Source of the DNA: Chromatiaceae bacterium
Lineage (GTDB): Bacteria > Pseudomonadota > Gammaproteobacteria > Chromatiales > Chromatiaceae
Assembly: GCA_007693535.1 (NCBI GenBank)
Contig: REDK01000118.1
Coordinates: 1-64,000, forward strand
Length of the DNA stretch: 64,000 nucleotides
Direction: 5' to 3'
A model generated the notes under the pieces. The model made no database searches and had not been told where the DNA came from. It worked only from the letters and a program-made list of their open reading frames with translations. This document shows positions 1 to 64,000 of this stretch, in pieces; position 1 is the stretch's first letter; each line of letters starts with the position of its first letter. The position numbers and the translations under genes are program-made.

Positions 1-119
1 GACGCGTACCTGGAGAAACTCCTCTTCGAGCCACCTCCGACCTTGCGGTCAACCCTCCATCCGGCGCTTCGAATATTAGCCGACGTTGATGCGATTGCCC
101 TGGCGTCCCCCCCTGGGCC

Positions 120-139
120 GGCGCCCCTGTTAGGGCGCC
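120..139 (-). other. GC-rich hairpin downstream of pnp
   Basis: A perfect 7-bp inverted repeat (GGCGCCC, loop CTGTTA, GGGCGCC) lies about 22 bases past the pnp stop on the minus strand. There is no following T-run, so it is not a classic intrinsic terminator. It could be a 3' end stabiliser or part of a Rho-dependent end. The rest of bases 1-161 shows no gene that I can recognise. Confidence 0.4.
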
Positions 140-161
140 AGCGCCGAAGGTCGAGCGACGC

Positions 162-2264
162 TCAGTTCACGGAGACGCGCTCCTCGTCGGTGACCGCTTT
201 CATGCTCAGGCGGATGCGGCCCTGCTTGTCCACCTCCAGCACCTTCACCTTGACGACATCGCCCTCGGTGAGCTTGTCGCTGACTGACTGCACCCGCTCC
301 TCGCTGATCTGGCTGATATGCACCAGTCCATCGCGCCCAGGTAGAATGGTGACGAAGGCACCGAAGTCCATCAGTCGGGCCACCCGGCCCTCATAGACCT
401 TGCCGACCTCGACATCGGCGGTGATCAGCCGAATCCGCTTCTTGGCCTCCTCGCCGGCGCTCTTTTGCACCGAGAAGATCTTGACCACGCCATTATCGTT
501 GATATCGATGGTAGCGCCGGTCTCTTCAGTAATGGCACGAATCACCGAGCCGCCCTTGCCGATGACATCGCGGATCTTCTCCGGATGGATCTTGAACTCG
601 ATGATCCGCGGGGCATGCTCGGACATCTCGGCGCGATGGCGGTCAATGACCCGGTTCATCTCGCCGAGGATGTGCAAACGCCCGGCCTTGGCCTGCGCCA
701 GCGCCTGCTCCATGATCTCGCGGGTGATACCGTCGATCTTGATGTCCATCTGCAAGGCATTGATACCGGTGGTGGTCCCGGCCACCTTGAAGTCCATATC
801 GCCGAGATGGTCCTCATCGCCCAGGATGTCGGTGAGCACCGCGAAGCGATCGCCTTCCTTGATCAGGCCCATCGCCACCCCGGCCACCGGGGCCTTGATC
901 GGCACCCCGGCATCCATCAGCGACAGACTGGTCCCGCAGACGCTGGCCATGGAGCTGGAGCCGTTGGATTCGGTGATCTCCGAGACCACCCGCACCGAAT
1001 AGGGGAACTCCTCGGGGCTCGGCATCGACGCCAGCACGCCGCGCTTGGCTAGGCGGCCATGGCCGATCTCGCGGCGCCTGGGGCTGCCGACCCGGCCCAC
1101 CTCGCCGACGCAGAAGGGCGGGAAATTGTAGTGCAGCATAAAGGGCTCGCGGCGCTCCCCCTCCAGGGCGTCGATAATCTGGCTGTCGCGCTCGGTCCCC
1201 AGCGTGGTGACGACCAGGGCTTGGGTCTCGCCGCGGGTGAACAGGGCCGAGCCATGGGTGCGCGGCAGCACGCCGACGCGGATACCAATAGCCCGCACCG
1301 TCTCGGTATCGCGACCATCGATGCGCGGCTCGCCATCGATGATGCGACCGCGCACGATGCTGCTCTCCAGGCGCTCGACCTCGGCATAGACCTGCGGCTG
1401 AGCCCAGGCCGAGTCTTCCCCGCAGAGTTGCTGGTAGAGTTCGGTGCGGATCGCATCGAGCGCATCGTGACGGGCCATCTTGTCCTGAATGCGATAGGCC
1501 TCGCCGAGGCGCTCGCCATAGGCGGCGACGGCATCGGTCAGGGCCGGGTCGCGCACCGGCGGGGTCCAGGGAAGCGGTGCCTTGTTAACCTCGGCAGCGA
1601 GTTCGCGGATGGTCCGGATGGCCACCTGCATCTGTTCATGCCCGAATAGCACGGCGCCGAGCATGACCTCCTCAGACAGGCCGCGAGCCTCGGATTCCAC
1701 CATCAGCACCGCGCTCTCGGTGCCGGCGACGATGAGATCGAGATCGCTGTCAGGACTCAGACCGATCACCGCTGGATTGAGGATGTATTGGCCGTTCTTA
1801 TAGCCGACGCGGGCAGCGCCCACCGGGCCATTAAAGGGCACACCAGCAATCGACAGGGCGGCGGAGGCGCCGAGCAGGGCCGGCACCTCGGGATTCACCG
1901 CCGGGTTCAGCGATTTCACCGTGGCGATGATCTGCACCTCGCGGCCGAAGCCCTCGGCGAACAGGGGGCGGATCGGGCGGTCGATCAGGCGCGAGGTCAG
2001 AATCTCGCTCTCGCTGGGGCGGCCTTCACGCCGAAAAAAGCCGCCGGGAATGCGCCCGGCGGCGTAGGTCTTTTCCTGATAATCGACGGTCAGCGGCAGA
2101 AAGTCTTTCATCGCCGTGGCGCGCTTGTCCACCACCACGGTGACCAGTACGACAGTGTCATCGACATTGATCAATACCGCGCCGTCGGCCTGGCGGGCGA
2201 TCTCGCCGGTTTCGATGGTGACGGTCTGGTCACCGAAAGCAAAGCTCTTGCGGATAGGGGTCAC
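162..2264 (-). CDS. pnp: polynucleotide phosphorylase (PNPase)
   Basis: Phosphorolytic 3'-to-5' exoribonuclease of the RNA degradosome, also able to polymerise nucleoside diphosphates. The 700-aa product begins TPIRKSF after the initiator, like other PNPases. It has two RNase PH-type domains, the conserved [11 protein letters not shown] block near residue 400, a KH domain with the GKGGSVIR loop around residues 555-575, and a C-terminal S1 domain ([20 protein letters not shown]). The frame is open upstream to 2342, but I chose the GTG at 2264: it fits the family N-terminus and is preceded by GGAGG at 9-base spacing. It is the last gene of the rimP-to-pnp operon, 93 bases after rpsO. Length is normal and nothing key is missing. 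Confidence 0.97.
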
Positions 2265-2357
2265 TGTGTGAGTCCTCCAGGTAGGCGTATGCCCAGGGCC
2301 GGTGCCGGCGACCGGCGCCGGGGCCTGCGCCGGAACCGGCACCGGGGCAAGCTGCCG

Positions 2358-2627
2358 TCAGCGGCGCAGACCGAGGGTCTGGATCAAGGCCCGATAGCGA
2401 TCGAGATCCTTGCGCCTGAGATAGTCCAGCAGCTTGCGCCGGGCGTTGACCATGCGTACCAACCCGCGGCGGGAATGATGATCGTGCTTGTGCTCGGTGA
2501 AGTGGCCGGTGAGTTGCTTGATGCGCGCGGTCAGCAGCGCGACCTGGACCTCCGGCGAACCGGTATCGTTGGTGCCGCGCGCATGTTCCTCAACGATGCG
2601 GCGCTTTTCTTCGGCGGTCATTGTCAT
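2358..2627 (-). CDS. rpsO: 30S ribosomal protein S15
   Basis: Primary 16S rRNA-binding protein of the small-subunit platform. The 89-aa length is exactly typical, and the family signature is present ([15 protein letters not shown], then [18 protein letters not shown], then [12 protein letters not shown]). It sits between truB and pnp, as in most gammaproteobacteria. The 221-base spacer upstream (2628-2848) could hold its own promoter. In E. coli rpsO represses its own translation through its leader; I did not resolve that structure here. Confidence 0.97.
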
Positions 2628-2848
2628 TGCTTAATCTCCGGACTGGGGTGAGAAGGCGCCACCAATGGCGCCGGGGCTGGGACCAGGCCGGTGGCTGGCA
2701 CCGGCAACCTCCCCAACAATGACCTCAGGGAGGCGGTCCAGGTTTGCGTTGGCGACCAGTCGCACCCGGGACGCGGGCAGTTCGGCATCGGGTCGCGATC
2801 AGCTTGCGATCGGATTGGCGCCGGTGCGGGTGCGGGCCGCGCCGATGC

Positions 2849-3763
2849 TCAGATCAGCCGTTTGGGCTGGACCCGGCCATCGTCGAGGATCTCGCCGATG
2901 CCCAGGAAATGCCCGGACACATCGTACAGTCGCACCAGGCCGGCAGTCGGGGCCTGAGGGATCAGCACCGGCTGCCCCTGGCCCAGGTAGAACGCGGCAT
3001 CGGCCGACAGGCGCAGCGGCGCACAATGGTCCAGCATACTGTCGAGCGGCAGCAGCAGGGCATCGAGGGCTGCGCTGCCCTGTTCGGCGGCGGCCTCGAT
3101 GGTCGCCATCTCGATGAACCGGCTGCTCCCTTCCACATAGGGGCCGACCGCGGTGCGGCGCAGCGCGGCGACATGGCCCCCACAACCGAGTTGCGCGCCG
3201 ATATCCTCGGCTAGGGTGCGCACATAGGTTCCCTTGGAGCAATGCACCATGATCTCGAGGTCGGGCAGGTCGAGCCCGAGCAGCTCCAATGCGTAGATCT
3301 GAATCCGGCGCGGTGCACGCACGACCTCTTGGCCGGCCCGGGCCAGGCGATACAGGCGCTGTCCCTGATGCTTGACCGCAGAATACATGGGGGGCAATTG
3401 CTCGATGCTGCCGACGAAGCCAACCAGCACCTCGCGCACCGCCGCCGCGGTGACATGATCGGTAGGGGCCGTCGCCACCACCTCGCCCTCGGCGTCGGCG
3501 GTCTCGGTGCGCACGCCCAGGCGCACGCGCACCAGGTAGCGCTTATCCGCGTCGAGCAGAAAGGCCGAGAACTTGGTGCTGTGCCCGAAGCACAGCGGCA
3601 GTAGTCCAGTCGCAAGCGGGTCCAGACTGCCGGTATGGCCGGCCTTGGCGGCATCGAAGCGGCGCTTGACCTGTTGCAGTGCATGATTGGAGGACAACCC
3701 CAGAGGCTTATCCAGCAACAGGATGCCATTGACCGCCCGCCCGCGGCTGCGTCTTCTACCCAT
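2849..3763 (-). CDS. truB: tRNA pseudouridine(55) synthase
   Basis: Converts U55 to pseudouridine in the T-loop of elongator tRNAs. The 304-aa protein has the N-terminal GILLLDKPLGLSSN motif and the catalytic block GHTGSLDPLATGLLP, which places the nucleophile at Asp48 as in E. coli. The KGTYVRTLAEDIG motif and a PUA-like C-terminus are also present. It lies between rbfA and rpsO in the canonical order on the minus strand. No anomaly is visible. Confidence 0.96.
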   Translation of the reverse strand: MGRRRSRGRAVNGILLLDKPLGLSSNHALQQVKRRFDAAKAGHTGSLDPLATGLLPLCFGHSTKFSAFLLDADKRYLVRVRLGVRTETADAEGEVVATAPTDHVTAAAVREVLVGFVGSIEQLPPMYSAVKHQGQRLYRLARAGQEVVRAPRRIQIYALELLGLDLPDLEIMVHCSKGTYVRTLAEDIGAQLGCGGHVAALRRTAVGPYVEGSSRFIEMATIEAAAEQGSAALDALLLPLDSMLDHCAPLRLSADAAFYLGQGQPVLIPQAPTAGLVRLYDVSGHFLGIGEILDDGRVQPKRLI

Positions 3764-3836
3764 ACTGAAAGCTGCTTGGTTAACCGTGGCGCCCGCCTGA
3801 AGCCTGGCGCCCCGAGGTGCTGTGAAAGGAGTCGAA

Positions 3837-4316
3837 TCAGGGCTGCCGGCCCGGTTCCGGGACTGGTTCCGGGGCTGGATCCGACTGCGACGCCAACTCC
3901 GGCGGCACCGCCGCCGCCCCGGACGCGGAGTCCGCCGCAGCGGTGGTGGCCATGGGCTGATTGGCCTGTTCGATCAGGGCCGCCAGCCGCTCCCCGCGCA
4001 GGATCGATTCGTCATGGACGAAGCGCAGTTCCGGCATCGTGCGCAGCCGCGTGCCGCGGCTCAATTCGTGCCGCAGGAAGCCCGCCAGCGGACCGTTCAG
4101 CAGGCGCGCCTGGGCGGCATGGTCGCTGTCGAGCGGAAAGCAGGTGAAGAAGACCTTGGCATGGGCCAGATCCCGACTGACGCGCACCTCCTGCAGCGTG
4201 ATGTCGCCGAGCCGCGGGTCCTTGACCCCACGTTGCAGGATGCGGGTGAGTTCCCGCAGCAGTTCGGCACCGATGCGCTCACTACGGTCGAACTCGCGGG
4301 TCGGGGCGCGGCTCAT
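3837..4316 (-). CDS. rbfA: 30S ribosome-binding factor A
   Basis: Cold-shock-associated 30S maturation factor acting on the 5' end of 16S rRNA. The 159-aa product starts MSRAPTREFDRSERIG. It carries the single KH-like fold with the conserved DPRLGDITLQEVRVSRDL segment and LRTMPELRFVHDES near residue 105. The start at 4316 matches the family, although the frame stays open upstream into infB. The last 30 or so residues are an Ala/Pro/Asp/Glu-rich tail not needed for the fold, encoded by degenerate GGTTCCGG-like repeats. It lies 46 bases downstream of infB. Confidence 0.95.
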   Translation of the reverse strand: MSRAPTREFDRSERIGAELLRELTRILQRGVKDPRLGDITLQEVRVSRDLAHAKVFFTCFPLDSDHAAQARLLNGPLAGFLRHELSRGTRLRTMPELRFVHDESILRGERLAALIEQANQPMATTAAADSASGAAAVPPELASQSDPAPEPVPEPGRQP

Positions 4317-4362
4317 CGCCGGCCCCCGAACGGCGCGGTGGGGCGCGAATGCCGCTCCCACA

Positions 4363-7197
4363 TCAGAGCACCCGCGCCCGTTCGGTGCGCTCGAAGACCT
4401 CGATCTGATCGCCGGGTTGCACATCGTTGTAGTTCTTGACCCCGATGCCGCATTCAGTCCCGGCGCGCACATCGGAGACGTCATCCTTGAATCGGCGTAG
4501 CGACTCCAGCGCACCCTCGAAGACCACCACGTTGTTGCGCAGCACCCGGATCGGGCTGTTGCGGCGCACCACACCGTCCATCACGATGCAGCCAGCGATG
4601 GCGCCGAACTTCGATGAGCGGAAGACATCACGGACCTCGGCCAGCCCAATGATCTCCTCGGTGACCACCGGGCTGAGCAGACCAGAGATGGCCTGCTTGA
4701 CATCATCGATCAACTCGTAGATGACCGAGTAGTAGCGCAGGTCCAGGCCCTTTTCCTCCACCACCCGACGAGCAGCAGCATCGGCGCGGACATTGAAACC
4801 GAGCAAGATGGCATTGGAGGTGACCGCCAGATTGGCGTCGGACTCGGTGATACCACCCACCCCGGAGGCGATGATACTGACCTTGACCTCGTCGTTGGTG
4901 AGCTTGAGCAGGGCCTCGCGCAGGGCCTCGACGCTGCCTTGCACATCGGCCTTGAGGATGATGTTGACGCTCTTCAGTTCTCCTTCCTTGAACTGAGAGA
5001 AGAGCTGGTCCAGGCTGGCCCCGCGCTGCTCGTCGATACGCGACTGACGCTCGCGCGTCTGGCGCAGTTCGGCCACCTCGCGCGCCTTCTTTTCATCTGC
5101 CACCACGATGACATCGTCGCCAGCATTGGGGGCGCCGGAGAGACCAAGCACCTGCACCGGGATCGACGGCCCGGCGCTCTTCACCGGCTGCCCATTCTCG
5201 TCGAACATGGCACGCACGCGACCGTACTCGCGGCCACTGACAATCGTGTCGCCCACCTGCAGGGTGCCGGATTGCACCAGGACCGTCGCCACTGGGCCGC
5301 GCCCCTTTTCCAGGCTGGACTCGACGATAGCGCCATGGGCCGAGCCGGTCACCGGCGCGGTCAGCTCCAGGATCTCGGCCTGGACCAGGATGGCATCGAG
5401 CAGTTCATCGATGCCGGTACCGGCCTTAGCCGAGACCTTGACCATCATGGTATCGCCGCCCCATTCCTCGACCATGACCTCGTGCTGGGAGAGTTCTTGC
5501 ATGACCCGATCGGGATTGGCGTCGGGCTTGTCCATCTTATTGACGGCCACGATCAGCGGCACCTTGGAGGCGCGCGCGTGCTGGATCGCCTCGATGGTCT
5601 GCGGCATCACGCCGTCGTCCGCGGCCACCACCAGGATGACGATGTCGGTGACCTGCGCCCCGCGCGCGCGCATCGCTGAGAAGGCAGCGTGACCCGGGGT
5701 ATCCAGAAAGGAGACAGTGCCGCGCTCGGTCTCGACATGATAGGCACCGATGTGCTGGGTGATGCCGCCGGCCTCTCCGGCCGCCACCTTGGTCCGGCGG
5801 ATATGATCGAGCAGTGAGGTCTTGCCGTGGTCCACGTGGCCCATGATGGTGACCACTGGCGGACGCGGCTGGCGCTCGGCCGTGTCGCTCTCCCGCTCCA
5901 GGAAGGCCAGCAAGGTATCCTCGGCATCCTCTTGCTTGGCGGCAATGGCCTTGTGGCCCATGTCCTCCACCAGCAGCATGGCGGTATCGCGATCGAGGGC
6001 CTGATTGATGGTGACCATCATGCCCTGCTTGATCAGCTCCCTGATCACCTGCCCCGCCTTCACCGACATCCGCGCGGCGAGTTCGCCGACCGTGATCGAC
6101 TCGGGCACCTCGACCTCGCGGACCACCGGCGCGGTGGGACGCTGGAAGCCGTGCTTGTCCTGCAACTGGGGCTTGGCCGACTTCTTGCGCCGACGCACGG
6201 ACGGTCGCGAGATGATGCCCTCGGCGCCGTCTTCCAGATCGGCCTCGCCACCGATCAACCGCGCGCGACCGCTGTCTTTGCGGGCCGGCTTGGCCGCTTT
6301 CTTGTCCTTCTCGCGCTCTTTCTCCTTCTCGCGCTCCTTGTCCTGGGTCCGCTCTGGATGCTTCTTCGCGCTGCGCTTGCGCTCCTCGCGCTCGGCGGCA
6401 TCCGGTTCCTCGGTCAGCGCCAGCTCGCCATCCTCGTCGACAACACCCACCTCACCCGCCGCGGCAGCCTCCTGCTGGCGCAGCAATTCGGCCTCGCGGC
6501 GCGCCTCTTCCTCGGCCTTGCGGCGTACCTCTTCCTCGGCACGCCGGGCGTCCTCCTCCTTGCGGCGGCGTTCCTGTTCCTCCTGCTCGGCCAGCCGCCG
6601 GCCCTCTTCCTCGGCGCGGCGTGCCTCCAGCTCACTGCGCCGGCGCTGGTCGTCCATAGGCGAGCGCTGCAGGCCGCCACGGCGCGCCGGAGCCGGGGAC
6701 TGGCTGCGTGCGCCAGTCTGGCGACCCGGGTCACCGCGCGGAGGCTCAGGACGCCGCGCGCCGCCGTCGCTGTCGCGCCCGCCCAGGCTGCGCTTCCGGC
6801 GCACCTCGACGTTCACGGTCTTGGCGGGGCGCGCGCTCGCGCCGGGCTGGCCGCGACCGCTAACGCCGGAACGCCCGACGCCAGGGCGTGCGCCGCTCTT
6901 AGGGGCGCGCGCCTCGCCGCCAGCGACGGCAGCGGGCTTGCGCCGGGCGGTGCCAGCCGGGTCGCTCGCAGCCGCGCCGCTGCCCGCGGCGGCGGCGCCG
7001 GGAGCGGAGCTAGCCTCGGCCTCCTTGCGGGCATGGCTGCGGCGCAGGTAGCCCAGCAGTTGGAGCTTCTCCTGCTCGGTGATGGTTGCATCCTCGGCCC
7101 CAGCCTGGATGCCAGCCTCGTTAAGCTGGGCAAGCAGACGCTCGACCGGAATGCCGACCGTGGTCGCTAACTGCTTGACCGTGACTTCGCTACTCAT
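4363..7197 (-). CDS. infB: translation initiation factor IF-2
   Basis: GTPase that places initiator tRNA on the 30S subunit and promotes subunit joining. The product is 944 aa. It has an N-terminal IF2N domain ([19 protein letters not shown]), a long charged Lys/Glu/Arg-rich linker including a [14 protein letters not shown] stretch, and a second IF2N domain. The G domain follows, with GHVDHGKTS (G1), DTPGHAAF (G3) and NKMD (G4), then the C-terminal tRNA-binding domains. I chose ATG 7197 over the in-frame GTG at 7203 because GGGGAGG ends five bases before the ATG and almost touches the GTG. It starts 15 bases after the nusA stop. A long open frame on the opposite strand (5827-7170) is a GC-bias shadow. 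Confidence 0.97.
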
Positions 7198-7212
7198 GGA
7201 CACCTCCCCAGA

Positions 7213-8715
7213 CTAGTCCTGCTCCGACCCGGCGAACCAGGGCGCGCGCGCCTGCATGATCAGTTGAGCGGCCCGCTCAGCATCCATGCCCTCGATCCCC
7301 ATCAGTTCATCGACCGACTGCTCGGCCAGGTCATCCATGGTGAGTACACCGCGACGGGCCAGCCGGAAGGCCAGCGCCTCGTCCATTCCCTCCATGCCGA
7401 GCAGGTCATCGGCAGGTTCGGCCTCGGGATCCTCGCCCTGCTCGCGGGCACGGGCGGCCAGGGCATCCCGCGCCCGCTGGCGCAGGATCTCCACCAGTTC
7501 ATCATCGAACTCAGCGATCGCCTGCAATTCGGCGACCGGCACGTAGGCGATCTCCTCGATGTTGGTGAAGCCCTCGTCGGCCAGTACCGAGGCGACGTTC
7601 TCATCGATCTGGAGCTGTTCCATAAAGCTGGCGATGAGCCGCTGGCCCTCCTCCTCGCTCTTGGCCGCAGCCGCCTCTTCGCTCATCACGTCCAGGGTCC
7701 AGCCGGTGAGCTGGCTGGCGAGCCGGACGTTCTGGCCGCTGCGGCCGATGGCCTGGGCCAGGTTTTCCTCCTTAACGGCGACATCCATGCTGCGTGCCTC
7801 CTCGTCGATGACGATGGAGACGACATCGGCCGGCGACATGGCATTGATCACGAACTGGGCCGGATTATCGTCCCAGGGGATGATGTCCACGCGTTCGCCG
7901 AACAGTTCATTGGAGACCGCCTGCACCCGCGAGCCGCGCATGCCGACGCAGGCGCCGACTGGATCGATGCGCTGGTCTTTTGTGCGCACGGCGATCTTGG
8001 CCCGCAGGCCGGGGTCGCGAGCGGCGGCGACGATCTCGATGGTGCCCTCGCCAACCTCGGGCACCTCCAGCTTGAACAGCTCGATCAGCAATTGCGGCGC
8101 GGTGCGACTGACGAACAACTGCGGCCCCTTGGGTTCGGAGCGCACCTCGTAGAGCAGGCCACGCAGGCGGTCGCCGGGGCGCACGGTCTCGCGGGCGATG
8201 ACCTGATCGCGCGGGATCAGGGCCTCGGCGTTGCCGCCAAGATCGAGCACGATGGTGCCGCGCTCGGCCTTCTTGACGATGCCAGTGATCAGTTCGCCCT
8301 CGCGATCCTTGAATTGTTCGACGATCTTGGCGCGTTCGGCCTCGCGCACCTTCTGGACGATGACCTGCTTGGCGGTCTGGGCAGCAATGCGCCCGAACAG
8401 CACGGATTCGATCTGCTCCTCGATGAAGTCACCGAGCTGCCGGCCGGGCTCCAGTTCCTGTGCCGCGGACAGGGTGATCTGGCGCTCCGGCGCCTCCAGT
8501 GGCTGGCCGTCCTGATCGGCGACCACCTCCCAGCGACGAAAGGTGTCGTAGGCGCCGGTCTCGCGATTGATGACCACACGCGCATCGATGTCGCCGCCGT
8601 GTTTCTTGCGGGTGGCCGAGGCCAGGGCCGCCTCGATGGCCTCGAAGATGATGTCCTTGGGGACGTCCTTCTCGTTCGAGACGGCCTCGACCACCATCAG
8701 GATCTCTTTACTCAT
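7213..8715 (-). CDS. nusA: transcription termination/antitermination factor NusA
   Basis: RNA polymerase-binding elongation factor that modulates pausing, termination and antitermination. The 500-aa product starts [16 protein letters not shown], matching E. coli NusA almost exactly, so I set the start at 8715 rather than the farther in-frame ATG at 8763. The N-terminal polymerase-binding domain is followed by an S1 domain ([20 protein letters not shown]), two KH domains ([17 protein letters not shown] and [13 protein letters not shown]) and two C-terminal acidic helix-hairpin repeats ([13 protein letters not shown] and [13 protein letters not shown]). It lies between rimP and infB. Confidence 0.97.
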
Positions 8716-8790
8716 GATGCTGTATCCCGGGGTCTGCGCCGAATAAGGGTTGAACAGGGCCATGCCGACCGCCGCTGACCGGCCGCGGGG

Positions 8791-9249
8791 TTACCATGTC
8801 GGCACGAGGCGGGCGCTTTCGATCTGATCCAGCGGCAATGCGATCTGCTCGCCATCCACCAGCAGACGGACCTGCTGGACATCGACGGCCAGGATCTCAC
8901 CATCGAACCGCCGCCGGCCGTCGTGTTTGACCGCCAGGCGAAAGCGGGCACGGTTGCCAACCTGGTGGGCGATCTGCGTCGGCGTGAACAGCGGCCGATC
9001 CAGCCCAGGCGAGGACACCTCCAGGTCGTAGTGGCCGGGGATCGGGTCGGCCACATCCAGCGCCGCGCTCAACTGCCGGCTCACCGCCTCGCAGTCCTCC
9101 AGCCCGATCCCGTCGGGATGATCGATATAGACCCGCAGCAAGGCGCTGCCGCCCGGGCGCTGCCGATGCTCGACACCGAGGGCCTCGTAGCCCATCGGCG
9201 CGACCACCGAGCGCACCAGCCTGGTCAGATCATTGTCGTCGTCGCGCAT
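8791..9249 (-). CDS. rimP: ribosome maturation factor RimP
   Basis: Assembly factor for the 30S subunit. The 152-aa product shows the family blocks LLRVYIDHPDGIGLEDCEAVSRQLSAALD and DLEVSSPGLDRPL, followed by a C-terminal SH3-like beta domain. The start MRDDDNDLTRL at 9249 gives a normal length; the frame is open upstream to 9456 but that part has no family match. It is the first gene of the nusA operon. A minus-strand terminator-like hairpin ends about 50 bases upstream, so the operon promoter should lie very close to the start or within the preceding spacer. Confidence 0.95.
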   Translation of the reverse strand: MRDDDNDLTRLVRSVVAPMGYEALGVEHRQRPGGSALLRVYIDHPDGIGLEDCEAVSRQLSAALDVADPIPGHYDLEVSSPGLDRPLFTPTQIAHQVGNRARFRLAVKHDGRRRFDGEILAVDVQQVRLLVDGEQIALPLDQIESARLVPTW

Positions 9250-9300
9250 GGATAGTGGGCCAGAAACCCGGTCGGGCGACCCTCGCCGTCGCACAGAAAC

Positions 9301-9321
9301 AAAAAATGGGCCATCGGCCCA
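9301..9321 (-). terminator. intrinsic terminator upstream of rimP
   Basis: Read on the minus strand, a perfect 6-bp stem (TGGGCC, loop GAT, GGCCCA) is followed at once by six T residues and G. This is a textbook intrinsic terminator, and it points toward rimP. It is not needed for ileS, which has its own terminator 210 bases earlier, so it may end a short transcript arising in the 9323-9530 spacer. Confidence 0.7.
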
Positions 9322-9530
9322 GGGTGACGAGAACGGCGGCGGGGCCTGCGGACCGACCGGGACTGCCCTCGAGTCAAGCCGGCGGTGCCCGGGCGGCGAT
9401 GGGCGCTTCACACCAGCCTCTTGTCCTTGTCCTTGGCAGCGAATTCCTGCAGTCAAGTTGACCCCGGGATCCTTCGGGGGGTGTTACCCAGACTGGGTCC
9501 GGGGGACCATTCGGACGGTCTTTCGGGACC
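9322..9530 (-). other. structured spacer between two terminators
   Basis: No credible protein is encoded here. The part near 9461-9530 contains several consecutive short inverted repeats (CCCCGGGATCCTTCGGGG, ACCCAGACTGGGT, GGTCCGGGGGACC). The segment is bounded by the ileS terminator upstream and a second terminator downstream, on the minus strand. E. coli has a tRNA gene (metY) in front of rimP; I looked for a tRNA here and did not find one. A small structured RNA is possible but unproven. Bases 9555-9804, between the ileS stop and its terminator, also hold nothing recognisable; lspA, a common neighbour, is absent. Confidence 0.3.
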
Positions 9531-9554
9531 AAAAAAAACCCCGGTGACGGGGTT
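9531..9554 (-). terminator. intrinsic terminator after ileS
   Basis: On the minus strand a 7-bp stem AACCCCG, loop TCAC, CGGGGTT runs into eight T residues. It lies about 250 bases downstream of the ileS stop with no gene between, so it most likely ends the ileS transcript. Confidence 0.8.
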
Positions 9555-9804
9555 CCTGCTCAAAACGGACCGGAAACCTGAATGGCGCATCGCGGACTGA
9601 CCATGACCGCGCCGTTTGTCTTAGCTGGCGAATGATAGCGGCTCGGCCGGCAACAGGCAAGTGATGAGATGATCGGCGCGGATGCCGCGGCGCCCCGCTG
9701 CCGGCTGGCCGGGTCCTAGCTGGCCGGGGCTGGCTGGGGCTGGCCGAACGGCGTCCGCGGGCAATCCGGCGCGCCGCGGCATGCACCTGCTGGTCGCATA
9801 GCCT

Positions 9805-12636
9805 TCACGCAAAGCGGCGCACCTCGCCGGCCCCGGCGACGTTCTCCACGCAGCGCCCGCACAGGGTCGGATGCTCGGCATCGGCGCCGATGTCGGCGCG
9901 ATGCTGCCAGCAGCGTGGACACTTGGCATGGGGGCTACGGCGCACCGCGACCGCCAGCCCCGGCAGTTCGGTGACCACTGCGGTCGCCGGCTGTGCGGCC
10001 TGGGGCAGCACGCGCGTATCGGAGCTGATCAGCACGAAGCGCAATTCGTCTTCCAGACGCGCCAGCAGGGCGTGCAATTCCTCGTCGCAATAGAGGTCGA
10101 TCTCGGCATCCAGCGCGGCGCCGATCAGCCCGGCAGTGCGCGCCGCCTCGATCTGCTTGCCCACCGCCGCGCGCACCTCCAGCACCCGCGCCCAGAAGGC
10201 GCGGTCGTAGGTCTCTTCGGCGGCCAGTGGCACCAGGCCTGCATACCAGGTGGCAGTGAAGACCGAGGGGTCGCGCTGGCCGGGCAGGTACTGCCAGATC
10301 TCGTCGGCGGTGAACGACAGCACCGGCGCCAGCCAGCGGCTCATCGCCTCGATGATGTGATACATCGCGCTCTGACAGGAACGCCTCGGCAGGCTGTCGG
10401 CACCGGTGGTGTACTGCCGGTCCTTGATCACATCTAGGTAGAAGCCGCCCAGATCGACGACGCAGAAGTTGTGCAGGCGCTGCACGATCAGATGGAACTG
10501 ATAGTCGCGATAGGCCGCGATGATCTCTTGCTGCAGGTGCCAGGCGCGATCCACCGCCCAGCGGTCGAGCGCAATCATCTCGGCCGGGGCGATCAGATTG
10601 TGCGCCGGATCGAAGCCATTGAGATTGGCCAGCAGGAAGCGGGCGGTATTGCGGATGCGCCGATAGGCATCGGCGGTGCGGGTCAGAATCTGGTCGGAGA
10701 CGGCCATCTCGCCGCGATAATCCGCACCCGCCACCCACAGCCGGATGATGTCCGCCCCCAGCGTCTTCATCACCGCCTGCGGGCTGACCACATTGCCCTC
10801 GGTCTTGGACATCTTGCGGCCGTGCTGATCGACGGTGAAGCCATGGGTCAACACCTGCCGGTAGGGGGCCTGCCCATGCATGGCCACCGCGGTGAGCAGG
10901 CTCGACTGAAACCAGCCGCGATGCTGATCGGAACCCTCCAGATAGAGATCAGCGGGGGCCGTCAGCCCGGCGCGCTGCTCCAGTACGCACGCATGGGTGA
11001 CGCCGGAATCGAACCAGACATCCAAGGTATCCTGCACCTTGCGATACGCGGCGCCCTCATCGGCATCGAGCAGGTCGGCCGGATGCAATTGGAACCAGGC
11101 CTCGATGCCCTGCGCCTCGATGCGCTGCGCCACCTGCTCGATCAATTCCGGCGTGCGCGGATGCAGGGCGCCGGTCTCCTTGTGCACCAGCAGCGGGATC
11201 GGCACCCCCCAGGTGCGTTGCCGCGAGATGCACCAGTCCGGGCGATTACGCACCATGCCATCGATGCGCGACTGCCCCCAATCCGGCATCCAGCGCACCC
11301 GGACGATCTCGGCGAGCGCGGTCGCGCGCAGGCCGGCCTGATCCATGTCGATGAACCATTGCGGCGTCGCGCGAAAGATCACCGGCGTCTTGTGCCGCCA
11401 GCAATGGGGATAGCTGTGGCGAAACCGCTGCGCCAGCAACAGGGCGCCGCGCGCCTTCAGGGTCTCCACCACGCGCTCGTTGGCATCGAAGACGCTCATG
11501 CCGGCAAACAGCGGGGTACCAGCGACGAAGTGGCCGGTCCCATCCACCGGATTATCCACCGGCAGGTCATAGCGCATGCCGACGATGTAATCCTCCAGAC
11601 CGTGCCCGGGGGCGGTGTGCACGGCCCCGGTGCCGGCCTCGAGGGTGACATGCTCGCCGAGGATGACCGGCACCTCCCGGTCGTAGAACGGATGGCGCAG
11701 CTTGAGTCCCGCAAAGGCATCGCCGCGGCCATAGGCGACGACCCGATGGGTGTCGATGTCCCACCGGTCCATGGTGTCGCGCAATAGCCCCTCGGCCACC
11801 AGCAGGCGCTCGCGGCCATGGGGTCCGTCCACCTGCACCAGGGCATATTCCAGTTCGGGATTGAGCGCCACCGCCTGATTGGCGGGCAAGGTCCATGGGG
11901 TCGTGGTCCAGATCACCAGCGAGACCGGACCACTGCCATGATCGATGGGGGCCGCGTGACAGCGGGCCAACAAGGCCTCGCTGTCGAGCACGGGAAAGCG
12001 GACATCGATGGCGATGGACTCCTTGTCCAGGTATTCCACCTCGGCCTCGGCCAGGGCCGAGCCGCAATCGACGCACCAGTGGACCGGCTTGGCCCCCTGC
12101 TGCAGATGGCCATTGGCGATGATGCGCCCGAGGGCGCGGACGATGTCCGCCTCGCAGCGGTAGTCCATGGTCAGGTAGGGCCGCTCCCAATCCCCAAGCA
12201 CCCCCAGACGCTGGAAGTCCCGGCACTGGCCGTCCACCTGGCGGGCGGCATAGTCGCGACAGGCCTGGCGAAACTGGGTGGCGCTCAGGCGCTGCCCTGG
12301 TTTGCCCTGCTTCTTCTCCACCTGCAATTCGATCGGCAGCCCGTGACAGTCCCAGCCCGGCACATAGGGGGCATCGAGCCCGTCGAGGGTGCGCGCCTTG
12401 ATGATGATGTCCTTGAGCACCTTATTGACGGCATGGCCGATATGGATATCGCCATTCGCATAGGGCGGACCATCGTGCAGGATAAAGGTCGGCGCCCCGG
12501 CGCGCGCGGCCCGGATCTGCTGATAGAGATCGGCGGCGGCCCAGCGCTTGAGCATCTCCGGCTCGCGCTGGGCCAGATTGGCCTTCATCGGAAAGCCGGT
12601 CTGGGGCAGGTTCAGGGTGTGCTTATACTCGCTCAC
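9805..12636 (-). CDS. ileS: isoleucyl-tRNA synthetase
   Basis: Class I aminoacyl-tRNA synthetase with a CP1 editing domain that removes Val-tRNA(Ile). The 943-aa length is normal (E. coli 938). Visible motifs are GDIHIGH (HIGH), [10 protein letters not shown] (KMSKS), the editing-domain segment [13 protein letters not shown], and a C-terminal zinc site CPRCW with CGRC. The chosen start is GTG 12636 ([17 protein letters not shown]), which matches the family N-terminus; the frame is open upstream to 13026 but that stretch is low-complexity and repeat-encoded. AGGA lies nine bases before the GTG. The usual downstream partner lspA is not present. Confidence 0.97.
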
Positions 12637-12638
12637 GA

Positions 12639-12690
12639 GGTTCGATCCTGGGGTTCGATCCGGGGGTTCGCTCCGGGGGTTCGATCTGGA
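12639..12690. repeat. four degenerate 13-14 bp tandem repeats in the ileS leader
   Basis: Four consecutive variants of GGGGTTCGATCCG occur immediately upstream of the ileS start codon. The first copy overlaps the region that supplies its ribosome binding site. They are too short and too contiguous for a CRISPR array. Similar GC-rich degenerate repeats occur at other gene junctions and linkers in this window. Apart from these repeats, bases 12637-13064 show no gene; they should contain the divergent promoters of ileS and the downstream plus-strand genes. Confidence 0.7.
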
Positions 12691-13064
12691 GCCCGCCCGC
12701 GCGCGGGCGCCACAGACCCGACGCCAGCGGCCGGCCGCAAGGCCAGCGTTGGGGCCCGCTGTCCGGGCCAGCCTGGAGAGTCGGCCGCGGGGGTCAGCTG
12801 TCCGCCTGATCGCCGGCACGAGCGGACCCGGCACGCCGCTGAACGGAGGCCCAGCCCCGGACAAACCGCCAGAGTAGCAGACTCCGCGCGGACACGAACG
12901 CGGCGGTGACGTCAGGAATGGGATCAACCCGCCAATACCCGCGGCGGCACCAGCGTTGAGCCCCGCGCGGGCGGTCACGATCTCTGTCACGCCGCAGGCG
13001 TCCCGCGCGCGGGACGCCTGACTCACACCCTGCCCGTTGCCTAAACAGCCACCCGGTCTCGCCG

Positions 13065-13211
13065 ATGGACTACGCCACCTTCAAGGCCCTGCAGGCCCTC
13101 ATCTTCTTTGGTTCTGCCTTTGCGTTCTGCTTCTGGCAACTCGCAGCGCTGCGGCGCTTGCGGCGTGAGCGCGAGCGTGCCGCCGCACCGCCCGATCAGC
13201 GGCCGGGTTAA
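13065..13211 (+). CDS. 48-aa single-span membrane peptide, unknown function
   Basis: A short frame starting [22 protein letters not shown] hydrophobic segment of about 20 residues (10-30) is followed by an Arg-rich cytoplasmic-looking tail ([11 protein letters not shown]) ending PPDQRPG. The hydrophobic-then-positive pattern and the compact ATG-to-TAA frame upstream of hypF argue for a real small membrane protein. I cannot assign a family. It ends 33 bases before hypF on the same strand and could be cotranscribed. It could also be a chance frame in GC-rich DNA. Confidence 0.5.
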
Positions 13212-13244
13212 CGCCGCCGCCGGATCTGGCACCATGCACGGGCC

Positions 13245-15626
13245 ATGACCCCGCAATCCTCGACCGCCACCGCGAGCAGTGCCCCGGGCACCGCGCTGCG
13301 CGTGCGCGGACTGGTGCAGGGGGTCGGCTTTCGGCCGACGGTCTGGCGTCTGGCCCGCGACCTCGAACTGCAGGGCGACGTGCGCAACGATGGCGCTGGG
13401 GTGCTGATTCGGCTCTGGGGGCCAGCAGCGCGCATCGCCGCCTTCGGGATGGCGCTGCGCGAGCAGTGCCCACCGCTCGCGCGCATCGATGCCGTCGAGG
13501 CCAGCCCGATCGCGGGGGCGCCCCCGGCCGACTTTGCGATCATCCCCAGCGCGGGTGGAACGGTGCGCACCGGAGTGGTCCCGGACGCGGCCACCTGTGC
13601 CGCCTGCGCCGCCGAGATCGCCGATCCCGACCACCGTCGTTACCGCTATCCCTTTACCAACTGCACCCATTGCGGGCCGCGGCTCAGCATCGTCCGCGCC
13701 ATCCCCTACGATCGTGCCAACACCAGCATGGCGGTATTCCCGCTGTGCGCCGCCTGCGCCGCCGAATATGCCGATCCGGCCGACCGGCGCTTCCATGCCC
13801 AGCCCAATGCCTGTGGCGACTGCGGCCCGCGGGTCTGGCTGCGGCTGGCGGATGGCAGCGAACCGGCCCCGGCGGACCTCGGCGCGGTGGATGCGATCGC
13901 CGCCGCCAGCCGCCTGCTCGGCGCCGGCCAGATCCTCGCGATCAAGGGGATCGGCGGGTTCCATCTCGCCTGCGATGCCACCGACGCGGCCGCGGTAGCC
14001 GCCCTGCGCCAGCGCAAACGGCGCGCGGCCAAGCCGTTTGCGCTGATGGCGCGCGACCTAGCGGTGATCCGCCGCTACGGTCAGGTGCAGCCGCCGGAGG
14101 CGGCCCTGCTGCAATCCCCGGTGGCCCCGGTGGTGCTGCTGGACCGGCTTCCGCCGGCTGACCCGGCCGGTGCCGCTGCCATCGCCCCGGCGGTGGCCCC
14201 GGGCCAGGCCAGCCTGGGTTGGATGCTGCCCTACAGCCCGCTGCATCTGCTGCTGCTCGCAGACTGGGAGCGCCCGCTGGTGATGACCAGCGGTAACCGC
14301 AGCGACGAGCCCCAGTGCATCGACAACACGGAGGCCTGGTCGAGCCTGGCCGGGATCGCCGACGCCTGGCTGCTGCACGATCGCGAGATCGTCAACCGGG
14401 TGGATGACTCGGTCGGGCGGGTGCTGGCCGGGACGCCGCGCTGGCTGCGCCGCGCCCGCGGTCTGGCGCCGGCGCCGCTGCTGCTGCCGGCGGACCTGCC
14501 GGCGCTGCCGCCGGTGCTGGCCCTGGGTGGGGAACTGAAGAACTGCATCGGCCTGCTCAAAGACGGCCAGGTGATCCTGTCGCAGCATCTGGGTGACCTC
14601 GAGGACGCCGTCACCGCGCGCGCCTTCGAGCGCACCATCGAACTCTACTTGGACCTTTTCGCACTGCGCCCGGCGCGCATCGCGGTGGACCGCCATCCGG
14701 ACTATCGCTCCACCCAGGTCGGCCAGGCCCTGGCCGCGGCCTGGGGGGTGCCGCTGATCCCGGTGCAGCACCATGCCGCCCATCTGGCCTCGGTGCTGGC
14801 GGATAACGGCTGGCCGGCGGCCAGCGGTCCGGTGCTAGGGCTGATCCTCGACGGGCTCGGCGATGGCGGCGACGGCACCGTCTGGGGTGGCGAACTGCTG
14901 CGCGGCGACTACCGCCACTGGCGGCGCCTCGGCCATCTGCGCCCGGTCCCCCTGCCCGGCGGCCAGCAGGCGATCCGCGCCCCCTGGCGCAATCTCTATG
15001 CCCAGCTCGCGACCTGTCTCGGCTGGGCCGCCGCGCGCGCGCGTTGGGGGCACCTGCGCCCACTGCAGGCGCTGGCGGCACGGCCACTGGGGGTGCTGGA
15101 GCAGATGTGCGCCCGCGGCTTGGGTGCCCCGGCCAGTACCTCGGCCGGGCGCCTGTTCGATGCCGTCGCTGCCGCGCTGGACATCTGCTTCGACGGCATC
15201 GCCTACGAGGGTCAAGCCGCGATCGAACTGGAGACCGCGGCGCGCCAGGCCGGTCCTGCCGGTCCCGGCTATCCGTTCGCGATCCGCCCACGGGCCGAGC
15301 GCCTGGTGCTGGACCCGGCGCCGATGTGGACGGCGCTCCTCGATGATCTCGCCGCCGGGGTGCCGGCCGGCACGATCGCGGCACGCTTCCATGCCGGGCT
15401 CGCGACCGCACTCGGGGCCTGGCTGCGCCAGGCTGCCCGCGCCGAGGGGATCGAGACGGTGGCCCTCTCCGGCGGCGTGTTCCAGAATCGGACCCTGTTC
15501 GAGGCCCTGCTGGCCGACCTGCAGGACAGCGGGCTGCAGGTCCTGAGCCACCGCCAGGTCCCCTGCAACGATGGCGGCCTGGCCCTCGGCCAGGCGGTGC
15601 TGGCAGCGCTGGCTGAGGCGCCTTAA
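13245..15626 (+). CDS. hypF: carbamoyltransferase HypF, hydrogenase maturation
   Basis: Makes thiocarbamate on HypE from carbamoyl phosphate and ATP, supplying the cyanide ligands of the [NiFe]-hydrogenase centre. The 793-aa protein shows all expected parts in order: an acylphosphatase domain (RGLVQGVGFRPTVWRLA, residues 22-38), two zinc-finger repeats rich in C-x2-C pairs (CAACAAEI, CTHCGPR, CAACAAEY, CGDCGPR), a YrdC-like domain (KGIGGFHLACDAT, VMTSGNRSDEPQ), and a C-terminal Kae1-like domain with VQHHAAHLASVLADNG and LSGGVFQNRTL. No other hyp or hydrogenase genes are in the window. Confidence 0.96.
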   Translation: MTPQSSTATASSAPGTALRVRGLVQGVGFRPTVWRLARDLELQGDVRNDGAGVLIRLWGPAARIAAFGMALREQCPPLARIDAVEASPIAGAPPADFAIIPSAGGTVRTGVVPDAATCAACAAEIADPDHRRYRYPFTNCTHCGPRLSIVRAIPYDRANTSMAVFPLCAACAAEYADPADRRFHAQPNACGDCGPRVWLRLADGSEPAPADLGAVDAIAAASRLLGAGQILAIKGIGGFHLACDATDAAAVAALRQRKRRAAKPFALMARDLAVIRRYGQVQPPEAALLQSPVAPVVLLDRLPPADPAGAAAIAPAVAPGQASLGWMLPYSPLHLLLLADWERPLVMTSGNRSDEPQCIDNTEAWSSLAGIADAWLLHDREIVNRVDDSVGRVLAGTPRWLRRARGLAPAPLLLPADLPALPPVLALGGELKNCIGLLKDGQVILSQHLGDLEDAVTARAFERTIELYLDLFALRPARIAVDRHPDYRSTQVGQALAAAWGVPLIPVQHHAAHLASVLADNGWPAASGPVLGLILDGLGDGGDGTVWGGELLRGDYRHWRRLGHLRPVPLPGGQQAIRAPWRNLYAQLATCLGWAAARARWGHLRPLQALAARPLGVLEQMCARGLGAPASTSAGRLFDAVAAALDICFDGIAYEGQAAIELETAARQAGPAGPGYPFAIRPRAERLVLDPAPMWTALLDDLAAGVPAGTIAARFHAGLATALGAWLRQAARAEGIETVALSGGVFQNRTLFEALLADLQDSGLQVLSHRQVPCNDGGLALGQAVLAALAEAP

Positions 15627-15942
15627 GCACAGGACGACCACCTCTTCGACCAGCACCGCACCGACAGGCCCTGGCCTGGATGCTGGTCTCGTCCAGCGGG
15701 TTGCCGGCGAGTACGCAGACATCCTAGTCGCGGTGCATGGAGCAGGGCCGGATGCCGAATTTGCGCCAGCGGATGAGATCCCCGAAGGCGCTCGCGCGAC
15801 ACCAGCTTGTAAATGCTCGACAGCACGGTTTGGCGATCAGGATCAAGCCCGAACCGGCCTTCACGAAATGGTCAGTGAAAGTTCCGGAGCCGGTAACCGG
15901 ACCGCAACGCACTTTGGCTAGTCTTACCCGCGCCGCCTGCAT
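15627..15942 (-). pseudogene. possible decayed coding remnant between hypF and the phosphatase
   Basis: On the minus strand a frame reads FGDLIRWRKFGIRPCSMHRD, then meets a TAG at 15724-15726, and continues past it as DVCVLAGNPLDETSIQARA. The composition looks protein-like and the TAG could be a mutated Trp codon. An overlapping frame (15623-15826) gives an alternative reading. I cannot name a family; a transposase or other mobile-gene fragment is one guess. The rest of the gap up to 16233 shows no gene and no obvious Pho box before the phosphatase. Confidence 0.25.
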
Positions 15943-16233
15943 GGGTACCGTCAGGGGATCGGCCGATCACCTGGCAGCCTATCGGGCGGCCCGCGGTGGC
16001 GACTCGCATTGCGCGGCGGGCATGCCACCACAGTAGGACGCCCCAGTGCCAGCGGCACTCCCATCAGACCCGCTCGTGTGGCCCCATCGGCGGCACTCGC
16101 GAGCGAGTCGGTGCTGGGTGACGCGTTGCTCGAACGGTTGGATGCATCGGCGCAGGTCGCTGCACCAAGCGGTCATCCGGGTGCGGCGCGGGGCCTCCGG
16201 CTAGCCATTCACCGCAAGCTGTAAGGCAGAGCC

Positions 16234-17853
16234 ATGATGCAACCCCTGACCAATACCCTGATCTCCGCCGGCGTCCGGCGCCGCTCCCTGCTACTGGGCC
16301 TATGCGCCCTCGTGCTGTCCCTCGGCACCAGCCTCCTCGCCAGTACCGGCACCCAGGCCGCGCCAGGCCTCGCGCGTGCAGCCCCCCCGGTCATGCTGCC
16401 GCCAGGACGAGCCCCCAGGTACGTGATCTTCCTGCTCGGCGACGGCATGGCCAGCGCGCAGATCCAGACCACCGAGGCCTACCTGACCACCATCAACGGC
16501 GGCTCGGCCCGGGTCGCCGAGGATCTGCTGCAGCCGGAAAACCGGCTCAACATGTCCAAGATGTCCAACGCGGGCATGCAGACCACCTTTGACTCGTTCG
16601 CGCTGATGACCGATTCGGCCTCGTCTGCGACCGCCTTTGCCAGCGGCATCAAGACCAGAAGCGGCGTGATCGGCATGGACCAGGACCGCATCCGCAGCGT
16701 TAAGAGCATCGGCGAGCTGGCCTACGAGCAGGGCCGCAAGGTCGGCATCATCTCCAGCGTGCCGCTCAATCATGCGACCCCGGCAGCCTATTACTCGAGC
16801 GTGACCAGCCGTGGGCTCACCAACAACATCGGCACGCAGATGGCCGAGAGCGGCTACCATTTCTTCGGCGGTGGCGGCATCCTGCGCGCAACCCACAACG
16901 GCAGCGGTGGAGATACCGCGAACAACATCTGGAACCTGCTGGAGGCCAACGGCTATACCATCCTCAATAACAAGGAGGATATCCTCGCGCTGGCGACCCA
17001 GCCCCTCGACAAGGTGGTCGCGATCAACCCGGTGCTGGCCGGTACCGCGATGCCCTATGCGATCGACCAGCCAGAGGAAAACCTCTCGCTTGCCGAGCTG
17101 ACCGAGGTCGCCATCGCCAGCCTCTATGGCAACGGCCGGCATCGGCAAGGCTTCTTCCTGATGGTCGAGGGCGGCAAGATCGACTGGTCCTGCCATGCCA
17201 ACGATGCGATGGCGACCATCGGTGACATGCTCGACTTCGATGCGGCAGTGGGCAAGGCCCTGGAGTTCCTGCGCCAACATCCGAACGACACCCTGGTGGT
17301 GGTGACCGGTGATCACGAGACCGGCGGCATGACCGTCGGCCATGCCACCACGGCCTATACCGCCTACTATGACCGGCTGCTGGGTCAGACCCACAGCTTC
17401 GAGTACATCCAGGCCAATGACTGGGCCGCGCACAAGGCTGCCTATCAAGCGGGTTACGACTGGACCCAGCCGGACAATCTGGCCAGCAACCAGGACATGC
17501 TCGATCTGCTCCGCAAGGCCTTCGGGCTGCACTGGAACCAACTCAACGCGTTCCAGCGGCAGAAGCTCGAGGATGCCTATGACATGTCCATGGTGCGGCA
17601 GAACAGCAATAGCAGTGCCGAGAATCAGTTCCTCTACGGTGGCTATGAGCCGATCATCGTGACCCTCACCCATATCCTGAACGAGCGGGCCAGTATCGGC
17701 TGGACCTCCTATGCCCATACCGGGGTGCCGGTGCCGGTCTTTGCCGAGGGGCGCGGGGCCGATTACTTCAACGGCTTCTACGACAATACCGACATCGCCA
17801 AGCGGTTGGCGCAGATCATGCGCCTGCCGGAACTACCGGTGTACCGCGACTAG
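16234..17853 (+). CDS. phoA: secreted alkaline phosphatase
   Basis: Periplasmic phosphomonoesterase of the alkaline phosphatase superfamily, 539 aa. The N-terminus carries a signal peptide: RRR, then a hydrophobic core, then a likely cleavage after ASTGTQA near residue 42. Metal and catalytic motifs are FLLGDGM (Asp70) and TDSASSATAFASG with the nucleophile Ser128. Further motifs are EGGKIDWSCHANDA and TGDHETGGMTVG. The IDW-x-x-HANDA segment is closer to Bacillus-type enzymes than to E. coli PhoA. It is followed by a strong intrinsic terminator, so it is probably a single-gene transcript. The symbol is given at family level. Confidence 0.9.
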   Translation: MMQPLTNTLISAGVRRRSLLLGLCALVLSLGTSLLASTGTQAAPGLARAAPPVMLPPGRAPRYVIFLLGDGMASAQIQTTEAYLTTINGGSARVAEDLLQPENRLNMSKMSNAGMQTTFDSFALMTDSASSATAFASGIKTRSGVIGMDQDRIRSVKSIGELAYEQGRKVGIISSVPLNHATPAAYYSSVTSRGLTNNIGTQMAESGYHFFGGGGILRATHNGSGGDTANNIWNLLEANGYTILNNKEDILALATQPLDKVVAINPVLAGTAMPYAIDQPEENLSLAELTEVAIASLYGNGRHRQGFFLMVEGGKIDWSCHANDAMATIGDMLDFDAAVGKALEFLRQHPNDTLVVVTGDHETGGMTVGHATTAYTAYYDRLLGQTHSFEYIQANDWAAHKAAYQAGYDWTQPDNLASNQDMLDLLRKAFGLHWNQLNAFQRQKLEDAYDMSMVRQNSNSSAENQFLYGGYEPIIVTLTHILNERASIGWTSYAHTGVPVPVFAEGRGADYFNGFYDNTDIAKRLAQIMRLPELPVYRD

Positions 17854-17940
17854 CTGGTCGATATCGCCCGGGGCGGGCCTGGCAGTGTATCTTGACACCG
17901 CGGCCCGCGCTGGCAGTCACCCATGTTGCAAGCCTAGACG

Positions 17941-17967
17941 GCCGGGCAGGATGCCCGGCCTTTTTTT
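17941..17967 (+). terminator. intrinsic terminator after alkaline phosphatase
   Basis: A perfect 8-bp stem GCCGGGCA, loop GGA, TGCCCGGC is followed by C and seven T residues. It lies about 90 bases after the phosphatase stop. The central 15 bases are identical to the core of the hairpin at the end of the rhodanese gene (29703-29717). Confidence 0.9.
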
Positions 17968-18019
17968 CGCTGTCACCCCCAACTCGAGTCTCCCTTGCCA
18001 ACCACGGTTGCCAACCCGT

Positions 18020-19192
18020 ATGTCTCCCCTTCGTCGACAATGGACCTTTGCCCTGATCATCGCCGGGCTTTCGCTCCTGCTGCTGTTCATCGATCTCGCC
18101 CCGACCAGTGCCCAGCAGGTCGGCCGGCATGCTCGGGGACTGGTCACCGCCGTCGATAATTCGCAGGTCCGTACCAATCTCATCGTCCAGACCGAACCGC
18201 AGTCGCTGACCGTCCAATTGCGCAGCGGCCCGCACCGCGGGGCCGAACTCTTTATCACCAATATGCTGAGCGGCAAGCTCGAGTTCGATGAGTTCTACGA
18301 GGTTGGCAGCCTGGTCCTGGTGGAATACGACCTGGCCGATGGTACCCCAGGCAACGGCATGGTCCGCGGTCATTACCGGCTGCATCTGCAGGCGGCCCTG
18401 ATCGCCTTGTTCATCCTGTTGCTAGCGCTGGTGGCCGGGATCACCGGGCTGAAGGCGGCACTGTCGTTTGTATTCGCGGCGCTGCTCTTGTGGAAGCTCT
18501 ACTTCCCGCTCCTGCTGCTAGGCTGGGCACCGATCCCGACCGGGCTGGTGCTGGTCGCGATCATCACCGCGGTGGTGACCTTTTCGGTGGGCGGACTGAA
18601 CCGCCGCGGCCTCGCCACCTTCCTCGGGTCCATGCTTGGCATCCTGCTGACCTGCGCGCTTGCCGTCTGGTTCGCAGACGCCTTCCGGCTGCACGGGGCG
18701 GTGCGGCCCTTTGCCGAGGGCCTGCTCTATGCCGGCTATTACAACCTGCGCCTGACCGATATCTTCGTCGCCAGCGTTTTCATCGCCTGTTCCGGGGCGG
18801 TGATGGATCTGGCGATGGACATCGCCGCGAGCATGGACGAGATCAAGCAAGGCCAACCCGAGATCGGCTTCCTCGCCCATCTTGCGGCCGGACTGCGGGT
18901 CGGCAAGGCGGTGGTCGGGACCATGACCACGACCCTGCTGCTCGCCTATTCCAGCAGCCACATCAGCATGTTCCTGCTGTTCATCGCGAAAGGGCTACCG
19001 GCAGCCAATGTCCTCAATGCCCCGTTCGTGGCCGCCGAGGTCCTCAATATCCTGGTCGGCAGCTTCGGGCTGATAACGGTGGCGCCCTTTACCGCGCTGG
19101 TCGCTGCGATACTCTATCGGCGCGTCGTGACCGCGGCCGATGGCGTCTGGCCGGTGGGTGCGCAATCGGTCGGTAACGAGGCGGCCGGTTGA
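18020..19192 (+). CDS. YibE/F-like multispan membrane protein
   Basis: A 390-aa integral membrane protein. An N-terminal signal-anchor (residues 8-28) is followed by a periplasmic beta-rich segment of about 90 residues (QVRTNLIVQTEPQSLTVQL, then GAELFITNMLSGK). At least seven hydrophobic spans then include the conserved YibE/F blocks FVASVFIACSGAVMDLAMDIAASM and AYSSSHISMFLLF. The family's function is unsettled; a transport role has been suggested. The start ATG 18020 places the anchor at the N-terminus. It lies 53 bases beyond the phosphatase terminator and is followed by the DUF3141 gene after 148 bases. Confidence 0.85.
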   Translation: MSPLRRQWTFALIIAGLSLLLLFIDLAPTSAQQVGRHARGLVTAVDNSQVRTNLIVQTEPQSLTVQLRSGPHRGAELFITNMLSGKLEFDEFYEVGSLVLVEYDLADGTPGNGMVRGHYRLHLQAALIALFILLLALVAGITGLKAALSFVFAALLLWKLYFPLLLLGWAPIPTGLVLVAIITAVVTFSVGGLNRRGLATFLGSMLGILLTCALAVWFADAFRLHGAVRPFAEGLLYAGYYNLRLTDIFVASVFIACSGAVMDLAMDIAASMDEIKQGQPEIGFLAHLAAGLRVGKAVVGTMTTTLLLAYSSSHISMFLLFIAKGLPAANVLNAPFVAAEVLNILVGSFGLITVAPFTALVAAILYRRVVTAADGVWPVGAQSVGNEAAG

Positions 19193-19340
19193 TCCGCCGG
19201 TTGCCGAGCACGCGGACAGCCGGCCCCGGCGGATCTCCCCCCACGAGCAGCCAGCCGCCACCGCGAGCGGTGAGCCAGATGCCCCATTCCTTAGGACCGA
19301 AGGCCGCTATTACTCCACGACCCCTCTCGCAGGTACCACC

Positions 19341-21689
19341 ATGTCTCCGTTTGCCGAAGCCCTCGGCCCCAGTGCCTGGACCAGTTGCATCGCCGATACC
19401 ACCCGGCAGGCGGCCGACACCCTGGATCGCGAGCGCGGCGCAGGCGTCGAGTACGCGCGCGCCCTCGCCGAGATCATCCACTGCCATGCGCAGGCGGCCC
19501 TGACCAGTCATGCGGCGAATCTGCGCCAAGATCAAGCCGCCTGGGGCGAGGCTGCGGTGGGGCTGCTGACGGCAGCGGCCGGGCCGTGCTGGATCGACTA
19601 TCTGCTCGACAGCGGCCAGCGCGCGATGCTCTTCGCCGATGTGCTGCGCCGCCGTGGCAATGCCTTCGTCGAGCACGAGGAGGGCCACACGCGGACCATC
19701 CTGAACTGGGACCATCGCCTGGTGCTCGATGGCCGCGAGTTGCCGCGACCAGTCAACTATTCCCTGGTGCGGATCGTGCCGCCGGCTGGGGTCGCGGTGC
19801 GCGAGGATGGGCGCCCCTATGTGATCATCGATCCCCGTGCCGGGCATGGGTCTGGCATCGGCGGCTTCAAACACGAGAGCGAGGTCGGCGCCGCGATCCA
19901 TCAGGGGCATCCTACCTATTTCCTCACCTTTACCCGCCTGCCCGTGCCTGGCCAGACCCTGGCCGACGTCGCCGCGGCCGAGGCCGAGTTCGTGCGCAGG
20001 GTGCGCCGGCTGCATCCGGACGCCCCCAAGCCCGTGGTCATCGGCAATTGCCAGGGCGGTTGGGCGGCGATGCTGCTCGCCGCGACCAACCCCGACATCA
20101 CCGGACCGGTGGTGGCCAACGGCGCGCCGCTTTCCTACTGGGCCGGGCAGCGCGGGCAGCCTGGCCTGCGCTACCTGAGCGGGCTGGTCGGCGGGGCGAC
20201 CACGGTGCGGCTGTTGTCGGACCTGGGCAACGGCCGCTTCGATGGCGCCCATCTGGTCTTCAACTTCGAGCGGCTCAGTCCGACCCTGACCTGGTGGACC
20301 AAATACGCCGACCTCTGGGCGAACATCGACAGCGAGGCCGAGCGATTCTTGGAGTTCGAGCGCTGGTGGAGCAGCTTCTTCTACATGACCCCGGCGGAGA
20401 TCGAGTGGATCGTCGAGAATCTGTTCGTCGGCAATCGCCTCGGGCGCGGCAGTGCCCGATTGGACGCGGGCAAGCACATCGATCTGCGCACGATCAACGC
20501 CCCGATCGTGCTCTTCGCCTCCCATGGCGATAACATTACACCGCCGCTGCAGGCGCTGGGCTGGATCGCCGATCATTACCGCGATGTGGAAGAGATCCGG
20601 GCCCGCGGCCAACGAATCGTCTATACCCTACACGAGCATGTTGGACATCTGGGCATCTTCGTCTCCTCCTCGGTGGCGAATAAGGAGCACGAACAGATCG
20701 TCTCGACCTTGAAGGCGATTGAGGCCTTGGCGCCCGGCCTCTACGAGATGCAGATCACCGAACAGGCCGGGGGCGGAATCGACAAGGTCTTCAAGGTCGC
20801 CTTCGCCCCGCGCAGCATCACCGAGATGATGGCTGAATGCGGCAGCGACGATGCGGACCTGCCCTTTGGCGCGGTGGCCCGGTGCTCAGAGCTGGCAGCC
20901 GAGGTCTACGACCTGACCTTGCGCCCGCTGGTGCGCGGGATGACCAGTCAGGCCAGTGCCGACGCCTTGGCGCACCTCGGCCCGATGCGGCTGCCGCGCT
21001 GGCTGCAGAGCGACCGCAATCCGCTGATGCAACCGGTAGCGGGTCTCGCCGAGCAGGTGCGCGCAGCACGCCGGCCGGCCAGCGACGACAACCCCTGGCG
21101 ATTGCTGGAGCGCTGTAGTGTGACCGCCGTCACCCAATGGTGGAACGGTGTCCGCGACCTGCAGAACGCGGGGATGGAATGGACCTTTCATCAGGTCTGG
21201 GCGGCACCAGCGGTCCAGGCCATCGGGCATACTCACACGCGGCGCATCAGTGACGCACGGTCAGAGGACCTGCGCACCCTGAGCGCGGTGCAGGATGCGC
21301 TCGATCGCATGACCCAGGGCGGCTTCGCGGCTGGCGTGGTGCGCATGCTGATCCTGCTCGCCCAATCGCGCAAGGAGGTGCGCCGTTCGCGGCTGGAGCG
21401 CGCCAACCGGATGCTGATGACCAGCGAGCCCTTTGCCAGCATGGCGCCCAAGCGGCGCACCCGCCTGATCCATCGCGAGAGCCTGATCGTTGGCCTGGAG
21501 CCCGACGCGGCCTTAGAGACCCTGCCCGAGTTGTTAACCACGGCCAGGGAGCGACGCCGCGCCCTGGACCTGTGCGAGGAGATCGCCGGACCGCGCGCGG
21601 AGATGAGCGAGGCGACCATCGCGCTGCTGGAGCGGCTGGCAACACTGCTGGGGGTGGCCGCACCCCCGGGGACGCAACGCAGCGCATAG
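19341..21689 (+). CDS. DUF3141-family alpha/beta hydrolase, PHA-synthase-like
   Basis: A 782-aa protein that I assign to DUF3141. Residues 130-445 form an alpha/beta-hydrolase core. The nucleophile elbow is GNCQGGW with Cys237, rather than the usual Ser. Asp397 follows in FASHGDNITPP and His436 in HEHVGHLGIF. A Cys-Asp-His triad with a G-x-C-x-G elbow is the hallmark of polyhydroxyalkanoate synthases. The C-terminal 300 or so residues are helical and unassigned. The ATG at 19341 has AGGT at good spacing, though the frame is open from 19140. No phaC, phaE or phasin gene is nearby. Its function is unknown. Confidence 0.8.
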   Translation: MSPFAEALGPSAWTSCIADTTRQAADTLDRERGAGVEYARALAEIIHCHAQAALTSHAANLRQDQAAWGEAAVGLLTAAAGPCWIDYLLDSGQRAMLFADVLRRRGNAFVEHEEGHTRTILNWDHRLVLDGRELPRPVNYSLVRIVPPAGVAVREDGRPYVIIDPRAGHGSGIGGFKHESEVGAAIHQGHPTYFLTFTRLPVPGQTLADVAAAEAEFVRRVRRLHPDAPKPVVIGNCQGGWAAMLLAATNPDITGPVVANGAPLSYWAGQRGQPGLRYLSGLVGGATTVRLLSDLGNGRFDGAHLVFNFERLSPTLTWWTKYADLWANIDSEAERFLEFERWWSSFFYMTPAEIEWIVENLFVGNRLGRGSARLDAGKHIDLRTINAPIVLFASHGDNITPPLQALGWIADHYRDVEEIRARGQRIVYTLHEHVGHLGIFVSSSVANKEHEQIVSTLKAIEALAPGLYEMQITEQAGGGIDKVFKVAFAPRSITEMMAECGSDDADLPFGAVARCSELAAEVYDLTLRPLVRGMTSQASADALAHLGPMRLPRWLQSDRNPLMQPVAGLAEQVRAARRPASDDNPWRLLERCSVTAVTQWWNGVRDLQNAGMEWTFHQVWAAPAVQAIGHTHTRRISDARSEDLRTLSAVQDALDRMTQGGFAAGVVRMLILLAQSRKEVRRSRLERANRMLMTSEPFASMAPKRRTRLIHRESLIVGLEPDAALETLPELLTTARERRRALDLCEEIAGPRAEMSEATIALLERLATLLGVAAPPGTQRSA

Positions 21690-21897
21690 CCGGTGGCGCG
21701 GGTGCATCCGGTTGCGCCGGTGGTGATGGTCAATGGCGGCCGGTCAGATGGCCGCGGGGCGGATGGGCCGACCCTGGTCGGCCGACGACCTGGACGCGGC
21801 ATAATCGCGGTCGCTGGCGGTCGCGCGATGGCCATGCAACCGCAGCGGCTCGCGATCGCTTATCCCCAACCCCAGGCTTGGCAAGGAGTCCCGGCCC

Positions 21898-22560
21898 ATG
21901 CCCGATATCCACCGCAGCTTCGTCGTGATCGGCCTGGGCACCTTCGGCGCCACCGTGGCGATGGAGCTGGCGCGCCTCGGCAACTATGTCCTCGGCATCG
22001 ATCTGGCCGAGGCGCCGGTGGCCAGGCTGGCAGACAAGGTAGCGCATGCGGTGATCGCCGACGGCCGCGACGAGGCGGCCCTGCGCGAGGCCGGGGCCGG
22101 CAAGGTGGATGTGGGACTGGTCGCCATCGGCGAGGACCTGGAGTCCAATATCGTCTGCACCATGAACCTGAAGCTGGTCGGCGTGAAGACGGTCTGGTCC
22201 AAGGCCAAGAGCCATACCCATTTCCGTATCCTGACGAAGGTCGGTGCTACCCGCGTGGTCCAGGCCGAACAGCAGATGGGCCAGCACGTCGCCCAGGTCC
22301 TGCACAATCCGGCGATGTTGGACTATGTGAGCCTTGGCAATGGTTATCATGTGGTCAATATCGCGGTCCCGGAGAAGCTCGCCGACAAGACCCTGGGATC
22401 GCTACGGCTGCTGGACTGGTACGACCTGCGCTGCCTGGGGCTGATGCGCGGCCCCGAATTCATCGATCCCGGGGCCCCCGAGACCCGGCTCAAGGCCGGC
22501 GACCTGCTGCTGTTGTTGGGGCGCCGCGCCAACCTGCGCAGCTTCGGCGACAGCCTCTGA
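21898..22560 (+). CDS. ktrA: potassium uptake regulatory subunit, KtrA/TrkA family
   Basis: Cytoplasmic gating subunit of a Ktr-type potassium or sodium-dependent potassium channel. The 220-aa protein has an N-terminal RCK/TrkA-N Rossmann fold (FVVIGLGTFGATVAMELA, residues 8-25) that binds nucleotide. A TrkA-C domain follows from about residue 140 (NIAVPEKLADKTLGSL, then LKAGDLLLLLGRRANL). AAGGAG lies nine bases before the ATG. The membrane subunit begins eight bases downstream, so the two are almost certainly cotranscribed. Confidence 0.93.
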   Translation: MPDIHRSFVVIGLGTFGATVAMELARLGNYVLGIDLAEAPVARLADKVAHAVIADGRDEAALREAGAGKVDVGLVAIGEDLESNIVCTMNLKLVGVKTVWSKAKSHTHFRILTKVGATRVVQAEQQMGQHVAQVLHNPAMLDYVSLGNGYHVVNIAVPEKLADKTLGSLRLLDWYDLRCLGLMRGPEFIDPGAPETRLKAGDLLLLLGRRANLRSFGDSL

Positions 22561-22567
22561 GGACGCT

Positions 22568-23908
22568 GTGGTGGCCGGGCTCGCTCCGCGCCGCCGCCGG
22601 GTTGCCCTGCCGCCGCCGGCTGTATTGGCCTTACTCTATGCGGGGTTGATCCTGATCGGGGCCGGCTTGCTGATGCTGCCGGCAGCCCAGGCGCGCGAGT
22701 ATGGCTGGAGCGAGGCCCTGTTCACCGCCACCTCGGCGGTGACCGTCACCGGCCTGGCAGTCCTGGATACCGGTGCCGATCTCAGCCGCCTCGGGCAGGC
22801 AGTGATCGTACTGCTGATGCAGCTCGGTGGACTCGGCCTGATGACCTTCGCGGTGCTGGTGCTAAGCGCCCTGGGGCTGCCGGTGGGGCTGTCCCAGCAG
22901 GGCTTTCTGAAGGAGGATCTGAACCAGACCTCCATCGCCGGCCTGCTGCGGCTGGTGCATCTGATCGTTCGCGTCGTGCTGCTCTGCGAACTGATCGGCA
23001 TGGCCGCCCTGGCCCTGGTGTTCGTCCCCGACCACGGCTGGCGCGAGGGGCTCTGGAGTGCCGCCTTCCATGCGGTGTCCGCCTTCAACAACGCCGGGTT
23101 CTCGCTCTATCCCGACAGCCTGAGCCGCTGGGTCGCCGATCCGCTGGTCAATCTGGTCGTACCGCTGCTGTTCATCATCGGCGGGATCGGCTTCTCGGTG
23201 CTGGCCGACCTGGCCCGCCAGCGGCGCTGGCGCGGCCTGTCGCTGCATAGCAAGCTGACGCTCGCCGGCACCGGCGGGCTGATCCTGCTGTCGGTGGGGC
23301 TGTTCGGGCTGCTGGAATGGCATAACCCGGCCACTCTCGGCCAGCTCGATGGACCGGGGGAGCGGCTGCTGGCGGCCTGGTTCCAGGCCCTGACCACCCG
23401 AACCGCCGGCTTCAATACGTTGGATATGGGCGCGGTGGAGGACGCCACCGCGCTGATGATGATGACCCTGATGTTGATCGGCGGCGGCAGCACCTCGACA
23501 GCGGGCGGGATCAAGGTCACCAGCTTCCTGGTTCTGCTGATCGCCACCGTCGCCTTCTTCCGCCGCGCCAAAGCGGTGCATGCATTCGGTCGCAGCCTGG
23601 GGCTGGAGGACCTGCTACGGGTCATGGCCCTGGTGACCCTGGCCCTGTTGCTGAACCTGCTCGGCCTGTTCGCGATGGCCCTGACCCAGTCGGCAGACTT
23701 CCTCGATCTAGCCTTCGAGGTGACCTCCGCGTTTGGTACCGTCGGGCTGTCGCGCGGGATCACCGGGCAACTCGACAGCGGCGGTCGCGTCCTGCTGTGT
23801 CTGCTGATGTTCCTCGGCCGGGTCGGGCCGCTGACCCTGGGGTTCTTCTTGGCCACGCGGACGTTGCCGCGGGTCGGCTATCCACCGGGGCGGATCTTTA
23901 TCGGCTAA
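22568..23908 (+). CDS. ktrB: potassium transporter membrane subunit, KtrB/TrkH family
   Basis: Pore-forming subunit partnered with the KtrA upstream. The 446-aa protein has a GTG start (22568 or 22571) and about ten hydrophobic spans. The four pseudo-repeated pore loops are visible: SAVTVTGLAVLDT, FHAVSAFNNAGFSLY, LTTRTAGFNTLDM and VTSAFGTVGLSRG, each with the selectivity-filter glycine. It is convergent with the small gene ending at 23929. Confidence 0.94.
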   Translation: MVAGLAPRRRRVALPPPAVLALLYAGLILIGAGLLMLPAAQAREYGWSEALFTATSAVTVTGLAVLDTGADLSRLGQAVIVLLMQLGGLGLMTFAVLVLSALGLPVGLSQQGFLKEDLNQTSIAGLLRLVHLIVRVVLLCELIGMAALALVFVPDHGWREGLWSAAFHAVSAFNNAGFSLYPDSLSRWVADPLVNLVVPLLFIIGGIGFSVLADLARQRRWRGLSLHSKLTLAGTGGLILLSVGLFGLLEWHNPATLGQLDGPGERLLAAWFQALTTRTAGFNTLDMGAVEDATALMMMTLMLIGGGSTSTAGGIKVTSFLVLLIATVAFFRRAKAVHAFGRSLGLEDLLRVMALVTLALLLNLLGLFAMALTQSADFLDLAFEVTSAFGTVGLSRGITGQLDSGGRVLLCLLMFLGRVGPLTLGFFLATRTLPRVGYPPGRIFIG

Positions 23909-23928
23909 GCCGCGGCGCTCGCGAAGGC

Positions 23929-24207
23929 TCAGGCGCGCCCAATCTGATGCTGCGCCTGGGTCAGGATCTCGTCGTGCAAGTGCAGGGCGCAGGCGCGCAG
24001 GCGATCGATGGCCGGGTCGGCCCCGATCAGGGCGGCAGCGCGATCCAGGTCATGCACCATCGCATCCAGAAAGGCGGCGTCATCTGCCGCTAGCGGCTCG
24101 CCGGCCAGGACTTGGGCGCGGATGTTGAGCGCGCAAGGCAGACGCTCGGATTCAAAGCCGCGCAGCAGCAGCGTCGTGATCGCCTGAGGGGAAAATTCAG
24201 TATGCAT
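23929..24207 (-). CDS. small hypothetical protein
   Basis: A 92-aa soluble, mostly helical protein starting MHTEFSPQAITTLLLRGFESERLPC. It is rich in Ala, Leu and Asp and ends HQIGRA. No domain is recognised. It stands alone on the minus strand, convergent with ktrB. The composition resembles a real cytosolic protein rather than an antisense shadow, because nothing credible is encoded opposite it. Confidence 0.55.
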   Translation of the reverse strand: MHTEFSPQAITTLLLRGFESERLPCALNIRAQVLAGEPLAADDAAFLDAMVHDLDRAAALIGADPAIDRLRACALHLHDEILTQAQHQIGRA

Positions 24208-24805
24208 GATTCGCTTCCAGTGAGTGTGGCCGGTTGGGACGGCCGGGATGATGGGGCCTGGGGCGAGGGCGGGGCAGATGCCGCGCCGCCGCCGGCCACG
24301 GCGTCCCGGGTCGGTGGTTTCGCTGGCCTCTGACTGCTGGTGATCTGGCCCCGCTGAAGCGGGGGCGCGCCCGTTGCGGGCACAGCTTGCGACCCGGGGT
24401 GATGGACGCGACTGCCGGCATGGTCTCGCGGCAGGCCGCCCGCGGGTTTCTGTGATTTGTGTGTAATAGTAGCAGGAGGTGGCTGTCGCGCCGTTGCTGT
24501 TGAATGACACCGGGGTAACCGCTGCCTTGCGGTCGGTGGCTCGGTCGTGCCCTGAGGTGCCCGGATGCTCCCGATGGACGCCCTGCCCGGCCCTGACCGG
24601 GATCCCGCTAAAATTGGTTAAGTGTTTGATTCGACGCTAGCGTCCTGGCCGGCCCTAGCATGCAAACGGGACTGGCAGCGGACCCAGCACGGAGCAGGTG
24701 CGGCGCCGACGCCGCGGCGCCGGCCCCAGGCCAGGTCCGGCAGGTGCTGATTGCACGGCGACGAACGGCCCTCTGTCGCGACGAGCCGTCCATTGTTGCT
24801 GGGTC
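24208..24805. other. 598-base gap without recognised gene
   Basis: Between the small gene and the oxidoreductase pseudogene I see no credible gene or RNA. A short AT-richer patch near 24450-24475 on the upstream side of the 92-aa gene could contain its promoter. The segment 24690-24740 is a run of GC-rich palindromic sequence. Confidence 0.3.
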
Positions 24806-26256
24806 TCAACCGCCCTGATCGGCCGCGGTTAGGGCCTGTCGGGGCGGAAACCAGACCCGGCGGCGGCGCTGCTGTCCCGCCTGGCCTTGATGCGCCAGTT
24901 CGCGCTGCAACTCGATCAGCGCATCTTGCAGGGCCTCCTCGATGACCGGGTGATAGAAAGGCATGGTCAACGCCCGCTCGACAGTGAGCCCGGTTTCAAT
25001 GCCCCAGGCCAACAGGTGAGCCAGGTGCTCGCAGCGCGGGCCAACCATTGCGGCGCCGAGCAGACGTCCGCTGGCACGATCCGCATAGACCCGCAGCAGG
25101 CCCCGATTTTGGCCCATGATCAGGGCGCGGCCGACGGGACCAAAGCGCTGTCCGACGACCGCGGTGCGGCGCGGGTCCAGCGTGTGCCATTGCTGCCCGA
25201 CGGTGGCGTGTTGGGTTCGCTGAAGATGATCGCCATCGGGGTGCGCTGCAGACAGCGCCGCTGGCGGCGATGGGTGGCGTTGTAGCCGGCGATGCGCCCC
25301 TGTTCGGCGGCCCGTTGCAGGGTGGCGATGCCGCCGCTGGCATCGCCGGCGATGTAGATGGGCAGTCGTCCTACGCGCAGGGTGGCGGGATCATACTCGG
25401 GGACGCCGTTTGCCTGCAGGGGCACGCCGATCTGATCGAGACCGAGGCGGCCAACGCTCGGCTGGCGGCCCACTGCCAGGAACAGCTTCTCGACCTGCAC
25501 CTCTCGCTCTCCGGCACGCACCCGGAAACCATCCTCCACCCGCTCGATGTGCGGTTCATCCCCGAGCCAGAGAGGGAACTCCCGGCCCAGGGTCTCGACC
25601 GTGACACGGCTGACCTCTGGATCGTTCAGCCGCGCGACGCGGCTGCCATGGTCGATCCCGGTCACCTTGACCCCCAGTCGGTGCAGAGCCTGGCCGATCT
25701 CGATGCCGATCGGGCCGAGCCCGACCACCGCCACCGAGTCGGGCAGGGCCGGCTGCTCGAAGAGGTCGTCCACTGTCAGGATGCCGTCGCCAAAGGCCTG
25801 CAGCCAATCGGGCGGCACCACCGAGCGGGCCCCGGTAGCAATGATGATGGCACCAGCATGGATCTCGTGGTCGCCGACCCGCAGCCGGTTGGGGGCGGTG
25901 AAACTAGCGTAGCCGTCGATCAGATGGGTCGGGTCCATCTCGTCGGTGGTATTGGCCAGTACCAGATCGACGAAGGTATCGCGCAGGTCGCGCACATGCT
26001 CCAGCGCCCCCAGTGGATTGAGATGCAGCGCCTCGCCGCCGCTGATGCCATAACGGGCCAGCCGCTCGCGGGACTGATAGCTATCGGCGAGATGGATGGC
26101 GACCTTGGAGGGCATACAGCCGATGCGAGCACAGGTGGTGCCCAGCGGGCCGCCATTGATCAGGACCCAATCGTCGGTGACCTGGCGGATCTCCTTCAGC
26201 GCGTTGAGGCCGGCGTGACCGGCGCCGACCACGGCCACGTCTACGGATGTCTTCAT
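24806..26256 (-). pseudogene. dihydrolipoamide dehydrogenase-like flavoprotein, frameshifted
   Basis: Class I pyridine-nucleotide disulfide oxidoreductase, broken by one frameshift. The first part (start ATG 26256 with GAGGG seven bases upstream) has the FAD motif VAVVGAGHAGLNAL and the redox disulfide TCARIGCMPSK (Cys42, Cys47). It then has the NAD motif VVGLGPIGIEIGQAL and the second FAD motif [10 protein letters not shown]. Near 25205-25210 one base appears lost: the frame turns to nonsense and stops at 25120. The shifted frame reads [24 protein letters not shown] and [16 protein letters not shown], the expected dimerisation domain with its HP pair. Restoring one base gives a full-length protein of about 480 aa. 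A sequencing error cannot be excluded. Confidence 0.85.
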
Positions 26257-26507
26257 CGGAACGCCCTCTAGCTGTGCAATCAACGGGCGCCGATCTGAGG
26301 TCCGGTGCCGTTACGCGATCATGCGTGCCCGGCGAATATAGACCATCAGGCAATCGAGCGACAGCGACAACCGGCAGCAATCTCAGTGTGGGATTTCTCC
26401 GCTGATTGCCGTCGGTGCCGACTGGCGAGACAAGCAGAAAAAGGTTCAGCACCAGCAGCCCCGTCTCATCCCGTGGGAACGCCTGAAAGGCGCGACGCAG
26501 TCAGCGC

Positions 26508-26636
26508 TCAGCCAGGCGGCTGGGGCTGGTCATCCTGGGGATCGCCTAGACACTGCTCCGATTCGTACCACATGACGTTGATGATGCCGAGGGCGACCGC
26601 CAGCAACACGCCAAGGATCCAAGCGAAATACCACAT
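26508..26636 (-). CDS. cydX: cytochrome bd oxidase small subunit CydX
   Basis: A 42-aa single-span accessory subunit required for stable, active cytochrome bd. The sequence begins MWYFAWILGVLLAVALGI, nearly identical to the E. coli CydX N-terminus, and ends with a polar Asp/Gln/Pro tail. It lies 90 bases downstream of cydB on the same strand, the standard operon position. Confidence 0.93.
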   Translation of the reverse strand: MWYFAWILGVLLAVALGIINVMWYESEQCLGDPQDDQPQPPG

Positions 26637-26726
26637 ATTCTGAAGATGCTCCGAAGAAGGCGGCTGAGCGCGGCCGCGGCGAACCACTGTTGTGCCGGCC
26701 GATAGTGCTGGCCGATGGCACCAGTC

Positions 26727-27869
26727 TCAATAGGCCAGGGTATCCTGGGCCTCGATCTCCTCGACGGTGACGCGCCGCCACATCTTGGCGTAGGTCCAGG
26801 TGGTATAGCCAAGGATCAGCGGCAGGAACAGCACCGCGGCCCAGAACATCACGGTCAGGGTGAGCTGGCTGGAGGTCGCGTCCCAGACGATCAGGCTGCT
26901 ATTGGGATCGCTGCTGGAGGGCATAATGAACGGAAACATCGCGGCACCGGCGGTCATGATGATACCGGTGATGCCGAGCGCGCTCATGAGCAGCGCAAGC
27001 CCGCACCGCTCCTGCTCCGACAGCCGGATGGCGCGATACAGCCCGAAGAAGCCCAGCACCGGGAACAGCAGGCTGTAGGGATGGCGCCAGTAATTGTGTA
27101 GCCAGGCCCAGCTGGAGATTACCACCTCCTTGTTCAGCGGGTTGGGGACGGCATCGGCCGGTGGCATGCTAACCACCTCGAAGCCGCGGATGCCGACGAT
27201 CAGCCAGACCCCGGCTAAAGCAAAGGCAGCCATGGTGAACAGCCCCAGCCGCCGCACCAGCGCCCGCGCCCGCCCGGCCATGGGTTCGCCGGTGCGCAAT
27301 TGCAGCCAGATCGCCCCGTGCAGGGTGAGCATCCCCAGGCTGATCAGCCCAGCCAGCAGCGCAAAGGGGTTGAGCAGGCCAAAAAAATTGCCGGTATACC
27401 ATGACCGCAGCATGGTATCGAGGTGGAACGGGACACCCTGCAGCAGATTGCCGAAGGCGATGCCGAACACCAGCGCCGGCACCGCCCCGCCGATGAACAG
27501 CCCCCAGTCCCAGGCGCTGCGCCAGCGCTGGCTCTTGATCTTGCTGCGGTAATCGAAGCCGACCGGCCGGAAGAACAGGGCGAACAGAGCCAGCAGCATC
27601 GCGAAATAGAAGCCGCTGAAGGCGGTGGCATAGACCAGTGGCCAGGCGGCGAAGATGGCCCCGCCAGCGGTGATCAGCCAGACCTGATTGCCGTCCCAAT
27701 GCGGTCCGACAGTATTGATGATAGCACGCCGTTCGCTGTCGGTCCGACCGAGGAACGGCAACAGGGTGCCCACGCCCATGTCCATGCCGTCGGTGACGGC
27801 AAAGCCAATGAACAGCACGCCGACCAGCAGCCACCAGATCAGCTTCAGGGTGTCGTAGTCGAGCATCAT
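26727..27869 (-). CDS. cydB: cytochrome bd ubiquinol oxidase subunit II
   Basis: Membrane subunit II of the quinol-oxidising, oxygen-reducing bd oxidase. It is 380 aa with eight or nine spans. Conserved parts include MLDYDTLKLIWWLLVGVL, FAVTDGMDMGVG and TVGPHWDGNQVWLITAGG. AAGGAG lies six bases before ATG 27869 (a second ATG is at 27866). Its start follows the cydA stop by one base, so the two are translationally coupled. Confidence 0.97.
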   Translation of the reverse strand: MMLDYDTLKLIWWLLVGVLFIGFAVTDGMDMGVGTLLPFLGRTDSERRAIINTVGPHWDGNQVWLITAGGAIFAAWPLVYATAFSGFYFAMLLALFALFFRPVGFDYRSKIKSQRWRSAWDWGLFIGGAVPALVFGIAFGNLLQGVPFHLDTMLRSWYTGNFFGLLNPFALLAGLISLGMLTLHGAIWLQLRTGEPMAGRARALVRRLGLFTMAAFALAGVWLIVGIRGFEVVSMPPADAVPNPLNKEVVISSWAWLHNYWRHPYSLLFPVLGFFGLYRAIRLSEQERCGLALLMSALGITGIIMTAGAAMFPFIMPSSSDPNSSLIVWDATSSQLTLTVMFWAAVLFLPLILGYTTWTYAKMWRRVTVEEIEAQDTLAY

Positions 27870-27870
27870 C

Positions 27871-29490
27871 TCAGTCTCCTTGTCGCAGCCGGGACGGCGC
27901 AGTGGCCGGGCCAGCACCGGCGGCAGGCCCGGCGGGGGCGGCCAGGCGCTCGAAATGGTAGCGGCCGGTATGCAGCGAACTCGGACCCTCGCGGCCGAAG
28001 CGGATCATCAGATAGACCTCGATCAGGAACAGCGCGGTGTAGAAGATCACGAAGGCGCTGAGACTGAACATCAGGTCGCGGGCAGTGAGGCTGGAGGCGG
28101 CGATGGCGGTGGGCAGAACCTCGCCGATGGCCCAAGGCTGGCGGCCGAACTCGGCGACGAACCAGCCGGTCTCGGCGGCGATCCAGGGCACCGGGATGCT
28201 TAGCACGAAGGCCCACAGCAGCCAGCGCTGATCGACGATGACCCGCTTAGCGTTGTACCAGAAGCCCAGGCTGAGCAGGATCAGCATCCAGAGACCGGCG
28301 CCGACCATGATGCGGAAGGCCCAGAACACCGGCGCCACCTGCGGGATGCTGAAACGCACCGCCGCCTGGATCTGTTCCTCGCTGGCCGCGGCCGGGTTGT
28401 CGATAAAGGGCTTGAGCAGCAGCCCGTAGCCCAGGTCCTGCTTGTGCTCGGCGAACGCGGCGCGCACCGCCGGGCGGTCGTCGCCGGCGCGCAGGCGCTG
28501 CAGATAGTCATAGGCGATCATGCCGGAGCGGATGCGCACCTCGTGTTCGCGCATCAGTTCCTTGAGCCCCTTGACCTCTTGGTCCAGGGAGCGAGTGGCG
28601 ATCAACCCCAGCACCCAGGGCACCTTGACCGCCATGTGGGTCTCCTGATCCTCGTTGCTGGGCAGTCCGAACAGGGTAAAGGCAGCCGGGGCCGGCTCGG
28701 TCTCCCATTCCGCCTCGATGGCGGCGAGCTTGACCTTCTGCACGTCGCCAACCTCGTAGCCAGACTCGTCGCCGAGCAGCAGGACCGACAGGATACCGGC
28801 CATGCCGAAGCCCACGGCGACCGAGAACGAGCGCCGGGCAAAGGCGAGATCGCGGCCCTTGAGCATATACCAAGCGGAGATGCCGGCGACGAACATGGCA
28901 CCGGTAACATAGCCGGCGGCCACGGTGTGCACGAACTTGACCTGAGCCACCGGATTGAATAGCACATCGGCGAAGCTGACCATCTCCATGCGCATGGTCT
29001 CGTAGCTGAATTCCGCCCCCACCGGATATTGCATCCAGCCGTTGGCGATCAGGATCCAGAGGGCGGACAGGTTGGAACCGAGCGCGGTGAGGAAGGTCAC
29101 CAGTAGATGCTGGCGCTTGCTGAGGCGCTCCCAGCCGAGGAAGAACAGGCCGATGAAGGTGGACTCCAGGAAGAAGGCCATCAGCCCCTCGATCGCGAGG
29201 GGGGCGCCGAAGACATCACCGACGTAATGGGAGTAATAGGCCCAGTTGGTCCCGAACTGGAATTCCATGGTCAGTCCGGTGGTGACGCCGAGGGCAAAGT
29301 TGATGCCGAACAGCTTGCCCCAGAACTTGGTCATATCCTTATAGATCTCGCGCCCGGTCATCACATAGACGCTCTCCATGATGACCAGCATCCAAGAGAG
29401 TCCCAAGGTCAACGGGACAAACAGGAAGTGATACATCGCGGTGGCCGCAAACTGCCAGCGCGAGAGTTCGATCATGGTGCTGTCGAGCAT
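27871..29490 (-). CDS. cydA: cytochrome bd ubiquinol oxidase subunit I
   Basis: Haem-bearing catalytic subunit that oxidises ubiquinol with very high oxygen affinity. The 539-aa protein follows E. coli CydA closely throughout. It has an axial His in MYHFLFVPL (residue 21), GRQPWAIGEVLPT near residue 450, and the long Q-loop form (GDESGYEVGDVQKVKLAAIE). It ends GPSSLHTGRYHFE plus an Ala/Pro tail. The start at 29490 has AGGAG at eight-base spacing. It heads cydA-cydB-cydX. A rhodanese and a two-component system lie upstream on the same strand, which suggests control by oxygen or redox state. Confidence 0.98.
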   Translation of the reverse strand: MLDSTMIELSRWQFAATAMYHFLFVPLTLGLSWMLVIMESVYVMTGREIYKDMTKFWGKLFGINFALGVTTGLTMEFQFGTNWAYYSHYVGDVFGAPLAIEGLMAFFLESTFIGLFFLGWERLSKRQHLLVTFLTALGSNLSALWILIANGWMQYPVGAEFSYETMRMEMVSFADVLFNPVAQVKFVHTVAAGYVTGAMFVAGISAWYMLKGRDLAFARRSFSVAVGFGMAGILSVLLLGDESGYEVGDVQKVKLAAIEAEWETEPAPAAFTLFGLPSNEDQETHMAVKVPWVLGLIATRSLDQEVKGLKELMREHEVRIRSGMIAYDYLQRLRAGDDRPAVRAAFAEHKQDLGYGLLLKPFIDNPAAASEEQIQAAVRFSIPQVAPVFWAFRIMVGAGLWMLILLSLGFWYNAKRVIVDQRWLLWAFVLSIPVPWIAAETGWFVAEFGRQPWAIGEVLPTAIAASSLTARDLMFSLSAFVIFYTALFLIEVYLMIRFGREGPSSLHTGRYHFERLAAPAGPAAGAGPATAPSRLRQGD

Positions 29491-29696
29491 ACTGGCCGCT
29501 CCTAGCGGGAGATGGGGCAGGAGACCGGAACGGAAACCGGGTCGGTCCCGGGGACGCACGCCAGGGAGCCGAGCGAAGATACAGGCTGGCAAGCGGCTGG
29601 TATGCCGCCTGGCGTGCCGATGCTAGCCGCACCGCCGCGGGTTGCAAATGCGAAATCGCAGCCGGTCAGAGGCTGCGCCTGGCCCGGCCGCGTGCG

Positions 29697-29724
29697 AATT
29701 GTCGGGCAGGATGCCCGATCAATT
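29697..29724 (-). other. long hairpin overlapping the rhodanese stop codon
   Basis: Inverted repeat of AATTG plus TCGGGCA around a GGA loop, with one bulged base on the right arm, about 12 paired positions. It covers the TGA of the rhodanese gene at 29719-29721. There is no T-run, so it may be a processing or stability hairpin between the rhodanese and cydA messages. Its 15-base core is identical to the phosphatase terminator at 17943-17957. Confidence 0.6.
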
Positions 29725-30231
29725 GGCGTCGCTCCGGGGACTGCGGTCTCGCCCCCTGTCTCGATCGCTGATCGGGCGCTGCTGCTCGGGGCGCAGCCTG
29801 GGGGTGAAGTAGATGTCTGCATCGTCGAGGTCCACCGCCTGTCCAGCGATGTCCTGCAGTGGCTGTTCGTCATCCTTCCAGCCCCGCAGGCCGGTGCGTA
29901 GCGACGCCACGTCACGATACCCAAGAACCTGTAGGGAGTTGGCGGCCAGCACGCTGCGATACCCGGAGCGGCAAACGACGACGATCTCGCGTTCGCGGGC
30001 CTGCACGAGTTCGGGCTCGGTCTCCTCATAGTCCCATTCGCAAGCCGACTCCAAGATTCCCCGGGGTACGTTAAGCGACCCGGAAATATGCATCGCGGCA
30101 AACTCGGACGGCTCGCGCACGTCCAGGATTAGCAGCTTAGGGTTGGCGGCCAGGCGTTCAGCCAGGTCCCAGGGCATGATCTCACGCACCTCGGTGAGGC
30201 AACCGCGGATCAGTTCGATAAAATTTTTCAT
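29719..30231 (-). CDS. rhodanese-domain sulfurtransferase
   Basis: Single-domain rhodanese, 170 aa, transferring sulfane sulfur via an active-site persulfide. The segment ILDVREPSEFAAMHISGSLNVPRGILE is typical, and the active loop is VVCRSGYRS with Cys87. An Asp/Arg-rich tail (about 50 residues) follows the domain and is probably disordered. It lies between the two-component genes and cydA, all on the minus strand. A function in sulfide or polysulfide handling would fit a sulfur-oxidising organism, but this is inference. Confidence 0.88.
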   Translation of the reverse strand: MKNFIELIRGCLTEVREIMPWDLAERLAANPKLLILDVREPSEFAAMHISGSLNVPRGILESACEWDYEETEPELVQAREREIVVVCRSGYRSVLAANSLQVLGYRDVASLRTGLRGWKDDEQPLQDIAGQAVDLDDADIYFTPRLRPEQQRPISDRDRGRDRSPRSDAN

Positions 30232-30247
30232 ACATCTTCCCGCCTGC

Positions 30248-30305
30248 TGACATCAATGCTGACATCAATGGTGACATCAGGGGACAACGGGGGACAACAG
30301 GGCCC
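30248..30305. repeat. short tandem repeats upstream of the rhodanese gene
   Basis: TGACATCA occurs three times at exact 12-base spacing (30248, 30260, 30272), followed by two GGGACAAC units at 11-base spacing. The repeats lie just in front of the rhodanese ribosome binding site and downstream of the response-regulator gene. Spacing of about one helical turn and the near-palindromic TGAYGTCA core would suit a cooperative DNA-binding protein. They are too short for CRISPR. Confidence 0.6.
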
Positions 30306-30363
30306 GGCTGATCCGGCGTCCCAGCGCTGGCGTCTACTCGAAACATTGGGCCCGCGGCGATCG

Positions 30364-31008
30364 TCATTCGCGCGCGCAGAGTCCGCGCTCCACTGCGAGC
30401 ACCGCCGCTTCGACCCGCGAGCGCACCGACAGCTTGCGCAAGATGGATTTCACATGCAGCTTCACGGTGCCCTCGGAGATGCCGAGCTGATGACCGATCA
30501 CCTTGTTGCTCTGGCCACCGGCCAGGTGGCAGAGGATTTCCATCTCGCGCGGGGTCAGGTCGGCCAGACTTGTCTCACGGTCCGGTGCGGCGCGCTCCTG
30601 ACGGACCACCCGTGCCAGCGCCCCGGTGAGTTCGCGGGCAACCACGGTCTTGCCGGCGACCACCTCGACGAGCGCTGCGACCAGGTCGTCGGGCTCCATA
30701 TCCTTGAGCAAATAGCCATTGGCACCGGCCTGGAGGGCTGCGATCAGGTCGCCTTCATCAGTGCTGGTGGTGAGCATGGCCACTACCCGCCGTGGGTCTT
30801 CGGCGCGCAGCCGGCGCAGGAGGTCCAGTCCGCTGATGCCCGGCATCCGCAGGTCCAGCAGGACGACATCCGGGGCGCAGTCGTGGGCCAGACGCAGTCC
30901 CACTTCGCCATCGCCCACCGCATCGATCACCTCGATCCCGCGCCGCTCCAGCAACTCCAGCAACCCGATGCGGAACAGCGCGTGATCGTCGATCAACAAG
31001 ACGCGCAT
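30364..31008 (-). CDS. NarL/FixJ-family response regulator
   Basis: DNA-binding response regulator, 214 aa. The receiver domain begins RVLLIDDHALFRIGLLELL. The phospho-acceptor is Asp52 in VVLLDLRMPGISG and the conserved Lys lies in YLLKDMEPDDL. The C-terminal LuxR-type helix-turn-helix reads LTPREMEILCHLAGGQSNKVIGHQLGISEGTVKLHVKSILRKL. The start ATG overlaps the stop of the sensor kinase by one base, so the two are translationally coupled. It resembles NarL, but the ligand of the partner kinase is unknown. Confidence 0.94.
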   Translation of the reverse strand: MRVLLIDDHALFRIGLLELLERRGIEVIDAVGDGEVGLRLAHDCAPDVVLLDLRMPGISGLDLLRRLRAEDPRRVVAMLTTSTDEGDLIAALQAGANGYLLKDMEPDDLVAALVEVVAGKTVVARELTGALARVVRQERAAPDRETSLADLTPREMEILCHLAGGQSNKVIGHQLGISEGTVKLHVKSILRKLSVRSRVEAAVLAVERGLCARE

Positions 31009-32729
31009 CAGGCCGCCCACCCGCTGGCCGGCCGCTGGCTGGGTGGTTCGCAACCGGGCCGTGGCGGGTCGGCAGCGGTGAACTCCAGCTCCACCCGCGT
31101 GCCTTCGCCGGCCTCGCTCTCGATGCGCAGACTGGCGCCGATGCGGCGCGCGCGTTCTTCCAGGATCGACAGCCCGATGTGCTCGCCAGGGCGCCCGCCG
31201 CGCCCGGCCGGCGGGCTAAAACCGATGCCATCGTCCTCGACCAGCAACACGTATTGGCCATGCCCCTCGCGGGTCAGCAGTACACGGACGGTCTGTGCGC
31301 GGGCATGCTTGCGGACATTGGCCAGCGTCTCCTGCACGATACGAAGCACCTGCAGTTCGGTGGCGGCGACGAGATCGAAGGGACGGCAGTTCATCTGAAA
31401 AACACAGTTGAGACCGCTCTGCTGGCCGAAGCGCCGGGTCAGTTCTTCCAGGGCCGGCACCAGGCCGCGGCGGTCGAGGGGGGCACGGAAGCTGGCCAGC
31501 AGTTCCCGCAGTTCGGCATGGGCCTCGTCGATGCCGTTACGGATACGGTACAGGTCGGCCGCCGCCTGCGCGGGGACCTCACTGTCGGCGAGTGCCTCGG
31601 TCAGCATGCGTACCTGCAGTCGCAGGCTGGCGAGGGTCTGGGCGATGGAGTCATGGAGTTCATGGGCCAAGGAGTTGCGCTCCTCCAGGATCGACAGCCG
31701 CCGCGCCTCCTCATCGGAGCGATACTTGGCGATGGCCACCCCGATGTGCTGGCCGATGGTGGAGAGCAGGGCGAGGATGTCCTCGCGGGCGCTGACCCCG
31801 GGACGCTCGACGAAGATGGTGTAGGCGCCCAGCAGTTCGTCGTGATGGCGCAGCGGCACCGTGACCACCTCTACCGCATCGCTGTCGAACATCCGCCGGC
31901 CATAGATGCGCGAACAATAACGCAGGTCGTTGTCGCAGACGATCTCGCCGGGGCAGAGGACGGTGCCGCACAGACAGAGGTCCACCGGCGTCATCTCCTG
32001 GACCTGGATGAGATCGTCGTCCAGACCGATCGAGCCAACCAGCCGCGGGCGTCCGTCCGTGGGCACCAGCCGCACCGTTGCCGCGCGGCCATTGACCATC
32101 TCCTTGAGAACGCGCAGGAAATGCAACAGCAGTTGATCGAGGTTGTCGGCCTGGGTGATCTCGGCGGCCACCTCGTAGAGGATCTTCAGCGACGCGGTCT
32201 TTTGCGCCAGATGCAGCGTCTGGCGGGCGACCCGGCTGTCCATGTCCTCGTACAGGTCGGTGAGTTCCGCATTCAGCATGGCGATGTCCTGGGCCATATC
32301 CTCGAGCACGCCGACATTGCCCAGCATGCGGCTCGCCCCAGGCTCGCCCTGACTGACCCCCGCCACCGAGGCCTGCAGGGTCACCAACGGGCGCAGCAAC
32401 TGCGTATGCAGGCGCTGCGCGGTGCGCGCTGCCGCCAGCAGACCGGCGAGCAGAAAGCCCAGGCAGACCCACTTCGGCCAGGCCAGTCCGGGGGCCAGGA
32501 GATTGAGCAGCAGCAGACCGAGCGCCGCCAGCAGGGTCGTTGCCACCAGCAGCAACGGCCCCAATAGCCCCGCCGCCCGCAACAGCCGCAGGATGCGACG
32601 TCGTTGTTCCGCGGGGCCCGCGATGGGTTGCGTGCGAAGATGGCCGGGCAATGGATGTCTCTGCGGCAGGCTGCCAGGCAGTGGAGCAACCGGATGGTCG
32701 TTGTCGCTCGCGATGAGAGGCGAGGACAC
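31008..32729 (-). CDS. NarX-like sensor histidine kinase with GAF domain
   Basis: A 573-aa sensor of the HisKA_3 (NarX/NreB/DegS) type. Two hydrophobic segments occur near residues 52-80 and 85-102 with almost no periplasmic loop, unlike true NarX. A HAMP-like region and coiled coil (130-185) follow, then a GAF domain (about 185-335). The phospho-acceptor His359 is in HELHDSIAQTLASL, and the ATPase block is EDDGIGFSPP. The GAF domain has five clustered cysteines (252, 254, 259, 265, 272), which suggests an iron-sulfur, metal or thiol redox site. The lack of a periplasmic sensor domain argues for an intracellular signal. Confidence 0.9.
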   Translation of the reverse strand: MSSPLIASDNDHPVAPLPGSLPQRHPLPGHLRTQPIAGPAEQRRRILRLLRAAGLLGPLLLVATTLLAALGLLLLNLLAPGLAWPKWVCLGFLLAGLLAAARTAQRLHTQLLRPLVTLQASVAGVSQGEPGASRMLGNVGVLEDMAQDIAMLNAELTDLYEDMDSRVARQTLHLAQKTASLKILYEVAAEITQADNLDQLLLHFLRVLKEMVNGRAATVRLVPTDGRPRLVGSIGLDDDLIQVQEMTPVDLCLCGTVLCPGEIVCDNDLRYCSRIYGRRMFDSDAVEVVTVPLRHHDELLGAYTIFVERPGVSAREDILALLSTIGQHIGVAIAKYRSDEEARRLSILEERNSLAHELHDSIAQTLASLRLQVRMLTEALADSEVPAQAAADLYRIRNGIDEAHAELRELLASFRAPLDRRGLVPALEELTRRFGQQSGLNCVFQMNCRPFDLVAATELQVLRIVQETLANVRKHARAQTVRVLLTREGHGQYVLLVEDDGIGFSPPAGRGGRPGEHIGLSILEERARRIGASLRIESEAGEGTRVELEFTAADPPRPGCEPPSQRPASGWAA

Positions 32730-32743
32730 GACTCGGCGCTGGT

Positions 32744-34324
32744 TTACAGCTCCCGCGTGGCCAGGAACCGGATCTCCGGCCAGCGTTCCTCGGTCAGTTG
32801 CAGGTTGACCCGGGTCGGGGCCAGATAGACGAGATGGCCGTTACCGTCCAGGGCCAGGTGGTCGTGAGCCTTGTCGCGAAAGCGCGCCAGCAGCTTCGGG
32901 TCGGGGCAGTCAACCCAGCGTGCGGTGTATACGCCGACCGCTTCCACTACGGCATCGACGCCATATTCATCCTTGAGGCGATAGGCAGCGACGTCGAACT
33001 GCAGCATGCCCACCGCACCCAGGATCAGGTCGTTGTTCTTGAGTGGCCGGAACACCTGGGTGGCGCCCTCCTCGCAGAGTTGCAGCACGCCCTTGTGCAG
33101 GGCCTTGGTCTTGAGCGGGTCGCGCAGGACCACCCGCCGAAATAGCTCAGGGGCGAAATAGGGAACGCCCTCGTATTTGATGTCCTCGCCCTCGGTGAAG
33201 GTGTCACCGATCTGAATGGTGCCATGATTGTGCAGGCCGATGATATCTCCCGGCCAGGCCTCCTCGACATGCCGCCGCTCATCGGCCTGAAAGGTAATGG
33301 CATTGGCGACCTGGACGCTCTTGGCACTGCGCACATGACGCATCTTCATCCCTTTGCGATAGCTGCCCGAGCAGACCCGCAGGAAGGCGACGCGGTCGCG
33401 ATGGGCCGGATCCATATTGGCCTGAATCTTGAACACGAAGCCGGTGAAGCGCTCCTCGCCGGGGGTCACCGGGCGTTCGCGGGTCGGGCGCGGGCGCGGC
33501 GGCGGGGCGTAGGCAACAAAGGCATCGAGCAGTTCGCGGACGCCGAAGTTGTTGATCGCGGAACCGAAGAAGACCGGGGTCTGGAGGCCAGCTAGGTAAT
33601 CGTCGAGATCCAGTGGATGGCTGGCCCCCTGTACCAGCTCCAGTTCCTCACGCAACTCGGCGGCCTGGTCGCCGAGGAGTTCGTCCATGCGCAGGCTGGA
33701 CAGGCCATCGATGACCTCGCCGGACTGGATGCGTCCGCCGTGAGTGGGGCTGAACAGATGAGTGCGATCATGGCGCAGGTCATAGACACCCTTGAATCGC
33801 TTGCCCATGCCGATCGGCCAGGTCACCGGGGCGCAGCGGATCTGGAGGACCTGCTCCACTTCGTCCATCACCTCCATGGCATCGCGACCCTCACGATCGA
33901 GCTTGTTGATAAAGGTCAGGATCGGGGTATTGCGCAGCCGGCAGACCTCCATCAGCTTGATGGTACGCTCCTCCACGCCCTTGGCCACATCGATGACCAT
34001 CAGCGCCGAGTCGACTGCCGTGAGCGTGCGATAGGTGTCCTCGGAGAAGTCCTCATGGCCGGGCGTGTCGAGCAGATTGACGATCGCATCGCCATAGGGA
34101 AACTGCATCACCGAAGAGGTGACCGAGATGCCGCGCTGCTTTTCCAGCTCCATCCAGTCCGAGGTAGCGTGGCGGGCGGCCTTGCGCCCCTTGACCGTGC
34201 CAGCCATCTGAATGGCGCCGCCGAACAGCAGCAGTTTTTCGGTCAAGGTAGTCTTACCGGCGTCGGGATGGGAGATGATCGCGAAGGTGCGGCGTCTGGC
34301 GATTTGCTCGGCGAGCTGGGACAT
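32744..34324 (-). CDS. prfC: peptide chain release factor 3
   Basis: Translational GTPase that recycles RF1 and RF2 after termination. The 526-aa length is typical (E. coli 529). G motifs are [35 protein letters not shown] and [11 protein letters not shown]3-specific parts are [21 protein letters not shown] and [11 protein letters not shown]. The start ATG 34324 begins [19 protein letters not shown] as in the family. It lies 14 bases upstream of the sensor kinase gene on the same strand. Confidence 0.97.
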
Positions 34325-34597
34325 GGTGCAGGGGGCGGGGGCGATTTGGAACAGCACGGGATAGCCCCCGATTATACGCCTGCGGCCGGAACTGGCATGC
34401 CGGTGCACCGGCGCCTGCCACAAGCCCTGCCGGCTGTACGGGCCGCCAGCCGGGCAGCCGCATAGAAACCGACGATGCGCCGATCCGATCCTTTTTGTTC
34501 AGAGACTTACCAGCGCCAAGACCAGTTCGGATGCCGGCCCGGCGCGGGGCCTGATGCGGCACCTCCCCCGATCCGTCCTGACCGCGGCGCCGTTCAA

Positions 34598-34848
34598 CCT
34601 AGGGACGACAGTTGAACGGCCCCCAGGGTGCGTCCCGCGTGGTGTCCAGCAAGGCACGACGAGGCGGAATAGCCGATCGATTCCAACGCGTTGTCACGCA
34701 GACGGGCGCCGTGCGGGGCGTGCCCTCTTGGCTGTGATTGGGGGGCCGTCGCGACCCGCACCCAAAAGGTGATTTCGAGGCGAGCGCAGAATCCCTGCAC
34801 AACCAACCACTTCTGTCATGCACGAAGCGGTCAACTGCCGTTTCTAGG
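34598..34848. mobile_element. MITE-like element family 1, copy 1
   Basis: A 251-bp non-coding element. The left end CCTAGGGACGACAGTTGAAC and the reverse complement of the right end (CCTAGAAACGGCAGTTGACC) form imperfect terminal inverted repeats of about 20 bp. TTCAA occurs directly on both sides, a likely 5-bp target duplication. Internal sequence matches the second copy at 44288-44560 over several blocks, including CGCGTGGTGTCCAGCAAGGC and GAAGCGGTCAACTGCCGTTT. It ends seven bases before the DUF2256 start codon, so it may supply that gene's 5' leader. The remaining gap 34325-34597 holds no recognised gene. Confidence 0.75.
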
Positions 34849-34855
34849 TTCAACC

Positions 34856-35017
34856 ATGCCTCATCGCAAGCCCCACCTGCCGGTCAAGCGCTGTGTCGTC
34901 TGCGAGCGCCCCTTTACTTGGCGTAAACGCTGGGCGCATTGCTGGGAGTCGGTGCGCTACTGTTCGGCGGCCTGCCGGCAGCGCCGTGGTCGCAGCGCGG
35001 ACCGGCCTGGTCCCTGA
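34856..35017 (+). CDS. DUF2256 zinc-ribbon protein
   Basis: A 53-aa protein with a compact zinc-ribbon: CVVCERPFTWRKRW (first C-x2-C) and YCSAACRQRR (second Cys pair). This is the DUF2256 pattern, found in many proteobacteria, sometimes near photolyase or cryptochrome genes; none is seen here. The function is unknown. Its upstream region is entirely the MITE-like element, so expression may have been altered by that insertion. Confidence 0.85.
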   Translation: MPHRKPHLPVKRCVVCERPFTWRKRWAHCWESVRYCSAACRQRRGRSADRPGP

Positions 35018-35134
35018 ACACGCGCGATCAGCGTAGCCCTGGTCCACAAGCGCAGCCTGGCTTTTACGGCCTGCTGGTTCCCGAATCCTCGTCTTCGCGC
35101 CGTCCTGGCGGGTCTCTCGCGGGGCGCTGGCCGC

Positions 35135-35575
35135 TTAGGCGCCGCAGACCACGCGCCGGTAATAGGCGGCGAAACGCTTGTCCTGGGCGATCACGTGATT
35201 GAAGAACCAGTGCTTGATCGCCTGCCGATCATCCGTGCCCAGGGTGCGGTGGGTCTGGCTGGCCAAGGCGCGGCGCAGGTCGATGAACTCCGCCATCTGC
35301 AGGGCATGCTCGCGGGTGTGCTGGGTCAGGTCGGGATAGCCGATCTCGCTGAGAAAATGCTGCTCGACGCCAAAGTGGTTGCGCAGGAAGTCGATCAGGT
35401 CATCGAGCCGGGTGGCCAGCGGGGCGGGATCGTTCTCGTCGCCGAGGCGGTTGATCAGGCGCACCATCTCACGATGATCGTGATCCAGCAGGTCGATGTC
35501 GAGCAGCCAGGCATCGCGCCAGGGCAGCAGCTCTTTAGCCAGGGTGCGGGGACGAACGGGATCAATGACTTGCAT
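35135..35575 (-). CDS. bacteriohemerythrin
   Basis: Non-haem diiron oxygen-binding protein, 146 aa with a four-helix bundle. Likely ligands are His34 (DHDHREM), His67 and Glu71 (NHFGVEQHF), His86 and His90 (QHTREHALQM), and His127 and Asp132 (WFFNHVIAQDKRF), which is the complete set. The start ATG 35575 is chosen because the upstream open frame lacks family similarity. Possible roles are oxygen storage, or delivery to oxidases or detoxification under microaerobic conditions. The bd oxidase genes lie 6-8 kb away. Confidence 0.92.
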   Translation of the reverse strand: MQVIDPVRPRTLAKELLPWRDAWLLDIDLLDHDHREMVRLINRLGDENDPAPLATRLDDLIDFLRNHFGVEQHFLSEIGYPDLTQHTREHALQMAEFIDLRRALASQTHRTLGTDDRQAIKHWFFNHVIAQDKRFAAYYRRVVCGA

Positions 35576-35866
35576 CGCGGGGTAACTCCGAAGGTCGGGC
35601 GGAACCGGTTGGCGGTTCGGTGAGGGCCGACCCTGGTGCCTGCTCGGCACGTCGCTGCCGGCCAGCGAAAACCAAGTGCGATTCTAAGCTAATAGCCTTG
35701 GCTTGATAAGCATTTGCGTCCGCGCCGGTTGCCAGGCGGCCGGCTGAACCGTCGAACCGACGCCAGGCCGTCCGGCGCCAGCCCCGGCACCTGTCCGCCA
35801 CCAGGCGAGTTGTCGGCGCGGTCGGTACAATTGCAGGTCGGATCGACGCTCACCGGGGACCTTGCC

Positions 35867-38800
35867 ATGACCCGCCTCCTGCGCACCCGCGGCTTCTTGC
35901 CGTTCATCGCCGTGGTGTTTCTGAACAGCTTCGTCGATCTGGGCCACAAGATCATCATCCAGAATGCCCTGTTCAAGGCCTATGATGGGGCCGAGCAGGT
36001 CTGGCTGACCAGTATCGTCAATGCACTGATCCTGCTGCCATTCATTCTTCTGTTCACGCCGGCCGGCTTCGTTGCTGACCGCTGGTCTAAGAATCGAGTG
36101 ATGCGGGTGGGCGCGGCACTGGCGGTCGTCATCACCCTGGGTATCACCGCCTGCTATTACCTGGGGCTGTTCTGGCCCGCCTTCGCGATGACCTTCGTGC
36201 TTGCCACACAGAGCGCGATCTATTCGCCAGCCAAGTTTGGTTATATCAAGGAACTGTCCGGTAACGAGGCCCTGACTATTGCCAATGCCTGGGTGCAGGC
36301 AGCGGTGAGCACCTCGATCCTATCGGGCATCCTGGTTTTTTCGATGCTGTTCGAGGCGCGCCTGCTGACAGCCGACGGGGCCATCGGCGGGGTCGGACTG
36401 GACCCGGATACCCTGTTGCGCCGAGTCGCCCCGGTCGGCTGGTTCCTGGTGCTGGGCTCGCTGCTGGAGCTGGCCCTGACCTTCCGGCTGCCCGACCGCT
36501 GGCCGGAGGACCGCAGCCTGCGTTTTGATTGGCCAGCCTATCTGCGCGGGGGCTATCTGAGGCAGAACCTGCATGCCGCCTGGCATAACCAGGTCATCTG
36601 GCTGTCGATCATCGGCATTGGGGTATTCTGGGGCATCGCCCAGGTCCTGATGGCAGTGTTCCCCACCTTCGTTGAGGAACGCCTGGGGGAGACCAATACG
36701 GTCAGCATTCAAGGCACGATGGCCTGCGCCGGCATCGGCGTGGTACTCGGGGCGATGCTGGCCGGGCGGGCTGCCCGCGATCACGTGGAACTGGGACTGA
36801 TTCCGGTCGGGGCGATCGGTATCGCGCTGGTGCTGTTTCTGCTCCCGGGGATCGACCAGCTCTGGTTGCACGGGGTGAATTTCTTTGCCATGGGCCTGCT
36901 CGCCGGGTTGTTCCTGGTACCGCTCAATGCCCTGATCCAGTTTCATGCCGGCGAGCGCGCCCTGGGCCGGGTGCTGGCAGCAAAGAACTTCATTACAAAT
37001 TGGATCATGCTGCTGGCTTTGGGGCTGACCCTGCTGGCGGCAATCGCGCACAGCGGCAGCGGTGCCATCATGTTCGCCTTGGCCCTGGTCGCCGCTGGCG
37101 GTGCCGGCTACACCATCTGGCAATTGCCGCAGTCGCTGGTGCGCTTCGCGGTAGCGCAACTGGTAGCCACCCATTATCGGCTGCGGGTGATCGGGTTGGA
37201 TCACCTACCGGCGCAGGGCGGGGTACTGCTGCTCGGTAATCACATCAGCTGGATCGACTGGGCAATGGTGCAGATGGCCTGCCCGCGGCCGGTGCGCTTC
37301 GTGATGGAGCGGTCGATCTATGAGCGGCGCATCTGGCGCTGGCTGCTGGACCTATTCGGGGTGGTGCCGATCTCGCGCGGGCGCGCCCGCCATGCCCTGC
37401 ATGCAGTGACCGAGCTGCTCGACCGCGGCGAGGTGGTGTGCCTGTTCCCGGAAGGCACGCTGAGCAAGAATGGTCAACTCGCCGCCTTCAAGCAGGGCTT
37501 CGAGGTGGCCGCCCGAGGTGCCCGTGGGGAGATTGTGCCCTTCTATCTGCGCGGCCTCTGGGGCAGCCGCTTCTCCTTTGCTAGCGACCGGCTCAAGCGG
37601 ACCCGCCGCGACGGGCGCATCCGCGATGTGATCGTTGCCTTCGGGGCGCCGTTGCCAATGGACAGCAGCGCGCGGCAGGTCAAGCAGGCGGTGGTAGAAC
37701 TCTCGGTCAGTTCCTGGCAGCAACACGCCGAGGGGTTGCCGACCCTGCCGCGGGCCTGGTTGGCGATGGCACGGCGCCACCCTGGCCGGGAGGTGCTGAT
37801 CGATGTCGATGGCAAGCCCCTCAGCAACCGGCGGCTGATGGCAAGTGTGCTGCTGACAACGCGCGCCCTCAGACGGCGTTGCCCGGGACCGCGGGTTGGC
37901 ATCCTGTTGCCGCCCGGTCGCGCCGCGGTGATCGCCAACCTGGCGGTCTGGTGCGCCGGCAAGGCGGTGGTCAACCTGCGCCCGCCGCCGGCCCGCGCCC
38001 CAGTCGCGGGGCGGCCGGGTGCGGATGCGCAACCCGGTTCAGAACTAGGTTCCGACCCCGGTTGCAAGCAGGGTCAGTGGCACTTCCAGCACGCCCTGCA
38101 GGCCACCGGCGTGGGGCAGGTGATCGGCGCCTACCCGTCCGCGGCTGCCGAGGCCGATGCCGATGCCGATTCTGGCACCGGTGCTACCACCGAGTGGCTG
38201 GCGCTCGACGACCTGCTGCCAGCCCGCAATCGCCTGCTGGGACTGGCCGCCTGGACCGCGGCGCTGCTGGCGGCGACCTTGCTGCCGGCGTCCTTGCTGA
38301 TGGCCCTCTATGGCCGGCGGGTCCGTCCGCACCAGACCGCGGCGATCCTGTTCCCGGTGCGCGGCGTGCGCGCCGCCCGCGCCGTGGCGATCAACCATCG
38401 CAATCTGCTCGCCAATTGCCGTCAGATCGCAGATGTGCTGAATCTGGAATGCGACGACCTGCTGCTCGCCGGCCTGCCGCTGGATCATGCCTACGGACTG
38501 ACACTGACCCTGGCCCTGCCGCTGCTGGAGGGCATCCCGCTGGTGTGTCATCCCGACCCGACCGATGCCCTAGGGCAGGCACACACGATCGCCCGCCACC
38601 AGGTCAGTCTGCTGTGTGCAACACCGTCCCAGCTACAGGGCCTCGTCGCGCATCCGCGGGTGCATCCGGTGATGCTCGCCGGGCTGCGCCTGGTGGTGGC
38701 CGCCGGCGGGCCGCTTGGGCGCGCCTTGCACGATGGCTTCGCGCTGCGTTTCAACCAGACCCTCTACGCCGGCTATGGCGCCACCGAGGCGACCCCGTTG

Positions 38801-39136
38801 GCTAGTCTCAATGTGCCCGATGCCATCGAGACCAATACCTGGAAGCTGCAAATCGGCAATCGCCCGGGCACGGTCGGCATGCCGCTGCCCGGCACCTGCT
38901 ATCGCATCGTTGATCCGCTCAGCCTGGCGACCCTGCCAGCGGATACCGAGGGCGAGATCCTGATCGGCGGCGTGCAGGTCATGCAGGGCTATCTGCACGA
39001 CCCAGCCGCCACCACCGCGGCGATCGTCGAACTCGATCGCCAGCGCTGGTATCGCACCGGCGATCGCGGCCGGCAGGATGCCGAGGGATTCCTGACAATC
39101 ACCGGCCAGGGCGAGGTAGCCAACCCTCCAGCATGA
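35867..39136 (+). CDS. MFS-PlsC-AMP-binding fusion, lysophospholipid acyltransferase type, degenerate C-terminus
   Basis: A 1089-aa fusion. An N-terminal MFS/LplT-like transporter (about residues 1-430, many spans, AIYSPAKFGYIKEL) is joined to a PlsC acyltransferase domain (about 440-640, with HISWID for H-x4-D and FPEGTLSKNG). A region like the AMP-binding domain of 2-acyl-GPE acyltransferase/acyl-ACP synthetase follows. In that last domain the ATP P-loop reads ILFPVRGVRAARAVAINH, where a Ser/Thr/Gly-rich loop is expected. The protein also ends at LTITGQGEVANPPA, about 100 residues short, without the catalytic Lys subdomain. The synthetase activity is probably lost while transport and acyl transfer may remain. 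Low-complexity Asp/Ala/Gly-rich linkers occur near 720-760. The gene ends 10 bases before a MITE-like element. Confidence 0.88.
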   Translation: MTRLLRTRGFLPFIAVVFLNSFVDLGHKIIIQNALFKAYDGAEQVWLTSIVNALILLPFILLFTPAGFVADRWSKNRVMRVGAALAVVITLGITACYYLGLFWPAFAMTFVLATQSAIYSPAKFGYIKELSGNEALTIANAWVQAAVSTSILSGILVFSMLFEARLLTADGAIGGVGLDPDTLLRRVAPVGWFLVLGSLLELALTFRLPDRWPEDRSLRFDWPAYLRGGYLRQNLHAAWHNQVIWLSIIGIGVFWGIAQVLMAVFPTFVEERLGETNTVSIQGTMACAGIGVVLGAMLAGRAARDHVELGLIPVGAIGIALVLFLLPGIDQLWLHGVNFFAMGLLAGLFLVPLNALIQFHAGERALGRVLAAKNFITNWIMLLALGLTLLAAIAHSGSGAIMFALALVAAGGAGYTIWQLPQSLVRFAVAQLVATHYRLRVIGLDHLPAQGGVLLLGNHISWIDWAMVQMACPRPVRFVMERSIYERRIWRWLLDLFGVVPISRGRARHALHAVTELLDRGEVVCLFPEGTLSKNGQLAAFKQGFEVAARGARGEIVPFYLRGLWGSRFSFASDRLKRTRRDGRIRDVIVAFGAPLPMDSSARQVKQAVVELSVSSWQQHAEGLPTLPRAWLAMARRHPGREVLIDVDGKPLSNRRLMASVLLTTRALRRRCPGPRVGILLPPGRAAVIANLAVWCAGKAVVNLRPPPARAPVAGRPGADAQPGSELGSDPGCKQGQWHFQHALQATGVGQVIGAYPSAAAEADADADSGTGATTEWLALDDLLPARNRLLGLAAWTAALLAATLLPASLLMALYGRRVRPHQTAAILFPVRGVRAARAVAINHRNLLANCRQIADVLNLECDDLLLAGLPLDHAYGLTLTLALPLLEGIPLVCHPDPTDALGQAHTIARHQVSLLCATPSQLQGLVAHPRVHPVMLAGLRLVVAAGGPLGRALHDGFALRFNQTLYAGYGATEATPLASLNVPDAIETNTWKLQIGNRPGTVGMPLPGTCYRIVDPLSLATLPADTEGEILIGGVQVMQGYLHDPAATTAAIVELDRQRWYRTGDRGRQDAEGFLTITGQGEVANPPA

Positions 39137-39146
39137 GCAACCGGCG

Positions 39147-39309
39147 TTAGGCGATTTCTGTCGACTTTCATACCATCTGACTGGTCTTGACGCCGGCCTT
39201 CGGCGTCGCACTGGCGGTCACGGCGCTTGCGATGCTCCTGCCAGCCATCCTTCAAGGACGAACGGCAATCCTGCGTCATCTGGCACAAAAGGTTACGGCA
39301 ACCGCCTTA
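39147..39309. mobile_element. MITE-like element family 2, copy A
   Basis: A 157-bp core (39150-39306) flanked on both sides by TTA. The ends GGCGATTTC and CAACCGCC are imperfect inverted repeats. It is similar along its length to copy B (41915-42083), for example GCACTGGCGGTCAC and GCGTCATCTGGC. The right-hand TTA (39307-39309) is, on the minus strand, exactly the TAA stop of aceK. The left end is 10 bases after the truncated acyltransferase fusion gene. Confidence 0.75.
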
Positions 39310-41160
39310 TTCCTCGTCCTGGTGGATGGCACTGGTGCCGCGGCTGGCACTGGCCAGCCCGACCTGCGGCCAGGCACCGCTGGGATTCCAGGTCGCGGGC
39401 AGCGCCAGCAGATCGGGATCGCAGCTATGGCCGCCCGGCCGCTGCACGAAGCGGCGTTCCGGTGGATAGGGGAAGATGTCGACAACCTGACCGGTCTCGA
39501 TGGCGGCCTGGCGGGCCTGCCACCAGGCCGGATCGAAAAGGTCGGCATGCAGCGCCCGAAAGGCGGCGCGAAAGCGCGGCTCGGTGAGCAGAAAGGTCTC
39601 GAATTCCTCGGGAAAGACGTCCTTAGGGCCGGCGGTATACCAGGGCTCGTCGGCCATCTCCATCTCCGGGAAAGGCGCCGGCGGGATCGCGCGAAAGTTG
39701 CACTCGGTGAGATAGCAGATCTCGTCGTAATCGTAGAAGACGACCCGGCCCTGACGGGTGACACCGAAGTTCTTGAACAGGAAATCGCCGGGGAAGATAT
39801 TGGCCGCAGCCAGCTCCTTGATGGCGTCGCCGTATTCCTTGGCAGCATGCGCGATCTCGTCGGCATCGGCACTGCCAAGATAGAGATTGAGCGGCGACAG
39901 ACGCCGCTCAATGTACAGATGTTTGACGATGACCTGGTCGCCATCCATCGCGATGCTGTCGGCGCATTCCTCGCGCAACATCGCGATCAGGTCGTCGGAG
40001 AAACGCTCGCGAGGGAAAGCGACATGGGAGTATTCCCAGGAATCAGCCATCCGCCCGACGCGGTCGTGCTGCTTGACCAGCAGGTACTTGGCGATGACCT
40101 GCTCGCGGGAGATCTCCTTGGGCGGGGTGAAGCGATCCTTGATGACCTTGAAGACGAACGGAAACGATGGCAGCGTAAACACCGACATCACCATACCGCG
40201 AATGCCGGGGGCGACCACGAACTGATCGCTGGAGTAGCGCAAATGCTTAAGAAAGTCGCGGTAGAACTCGGCCTTGCCGAACTTCTGCAGACCGATCGCG
40301 GTATAGAGTTCGGCCTTGCTCTTGCGCGGCATCAGCGGGCGCAGAAAATCAACGACGGCGGCCGGCACCGCGGTATCCACCATGAAATAGGCACGGGCGA
40401 AGCTGAAGATATTCGACAGTTCGTCGGAGCCGACCAATAGGGTATCGACATAGAGCTGACCGCTGCCATCGTTGAGGATTGGCATCACAAACGGGATCTG
40501 ATCGGCCCCGTTGATCGCCTTGCCGATCACATAGGCGGCCTTGTTGCGAAAGAACGGCGTCGTCAGGACCGCGAGCTGGAAGTTCTGGAAACGCGCGCGC
40601 TGCGTCGGGAAGCGCCCGCGCAAGGCGCGCATCAGGTGGCGCACGTCCTGCCGGCGATCGCGGAACGGGGCGCTGAAATCGAGATCCCCGAGGATGGTCC
40701 ACAGCACCCGCGCGTAGCCATCGCGGGCGGGATAATAGGGCCGGAAGATGGGAACCTCCGCCTCCAGATGCTCGGTGCTGAGCATCGGCCAGACGAAGAT
40801 ATAGGCATTGTTGTAGTAGTGGCGCTCGAATAGCCGGCAGAACACCGAGTTGTAGAAGGTTTCAGCCAGTTCCGGCTGATGATGGCGAGGCAGCAGCCGG
40901 GAGTATTCGATCTTGACCCGCTGCCACAGGCGATCCTGCGCCTTGCGCAGATGGAATTCGCGCCGCAGCACAGCGACGGTCTCGGAGACCCGTTTGTCAT
41001 AGAAGCCGATGCGCTCGCGGGCGGCACGCTGGCCATCGGCCCAGTCGGCTCGCTCGAAACGGCGCCGGGCCTGACCGGTGGTGGCCCGGAACAGGCGGTA
41101 GTGGCGGTCGAAGCCGTCGAGAATGACCTCAGCGATCAGCTTTGCCTCGATCCAGGCCAT
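39307..41160 (-). CDS. aceK: isocitrate dehydrogenase kinase/phosphatase
   Basis: Bifunctional enzyme that phosphorylates isocitrate dehydrogenase, sending carbon into the glyoxylate bypass, and dephosphorylates it. The 617-aa product is slightly longer than E. coli AceK (578). Family blocks are visible throughout: FYNSVFCRLFERHYYNNAYIFV, VAPGIRGMVMSVFTLPSFPFVFK, and FPGDFLFKNFGVTRQGRVVFYDYDEICYL near residues 440-480. It starts five bases after the rraA stop, and aceA is upstream. The TAA stop coincides with the flanking TTA of the MITE-like element. Confidence 0.97.
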   Translation of the reverse strand: MAWIEAKLIAEVILDGFDRHYRLFRATTGQARRRFERADWADGQRAARERIGFYDKRVSETVAVLRREFHLRKAQDRLWQRVKIEYSRLLPRHHQPELAETFYNSVFCRLFERHYYNNAYIFVWPMLSTEHLEAEVPIFRPYYPARDGYARVLWTILGDLDFSAPFRDRRQDVRHLMRALRGRFPTQRARFQNFQLAVLTTPFFRNKAAYVIGKAINGADQIPFVMPILNDGSGQLYVDTLLVGSDELSNIFSFARAYFMVDTAVPAAVVDFLRPLMPRKSKAELYTAIGLQKFGKAEFYRDFLKHLRYSSDQFVVAPGIRGMVMSVFTLPSFPFVFKVIKDRFTPPKEISREQVIAKYLLVKQHDRVGRMADSWEYSHVAFPRERFSDDLIAMLREECADSIAMDGDQVIVKHLYIERRLSPLNLYLGSADADEIAHAAKEYGDAIKELAAANIFPGDFLFKNFGVTRQGRVVFYDYDEICYLTECNFRAIPPAPFPEMEMADEPWYTAGPKDVFPEEFETFLLTEPRFRAAFRALHADLFDPAWWQARQAAIETGQVVDIFPYPPERRFVQRPGGHSCDPDLLALPATWNPSGAWPQVGLASASRGTSAIHQDEE

Positions 41161-41165
41161 CGCGG

Positions 41166-41693
41166 TCAGGCCCCGGTCGCGCCCAGTGCGCTCGTCGCGG
41201 CCTCGGGCGCCAGCGGCAAGGGCGCGCGGGCGATCAGGATGCCATCGCCGTCCGCATAGACCCAGTCGCCTGGTCGCACCTGCTCCCCGCCGATGTCGAC
41301 CGGCAGATCGCGCTGACCTTCACCCCGGCGCACGCTCTTGCGGGGGGTGGCAGCCAGGGCCTTGATCCCGAGTGCCATACCGGCCAGGGCCGCAGTATCG
41401 CGCACCGCCGCGGTCAACACCACGCCGGCCCAGCCGTTGGTCACGGCGCTGGCGGCAATCAGGTCGCCGAGCATGGCGCAGCGGACCGAGCCGCCGGCAT
41501 CGGCCACCAGCACCCGGCCGGCGCCGGGTTCTGCGAGCGCCTCCTTGATGCGGGAATTGTCCTCGAAGCATTTAACGGTGACCGCCGCGCCGCAGAACCG
41601 GACGTGGCCACCGTAATCGCGGAACAGCGGGGCGCAGACGGCGAGTTCATCGCCGAAGCGGTCGTAAAGATCGGCGGTACTGAAGTCGGTCAT
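41166..41693 (-). CDS. rraA: RraA family protein (RNase E inhibitor / aldolase superfamily)
   Basis: A 175-aa protein of the RraA/HMG-aldolase fold. The conserved block LVADAGGSVRCAMLGDLIAASAVTNGW is followed by VVLTAAVRDTAAL. The G-D and R-D pair used by the aldolase branch is also seen in RraA proteins, so function (RNase E regulation versus 4-hydroxy-4-methyl-2-oxoglutarate aldolase) cannot be settled from sequence. It lies between aceA and aceK, five bases before aceK, and is likely cotranscribed with it. Confidence 0.88.
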   Translation of the reverse strand: MTDFSTADLYDRFGDELAVCAPLFRDYGGHVRFCGAAVTVKCFEDNSRIKEALAEPGAGRVLVADAGGSVRCAMLGDLIAASAVTNGWAGVVLTAAVRDTAALAGMALGIKALAATPRKSVRRGEGQRDLPVDIGGEQVRPGDWVYADGDGILIARAPLPLAPEAATSALGATGA

Positions 41694-41914
41694 GACGCGG
41701 TTCCGGGTGACGGGCCGGCCCCGATCGGGGGTCGGTCCTGAGGGGGAGCGCCGGTTGCCCGGGGCCAGGCCTGACGGTCAGCGAGTAGATCTGGAGATTA
41801 CCGTGGGCAGGAGGCCGACCGCGCTGGGTCCGGTTGCCATCCCTGGCGCGGCACTGCGACGGCGGCCCACCAGCAGGCAGCGGTCGCCCGGTATCGACGG
41901 GGGTTTAGGCGATT

Positions 41915-42083
41915 TCGGTCAACCTTCAGACCATCATGACTTGTCTTAACGCGCGCCTTCGCCGTCGCACTGGCGGTCACAGCGCTTGCGCTGCTCCCGC
42001 CAGCCCTCCGCAAGAAGGCGAATGTCAATCCAGCGTCATCTGGCCTGCATCATCTGGCAGAAAAGTGTCCGCCAATCGCCTTA
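41915..42083. mobile_element. MITE-like element family 2, copy B
   Basis: A 163-bp core (41918-42080) flanked by TTA on both sides. The ends GGCGATTTCG and CCAATCGCC are inverted repeats. The interior matches copy A in several blocks. The right-hand TTA (42081-42083) is exactly the TAA stop of aceA on the minus strand, the same relation as copy A has to aceK. The element separates aceA from rraA. Bases 41694-41914 hold no gene that I can identify. Confidence 0.75.
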
Positions 42084-43397
42084 GAACTGCTCTTCTTCGG
42101 TGGAGCCGGTCAGTGCCGTGACCGAGGAGGCGCCACCCTGGATGGTGGTAGTGATGTCGTCGAAGTAGCCGGCACCCACCTCCTGCTGATGGGAGACAAA
42201 GGTGTAGCCGCGCTCGCGCGCCTCGAACTCCGGTTGCTGCACCATCTCTACATAGTGGCGCATGCCTTCGCCGCGGGCGTAGTTGTAGCCCAGGTTGAAG
42301 ATGTTGAACCACATGTTGTGGATGCCAGCCAGGGTGATGAACTGGTACTTGTAGCCCATCTCCGATAGGGCGTCCTGGAAGCGGGCGATGGTGACGTCGT
42401 CCAGGTTCTTCTGCCAGTTGAAGGAGGGCGAGCAGTTGTAGGCCAGCAGCTTGTTGGGATTCGCCCCGAGCACCGCCTCGGCGAACTCGCGGGCGAAGCC
42501 CAGATCCGGCGTACCGGTCTCGCACCAGACCAGGTCGGCATAAGGGGCATAGGCAAGACCGCGGCTGATCGCCTGCTCCAGGCCATTGCGCACGCGGTAA
42601 AAGCCCTCGGAGGTGCGCTCGCCGGTCAGGAATGCCTGATCGTTGGCATCGACGTCGGAGGTCAGCAGGTTGGCCGCCTCGGCATCGGTGCGGGCGAGTA
42701 GCAGGGTGGGCACGCCCATCACATCGGCAGCGAGGCGAGCAGCAATCAGCTTCTGCACGGCCTCAGCGCTGGGAACCAGCACCTTGCCGCCCATGTGGCC
42801 GCATTTCTTGACCGCCGCGAGCTGGTCCTCGAAGTGCACGCCAGACGCGCCATTGGCGATCATGTTCTTCATCAGCTCGTAGGCATTGAGCACGCCGCCG
42901 AAGCCGGCCTCGCCGTCTGCCACGATGGGCAGGAAGTAATGCACATAGCCCTCGTCACCAGGGCCGACGCCCTTAGACCACTGGATCTCATCGGCGCGCT
43001 TGAAGGTGTTGTTGATGCGCCGGACCATGGTCGGCACCGAGTCATAGGCGTACAGCGACTGGTCCGGATACATGGTCTCGGAGGTATTGCCGTCGGCGGC
43101 CACCTGCCAGCCGGAGAGGTAGATCGCCTCTAGCCCGGCCTTGGCCTGCTGCATCGCCTGACCGCCGGTCAGGGTGCCCATGCAGTTCACGTAGCCCTTG
43201 CGCGCACTCCCGTGGAGTAGGTCCCACAGGCGCTCGGCACCGGCGCGCGCAATGCTGTGCTCCGGCTGCACGCTGCCGCGCAGGCGCACCACGTCGGCGG
43301 CGCTGTAACCGCGGCGGACATCGGTCCAGCGTGGGTTCTCGGCCCAATCCTTCTCGATGGCGGCGATCTGCTCGGCGCGGCTCAGGGTCTGTTGCAT
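42081..43397 (-). CDS. aceA: isocitrate lyase
   Basis: Cleaves isocitrate to glyoxylate and succinate, the first committed step of the glyoxylate bypass. The 438-aa protein carries the active-site signature [14 protein letters not shown], the motif [26 protein letters not shown] and PSFNWQK. AGAGGA lies eight bases before ATG 43397. Malate synthase is not in the window. The upstream region (43398-43644) has two palindromes that could be operators. Confidence 0.98.
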
Positions 43398-43487
43398 GAT
43401 GGTAATCCTCTAGTGGTTGGAGGTGCCGACGTCCAGCAGCGCGGGTCTGCGAGCGGCGCGGCGTCACGGTAATTGACTGACGGGCTT

Positions 43488-43535
43488 GGTCTTAAGACCG
43501 TAACGATCATGCGAGTATTTGAGAAGCTAATTCTC
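43488..43535 (-). promoter_or_regulatory. palindromes in the aceA upstream region
   Basis: Two inverted repeats lie 90-140 bases before the aceA start: GGTCTTAAGACC (43488-43499, a perfect 12-base palindrome) and GAGAA-GCTAA-TTCTC (43521-43535). The surrounding DNA is unusually AT-rich for this genome, as expected of a promoter. Which regulator binds is unknown. Confidence 0.45.
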
Positions 43536-43644
43536 TAAATCCTCGCTATTGCGTCAGATAATGTTCAGGTGCCAGGCGGTCCCAGTCGAGGGACGGACTG
43601 CACGTTGGCGCGCCGCCAGCGCGGCCTTGGCACACACCGCCGGC

Positions 43645-44169
43645 TCAGTCGCCGGGAGGCTTGGCCGGGGCCTTTTTCGCCCTGGTCTTGCGGGTACTGG
43701 CCGGTCGGCTGCCAGACGAGGTGCCAGTCGCGGTCCGGGTGGCTGCCTTGGTGTCGGCCTTGGTTGCAGCCGGGGTGGTTGCGGTCGCCACCGGCTCTCT
43801 GGTCGTGGCCAGTTTGGCGGTCGCCTTGCGGGCCGAAGTCTGCTTGCGGGCCGCGGTGCCGGTGCCGGCCGCGACACGCTTGCTGGTGGTCTTGCTGGCG
43901 GTGGTCTTGCGCTTCGGCTGGCGAGCGCGCGCTGGGGGCGAGGGCGTGGGGGCCGGCGCGCTCGGCTGTGCTGCCGGCGCTGAGGCCGGCGCTGAGGCGA
44001 TGGCCGCGTCTGGCAGGCTGTCTGCTGGTGCGGCAGCCGCGCGAGCGGCGGCATGTCGCTCGGCAAAGGGATGCGGCGGGATGGCTGTCGTCGCGCCCGT
44101 TGCCCCGGTGCCGAGGCGGGCGCCGAGCAGGCCCTGGAAGATGCCCTTGAGGATGGAAGAAGTAGCCAT
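43645..44169 (-). CDS. histone H1-like Lys/Ala/Thr-rich basic protein
   Basis: A 174-aa protein. A short hydrophobic start (MATSSILKGIFQGLLGARLG) and an Ala/Pro-rich middle are followed by a strongly basic tail of Lys-Thr-Ala-Arg repeats (KRKTTASKTTSKR, RKQTSARKATAKL, TRKTRAKKAPAK). This resembles bacterial histone H1-like or AlgP-type DNA-binding tails, but simple composition makes homology uncertain. A long antisense frame also exists, as expected in GC-rich repeats. The MITE family 1 copy 2 lies about 120 bases upstream of its start. Confidence 0.6.
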   Translation of the reverse strand: MATSSILKGIFQGLLGARLGTGATGATTAIPPHPFAERHAAARAAAAPADSLPDAAIASAPASAPAAQPSAPAPTPSPPARARQPKRKTTASKTTSKRVAAGTGTAARKQTSARKATAKLATTREPVATATTPAATKADTKAATRTATGTSSGSRPASTRKTRAKKAPAKPPGD

Positions 44170-44287
44170 GGCGTCGCGGTACCGACCAGACAGACGAACA
44201 AGGGCGCGCGGGGAGACCCGCCGCCGCCGACTAGGCGACGCCAGACCAGCGGCCGCGGCGGCGCCTGATCCAGACCCACCCATTCAT

Positions 44288-44560
44288 CCTAAGAAACGGC
44301 GGTTGAATGGCCGCCAGGGTGCGCCCCGCGTGGTGTCCAGCAAGGCACAACGAGGCGGAATAGTTGTCCTACTCCAACCTTATTCGAACCACAATTACAA
44401 CGAGTTGCAACGCAGCCGCGCGCCGCGCGCCGCGCGCCCCCGTGGATGTGATTGGGGGCGTAGCGACCCGCACCCGAAAAGTGATGCCGAGCCGAGCGCA
44501 GAATCCCCGACCAGCCAACCAGTGATGTGGTGCGCGAAGCGGTCAACTGCCGTTTCTAGG
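44288..44560. mobile_element. MITE-like element family 1, copy 2
   Basis: A 273-bp element homologous to 34598-34848. The left end CCTAAGAAACGGCGGTTGAA and the reverse complement of the right end (CCTAGAAACGGCAGTTGACC) are inverted repeats. It carries extra internal sequence, including CGCGCCGCGCGCCGCGCG, which accounts for its greater length. No clear target duplication is visible. Short frames inside both copies give a similar peptide (ETAVDRF, then FGCGS), but only because the DNA is shared; I do not regard it as a gene. Confidence 0.75.
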
Positions 44561-44872
44561 AGAATGTCATGTAACCGGCGTCGCCGCGACCGCAAGGCAC
44601 CGCGGGCTCCGCGCCGCCGGGCGGCGTCTCGGCAGCACCCACGGTCTGCCGCGGCGCGCGTCGCCGACTTGCGGCCAACGCGGTCGCGGCGACCGGCGGC
44701 AGCAATGGCGGTTGCGCACGCTTGTCAACGTTGCGGCAATCCGGCCAAATTTGCGACCCTGTAGCCGGTCCGGATATCCGCACCACGATGCCTGTCTGGT
44801 CATCCCTGCCGCGCCCCGTCTCACCACTGGCCGCAGCGCTCTCTTCAGACCCGCCCCGAGGACTATCAACCC
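44561..44872 (+). other. lolA upstream region without convincing gene
   Basis: A 66-codon Arg-rich frame starts at 44564 and ends at 44764, but it has no plausible ribosome binding site spacing and looks like GC-rich shadow coding. The last 100 bases before lolA should contain its promoter, as ftsK, the usual upstream neighbour, is absent. Confidence 0.3.
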
Positions 44873-45532
44873 ATGTCTGACCCGATCCGCCGCCGCGTTC
44901 GCGGGCCACTGTCCCGCCCGCTGGCGTCTGTCCTGCTGATGCTGGCGCTGCTGTTCGCAGGTGCGGCCCAGGCCGAAGGCATCGAATTGCTCAAGTCGTA
45001 TCTGCGCGGACTCAACAGCCTGAGCGCAGAGTTCCGCCAGATCACCATGTCGGCGGATGGCAGCCAGACCATCGAGTCGCGCGGCACCTTCTACCTGCTG
45101 CGCCCGAACCGCTTCCGCTGGGACTATCGCACCCCGAGCGAGCAGCAGATCATCGCCGACGGGCGGCGCATCTATGTCCACGACAAGGAACTCGAGCAGG
45201 TCACCCATCGCAGTCAGCGCGCCGTGCTCGATGGCACCCCGGCTCAGTTGCTGGCGAGCGAACAGCCGGTAGAGGAGTATTTCCGCCTAAGCAACCTCGA
45301 TCGCGACGACGGGCGCACTTGGGTAGAACTCATCCCGCGGGCATCCGATAGCGAGGTGGCGAGGTTGCAGATCGGCTTCGCCGGCGGCGAACTGCAGGAA
45401 TTGCTGATGGAGGATCGGTTCGGTCAACTCACTCGCTTCAGTTTCAGCGATCTGCAGCGCAACCCGCAACTGGACTTTGCGATGTTCCGGTTCCAGCGTC
45501 CGGCGCGAGGCGATTTCCTGCAGATCGATTGA
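44873..45532 (+). CDS. lolA: outer-membrane lipoprotein carrier protein LolA
   Basis: Periplasmic chaperone that ferries lipoproteins from LolCDE to LolB. The 219-aa precursor has a signal peptide (hydrophobic 17-33, cleavage near AAQA). The LolA fold shows as LNSLSAEFRQITMSADGSQTIESRG, FYLLRPNRFRWDYRTP, DGRRIYVHDKELEQVTHR and SFSDLQRNPQLDFAMFRF. The stop is followed by two hairpins shared with the convergent EF-G-like gene. In many relatives rarA follows directly; here it is 8.4 kb away. Confidence 0.95.
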   Translation: MSDPIRRRVRGPLSRPLASVLLMLALLFAGAAQAEGIELLKSYLRGLNSLSAEFRQITMSADGSQTIESRGTFYLLRPNRFRWDYRTPSEQQIIADGRRIYVHDKELEQVTHRSQRAVLDGTPAQLLASEQPVEEYFRLSNLDRDDGRTWVELIPRASDSEVARLQIGFAGGELQELLMEDRFGQLTRFSFSDLQRNPQLDFAMFRFQRPARGDFLQID

Positions 45533-45582
45533 GGGCAGCGCTGACCAACGCAGCGTTGCCCGCGGGGGCAGGGATGCCCCGC
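45533..45582. terminator. two adjacent hairpins between convergent genes
   Basis: GGGCAGCGCTG with CAGCGTTGCCC (45533-45561) and GCGGGGGCA with TGCCCCGC (45562-45582) form two strong stems filling the 53-base gap between the lolA stop and the EF-G-like stop. Neither has a T-run, so they may act as bidirectional but weak or Rho-assisted terminators. Confidence 0.5.
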
Positions 45583-45585
45583 CAC

Positions 45586-47772
45586 TCAGACCAGATCAAA
45601 GCGGTCGAACTGCATGCTGAACTGGCCGCGCCCCTGCGTCAGGCTGCGCAGATCGGTGGTGTAGCCCAACAGGGTGGCCAGGGCGACCTCGGCCAGGATG
45701 TTAGCGGTACCATCGCGGGTGCCGGTGGCCTGGATCGCGGCACGGCGCTGTTGTAGATCGCCCAGCACACTGCCGAGGTTGTCCTCCGGCACTAGAACCT
45801 CAACCCGCATGAGCGGATGCAGTGCCACCGGCCCGGCGGCCCCCAGTGCCTTGCCGACGGCGCGGGCGGCCGCCGCCTGCAGCGCCTCCAGGGTGCTGGC
45901 GGCGCCGAACAACTCCACCTCGGTCAGCACGATGGCGCAATCCTCGATCGGGGCGCCATGCAGCGGACCGGCGGCCAGGGCCACGCTGGCCCCCGCCTCC
46001 AGGGCCTGGCGCTGGGCCAGGGTCAGCTCGCTACCAGCCGGGCGCACGCGCGGGGTGCAGTCCACCCGATTACCCGCCCCACGGGGCCGCGGGCTGGCGG
46101 TCACCGCCGCCCAGGCGCTCAGTTCCGGCTGTTTGCTGTCGGGACTGGGCGGGCGCGCATACAGGGCCTCGCCGGTTCCGGTCTGGGCGATGGTCTCGCG
46201 CACCGCTACCGCCGGGCGGCCGCTGCGCACGCGCTGCCCGAACTCCCGCTCCAGGCGCTCCAGCACGATCTGCAGATGCAATTCGCCCATCCCGGCGAGC
46301 AGGCGCTGACCGGTCTCCGGGTCCTCATGGACGCGCAGGGTCGGGTCCTCCTGTTGCACCTTGTCCAGCGCCTCCAGCAACCGCTCCTCGTCGGTGCCGG
46401 CAGCGGGCTCGATGGCCAGACTCAGCACCGGCGAGCGCGCCTCGATACGCTCCAGCGCCAGCAGATGCCCAGGATCGCAGAGGGTGTCGCCGGTGGCGGC
46501 ATGGCGCAGACCCGCCAGCAGCACGATCTGGCCCGGCCCGGCGGCATCGAGCCGGGTCTTGCGGCCGGCATCCACATCGAAGATGCGCGCGACCTGTTCC
46601 CGCACCACGCGCCCGTCAGCGGTCATGAACGCGACCATATCGCCCGGCACCAGCCGGTTACGATAGACACGGGTAAAACAATGGCGGCGTCCGTCCCAGA
46701 GCTGCACCTTGAACACCAGTGCCGCCAGCGGGCCATCATGGCTGAGCGCGACCGTTTCCAGCGCGCCGTCGGGCCGGCGCGCTTGGGCCGGTGGCCGATC
46801 CAGCGGTGCCGGCAGCAGGTCCACGGCACCGTCGATCACCGGCTGCACGCCCAGGTTGCGCAGAGCACTGCCGCCGAAGCAGGGGAATAAGCGCCCGGCC
46901 AGGGTACCCCGGCGCAGGGCGGCGATGAGCCGGGCCGGATCGGGCCGCGGATCGGCCTCAGCTCCGGCCAGGACCTGATCGGCCAAGGCCTCGTCGAACT
47001 CGGCCGCGGCCAGCAACAGGCCTTCGCGCAGGTCGGCCAGGGCCGCCCAGACGGCCGGCGGGCAGGGCTCAGCATAGACCTGATCGCCCTGCTCGCCAGC
47101 GAAATGCAGCAATTCGCCGCGCAGCAGGTCTACCACCGCTTGGGGGCCGGACTGGGGCCCGCCGGGTGGGCCGCTAGGGTTGCCAGCGGCAACCGGCACA
47201 TCGGGCAGCCCAAACTGCCCCGGCGCTACTGGGACCGTGATCGCCACCGGCATGACCCCGAGCGATTCACGGATATGTGCCAGCACGCGGAGAAAATCGG
47301 CGCCAGGGCGGTCCATCTTGTTGACGAAGAACAGCACCGGGAGACCGAAACGGCAGCGCTGACGCCAGACTGTCTCGGTCTGTGGCTCCACCCCGCGCAC
47401 GCCGTCGAGGACCAGAATGACCCCGTCGAGCACCCGCATGGAGCGCTCGACCTCGATGGTAAAATCGACGTGGCCAGGGGTGTCGACGATCTGCAACAGG
47501 TGGCCGCGCCATGGGGCCTGGGTTACCGCAGCGGTGATGGTGATGCCATGGGCCTGCTCTTCGGCCATCCAGTCCATGTGGGCAGCGCCATCGTGGACCT
47601 CGCCGATCTTATGCGAGGCGCCGGTGTAATACAGGACGCGCTCGGTGAGGGTCGTCTTGCCGGCATCCACATGGGCGGCGATGCCAATGTTGCGCACCAG
47701 CGACAAGCGCTGGTTAGATCCGACCGGTGCCTTGCGGGCACCGGCCTTGGTGGGCTTGGAGGAATGGCTCAT
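45586..47772 (-). CDS. elongation factor G paralogue, non-canonical
   Basis: A 728-aa translational GTPase. The G domain is intact: [51 protein letters not shown] and FVNKMDRPGADF. Domains II, III (MGELHLQIVLERLE) and V (LMRVEVLVPEDNLGSVLGDL) are recognisable. Domain IV, which mimics the tRNA anticodon arm and drives translocation, is degenerate: the YGHVVI-like segment is replaced by a Pro/Ser-rich stretch, and the DSS-x-x-AF motif is absent (it reads ELFGAASTLEALQ). A Gly/Pro-rich insert lies after the G domain. It is unlikely to be the main EF-G; a recycling or stress role is possible. The start ATG 47772 fits the family. Confidence 0.88.
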   Translation of the reverse strand: MSHSSKPTKAGARKAPVGSNQRLSLVRNIGIAAHVDAGKTTLTERVLYYTGASHKIGEVHDGAAHMDWMAEEQAHGITITAAVTQAPWRGHLLQIVDTPGHVDFTIEVERSMRVLDGVILVLDGVRGVEPQTETVWRQRCRFGLPVLFFVNKMDRPGADFLRVLAHIRESLGVMPVAITVPVAPGQFGLPDVPVAAGNPSGPPGGPQSGPQAVVDLLRGELLHFAGEQGDQVYAEPCPPAVWAALADLREGLLLAAAEFDEALADQVLAGAEADPRPDPARLIAALRRGTLAGRLFPCFGGSALRNLGVQPVIDGAVDLLPAPLDRPPAQARRPDGALETVALSHDGPLAALVFKVQLWDGRRHCFTRVYRNRLVPGDMVAFMTADGRVVREQVARIFDVDAGRKTRLDAAGPGQIVLLAGLRHAATGDTLCDPGHLLALERIEARSPVLSLAIEPAAGTDEERLLEALDKVQQEDPTLRVHEDPETGQRLLAGMGELHLQIVLERLEREFGQRVRSGRPAVAVRETIAQTGTGEALYARPPSPDSKQPELSAWAAVTASPRPRGAGNRVDCTPRVRPAGSELTLAQRQALEAGASVALAAGPLHGAPIEDCAIVLTEVELFGAASTLEALQAAAARAVGKALGAAGPVALHPLMRVEVLVPEDNLGSVLGDLQQRRAAIQATGTRDGTANILAEVALATLLGYTTDLRSLTQGRGQFSMQFDRFDLV

Positions 47773-47920
47773 CGGAGATGGGACGAATGGCGGATTGAAG
47801 CGGAGGTTAGCCACCGATCCGGCTGCCTTGGATGGCCACGGCTGGAGTCGGCGGCCTCCATCCTGCTCCGGGCGCGCAAACCGGGGGCAATGGTGCCGCG
47901 GCCGGGACCGTCGATCACTA

Positions 47921-47938
47921 GGTACACAATTCGGTACA
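47921..47938 (+). promoter_or_regulatory. direct repeat and -10-like box before the L,D-transpeptidase
   Basis: GGTACA occurs twice, 12 bases apart (47921 and 47933), and the second runs into TACATAAT, which resembles an extended -10 box about 15 bases before ATG 47956. The two genes here are divergent (EF-G-like at 47772, transpeptidase at 47956), so the spacer must hold both promoters. Confidence 0.4.
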
Positions 47939-47955
47939 TAATCGAGAGTATCGCG

Positions 47956-49065
47956 ATGCTTAACAACAAAGAGAATCGGGGGGCAGATCGGAGCCCGGCA
48001 GCGAACGCTGCGGGATCTGCCGGGTATCCAGTCAAGTCGGGCGGCAGTTGGCCTCGGCAGCGTCTCCGGCCGGTCGGACATCGGGTCGCAGATCGATTCG
48101 TACCGCGGACCTGTGAGCAAACCGCGCTCCGCACCGGTGCCGCGCTGTTGCTCTTCGGCCTCGGAGGCCTAGGGCTGATGCTACCAGCGCCAGCGCAGGC
48201 CGGGGTGTTTCAGCTCGCCAACCCCAACGACAGCGTGATCGGCGCACCCTTCTACGTGACCGCGCGTAAAGAGGATACGCTGTTCGACATCGGCCGCTTC
48301 TACGGCTATGGCCACGACGAACTCAAACTGGCCAACCCGAAGGTCGATACCTGGCTGCCCGGCGAGGGAACCGAGATCCTGATTCCTAACAAGCGCATCC
48401 TGCCCAGCGGCCCGCGCGAGGGCATCGTGTTGAACCTGGCCGAGCGCCGGCTCTATTTTTATCGCTCCCCGAACGAGGTCGAGATGTTCGCCGCTGGCGT
48501 CGGTCGCGATGGTTGGGAGACGCCGGTCGGGACCTACAGCATCATCGAGAAACGCGAGAATCCCACCTGGACCCCGCCCGAATCGGTGCGTCGCGACCAT
48601 GCTGCCCGCGGCAGTATCCTGCCGGCGGTGGTCCCGCCCGGCCCGGACAACCCACTGGGCGCCTTCGCCATGCGGCTCAGCAACCCCAGCTATCTGATCC
48701 ACGGCACGAACAAGCCGGATGCCATTGGCATGCCCGCCAGCGCCGGCTGTACCCGCATGTTTCCCGAGGACATCGAACGCCTCTATCAGCAGGTGCCGGT
48801 GGGCACCACGGTGCGCATCGTCGATCAGCCCTACAAGGTCGGCTGGCAGGGCAACCGGCTCTATCTCGAGGTCAATGCCCTGACCGACGAGGTGAAGTCA
48901 CGGCCGGTGGAACGTCTCATCCCGACCAGCATCGCCAACGCCGAGGGGGTGTTCATCGATTGGGACGAGGTGCGGCGGGTGCAGCAGGAAAATGCTGGCA
49001 TCCCGCGCCTGATCGGCGGTCGCCAGGGTGCGACCAGTTGGCACCGTCTAGATGCGGTGTTCTGA
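47956..49065 (+). CDS. L,D-transpeptidase with LysM-like domain
   Basis: Periplasmic YkuD-family enzyme that crosslinks peptidoglycan or anchors a lipoprotein, 369 aa. A long N-terminus precedes a signal segment near residues 60-80 (LLLFGLGGLGLMLPAPAQA). A LysM-like domain follows (YVTARKEDTLFDIGRFYGYG, to GTEILIP). The YkuD catalytic motif is HGTNKPDAIGMPASAGCTRM with the nucleophilic Cys. An in-frame start closer to the signal segment is possible. An Ala-zipper lipoprotein, a potential substrate by analogy with E. coli Lpp, is encoded 0.7 kb downstream on the other strand. Confidence 0.93.
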   Translation: MLNNKENRGADRSPAANAAGSAGYPVKSGGSWPRQRLRPVGHRVADRFVPRTCEQTALRTGAALLLFGLGGLGLMLPAPAQAGVFQLANPNDSVIGAPFYVTARKEDTLFDIGRFYGYGHDELKLANPKVDTWLPGEGTEILIPNKRILPSGPREGIVLNLAERRLYFYRSPNEVEMFAAGVGRDGWETPVGTYSIIEKRENPTWTPPESVRRDHAARGSILPAVVPPGPDNPLGAFAMRLSNPSYLIHGTNKPDAIGMPASAGCTRMFPEDIERLYQQVPVGTTVRIVDQPYKVGWQGNRLYLEVNALTDEVKSRPVERLIPTSIANAEGVFIDWDEVRRVQQENAGIPRLIGGRQGATSWHRLDAVF

Positions 49066-49795
49066 GCCGACGGCCGTCGCAGTTCACGCACTGCCCGGCT
49101 TGGCGTGGGTTGATCGGGCCTGGCCCCCCGGGGCCGGGCTGGCGTCAGGCGACTGCCGGCAACCAGCAGTGCGGCTGCACCCGTTGGCGGATCGCTGGCA
49201 TCGGGCTGTCTGCACGATGCCTCACGAAAATCGGGAGGGGCATGAGTTGACTTGGTGCAGCAGCAGAATCAATGCAGCAGCGCGAGCGCCGCACTCACCA
49301 CCCCGAACTCGGACCCGATTGTGCGAGGCCAGTTGGTCATGGTTGCCGCGGCGAGCGGGGAACAAGAAGGGATGCTCGGTAGACAGGGGGCGAAGATGAG
49401 GATGCCGCAGGGCCTCCTCGAGCGCACCATCACTGACCAACCGCTGGAGACTCGGCCTGAAAGTCTAAAGGCGCCTGTGTCAAAGGGCCGTGAAAGCGGC
49501 ACTCGTCGGGACCCGGAATCAATCGTTCGCTGCGGCCCCGAAGCATGCAGACGACAGCCGAGACCTGGGATGGGAGAAGACATCGCCGCGCCAGCCATCG
49601 CTGCGGGCGAACGCCACGGGTCAGGGTATTGGAGGGCATGAGGTCGATATCTGGACCTGCCCCCGTGAGTGGGGTGTACCCCCACCCCGGGGACAGGGCC
49701 ATCCACTCGACGAGGCCCCGATGACTGGATGCGCCAGCGAGGTCCGCCTTGGCTTGCGGTCGGGAACCAGTGGGGCGACCGCCTGCTTGGCTCCT
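49066..49795. other. 730-base gap without recognised gene
   Basis: Several open frames exist on the minus strand (for example 49222-49440 and 49269-49706) but none has a credible start, composition or family resemblance. The frames read protein-like fragments such as LVSDGALEEALRHPHLRPL, which might be a decayed gene. I cannot assign anything with confidence. Confidence 0.3.
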
Positions 49796-49990
49796 TTACT
49801 TGGTCATCAGGCGCTGATAGAGGCGGTTGATGCGTTCCTCGTTGGCCTCGCAGCAGGCCTGCGCACTGCTGGCGGCGTCCATGGCGGCCTGCGCCATATT
49901 GCGGGCCTCCTGATCGGCGCAGCCGCCGAGGACAGAGGCGGCCAGCAGGGCAGCGGCGGACAGGGCGGCGAATTTGACGGTCTTGGTCAT
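49796..49990 (-). CDS. alanine-zipper outer-membrane lipoprotein (Lpp-like)
   Basis: A 64-aa precursor. The signal peptide ends in the lipobox LGGC, so Cys would be lipidated. The mature part is a short helix with alanines at regular spacing (DQEARNMAQAAMDAASSAQ), a CC pair, and a basic end (RLYQRLMTK, terminal Lys). The Ala zipper and terminal Lys parallel E. coli Lpp, whose terminal Lys is linked to peptidoglycan. GGAG lies nine bases before ATG 49990, and a TATAAA box with an AT-rich leader lies upstream. Confidence 0.85.
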   Translation of the reverse strand: MTKTVKFAALSAAALLAASVLGGCADQEARNMAQAAMDAASSAQACCEANEERINRLYQRLMTK

Positions 49991-50733
49991 TGGATTTGTC
50001 TCCGTTTGGGTTTGCCGGTCGGCAGCAGGTTTATAGCACAAGATAAGGGTTTTTCCGAACCCTCGCGAGCGCATGTTAGCAGAATCGGACAGCCTGTGGT
50101 GAAGATCGCCCTCGGAGAAGACGCGCAGCCCCCTCGAAACGGGCAATTCTGCAACAAGATAGCAAGCCAGGGCCCCCGTAACAGCCTGCTTGAGCGCAAT
50201 CAGGCGTAGCCTGTATCAATCGTGGCACATTGTCGCAAGGGTTCCCCGCCAGCGCCAACTCTGCGGCTGAACTGTGGCATCAGGAAGACGCCGGCGGCTC
50301 CCCTTGTGGCCTGGCTATCCTGGCCCAGCACCAGCCGCAACCACTTCCCGCACCGAGTGAATCGCTTTTTAATGTTTAGCAATAAACATGCCATATACTG
50401 AGGTAATCATTCCGGCGCGATGCTCGACCGCCAGGCTCGCCAAGGGGCACCTGGGCCAAATTGCGGGGGCGGTTGTCAGGCGTTCGCCCGGACTCGACAA
50501 TGCAGGCCGGCCGGCCCGGCGTCCGCGCGCGACGCACTCCCGCCGAGCATCCCGCAGCGATCGACTCAATGCGGCCTTTGGTCAGGATTGCGTGTTGACA
50601 TGCCCCCGGTAGCCTATCCCTGTCGTCGACCGCCGGCCGCACCCCCAACCACTCGCCCGGCCAGGTCCTCCGCCCCTGTGCAGGCCACCATCGGGCAGGT
50701 GGTTGACAGCCACGGCCGACGCCGGGGCGGCCC
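49991..50733. other. 743-base gap with promoter-like features, no recognised gene
   Basis: The left part (49991-50080) is the AT-rich promoter region of the lipoprotein gene. The right part contains the palindrome at 50372-50389 and TATACT. Frames of 70-110 codons between 50388 and 50746 have no family resemblance and atypical composition; I leave them out. Confidence 0.35.
50372..50389. promoter_or_regulatory. perfect AT-rich palindrome, putative operator
   Basis: ATGTTTA-GCAA-TAAACAT is a perfect 7-bp inverted repeat in otherwise GC-rich DNA. It is followed five bases later by TATACT (50394-50399), a good -10 candidate for rightward transcription. It lies about 345 bases before the DUF98 gene. 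It may be the binding site of a dimeric repressor. Confidence 0.45.
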
Positions 50734-51438
50734 ATGGTGGCCATGATGGTTGAGCGCTACTATCGTCACGCCCTACCCCTCGGCGGTCCCAATCCGTTTC
50801 GCTGCCAGGGTTTCGTGCGCGACGGCACCATTGCCGGGCAAGGTTGCCAGCCGGTGCCCATCGAGACATTGCCACCGTTCCTGCGCGCCCTGCTAGTGAC
50901 CGACGGCACCGTCACCAAGATGCTCGAGGCCTACTTCTGGGAGCCGGTGGTGGTGGATACCCTGCGCCAGGAATTCGTGACCGCGGCGGCAGAGATCCCC
51001 TGGATCGATGTGCACGCCGGCGACCGGGTACTGGTGCGCCGCGCCCGTCTGCGCGGTGCCGATAGCTGCAACCACTACGCGCATGCCCTGTCACTGATCC
51101 GCACCGAGCGCATCCCGAACTCGTTCCGCCAACGCCTGATCGACCGTGAGATCGGGATCGGCGCCCTGATCCGCGACAGCGGGCTGGAGAGCTATCGCGA
51201 GGTGATGGAGATCGGCGTGGAACCGGCGCGTACCGACGGGACCGTCCCCACCGATGCCCCAACCCGCACGGCCGCAGACCTGGCCGCGATCAGCGCCGTG
51301 GGCGGTGCCGAGGGCGCATCCACCGCGGGGACGGCCGACCACGCCGCCGCAGCCCTGTTCCGCACCTATCGCATCATCATCGACCGCGCCCCGGTGATCC
51401 TGATCAGCGAGACCTTCCCGCTCGCCCTCTATATCTGA
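50734..51438 (+). CDS. chorismate-lyase-like protein (DUF98 family)
   Basis: A 234-aa soluble protein. The segment FLRALLVTDGTVTKMLEAYFWEPVVVDTL followed by VLVRRARLRG is the hallmark of the DUF98 / chorismate pyruvate-lyase-like fold, whose known members remove pyruvate from chorismate to give 4-hydroxybenzoate. A 4-hydroxybenzoate supply for ubiquinone or aryl pigments is a reasonable guess. An Ala/Thr-rich insert (about 170-210) interrupts the fold before the last strand (RIIIDRAPVILISETFPLALYI). Start ATG 50734, with alternative ATGs at 50743 and 50746. Confidence 0.7.
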   Translation: MVAMMVERYYRHALPLGGPNPFRCQGFVRDGTIAGQGCQPVPIETLPPFLRALLVTDGTVTKMLEAYFWEPVVVDTLRQEFVTAAAEIPWIDVHAGDRVLVRRARLRGADSCNHYAHALSLIRTERIPNSFRQRLIDREIGIGALIRDSGLESYREVMEIGVEPARTDGTVPTDAPTRTAADLAAISAVGGAEGASTAGTADHAAAALFRTYRIIIDRAPVILISETFPLALYI

Positions 51439-51683
51439 TGATCAGAATCTGATGACCAGAACCGCCCTGCCCAGCGGATGACCGAAACCGCTCGGCCCAG
51501 CCGATCAGGGCGCGCGACACCCGCCCGGCCCCGCCCGCGCCGGCGCCGCGGTTGCATCCGCCGGCCGCTGCGTTACCCTGGGGTCTCAAGGTGCGCGGCG
51601 GCCCCCGGCTCCCGTCCCACCTTGCCCCAAAACCCTCGGCCTCGGGGACCCTGTCCCGGCCCGGCACCAATCCTGGCACGCCT

Positions 51684-53009
51684 ATGCAACGCCACCCCAT
51701 CCATCCCGCAGTCCTGCTGCTCGGCGTCCTGCTGCTGCTTGCCGGCACCGCCTGCAGCGCCACCAACAATGGCCTGGTGCGCGGCCTGCAGGAGGTCGCC
51801 CGCCCCCTCGGCGATCCGCCCGCACTGGACCCGCTGGTCGAGCGCCTGGCGCCGGCCCGGGTGGTCTTGCTGGGCGAGGCCAGCCACGGCACCGCCGAGT
51901 TCTACACCCTGCGCGCTACGATCAGCCGCGCCCTGATCGCCGACCATGGCTTCCGCTTCATCGCCGTGGAGGGCGACTGGAATGCCCTCTACCGCCTCAA
52001 CCGCTACGTGAAGGGCCGCGCCCCGGCCGCTGATAGCGCCCGCGAGATCATGCAATCCTTCGACCGCTGGCCGACCTGGATGTGGGCCAACGAGGAGACC
52101 GCCACCCTGATCGAATGGCTCAAGGGGCATAACGCCGGGTTGCCGCCGGAGCAGCGGGTCGGCTTCTACGGGATCGATGTCTATGGCAAGGCCGACGCGC
52201 TGCGCGAACTGCCCCAGGCAGTGGACCATCTGCACCCCGGCCAGGCCGACTGGCTGCGCGGCCAGTATGCCCCCTTCGCCGGGATGGTCGAGGATCTGCG
52301 CGGCTATGTGCACGCCCGCCAGCGCGGCGAGCCCGGGCTCAGCGCCAATGCCCGCGCCGTGGTCGAGCGCCTGCGCGAGGCACGCGACGACCTCACCAGC
52401 GATGCCGCCGAGTATCTGCACCTGAAACAGATGGCCTGGGTGGTCAAGAACGCCGAGCGCCATTACAGCGGCATGGCCAGTGACGGGCCGGACGCCTGGA
52501 ATGCCCGGGTCGAGCACTTCTGGCAGACATTGCAGCGGCTCTTGGAGTTCTACGGGCCCGACGCGCGCGGCATCGTCTGGGCCCACAATACCCACATTGG
52601 CGATGCCCGCGCGACCAGCATGGCCGCCCGCGGCCAACGCAATATCGGCCAGCTCGCCCGCGAGGGTCTCGACCCCGGCGCGGTCGCGGCGGTGGGTTTC
52701 GGCACCCATCGCGGCAGCGTGCTGGCCGGGCGTGCCTGGGCGGCGCCGCTGGAGCGCATGCGCGTCCCGCCGGCGGCCCCCGGCAGCATCGAGGCAGCCA
52801 TGCATGAGGCCGGCCCCGGCGACCTACTGTTCCTGTTCGACGCGGGAACCCCGGCGGTCCTGCGCCACCCCTACGGCCACCGCGCCATCGGCGTGGTCTA
52901 TCATCCCGAGCGTGAGGTTCCGGGCAACTATGTCGACACCGTTCTTCCTCAACGCTACGACGCCTTCCTGTTCATCGAGGAGACCACGGCCCTGACCCCG
53001 TTGCACTGA
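51684..53009 (+). CDS. erythromycin esterase-like protein, exported
   Basis: A 441-aa protein of the erythromycin-esterase/succinoglycan-biosynthesis hydrolase family. The N-terminus (LLLGVLLLLAGTACSA) is a signal peptide, possibly lipoprotein-type, though the lipobox is imperfect. Family motifs are LLGEASHGTAEFY, IAVEGDWNALY, GFYGIDVYG and WAHNTHIGDA, which supply the conserved Glu and His residues. Environmental members are mostly of unknown substrate, so antibiotic resistance should not be assumed. It lies 245 bases after the DUF98 gene, same strand. Confidence 0.85.
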   Translation: MQRHPIHPAVLLLGVLLLLAGTACSATNNGLVRGLQEVARPLGDPPALDPLVERLAPARVVLLGEASHGTAEFYTLRATISRALIADHGFRFIAVEGDWNALYRLNRYVKGRAPAADSAREIMQSFDRWPTWMWANEETATLIEWLKGHNAGLPPEQRVGFYGIDVYGKADALRELPQAVDHLHPGQADWLRGQYAPFAGMVEDLRGYVHARQRGEPGLSANARAVVERLREARDDLTSDAAEYLHLKQMAWVVKNAERHYSGMASDGPDAWNARVEHFWQTLQRLLEFYGPDARGIVWAHNTHIGDARATSMAARGQRNIGQLAREGLDPGAVAAVGFGTHRGSVLAGRAWAAPLERMRVPPAAPGSIEAAMHEAGPGDLLFLFDAGTPAVLRHPYGHRAIGVVYHPEREVPGNYVDTVLPQRYDAFLFIEETTALTPLH

Positions 53010-53218
53010 TTCCCCTTGCGCTAATTCGGTCTTCCCGCTGTCATCGCGCATGATTCCATGCCAGGCGCGGCCGTCCTGACCCCAAAAGCCGACCGGCATG
53101 GTCCGGCTACCGGCGGCTTCACCCGATGCACGGGCAGTTTCGACGGCCGCCACCATGCGCTATCCTGGTTGGCTGCAAGCGCCGCCCGGCCCGCCCCCAG
53201 CCCGATCCCGGTTCGCCG

Positions 53219-53929
53219 ATGTCCTCGAACCCCGTCTGCTTCAGCTTCTTTCGCTATCCGGCGGCCTACAGCCCTGCGGCCTTCGTCTTCATGGGCTTCC
53301 GCCGCCGGTTCATGGATCGCCAGATGCCGCCAGGGCTGATCCGGCTGATGGGCTGTGGCGGCGGCGATGGCTTCTCCATCGTGCCGGACTTCCGCGCCTA
53401 CTGCCTGATGACCAGACTGGACGATCCGGCCGATCAGGCCTGGCTGCGTCGCACCCGCTTCTATCGCGCCATCGCCGGCCCGAGCAGCGAGCAACTGCAC
53501 TTCACGCTGCGCCCGCTCTCTGGTCATGGCACCTGGGACGGCGCACCGGTGTTTACCTATGCCGGCGCTCAGCAACCCGACCAGCCCTTCGTAGTCCTCA
53601 CCCGTGCCCGCGTCACCCCGCGGCACACGGCCGCCTTCTGGCGCAGCGTGCCAGCCATCCGCCGCCATCTGCGCGAGACCCCCGGCTGCCGCTGGCACAT
53701 CGGGTTCGGCGAACACCCGCTGCTGACCCTGGCCACCTTCAGCGTCTGGGAGGATCTAGCCCAGATGCAGGCGTTCGCCTATCGTGGCACCGCGCATCAT
53801 CAGGCCAGCCGCGCCGCGCGCCAGGAGGCCTGGCTCACCGAATCGCTCTTCGTGCGCTTCGCCATCGACGCCATTGAGGGGGACCTCCAGCGCCATCCCC
53901 GTCTGGTCGCCCTGCAGCCCGCGGCCTGA
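53219..53929 (+). CDS. crtA: spheroidene monooxygenase-like protein (CrtA family)
   Basis: A 236-aa protein. The segments RLMGCGGGDGFSIVPDFRAYCLMTRLDD, VVLTRARVTPRHTAAFWRSVPAI, IGFGEHPLLTLATFSVW and EAWLTESLFVRFAI align block for block with Rhodobacter CrtA as I remember it. CrtA introduces keto groups into acyclic carotenoids. Here it is outside any visible crt or bch cluster. The DUF98 and esterase genes are upstream and rarA follows after 23 bases on the same strand. Some CrtA-family members are not carotenoid enzymes, so activity is inferred. Confidence 0.75.
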   Translation: MSSNPVCFSFFRYPAAYSPAAFVFMGFRRRFMDRQMPPGLIRLMGCGGGDGFSIVPDFRAYCLMTRLDDPADQAWLRRTRFYRAIAGPSSEQLHFTLRPLSGHGTWDGAPVFTYAGAQQPDQPFVVLTRARVTPRHTAAFWRSVPAIRRHLRETPGCRWHIGFGEHPLLTLATFSVWEDLAQMQAFAYRGTAHHQASRAARQEAWLTESLFVRFAIDAIEGDLQRHPRLVALQPAA

Positions 53930-53952
53930 GTGCCCACGGTCGGCCCGGTCCG

Positions 53953-55323
53953 ATGCCCGCCCCACCGCCCTCCTTACCGCCGCTCGCCGAGCGCATGCGC
54001 CCGCGCTGCCTCGACGACCTGATCGGCCAGGGTCACCTGCTCGCCCCGGGCCAACCCCTGCGCCATGCTTTCGCCAACGGGCACCTGCATTCGCTGATCC
54101 TGTGGGGGCCGCCTGGCAGCGGTAAGACCACCCTGGCGCGGTTGCTGGCCGCGCAGACCGAGGCCAGCTTCATCCGCCTCTCGGCGGTCCTGGCCGGGGT
54201 GCGCGAGGTGCGCGCGGCGGTGGCCGCCGCTCAGATCCAGCGCGCTCAGTCTGGGCGCCCTCAGTCTGGGCGCGGTACGATCCTGTTCATCGACGAGGTC
54301 CACCGCTTCAACAAGGCCCAGCAGGACGCCCTCCTGCCCCACGTGGAAGACGGCACCCTGGTGTTCATCGGCGCCACCACCGAGAACCCCTCCTTCGAAC
54401 TCAACAACGCCCTGCTCTCGCGCGCCCGGGTCTATGTCCTGCAGCCCCTGACCCCGGCCGAACTGGAACAGGTCATCGACCGCGCAATGGCCGCTTCCGG
54501 CCCGGGTCTGGGCGGGCAGGGCCTCGCCATCGCCCCAGCCGCCCGCGTGCTGCTGGCGGCGGCCGCCGATGGCGACGCGCGCCAGGCGCTGAACCTCTTG
54601 GAGCTGGCGGCAGACCTGGCCGGCACCGCCACCGCCGAGACGAACGGATGCATCACCGAGGCCATCGCCGCGCAGGTCGCCGGCAGCGGCCTGCGGCGCT
54701 TCGACAAGGGCGGCGATGCCTTCTACGATCAGATCTCGGCCCTGCACAAGGCGGTGCGCGGCTCCGCCCCGGATGCCGCGCTGTACTGGCTGGCGCGGTT
54801 GCTCGATGGCGGTTGCGACCCGCGCTACGTCGCCCGGCGCCTGGTGCGTATGGCCAGCGAGGACATTGGCAACGCCGATCCGCGCGCCCTCACCCTGACC
54901 CTGGAGGCCTGGGACTGCCAACAGCGCCTGGGCGCCCCGGAAGGTGAACTGGCCCTGGCTCAGGCGGCGGTCTATCTCGCCTGTGCGGCCAAGAGCAATG
55001 CCGTCTACCTGGCCTGGAACGCCGCCCGCGAGGACGCTCGCCGGCTCGGCTCGCTAGCGGTCCCGCTGCATCTGCGCAATGCCCCGACCCGGCTGCTGCA
55101 GGAACTCGGTCACGGGCGCGCATACCGCTACCCCCATGACGAGCCGGACGGCTATGCCGCCGGCGTCGGCTACTTCCCGGACGGCATGCGTCCGCGCCGC
55201 TATTATCGGCCGGTGACGCGCGGACTGGAGATCCGCATCGCCGAGAAGCTCCAACAGCTGCGCCAGCGCGACGATGCCGCCGCCGGCGACGAGCCCCCGG
55301 CCACGGCCACGGCGGCCGACTGA
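53953..55323 (+). CDS. rarA: replication-associated recombination protein A
   Basis: AAA+ clamp-loader-like ATPase acting at stalled forks (RarA/MgsA). The 456-aa protein has Walker A GPPGSGKT (52-59), Walker [11 protein letters not shown], sensor [17 protein letters not shown], and C-terminal domain motifs [20 protein letters not shown] and GYFPDGM. A small in-frame tandem duplication (CAGTCTGGGCGC twice, near 54247-54272) encodes extra QSGRPQSGR residues just before Walker B. It normally follows lolA. Confidence 0.96.
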
Positions 55324-55345
55324 GCCCGGCTGACCAAACAGGGCC

Positions 55346-55672
55346 ATGGCCTGGTTGCTGCTGTTCATTGCCGGCCTGTTCGAATGGGGCTGGCCGGTGG
55401 GGCTGAAGCTCGGCCTGACCGACCGCGGCCTACACTGGGGCTGGATCGGCTTCTCGTTGTTGTGCCTGGCAATGAGCGGCACCCTGCTGCTGCTAGCCCA
55501 GCGCCAGATTCCCATCGGCACCGCCTATGCGGTCTGGACCGGCATCGGTGCCGTTGGCGCCTTCGTGCTCGGCATCTTGCTCTTCGCTGAGGCGGCCACG
55601 CTGAGCCGGTTCCTGTTCGTTGGACTCATCGTCGTCGGCATCGTCGGGCTGCGGCTGAGCAGCGGTCCCTGA
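55346..55672 (+). CDS. gdx: SMR-family guanidinium exporter (Gdx/SugE)
   Basis: Four-span small multidrug resistance transporter, 108 aa. MAWLLLFIAGLFEWGW places the essential Glu at residue 13, and PIGTAYAVWTGIGAVGAFVLGILLF is the Gdx-type signature. Known Gdx proteins export guanidinium. It begins 22 bases after rarA and is probably read through from it; there is no space for a guanidine riboswitch directly upstream. Confidence 0.92.
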   Translation: MAWLLLFIAGLFEWGWPVGLKLGLTDRGLHWGWIGFSLLCLAMSGTLLLLAQRQIPIGTAYAVWTGIGAVGAFVLGILLFAEAATLSRFLFVGLIVVGIVGLRLSSGP

Positions 55673-55721
55673 CGGCCTGGCCCGCGGCACGCGCAACCGC
55701 CGCGGGCAACCCGGTTGCTCG

Positions 55722-56138
55722 CTAGCGGTGATACTGCCCGGCTCGCTCCGGCTGATAGACGATCTCTTGGATGCACACCCGCAGGGTGCCGCCGCCGGGC
55801 TTGGGCCATTCAATCTCGTCGCCCTCGGCAAGCCCCAACAGGGCACTGCCGACCGGGGCCAGGATAGAGATGGTACCGCCGGCAGGATCGACATCCTTGG
55901 GATAGACCAGCGTCAACGAGAACTCATCGTTGGGCGGCGTCGTGAAGCGAAAGCGCACCGTGGAGTTCATTGTCACTACCGTCGGCGGTATCGCCTTGGG
56001 GTCCACGACCTCGGCCCGGGACAACTCCTCCTGCAACGCCGCCTTGCCGGGAAAGCTGCTATCGGGCAGACGCTCGAGCAGTTCGTCGAGCCGCTCGGCA
56101 TCCAGAGAGGAGATCATAATTTTCGGTTTGGTAGTCAC
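55722..56138 (-). CDS. rnk: nucleoside diphosphate kinase regulator Rnk
   Basis: A 138-aa GreA/GreB-fold protein that binds RNA polymerase. TKPKIMISSLDAERLDELLERL near the N-terminus, the short coiled coil, and the C-terminal FKBP-like domain (VVTMNSTVRFRF, FSLTLVYPKDVDPAGGTISILAPVGSALLGLAEGDEIEWP) match Rnk. GTG 56138 is preferred because the N-terminal KPKIMISSLDAERL then fits the family and GAGG lies six bases upstream. Confidence 0.92.
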   Translation of the reverse strand: MTTKPKIMISSLDAERLDELLERLPDSSFPGKAALQEELSRAEVVDPKAIPPTVVTMNSTVRFRFTTPPNDEFSLTLVYPKDVDPAGGTISILAPVGSALLGLAEGDEIEWPKPGGGTLRVCIQEIVYQPERAGQYHR

Positions 56139-56401
56139 TGCTGGCCTCTGGCACCCGCAACCGGGCACCCATTCCATCGTGGTGGTTGAATGAGAGGACC
56201 GCCGCGCGGCCATCAGGGCCAGCGTCGGGGCGGCGTCAGGGGCGCCATGCAAGACAGGCCCCACGGCCAACACTGGCTGCCCACCGCCAACGCCCAGGGC
56301 CACTCGGGCCCGTCGGCGTGATCGGACCGGCTGTGGAGCCGGGTGCACGGCATCGGCCGGCCTGGGCCGTGCCGGACTGGCTCCGGCCCTGGCGATCCCG
56401 C

Positions 56402-56599
56402 TCAGCCCTTGCGGTAGCGCTCGGCCTCGTCCTCGGACAGGGTCCGCGCCTCCTCCTCGAGCATGATCGGGATATCGTCGCGAACTGGATAGGCAAGCCG
56501 AGCGGCCACCGAGACCAGTTCGCCGGCGGCCTTGTCGTAGATCAGTGGGCCCTTGGTCACCGGGCAGACCAGGACCTCCAGCAGGCGTTTGTCCAGCAT
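56402..56599 (-). CDS. Trm112/YcaR-family small zinc-ribbon-like protein
   Basis: A 65-aa protein: [50 protein letters not shown]. This is the UPF0434/Trm112 family, whose bacterial members have no settled role; eukaryotic Trm112 activates methyltransferases. Only one Cys of the metal site is kept. GGAG lies shortly upstream of ATG 56599. Bases 56139-56401 upstream of rnk show no gene. Confidence 0.9.
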
Positions 56600-56998
56600 C
56601 GGCTGTCTCCAATAGAACGAAGAATGTGCAGCAGGGCAAGCGGATCGGCCCCGCTCGATCGGCACCCGATCGGCACCGCGGGGCGGCCGTTATTGACCGG
56701 GACATTGCGGCATTCTAGCCCGAGCCGACCGCCCGATGTCGCATGCTTGCACACCGAGCGTGCCCGCCGCTCGCACCCGGCCTACCGGCCCTGTATGTCC
56801 ACCCCTGCAGGGCATCCGGGCCGCCGATGGCAGCGATCGCCTCTCCGATGAACAAATCCGCCACGCCGTCGAATACAGGCTGGCAGCAGCACGCCACCTG
56901 AGAGGCGACCGGCGCCGGATGCCCCGGATGCCGGCGATTAGGGAAACCCTGCAATATCCTGCAGTACCCGCCAGAACGGCACCGACCTCCAGCGGCGC
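56600..56998. other. 399-base gap downstream of oxyR without recognised gene
   Basis: Frames on both strands are open here, but none has a family resemblance. The region should hold the oxyR 3' end and the promoter of the Trm112-like gene. A CTGCA-ATATC-CTGCAG near-palindrome near 56950-56965 is the only notable structure. Confidence 0.3.
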
Positions 56999-57934
56999 TC
57001 AGCCAGTGCTGGCCGTCGCACTCAAGGGCCGCACACTCGCCGGCAGATGCGCATGGAGCACCGCGGCAACGGCCTGCAAGGCCGCCTGCCGCGGAAAGCT
57101 CCGCCGCCAGACCAGCGCAATGCGCCGATAGGCGGCAGCCAGGTGCAGCGGGCGGATGACGACGGTGCTGTCGCCAAGCATCCCGACGCGGATCGCCAGG
57201 GCCGGGACCAGGGTGCAGCCGAAGCCGGCCGCCACCAGTTGCAGCAGGGTCTCCAGGCTGGCCGCGCGCAGGTCGGCCATCTCGCCGTCGCGCGGGCGCT
57301 CGGCCAGCCGGCACACCTCCATGACCTGATGACTCAGGCAATGCCCCTCGGAGAGCAGTAACAGGTCGATACTGGCCAGGTCGGCCTCGCTGATCTCGGC
57401 CTTGTCGGCCAGCGGGTGCGCGCGGGGATGGGCGAGCCAGAACGGCTCGTCGAACAGGGGCAGACTGGTCAGTTCCGGTTCCGGCACCGGGGTGGCCAGC
57501 AACGCCGCGTCCAATTCGTGAGCCAGCAGGCGCCGCAGCAGGGCATCGGTCATCTCCTCGATCAGCACCAGCTTCAGCTGCGGATAGCGCTCGCGCAGCG
57601 GCACCAGGATCAGCGGCATCAGGTAGGGGCTCAGGGTGGGGATGGCGCCGAGGCGCAAGGGCCCGGCCAACGGGTCCTGATGGGCGCGCGCGACCTGCTC
57701 GATGGCATTGGCCTGCTCCATCAGCAACCGCGCATGCTGGAGGATCAGCCGGCCGATCGTGGTGACCTCCACCGCGCGGTTGCCGCGCTCGAACAAGATC
57801 ACCCCCAGTTCCTGCTCCAGCTTCTTGATCTGACCGCTCAAGGTCGGCTGGCTGACGAAACAACGCTCGGCGGCCCGCCCGAAATGGCGGGTCTCGGCAA
57901 CGGCGAGGATATATTGCAGTTCACGCAGATTCAT
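56999..57934 (-). CDS. oxyR: hydrogen peroxide-sensing LysR-type regulator OxyR
   Basis: Peroxide-responsive activator, 311 aa. The N-terminal winged HTH reads MNLRELQYILAVAETRHFGRAAERCFVSQPTLSGQIKKLE. The redox pair sits in SEGHCLSHQVMEVC, with Cys199 and Cys208, the same numbers as in E. coli, so the disulfide switch should be conserved. The start ATG 57934 is family-typical. It is divergent from the low-molecular-weight phosphatase gene, with a 135-base shared upstream region. No catalase or peroxiredoxin gene lies in the window. Confidence 0.95.
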   Translation of the reverse strand: MNLRELQYILAVAETRHFGRAAERCFVSQPTLSGQIKKLEQELGVILFERGNRAVEVTTIGRLILQHARLLMEQANAIEQVARAHQDPLAGPLRLGAIPTLSPYLMPLILVPLRERYPQLKLVLIEEMTDALLRRLLAHELDAALLATPVPEPELTSLPLFDEPFWLAHPRAHPLADKAEISEADLASIDLLLLSEGHCLSHQVMEVCRLAERPRDGEMADLRAASLETLLQLVAAGFGCTLVPALAIRVGMLGDSTVVIRPLHLAAAYRRIALVWRRSFPRQAALQAVAAVLHAHLPASVRPLSATASTG

Positions 57935-58069
57935 CCGAGCATGATGCGCGCGCGGCGGGCCGCTGTCAGCCCAGGGACAGCAAGGAGCCGCTGGGAGACG
58001 CAGCAGCCGGCCCGCCTTTGGTAGACTCCCGGCCTTGGTAAAGGCTGCAGGGCCGCGGGCCCGTAAACC

Positions 58070-58585
58070 ATGATGAACGACACATCCGACGTCGGGGTCT
58101 CCAAGGTGCGGATCCTCTTTGTCTGCATGGGCAATATCTGTCGTTCGCCCACTGCTCAGGGGGTATTTCGCAAGCTGGTGCAGGAGGCCGGGCTGGCTGG
58201 GCAGATCGAGAGCGATTCCGCCGGCACCCACGCCTACCACGTGGGCGAGCCACCCGACCCGCGCGCGCAACAGACCGCGCAGCGCCGTGGCATCGATCTC
58301 AGCGATCTGCGCGCCCGCCGCGCGGGGGCCGCGGACTTTGCCCGCTTCGACTATATCCTGGCCATGGATCAGGACAACTATCACGCCCTGTCCGCAATCT
58401 GCCCCGCAGGCCTGGAACCGCGCCTGTCGCTGCTGCTCGACCATGCCCCGCAGGTGCGCACCCGCGAGGTCCCGGATCCTTACTACGGCGGTCCCAGCGG
58501 CTTCGATGCCGTGTTCGATCTGGTCGAGGAGGCCGCCCGCGGCCTACTCGCGGACATCCAACGCCGTCATCTCGGGAGGTCCTAG
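58070..58585 (+). CDS. low molecular weight protein-tyrosine phosphatase
   Basis: A 171-aa cytosolic phosphatase. The P-loop CMGNICRS gives nucleophile Cys19 and Arg25 (C-x5-R), and the general-acid loop is DPYYGG. An in-frame GTG lies nearer the core, at VSKVRILFVCMG, so the true N-terminus could be about nine residues shorter. In proteobacteria such enzymes often control exopolysaccharide kinases or arsenate reduction; context does not decide. After the stop, CCGACCGG-GGCA-CCGGTCGG forms a strong hairpin. Confidence 0.93.
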   Translation: MMNDTSDVGVSKVRILFVCMGNICRSPTAQGVFRKLVQEAGLAGQIESDSAGTHAYHVGEPPDPRAQQTAQRRGIDLSDLRARRAGAADFARFDYILAMDQDNYHALSAICPAGLEPRLSLLLDHAPQVRTREVPDPYYGGPSGFDAVFDLVEEAARGLLADIQRRHLGRS

Positions 58586-58704
58586 ATCGCACTCGCAACG
58601 CCGACCGGGGCACCGGTCGGCATCCTGGCCCGTACTGACGGCGGCGGGTGCCGCCGCGCGTACTCGAGCAACCGGGATCGCGGTGATTCCTGCACCGCCC
58701 CTGC

Positions 58705-59328
58705 TTACCCCGTTTGTAAAGCCGTCAGCAGCGCCCGATAGTGGACCCAGTCGAACGCCGGCCCGGGATCGGTCTTGCGCCCCGGGGCGATATCGCTGTG
58801 CCCCACGATACGGCCGGATTCGATGGCCGGATACTGCGAGCGGATCTGTTGCGTGACCCGCGCCAGGCAGCGATATTGCTCGGCAGTGAAGGGGATCTGA
58901 TCGGCCCCTTCCAGCTCGATGCCGATGGAGAAATCATTGCAGGCGGTCCGCCCGGCAAAGCACGATTGGCCAGCATGCCAGGCACGCCGGCTCAGGGGCA
59001 CGAATTGGATCAACTCTCCAGCGCGGCGGATCAGTAAGTGCGCCGAGACCCGCAGCCCGGCAATCGCCGCGAAATAACGGTGGGCACTCGGGTCCAGCCG
59101 GTTCAGAAACAGATCCTCGATCCAGCGGTCGCCGAACTGCCCAGGCGGCAGGCTGATGTTGTGAATTACCAGCAGATCGACCTCCATCCCAGCCGGTCGC
59201 GCGTCCTGATTGGGCGACGGCAACCGGTCAGCGCCCGACAGCCAGTCGCGGTCAGCGACGACGGCATCGTCCCCGTTCGGCGGTGCGTGAGCGACCGCGG
59301 GTGCGCGGTCGCGGTCAGCCCTGCTCAC
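58705..59328 (-). CDS. ampD: N-acetylmuramyl-L-alanine amidase AmpD, cytosolic
   Basis: Zinc amidase that cleaves anhydro-muropeptides during peptidoglycan recycling. The domain is complete: LPSPNQDARPAGMEVDLLVIHNISLPPG, VSAHLLIRRAGELIQFVPL and GHSDIAPGRKTDPGPAFDW, carrying the His, His and Asp zinc ligands. I chose GTG 59328 (207 aa) because GGGAGG lies five bases before it; the frame is open to 59409. The N-terminal 35 or so residues before the domain are variable. It faces the phosphatase gene convergently. Confidence 0.9.
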   Translation of the reverse strand: MSRADRDRAPAVAHAPPNGDDAVVADRDWLSGADRLPSPNQDARPAGMEVDLLVIHNISLPPGQFGDRWIEDLFLNRLDPSAHRYFAAIAGLRVSAHLLIRRAGELIQFVPLSRRAWHAGQSCFAGRTACNDFSIGIELEGADQIPFTAEQYRCLARVTQQIRSQYPAIESGRIVGHSDIAPGRKTDPGPAFDWVHYRALLTALQTG

Positions 59329-59795
59329 CGCTGCCTCCCGCACCGGTTGCGTGCACGAGACGACGCCCCGGTGGCAGGGACGCAATTCGCTTGTAGACTC
59401 GAATCGCAAACCGTGTTTGAGCCTTGGTGCGGTGACAATATCATGGCAGCAGCAGTCAGGGAGGGTGGGAGGAAATGGACAGAAATCGCCTTAGCAAGGG
59501 CGCATCCGCGCGCGCAGGCGGTCGTCAGCGGCATCTGCCGGCGGCATCTGCTGGCGCAAAAGCGACTGCAGCGCCGCAGCGAGCGCCCGCGAGGCGAACA
59601 AGGGCACACAGCGCTATCGGGACACAACTGGCCTGGCGCCGCCATGCCTGGGCGGCTGGTCCGCGAGATCATTGCCATGCTCACTGCAGGGGCGCGACGA
59701 GGTGCCGGCAGCGATCTACGCCTGGACCGGTTGTCGCTTGCCGCTGCTAGTGCGCACAATGGGGTGGTTCCGCCCGTCAACCGCGAGCCACTGCC
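59329..59795. other. 467-base gap between ampD and dnaB
   Basis: The divergent upstream regions of ampD and dnaB. It contains a terminus-like segment of MITE family 2 (59478-59493). A short frame starting MDRNRLSKGASARAG at 59475 is the translation of that repeat end and is not counted as a gene. rplI, the usual neighbour upstream of dnaB, is absent. Confidence 0.4.
59478..59493. repeat. solo end of MITE-like family 2
   Basis: GACAGAAATCGCCTTA matches the reverse complement of the left end of copy A (GACAGAAATCGCCTAA) at 15 of 16 bases and ends in TTA like the right ends. The rest of the element is not visible on either side, so this is probably a deletion remnant or a solo terminus. Confidence 0.5.
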
Positions 59796-61466
59796 TTGGA
59801 TCCCGAGCGACCTGCCACCGACCCGGCCGAACCAGATCCCGATTCCGAATCTGATTCCGCCCCAGACGCCCAACCAGGGTCCGAGTCGGCTGCCACACCC
59901 ACCCCGGCTCCCCCGCCAGCTACCCGCCGTGCGCCGCGCCGCGGTGACGGCCGCGCGACACCTGCGCAGGCAACTAGCACCGCTGCTGCCGACACCGGCG
60001 CCGCTGGAGCAGCTACCGAGCCGCCGACCGCCGACCCGCTCGCCACGGCCCTGGCCGCCCCGTTCCAGGAGGCACCGGAAACGGCACTGGACCCGGCCTT
60101 TGCTGGCATGCGGGTCCCGCCGCACAACCTGCACGCCGAGCAGGCCCTGCTCGGCGCGCTGATGCTGGAGAACAGCACCTGGGAGCAGATCGCCGACAAG
60201 GTCCGTGAGGAGGACTTCTACCGCCGCGAGCATCAGTTGATCTTCCGCGCCATCGCGGTGCTGGCCGAGCACGACCAGCCCTGCGATGTCGTCACCCTAG
60301 CCGAGACCCTGGAGAAGCGCCGGCTGCTGGACGAGATCGGCGGCCTGCCCTATCTGGCCGAGATCGACCGCAATACCGCCTCCGCCGCCAATGCCGTGCA
60401 CTATGCTCGCATCGTGCGGTTCAATTCGGTGCTGCGGCAACTGGTGCGGGCCGGGACCCGGATCGCCGACCTGGCCTTCGACACCCGCGGCCGCCAGGAG
60501 GCGGAGATCCTCGACGCCGCCGAGGCGCTGGTCTTCAAGATCGCCGAACAGCTCAGTCGTGGCGGCGGTTTCCGCTCCATCGAGGAACTGCTGGCCATCG
60601 CCGTCGGCAAGATCGACGAGCTGTTCCATCGCGACGAGCCCATCACCGGGCTGCCGACCGGATTCATCGACCTGGACGAGAAGACCTCCGGGCTGCAGCC
60701 GGCGGACCTGATCATCGTGGCCGGACGGCCGTCGATGGGCAAGACCAGCCTGGCGATGAACATGGCCGAGAACGTCGCCATCCGCACTGGCAAGGGGGTG
60801 GCCATCTTCAGCATGGAGATGCCGGGAGACTCGCTCGCCATGCGCATGATGTCCTCGCTCGGCCAGATCGATCAGCACCGGGTGCGCACCGGCAAGCTCA
60901 CTGACGAGGACTGGCCGCGGCTGACCTCGGCGGTGACCATGCTGTCGCAGGCACCGATGTATATCGACGACACCCCGGCCCTGTCGCCAACCGAATTGCG
61001 CGCCCGGGTACGCCGCCTGCAGCGCGACCTCAAACGCCAGGAGAAGGCACTGGGCCTGGTCGTGGTCGATTACCTGCAATTGATGCAGGCCCCCAGCGAC
61101 AGCGAGAACCGCGCGACCGAGATCTCGGCGATCTCGCGCGCGCTGAAGTCGCTGGCCAAGGAACTCGCGGTGCCGGTGATCGCGCTGTCGCAGCTCAACC
61201 GCAGCCTGGAAAGCCGCCCGAACAAGCGGCCGGTGATGTCGGACCTGCGCGAATCCGGCGCCATCGAACAGGACGCCGACCTGATCGTCTTCATCTATCG
61301 CGATGAGGTCTATCATGAGGACAGCCCGGACAAGGGCGTCGCCGAGATCATCATCGCCAAGCAGCGCAACGGCCCGATCGGGACCGTGCGGCTCGCCTTC
61401 CTCGGCAAGTACACCAAGTTCGAGAACCTGGCCAGCGATCTCTATGGCGACCTCGGCTACACCTGA
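59796..61466 (+). CDS. dnaB: replicative DNA helicase DnaB
   Basis: Hexameric 5'-to-3' helicase of the replication fork. The RecA-like core has Walker A GRPSMGKT, then FSMEMPGDSLAMRMMS, LVVVDYLQLMQ (Walker B) and SDLRESGAIEQDADLI. The N-terminal primase-binding domain starts at MRVPPHNLHAEQALLGALM. About 100 low-complexity Asp/Ala/Pro/Thr-rich residues precede that Met if the TTG at 59796 is used. An in-frame TAG at 59748 and the lack of any ATG or GTG between them make TTG 59796 the first usable codon. ATG 60105 would give a normal-length protein but lacks a clear ribosome binding site. Start uncertain. Confidence 0.95.
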   Translation: MDPERPATDPAEPDPDSESDSAPDAQPGSESAATPTPAPPPATRRAPRRGDGRATPAQATSTAAADTGAAGAATEPPTADPLATALAAPFQEAPETALDPAFAGMRVPPHNLHAEQALLGALMLENSTWEQIADKVREEDFYRREHQLIFRAIAVLAEHDQPCDVVTLAETLEKRRLLDEIGGLPYLAEIDRNTASAANAVHYARIVRFNSVLRQLVRAGTRIADLAFDTRGRQEAEILDAAEALVFKIAEQLSRGGGFRSIEELLAIAVGKIDELFHRDEPITGLPTGFIDLDEKTSGLQPADLIIVAGRPSMGKTSLAMNMAENVAIRTGKGVAIFSMEMPGDSLAMRMMSSLGQIDQHRVRTGKLTDEDWPRLTSAVTMLSQAPMYIDDTPALSPTELRARVRRLQRDLKRQEKALGLVVVDYLQLMQAPSDSENRATEISAISRALKSLAKELAVPVIALSQLNRSLESRPNKRPVMSDLRESGAIEQDADLIVFIYRDEVYHEDSPDKGVAEIIIAKQRNGPIGTVRLAFLGKYTKFENLASDLYGDLGYT

Positions 61467-62607
61467 CGACCAGCGCCTGAGCGGACCGCTGGCCTGGATC
61501 GATCCCGCGGCCCTGCGCCATAACCTTGCCCGGGTCCACCAGGCCGCCCCACACAGCCGCATCTGGGCGGTGATCAAGGCCAATGCCTATGGCCATGGCA
61601 TGGAGCAGGCGGCCGACGCGCTGGACCGCGCCGATGGCTTTGCCGTCGCCCGCGTCGCCGAGGCCCTGCGCCTGCGCCGCCATGGTGTGCGTCAGCCAAT
61701 ACTGGTCCTGGAGGGCATCGGCGACGGCGCCGAATTGGACGCCGCCACCGCGGGCCGCCTGACCCTGGTGCTGCACGACTCCTGGCAACTGGAGCAGATC
61801 GTCGCCTTCCTCGGCCGCCAGCCGGCACCCCTGGCCGAACGGCTGCCGCTGCTGCGGGTCTGGCTCAAGGTGGACACCGGTATGGGCCGCCTGGGGGTGG
61901 CAGCGAGCGCGGTCGCCGGCCTGCTCGAGCGCCTCGCCGCGCTCGCCCCCGCGGTGGCCGTCGAGGGCCTGATGACCCATCTGGCCAATGCCGACGACCC
62001 TGGACACGCACTGACCCCCGCCCAGTGCGAACAGGCCCACGCCCTCGCCGCCCGCCATCCGCTGCCGCTCTCGATTGGCAATTCCGCCGGCCTCCTCGCC
62101 CATCCCCGCGCCCGCACCGACTGGGTGCGCCCTGGCATCATGCTCTACGGCGGCACACCGCTGCTGACGGCGACCGCAGCCGGGCTCGACCTGCGCCCGG
62201 CGATGACCCTGACCAGCCCGCTGATCGCGGTGCGCACCCTGCGCCGCGACGCGACCGTCGGCTACGGCAGCAGCTATCGCTGCCCCGAAGAGATGCCGGT
62301 CGGCATCGTCGCCATCGGTTACGCGGATGGCTATCCACGCCATACCCCCGGCGGCACCCCAATGCTGATTCGCGGCCAGCGCGCCCCGCTGATCGGGCGC
62401 GTCTCCATGGACATGATCGCAGTCGACCTGCGGACAGTACCGGCCGCCGCGGTGGGAGACCCGGTGACCCTGTGGGGGGCCGGACTGCCGGTAGAGGAGA
62501 TCGCCGCCCAGGTTGGCACCATCAACTACGAACTCCTGTGTCGCCTCTCGGCGCGGGTGCGCCTGTGCTATCCGACGCCCACCACCGCACCGGGGCAGAC
62601 CCCTTGA
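61444..62607 (+). CDS. alr: alanine racemase
   Basis: PLP enzyme making D-alanine for peptidoglycan, 387 aa. The PLP lysine is Lys45 in WAVIKANAYGHG, and the second catalytic base is the Tyr in VGYGSSYRC. LMTHLANADDP and GRVSMDMIAVDL are also typical. ATG 61444 lies inside the end of dnaB (23-base overlap), so translation is coupled. The N-terminus is about 15 residues longer than minimal enzymes. Confidence 0.95.
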   Translation: MATSATPDDQRLSGPLAWIDPAALRHNLARVHQAAPHSRIWAVIKANAYGHGMEQAADALDRADGFAVARVAEALRLRRHGVRQPILVLEGIGDGAELDAATAGRLTLVLHDSWQLEQIVAFLGRQPAPLAERLPLLRVWLKVDTGMGRLGVAASAVAGLLERLAALAPAVAVEGLMTHLANADDPGHALTPAQCEQAHALAARHPLPLSIGNSAGLLAHPRARTDWVRPGIMLYGGTPLLTATAAGLDLRPAMTLTSPLIAVRTLRRDATVGYGSSYRCPEEMPVGIVAIGYADGYPRHTPGGTPMLIRGQRAPLIGRVSMDMIAVDLRTVPAAAVGDPVTLWGAGLPVEEIAAQVGTINYELLCRLSARVRLCYPTPTTAPGQTP

Positions 62608-64000
62608 GCCAGCCGCGCGCACGCAAGAGCCGCAGCGCGTTTGCCTGCACCGAGTGCGGCGCCCAATTGCCCAAATGGGCGGGCCAGTGCCCGGAGTGCG
62701 GGGCCTGGAACAGCATCCAGGAGGTCGCGCTGCCGGCCGGCGAGCACGGCGGCACGGCCAGCCACGGCAGTGGAAACGCCGCGGTGCAGCGGCTGGCCGA
62801 CGTACGCCCGGAACCAGAATTACGCCGCCCCTCCGGCCTCGCCGAACTCGACCGCGTGCTCGGCGGCGGGCTGGTGCAGGGCGCGGTGGTGCTGCTTGGC
62901 GGCGATCCCGGCATCGGCAAGTCCACCCTGCTGCTGCAGGCCTGCGCGGCCCTCGCCGGCGGGGCCGGCGCCGCGGTGCTCTATGTCAGCGGCGAGGAGT
63001 CCCCCGAGCAGATCAGCCTGCGCGCCCAGCGCCTGCAGTTGGACGCCGGGGCGGTGCGCCTGCTGGCCGCGACCGGGGTCGAGCAGATCATCGAGCAGGT
63101 CGCCAGCGAGCAGCCACGCATCCTGGTCATCGACAGCATCCAGACCCTCGCCAGCGCGACCCTGACAGCGGCCCCCGGCTCGGTCTCCCAGGTGCGCGAG
63201 AGTGCCGCCCAACTGGTGCGCCTGGCCAAGCAGACCGGGATCACCGTATTCCTGATCGGCCATGTGACCAAGGAGGGCGCGCTGGCTGGCCCGCGGGTAC
63301 TCGAGCACATGGTCGATACCGTGCTCTATTTCGAGGGCGAGCCGGGCAGCCCGCACCGGCTGGTACGGGCGGTCAAGAACCGCTTCGGCGCCGTCAACGA
63401 ACTGGGCGTCTTCGTGATGACCGACCGTGGCCTGCGCCAGGTGCCCAACCCCTCGGCGATCTTCCTCGCCCGCCACGACCGACCGGTGCCCGGCTCGGTG
63501 ATCCTGGTCACCCGCGAGGGCACCCGCCCGCTGCTGGTGGAGGTGCAGGCGCTGGTGGATCGGAGCCCGCTGGCCAATCCACGTCGGGTCGCGGTCGGGC
63601 TGGAGCAGAACCGCCTGGCGATGCTGCTGGCGGTCCTGCACCGCCATGGCGGCGTGGCCATGTTCGATCAGGATGTCTTCGTCAACGTGGTCGGCGGGGT
63701 ACGGATCAGCGAGACCGCTGCCGACCTAGCCCTGCTGCTGGCGGTCCTCTCCAGCCACCGCGACCGCCCGTTGCCGCTGGACCTGGCGGTATTCGGCGAG
63801 GTTGGCCTGTCCGGGGAGATCCGCCCGGTCCCCAACGGCCCCGAGCGTCTGCGCGAGGCGGCCAAGCATGGCCTGCGCCAGGCCATTGCCCCCAAGGCCA
63901 ATTGTCCCCGCGGCGGGATCGCCGGCCTGCACCTGCAGCCGGTGCTGTCGCTGCGCGAGGCCATGGATTTGCTGCCGGCCGGCCCGGTGCGGGGGCCAGA
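62604..64000 (+). CDS. radA: DNA repair protein RadA (partial, runs off the window)
   Basis: Branch-migration ATPase aiding RecA-dependent recombination. A TTG start overlaps the alr TGA within TTGA. The reading frame is open to the end of the window (over 465 codons). The N-terminal zinc finger is CTECGAQLPKWAGQCPECGAW. The RecA-like core has Walker A GGDPGIGKST and YVSGEESPEQI. The RadA-specific KNRFG motif and the Lon-like C-terminal domain (LPLDLAVFGEVGLSGEIRPV) follow. The 3' end is missing only because the sequence stops. Confidence 0.93.
   Translation, partial: MSQPRARKSRSAFACTECGAQLPKWAGQCPECGAWNSIQEVALPAGEHGGTASHGSGNAAVQRLADVRPEPELRRPSGLAELDRVLGGGLVQGAVVLLGGDPGIGKSTLLLQACAALAGGAGAAVLYVSGEESPEQISLRAQRLQLDAGAVRLLAATGVEQIIEQVASEQPRILVIDSIQTLASATLTAAPGSVSQVRESAAQLVRLAKQTGITVFLIGHVTKEGALAGPRVLEHMVDTVLYFEGEPGSPHRLVRAVKNRFGAVNELGVFVMTDRGLRQVPNPSAIFLARHDRPVPGSVILVTREGTRPLLVEVQALVDRSPLANPRRVAVGLEQNRLAMLLAVLHRHGGVAMFDQDVFVNVVGGVRISETAADLALLLAVLSSHRDRPLPLDLAVFGEVGLSGEIRPVPNGPERLREAAKHGLRQAIAPKANCPRGGIAGLHLQPVLSLREAMDLLPAGPVRGP

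Follow-up and report, generated by a model that had tools for sequence, protein, structure and literature searches.

Truncated LplT-Aas fusion of a Chromatiaceae bacterium with a predicted non-catalytic synthetase lobe, and similar truncations among its relatives in Chromatiales and Halomonadaceae

The window (the whole stretch of DNA analysed, 64,000 nucleotides) originates from a purple sulphur bacterium. At 35867–39136, on the forward strand, it carries an open reading frame for a truncated LplT-like MFS/PlsC/AMP-binding fusion protein of 1089 aa. Pfam matches are MFS_1, Acyltransferase and AMP-binding. The best family model is PRK08633 (LplT-Aas fusion), with 1112.7 bits, below the 1221-bit cut-off for full-length members. 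Domain order is the same as in the PRK08633/NF006386 acyl-[ACP]--phospholipid O-acyltransferase, but the C-lobe of the synthetase is absent and the ATP loop is destroyed. A hemerythrin-like gene lies upstream on the opposite strand (35135–35650); several Thiohalocapsa loci (L060, L061, L062, L090) have a homologue in the corresponding position.

The MFS domain comprises residues 1–415 (35867–37111, forward strand, as are all features below). It matches Pfam MFS_1 and, partially, NF008397 (LplT; 118.7 bits, cut-off 297), and is assigned as a lysophospholipid flippase by homology. The PlsC acyltransferase domain (residues 425–623, 37139–37735; Pfam Acyltransferase) contains NHISWID (H-x4-D; H459–D464) and FPEGTLS (residues 527–533). 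Both parts are conserved and appear intact, the latter as the first-pass annotation of this DNA had stated.

The remainder, residues 624–1079 (37736–39103), is the large ANL subdomain, or N-lobe, of an acyl-ACP synthetase. The lobe is retained and, from its motifs, predicted to be catalytically dead. The ATP (P-)loop, residues 829–838 (38351–38380), is degenerate in the alignment and reads FPVRGVRAAR. The A5 motif YGATE (residues 970–974, 38774–38788) and the A7 motif TGD (residues 1064–1066, 39056–39064) are retained. A new 10-residue tail and stop (39104–39136) stand in place of the A8 hinge and the C-lobe. The protein thus ends 10 residues after DGFL ('DGFLTIT'), or 29 counted from WYRTGD, whereas full-length relatives continue for 106–138 residues after DGFL (median 113); the shortfall of about 100 residues takes in the A8 hinge (DRYSRFAK) and the motif PKLGSGK with the catalytic lysine. 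Two features of an active ANL acyl-ACP synthetase are therefore lacking: the Ser/Thr/Gly-rich ATP loop (A3), and the A8 hinge with the C-lobe and the A10 lysine. Alignment with full-length Aas-like fusions bears out the earlier statements that the loop had been lost and that the protein stops about 100 residues early, without the catalytic-lysine subdomain. Compared with other members of the ANL superfamily (acyl-CoA and acyl-ACP synthetases, luciferases, NRPS A domains), the window protein shares the N-lobe fold and the A5 and A7 motifs but lacks the ATP loop, the hinge, the C-lobe and the catalytic lysine, and would be classed as a pseudoenzyme. Two low-complexity insertions in the N-lobe (residues 710–734 and 756–773; 37994–38068 and 38132–38185) are absent from most relatives.

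The stop lies where the large (N) lobe of the synthetase would meet the small (C) lobe. Vibrio harveyi AasS has an N domain of residues 1–424, followed by a six-residue linker to the C domain (PMC11271967); by these boundaries the cut falls at the interlobe joint. AlphaFold predicts an intact ANL N-domain whose end coincides with the established domain boundary; N-lobe pLDDT is mostly 80–95, low at the former ATP loop and at the two insertions. The best structural match (VIA-align) is the ANL enzyme 8weu (Z 43.0, rmsd 2.3, 380 aligned). Structures consisting of the N domain only (3t5b, 3t5c, 6vhu) match with Z about 40; such structures exist, and the lidless N-lobe is therefore considered a stable unit.

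A MITE copy with imperfect terminal inverted repeats (39147–39309, about 160 bp) begins 10–12 bases past the stop, where the first-pass annotation had seen a MITE-like element. The ends are AGGCGAT...ATCGCCT, and about 40 copies are present in the genome, a second one within the window at 41905–42044. The end of the first copy provides the TAA stop (39307–39309) of a convergent aceK-like gene. Insertion of the element beside the new stop could be taken as the cause of the truncation. This is highly improbable: the short tail that precedes the stop does not consist of MITE sequence; three congeners (G001, G003, G005) share the joint of truncation but show no match to the MITE at the locus; and Vreelandella and others have this truncation too. 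As a general cause of truncation the MITE is rejected on the evidence of the three congeners. The genome of G001 possesses 40 or more diverged copies.

The GTDB genus of the window genome includes Halochromatium salexigens DSM 4395 (G003) and Halochromatium sp. A10 (G007). The protein of strain A10 is full length with an intact loop. In G001, G003 and G005 the end joint is that of the window gene, and the loops are ruined, each differently. The LplT-Aas fusion is absent from three of the eight congeners searched (G002, G004, G006). Identity of the window protein to full-length Chromatiaceae orthologues is 55–66%; orthologues of the length of the window gene exist, and their loops are ruined in different ways.

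Relatives were collected from the family (210 genomes, gene present in 119), from class and phylum samples, from Halomonadaceae (275 genomes, gene present in 69) and by a GTDB contig scan. Among 151 non-redundant gammaproteobacterial proteins, 99 are full length and 40 truncated. The remainder consists of contig ends, full-length proteins without a clear lysine motif, forms with MFS and PlsC only, and the proteins L053 and L133, of which L133 stops inside the C-lobe and has an intact loop. All 40 truncated proteins stop 3–61 residues (median 8) after DGFL. The loop, scored against [ST][ST]G[ST]E[GN]xPK, is of the consensus type in 98 of the 99 full-length proteins, the remaining one differing by a single K-to-N change. 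It is non-consensus in 36 of the 40 truncated proteins and perfect in four. The association of truncation with a non-consensus loop (36/40 vs 1/99; Fisher p ~1e-27, though the proteins are not independent) is more than chance, and the window gene is not an isolated decaying gene. Nine Vreelandella species form one clade with a common truncated form. In two genomes (L053 in G029, L056 in G022) copies of the fusion are frameshifted or split into pieces and are candidate pseudogenes.

It might be supposed that the synthetase is still active with a C-lobe supplied in trans, or that the stop is an assembly error. Both are highly improbable, and no evidence for either was found. The ATP loop is ruined as well, and the pattern recurs in closed or near-closed genomes (G803, G816, G828, G829). 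No free-standing C-lobe in trans was found; short AMP-binding_C frames are read from their coordinates as fragments at contig ends, a position checked for one of them (G000 C89), where it was confirmed.

The order of the two losses can be read from the survey. Four Vreelandella proteins (L221, L222, L223, L224) are truncated with the loop still perfect; L225 has one loop change, L226 and L227 have loops further decayed, and in older truncated clades the loop is fully altered. None of the 99 full-length relatives has a ruined loop. Truncation therefore came first and loop decay after. The earlier suggestion that catalysis had been lost before or independently of the truncation is contradicted by these proteins. 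A recent event is visible in L223 (G812). Compared with L197, this gene has lost about 185 bp from a point in the hinge where an imperfect short repeat (ATGCTCG / ATGCTTG) lies, and a relic of the C-lobe can still be read downstream. L217 has a weak 27-residue C-lobe match downstream (E 0.006). No relic was found in the remaining truncated genes, in up to 1.5 kb of downstream sequence. Loss of PldA as a driver (no free fatty acid, hence no need for a synthetase) was considered and rejected; presence of PldA does not track truncation.

Events were counted on a tree built with IQ-TREE from 629 columns of the MFS-PlsC part, loss being treated as irreversible. The consensus tree requires 18 truncation events, 200 bootstrap trees 16–20, and at least 13 remain when nodes below 95% are collapsed most favourably. 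The sequence after the stop is common to L222 and L226/L227, though the MFS-PlsC tree separates them; this suggests recombination, and the safe figure is therefore lowered to about 12. The Vreelandella share of the 18 events may accordingly be smaller. Shared post-stop sequence in L221, L222, L226 and L227 suggests recombination of 3' ends between Vreelandella species. Truncation at the same joint is estimated to have occurred about 12–18 separate times among relatives in Chromatiales and Halomonadaceae. The AU test does not reject a single Halochromatium event for the window gene and its three truncated congeners (p 0.19), and these four may be the product of one event. A joint event of Thiohalocapsa marina with the truncated Halochromatium genes is rejected (AU p 0.027).

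Selection was estimated per domain, a check that the first-pass annotation had proposed. Omega is 0.03–0.09 in MFS and 0.02–0.07 in PlsC, similar in truncated and full-length clades. For the N-lobe, codon models give 0.138–0.151 in truncated Halochromatium, 0.188 and 0.190 in two Vreelandella clades and 0.052 in a three-genome family (f67), against 0.040–0.089 in full-length clades; omega = 1 is rejected in the truncated clades by 78–224 lnL units. The N-lobe is thus relaxed, 2–4 fold in most truncated clades, yet constrained and far from neutral. Retention in the loop-dead truncated proteins was scored at sites that are at least 97% invariant in the full-length ones: 98% are kept in MFS, 99.5% in PlsC (47 sites scored) and 78% in the AMP-binding part. 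Losses in the N-lobe cluster at the loop (core 28–55% kept) and at the hinge (21–48% kept). The four defined residues of YGxTE (Y, G, T, E), the TGD aspartate (36/36) and structural glycines and prolines are kept at 94–100%.

The main rival explanation is slow neutral erosion. Once the C-lobe is gone the synthetase half would be useless, and the N-lobe would be a relic on the way to a form with MFS and PlsC only, kept for now as the end of a useful protein. Such forms exist (L163, L164, L171, with no AMP-binding domain). They resemble the window protein in joining flippase and acyltransferase without a working synthetase, but lack the N-lobe that the window protein keeps, and in these lineages the N-lobe is dispensable. 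The raised N-lobe omega of most truncated clades, the two low-confidence insertions in the window N-lobe and its fast branch agree with erosion; by NG86 per-branch values, dN on the window branch is 0.33 in the N-lobe vs 0.13–0.14 in the other domains, with dS near 0.5, saturated and probably underestimated. Erosion is nevertheless judged unlikely, though it deserves more weight than any other rival. Omega lies far below 1 within wholly truncated clades, the glycines, prolines, YGxTE and TGD are kept as given above, and, the frameshifted L053 and the forms ending after PlsC aside, no truncated protein stops within the N-lobe. The alternative of a gene in decay, raised in the first-pass annotation, fits poorly with truncated clades that hold the N-lobe at omega 0.05–0.19; its other suggestion, a protein streamlined to acylate lysophospholipid from an existing donor, appears the best reading of the sequence. 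The dead N-lobe is still under selection and so probably has a job other than catalysis.

One such job would be that of a ligand sensor: by way of YGxTE and TGD the N-lobe would still bind a fatty acid, AMP or an acyl-adenylate, and it would switch the acyltransferase or the flippase. The retained A5 and A7 motifs lie on the adenylate side, the pyrophosphate loop and the catalytic lid being gone, and ANL cores without a C-lobe have been solved with AMP or an inhibitor (7ywk, 5zrn). Against this, other pocket positions drift in loop-dead relatives (E939 56%, G917–E919 61–72%, H845 69% kept), and YGxTE may be retained for folding alone. A sensor is improbable, more so than erosion.

The preferred reading, given a probability of about 0.6, is a lysophospholipid flippase-acyltransferase that runs on ready-made acyl-ACP, in which the synthetase N-lobe persists without catalytic function, as a scaffold or an ACP dock. 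The sequences show that the mobile C-lobe, which carried the hinge and the catalytic lysine, was cut off at the interlobe joint and that the ATP loop decayed next, while flippase, acyltransferase and N-lobe fold stayed under purifying selection. The MFS part would flip lysophospholipid inwards. PlsC would re-acylate it with acyl-ACP from de novo fatty-acid synthesis, not with acyl-ACP made in situ. The leftover N-lobe most plausibly docks (acyl-)ACP beside PlsC or holds an oligomeric form. In Escherichia coli LplT flips lysophospholipid and Aas re-acylates it, and Aas-T is able to bind LplT by itself (PMC11416262). The Aas of E. coli binds ACP at a high-affinity site and accepts acyl-ACP of de novo origin in vitro, though less well (PMC13170283); on these two grounds the truncated fusion could plausibly run on acyl-ACP of fatty-acid synthesis. 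In E. coli LplT and Aas are separate proteins whose functions match by homology (flippase, HxxxxD acyltransferase, synthetase-derived domain); the synthetase of E. coli Aas works, whereas that of the window protein is predicted to be unable to. Docking of ACP by the N-lobe would be a putative role, proposed by analogy with E. coli Aas. For the role of the N-lobe, ACP docking or an oligomer scaffold would be the first choice and a ligand sensor the second, with slow erosion as the main rival. More tentative is a wider proposal: the N-lobe may repeatedly and convergently have become a non-catalytic regulatory module of the flippase-acyltransferase to which it is fused, acting as an ACP dock or as an adenylate/fatty-acid sensor; in each case the C-lobe would first have been deleted at the hinge and the ATP loop would have decayed later.

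The individual domains, their fusion and the general phenomenon of pseudoenzymes are already known, and fused LplT-Aas proteins have been described as uncharacterised (PMC11416262). No description of their recurrent truncation was found in the open-access literature. The truncated proteins would constitute a recurrent natural experiment, in which fatty-acid activation in situ was given up by about a dozen or more lineages that kept the flippase, the acyltransferase and a dead N-lobe. Truncated and full-length sister species of Vreelandella are matched pairs for experiments. The recurrent truncation opens a direct test of whether Aas-type acyltransferases need their own synthetase and of what the N-lobe does beyond catalysis. 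The finding also bears on pseudoenzyme formation, the lid being lost first and the active-site loop later.
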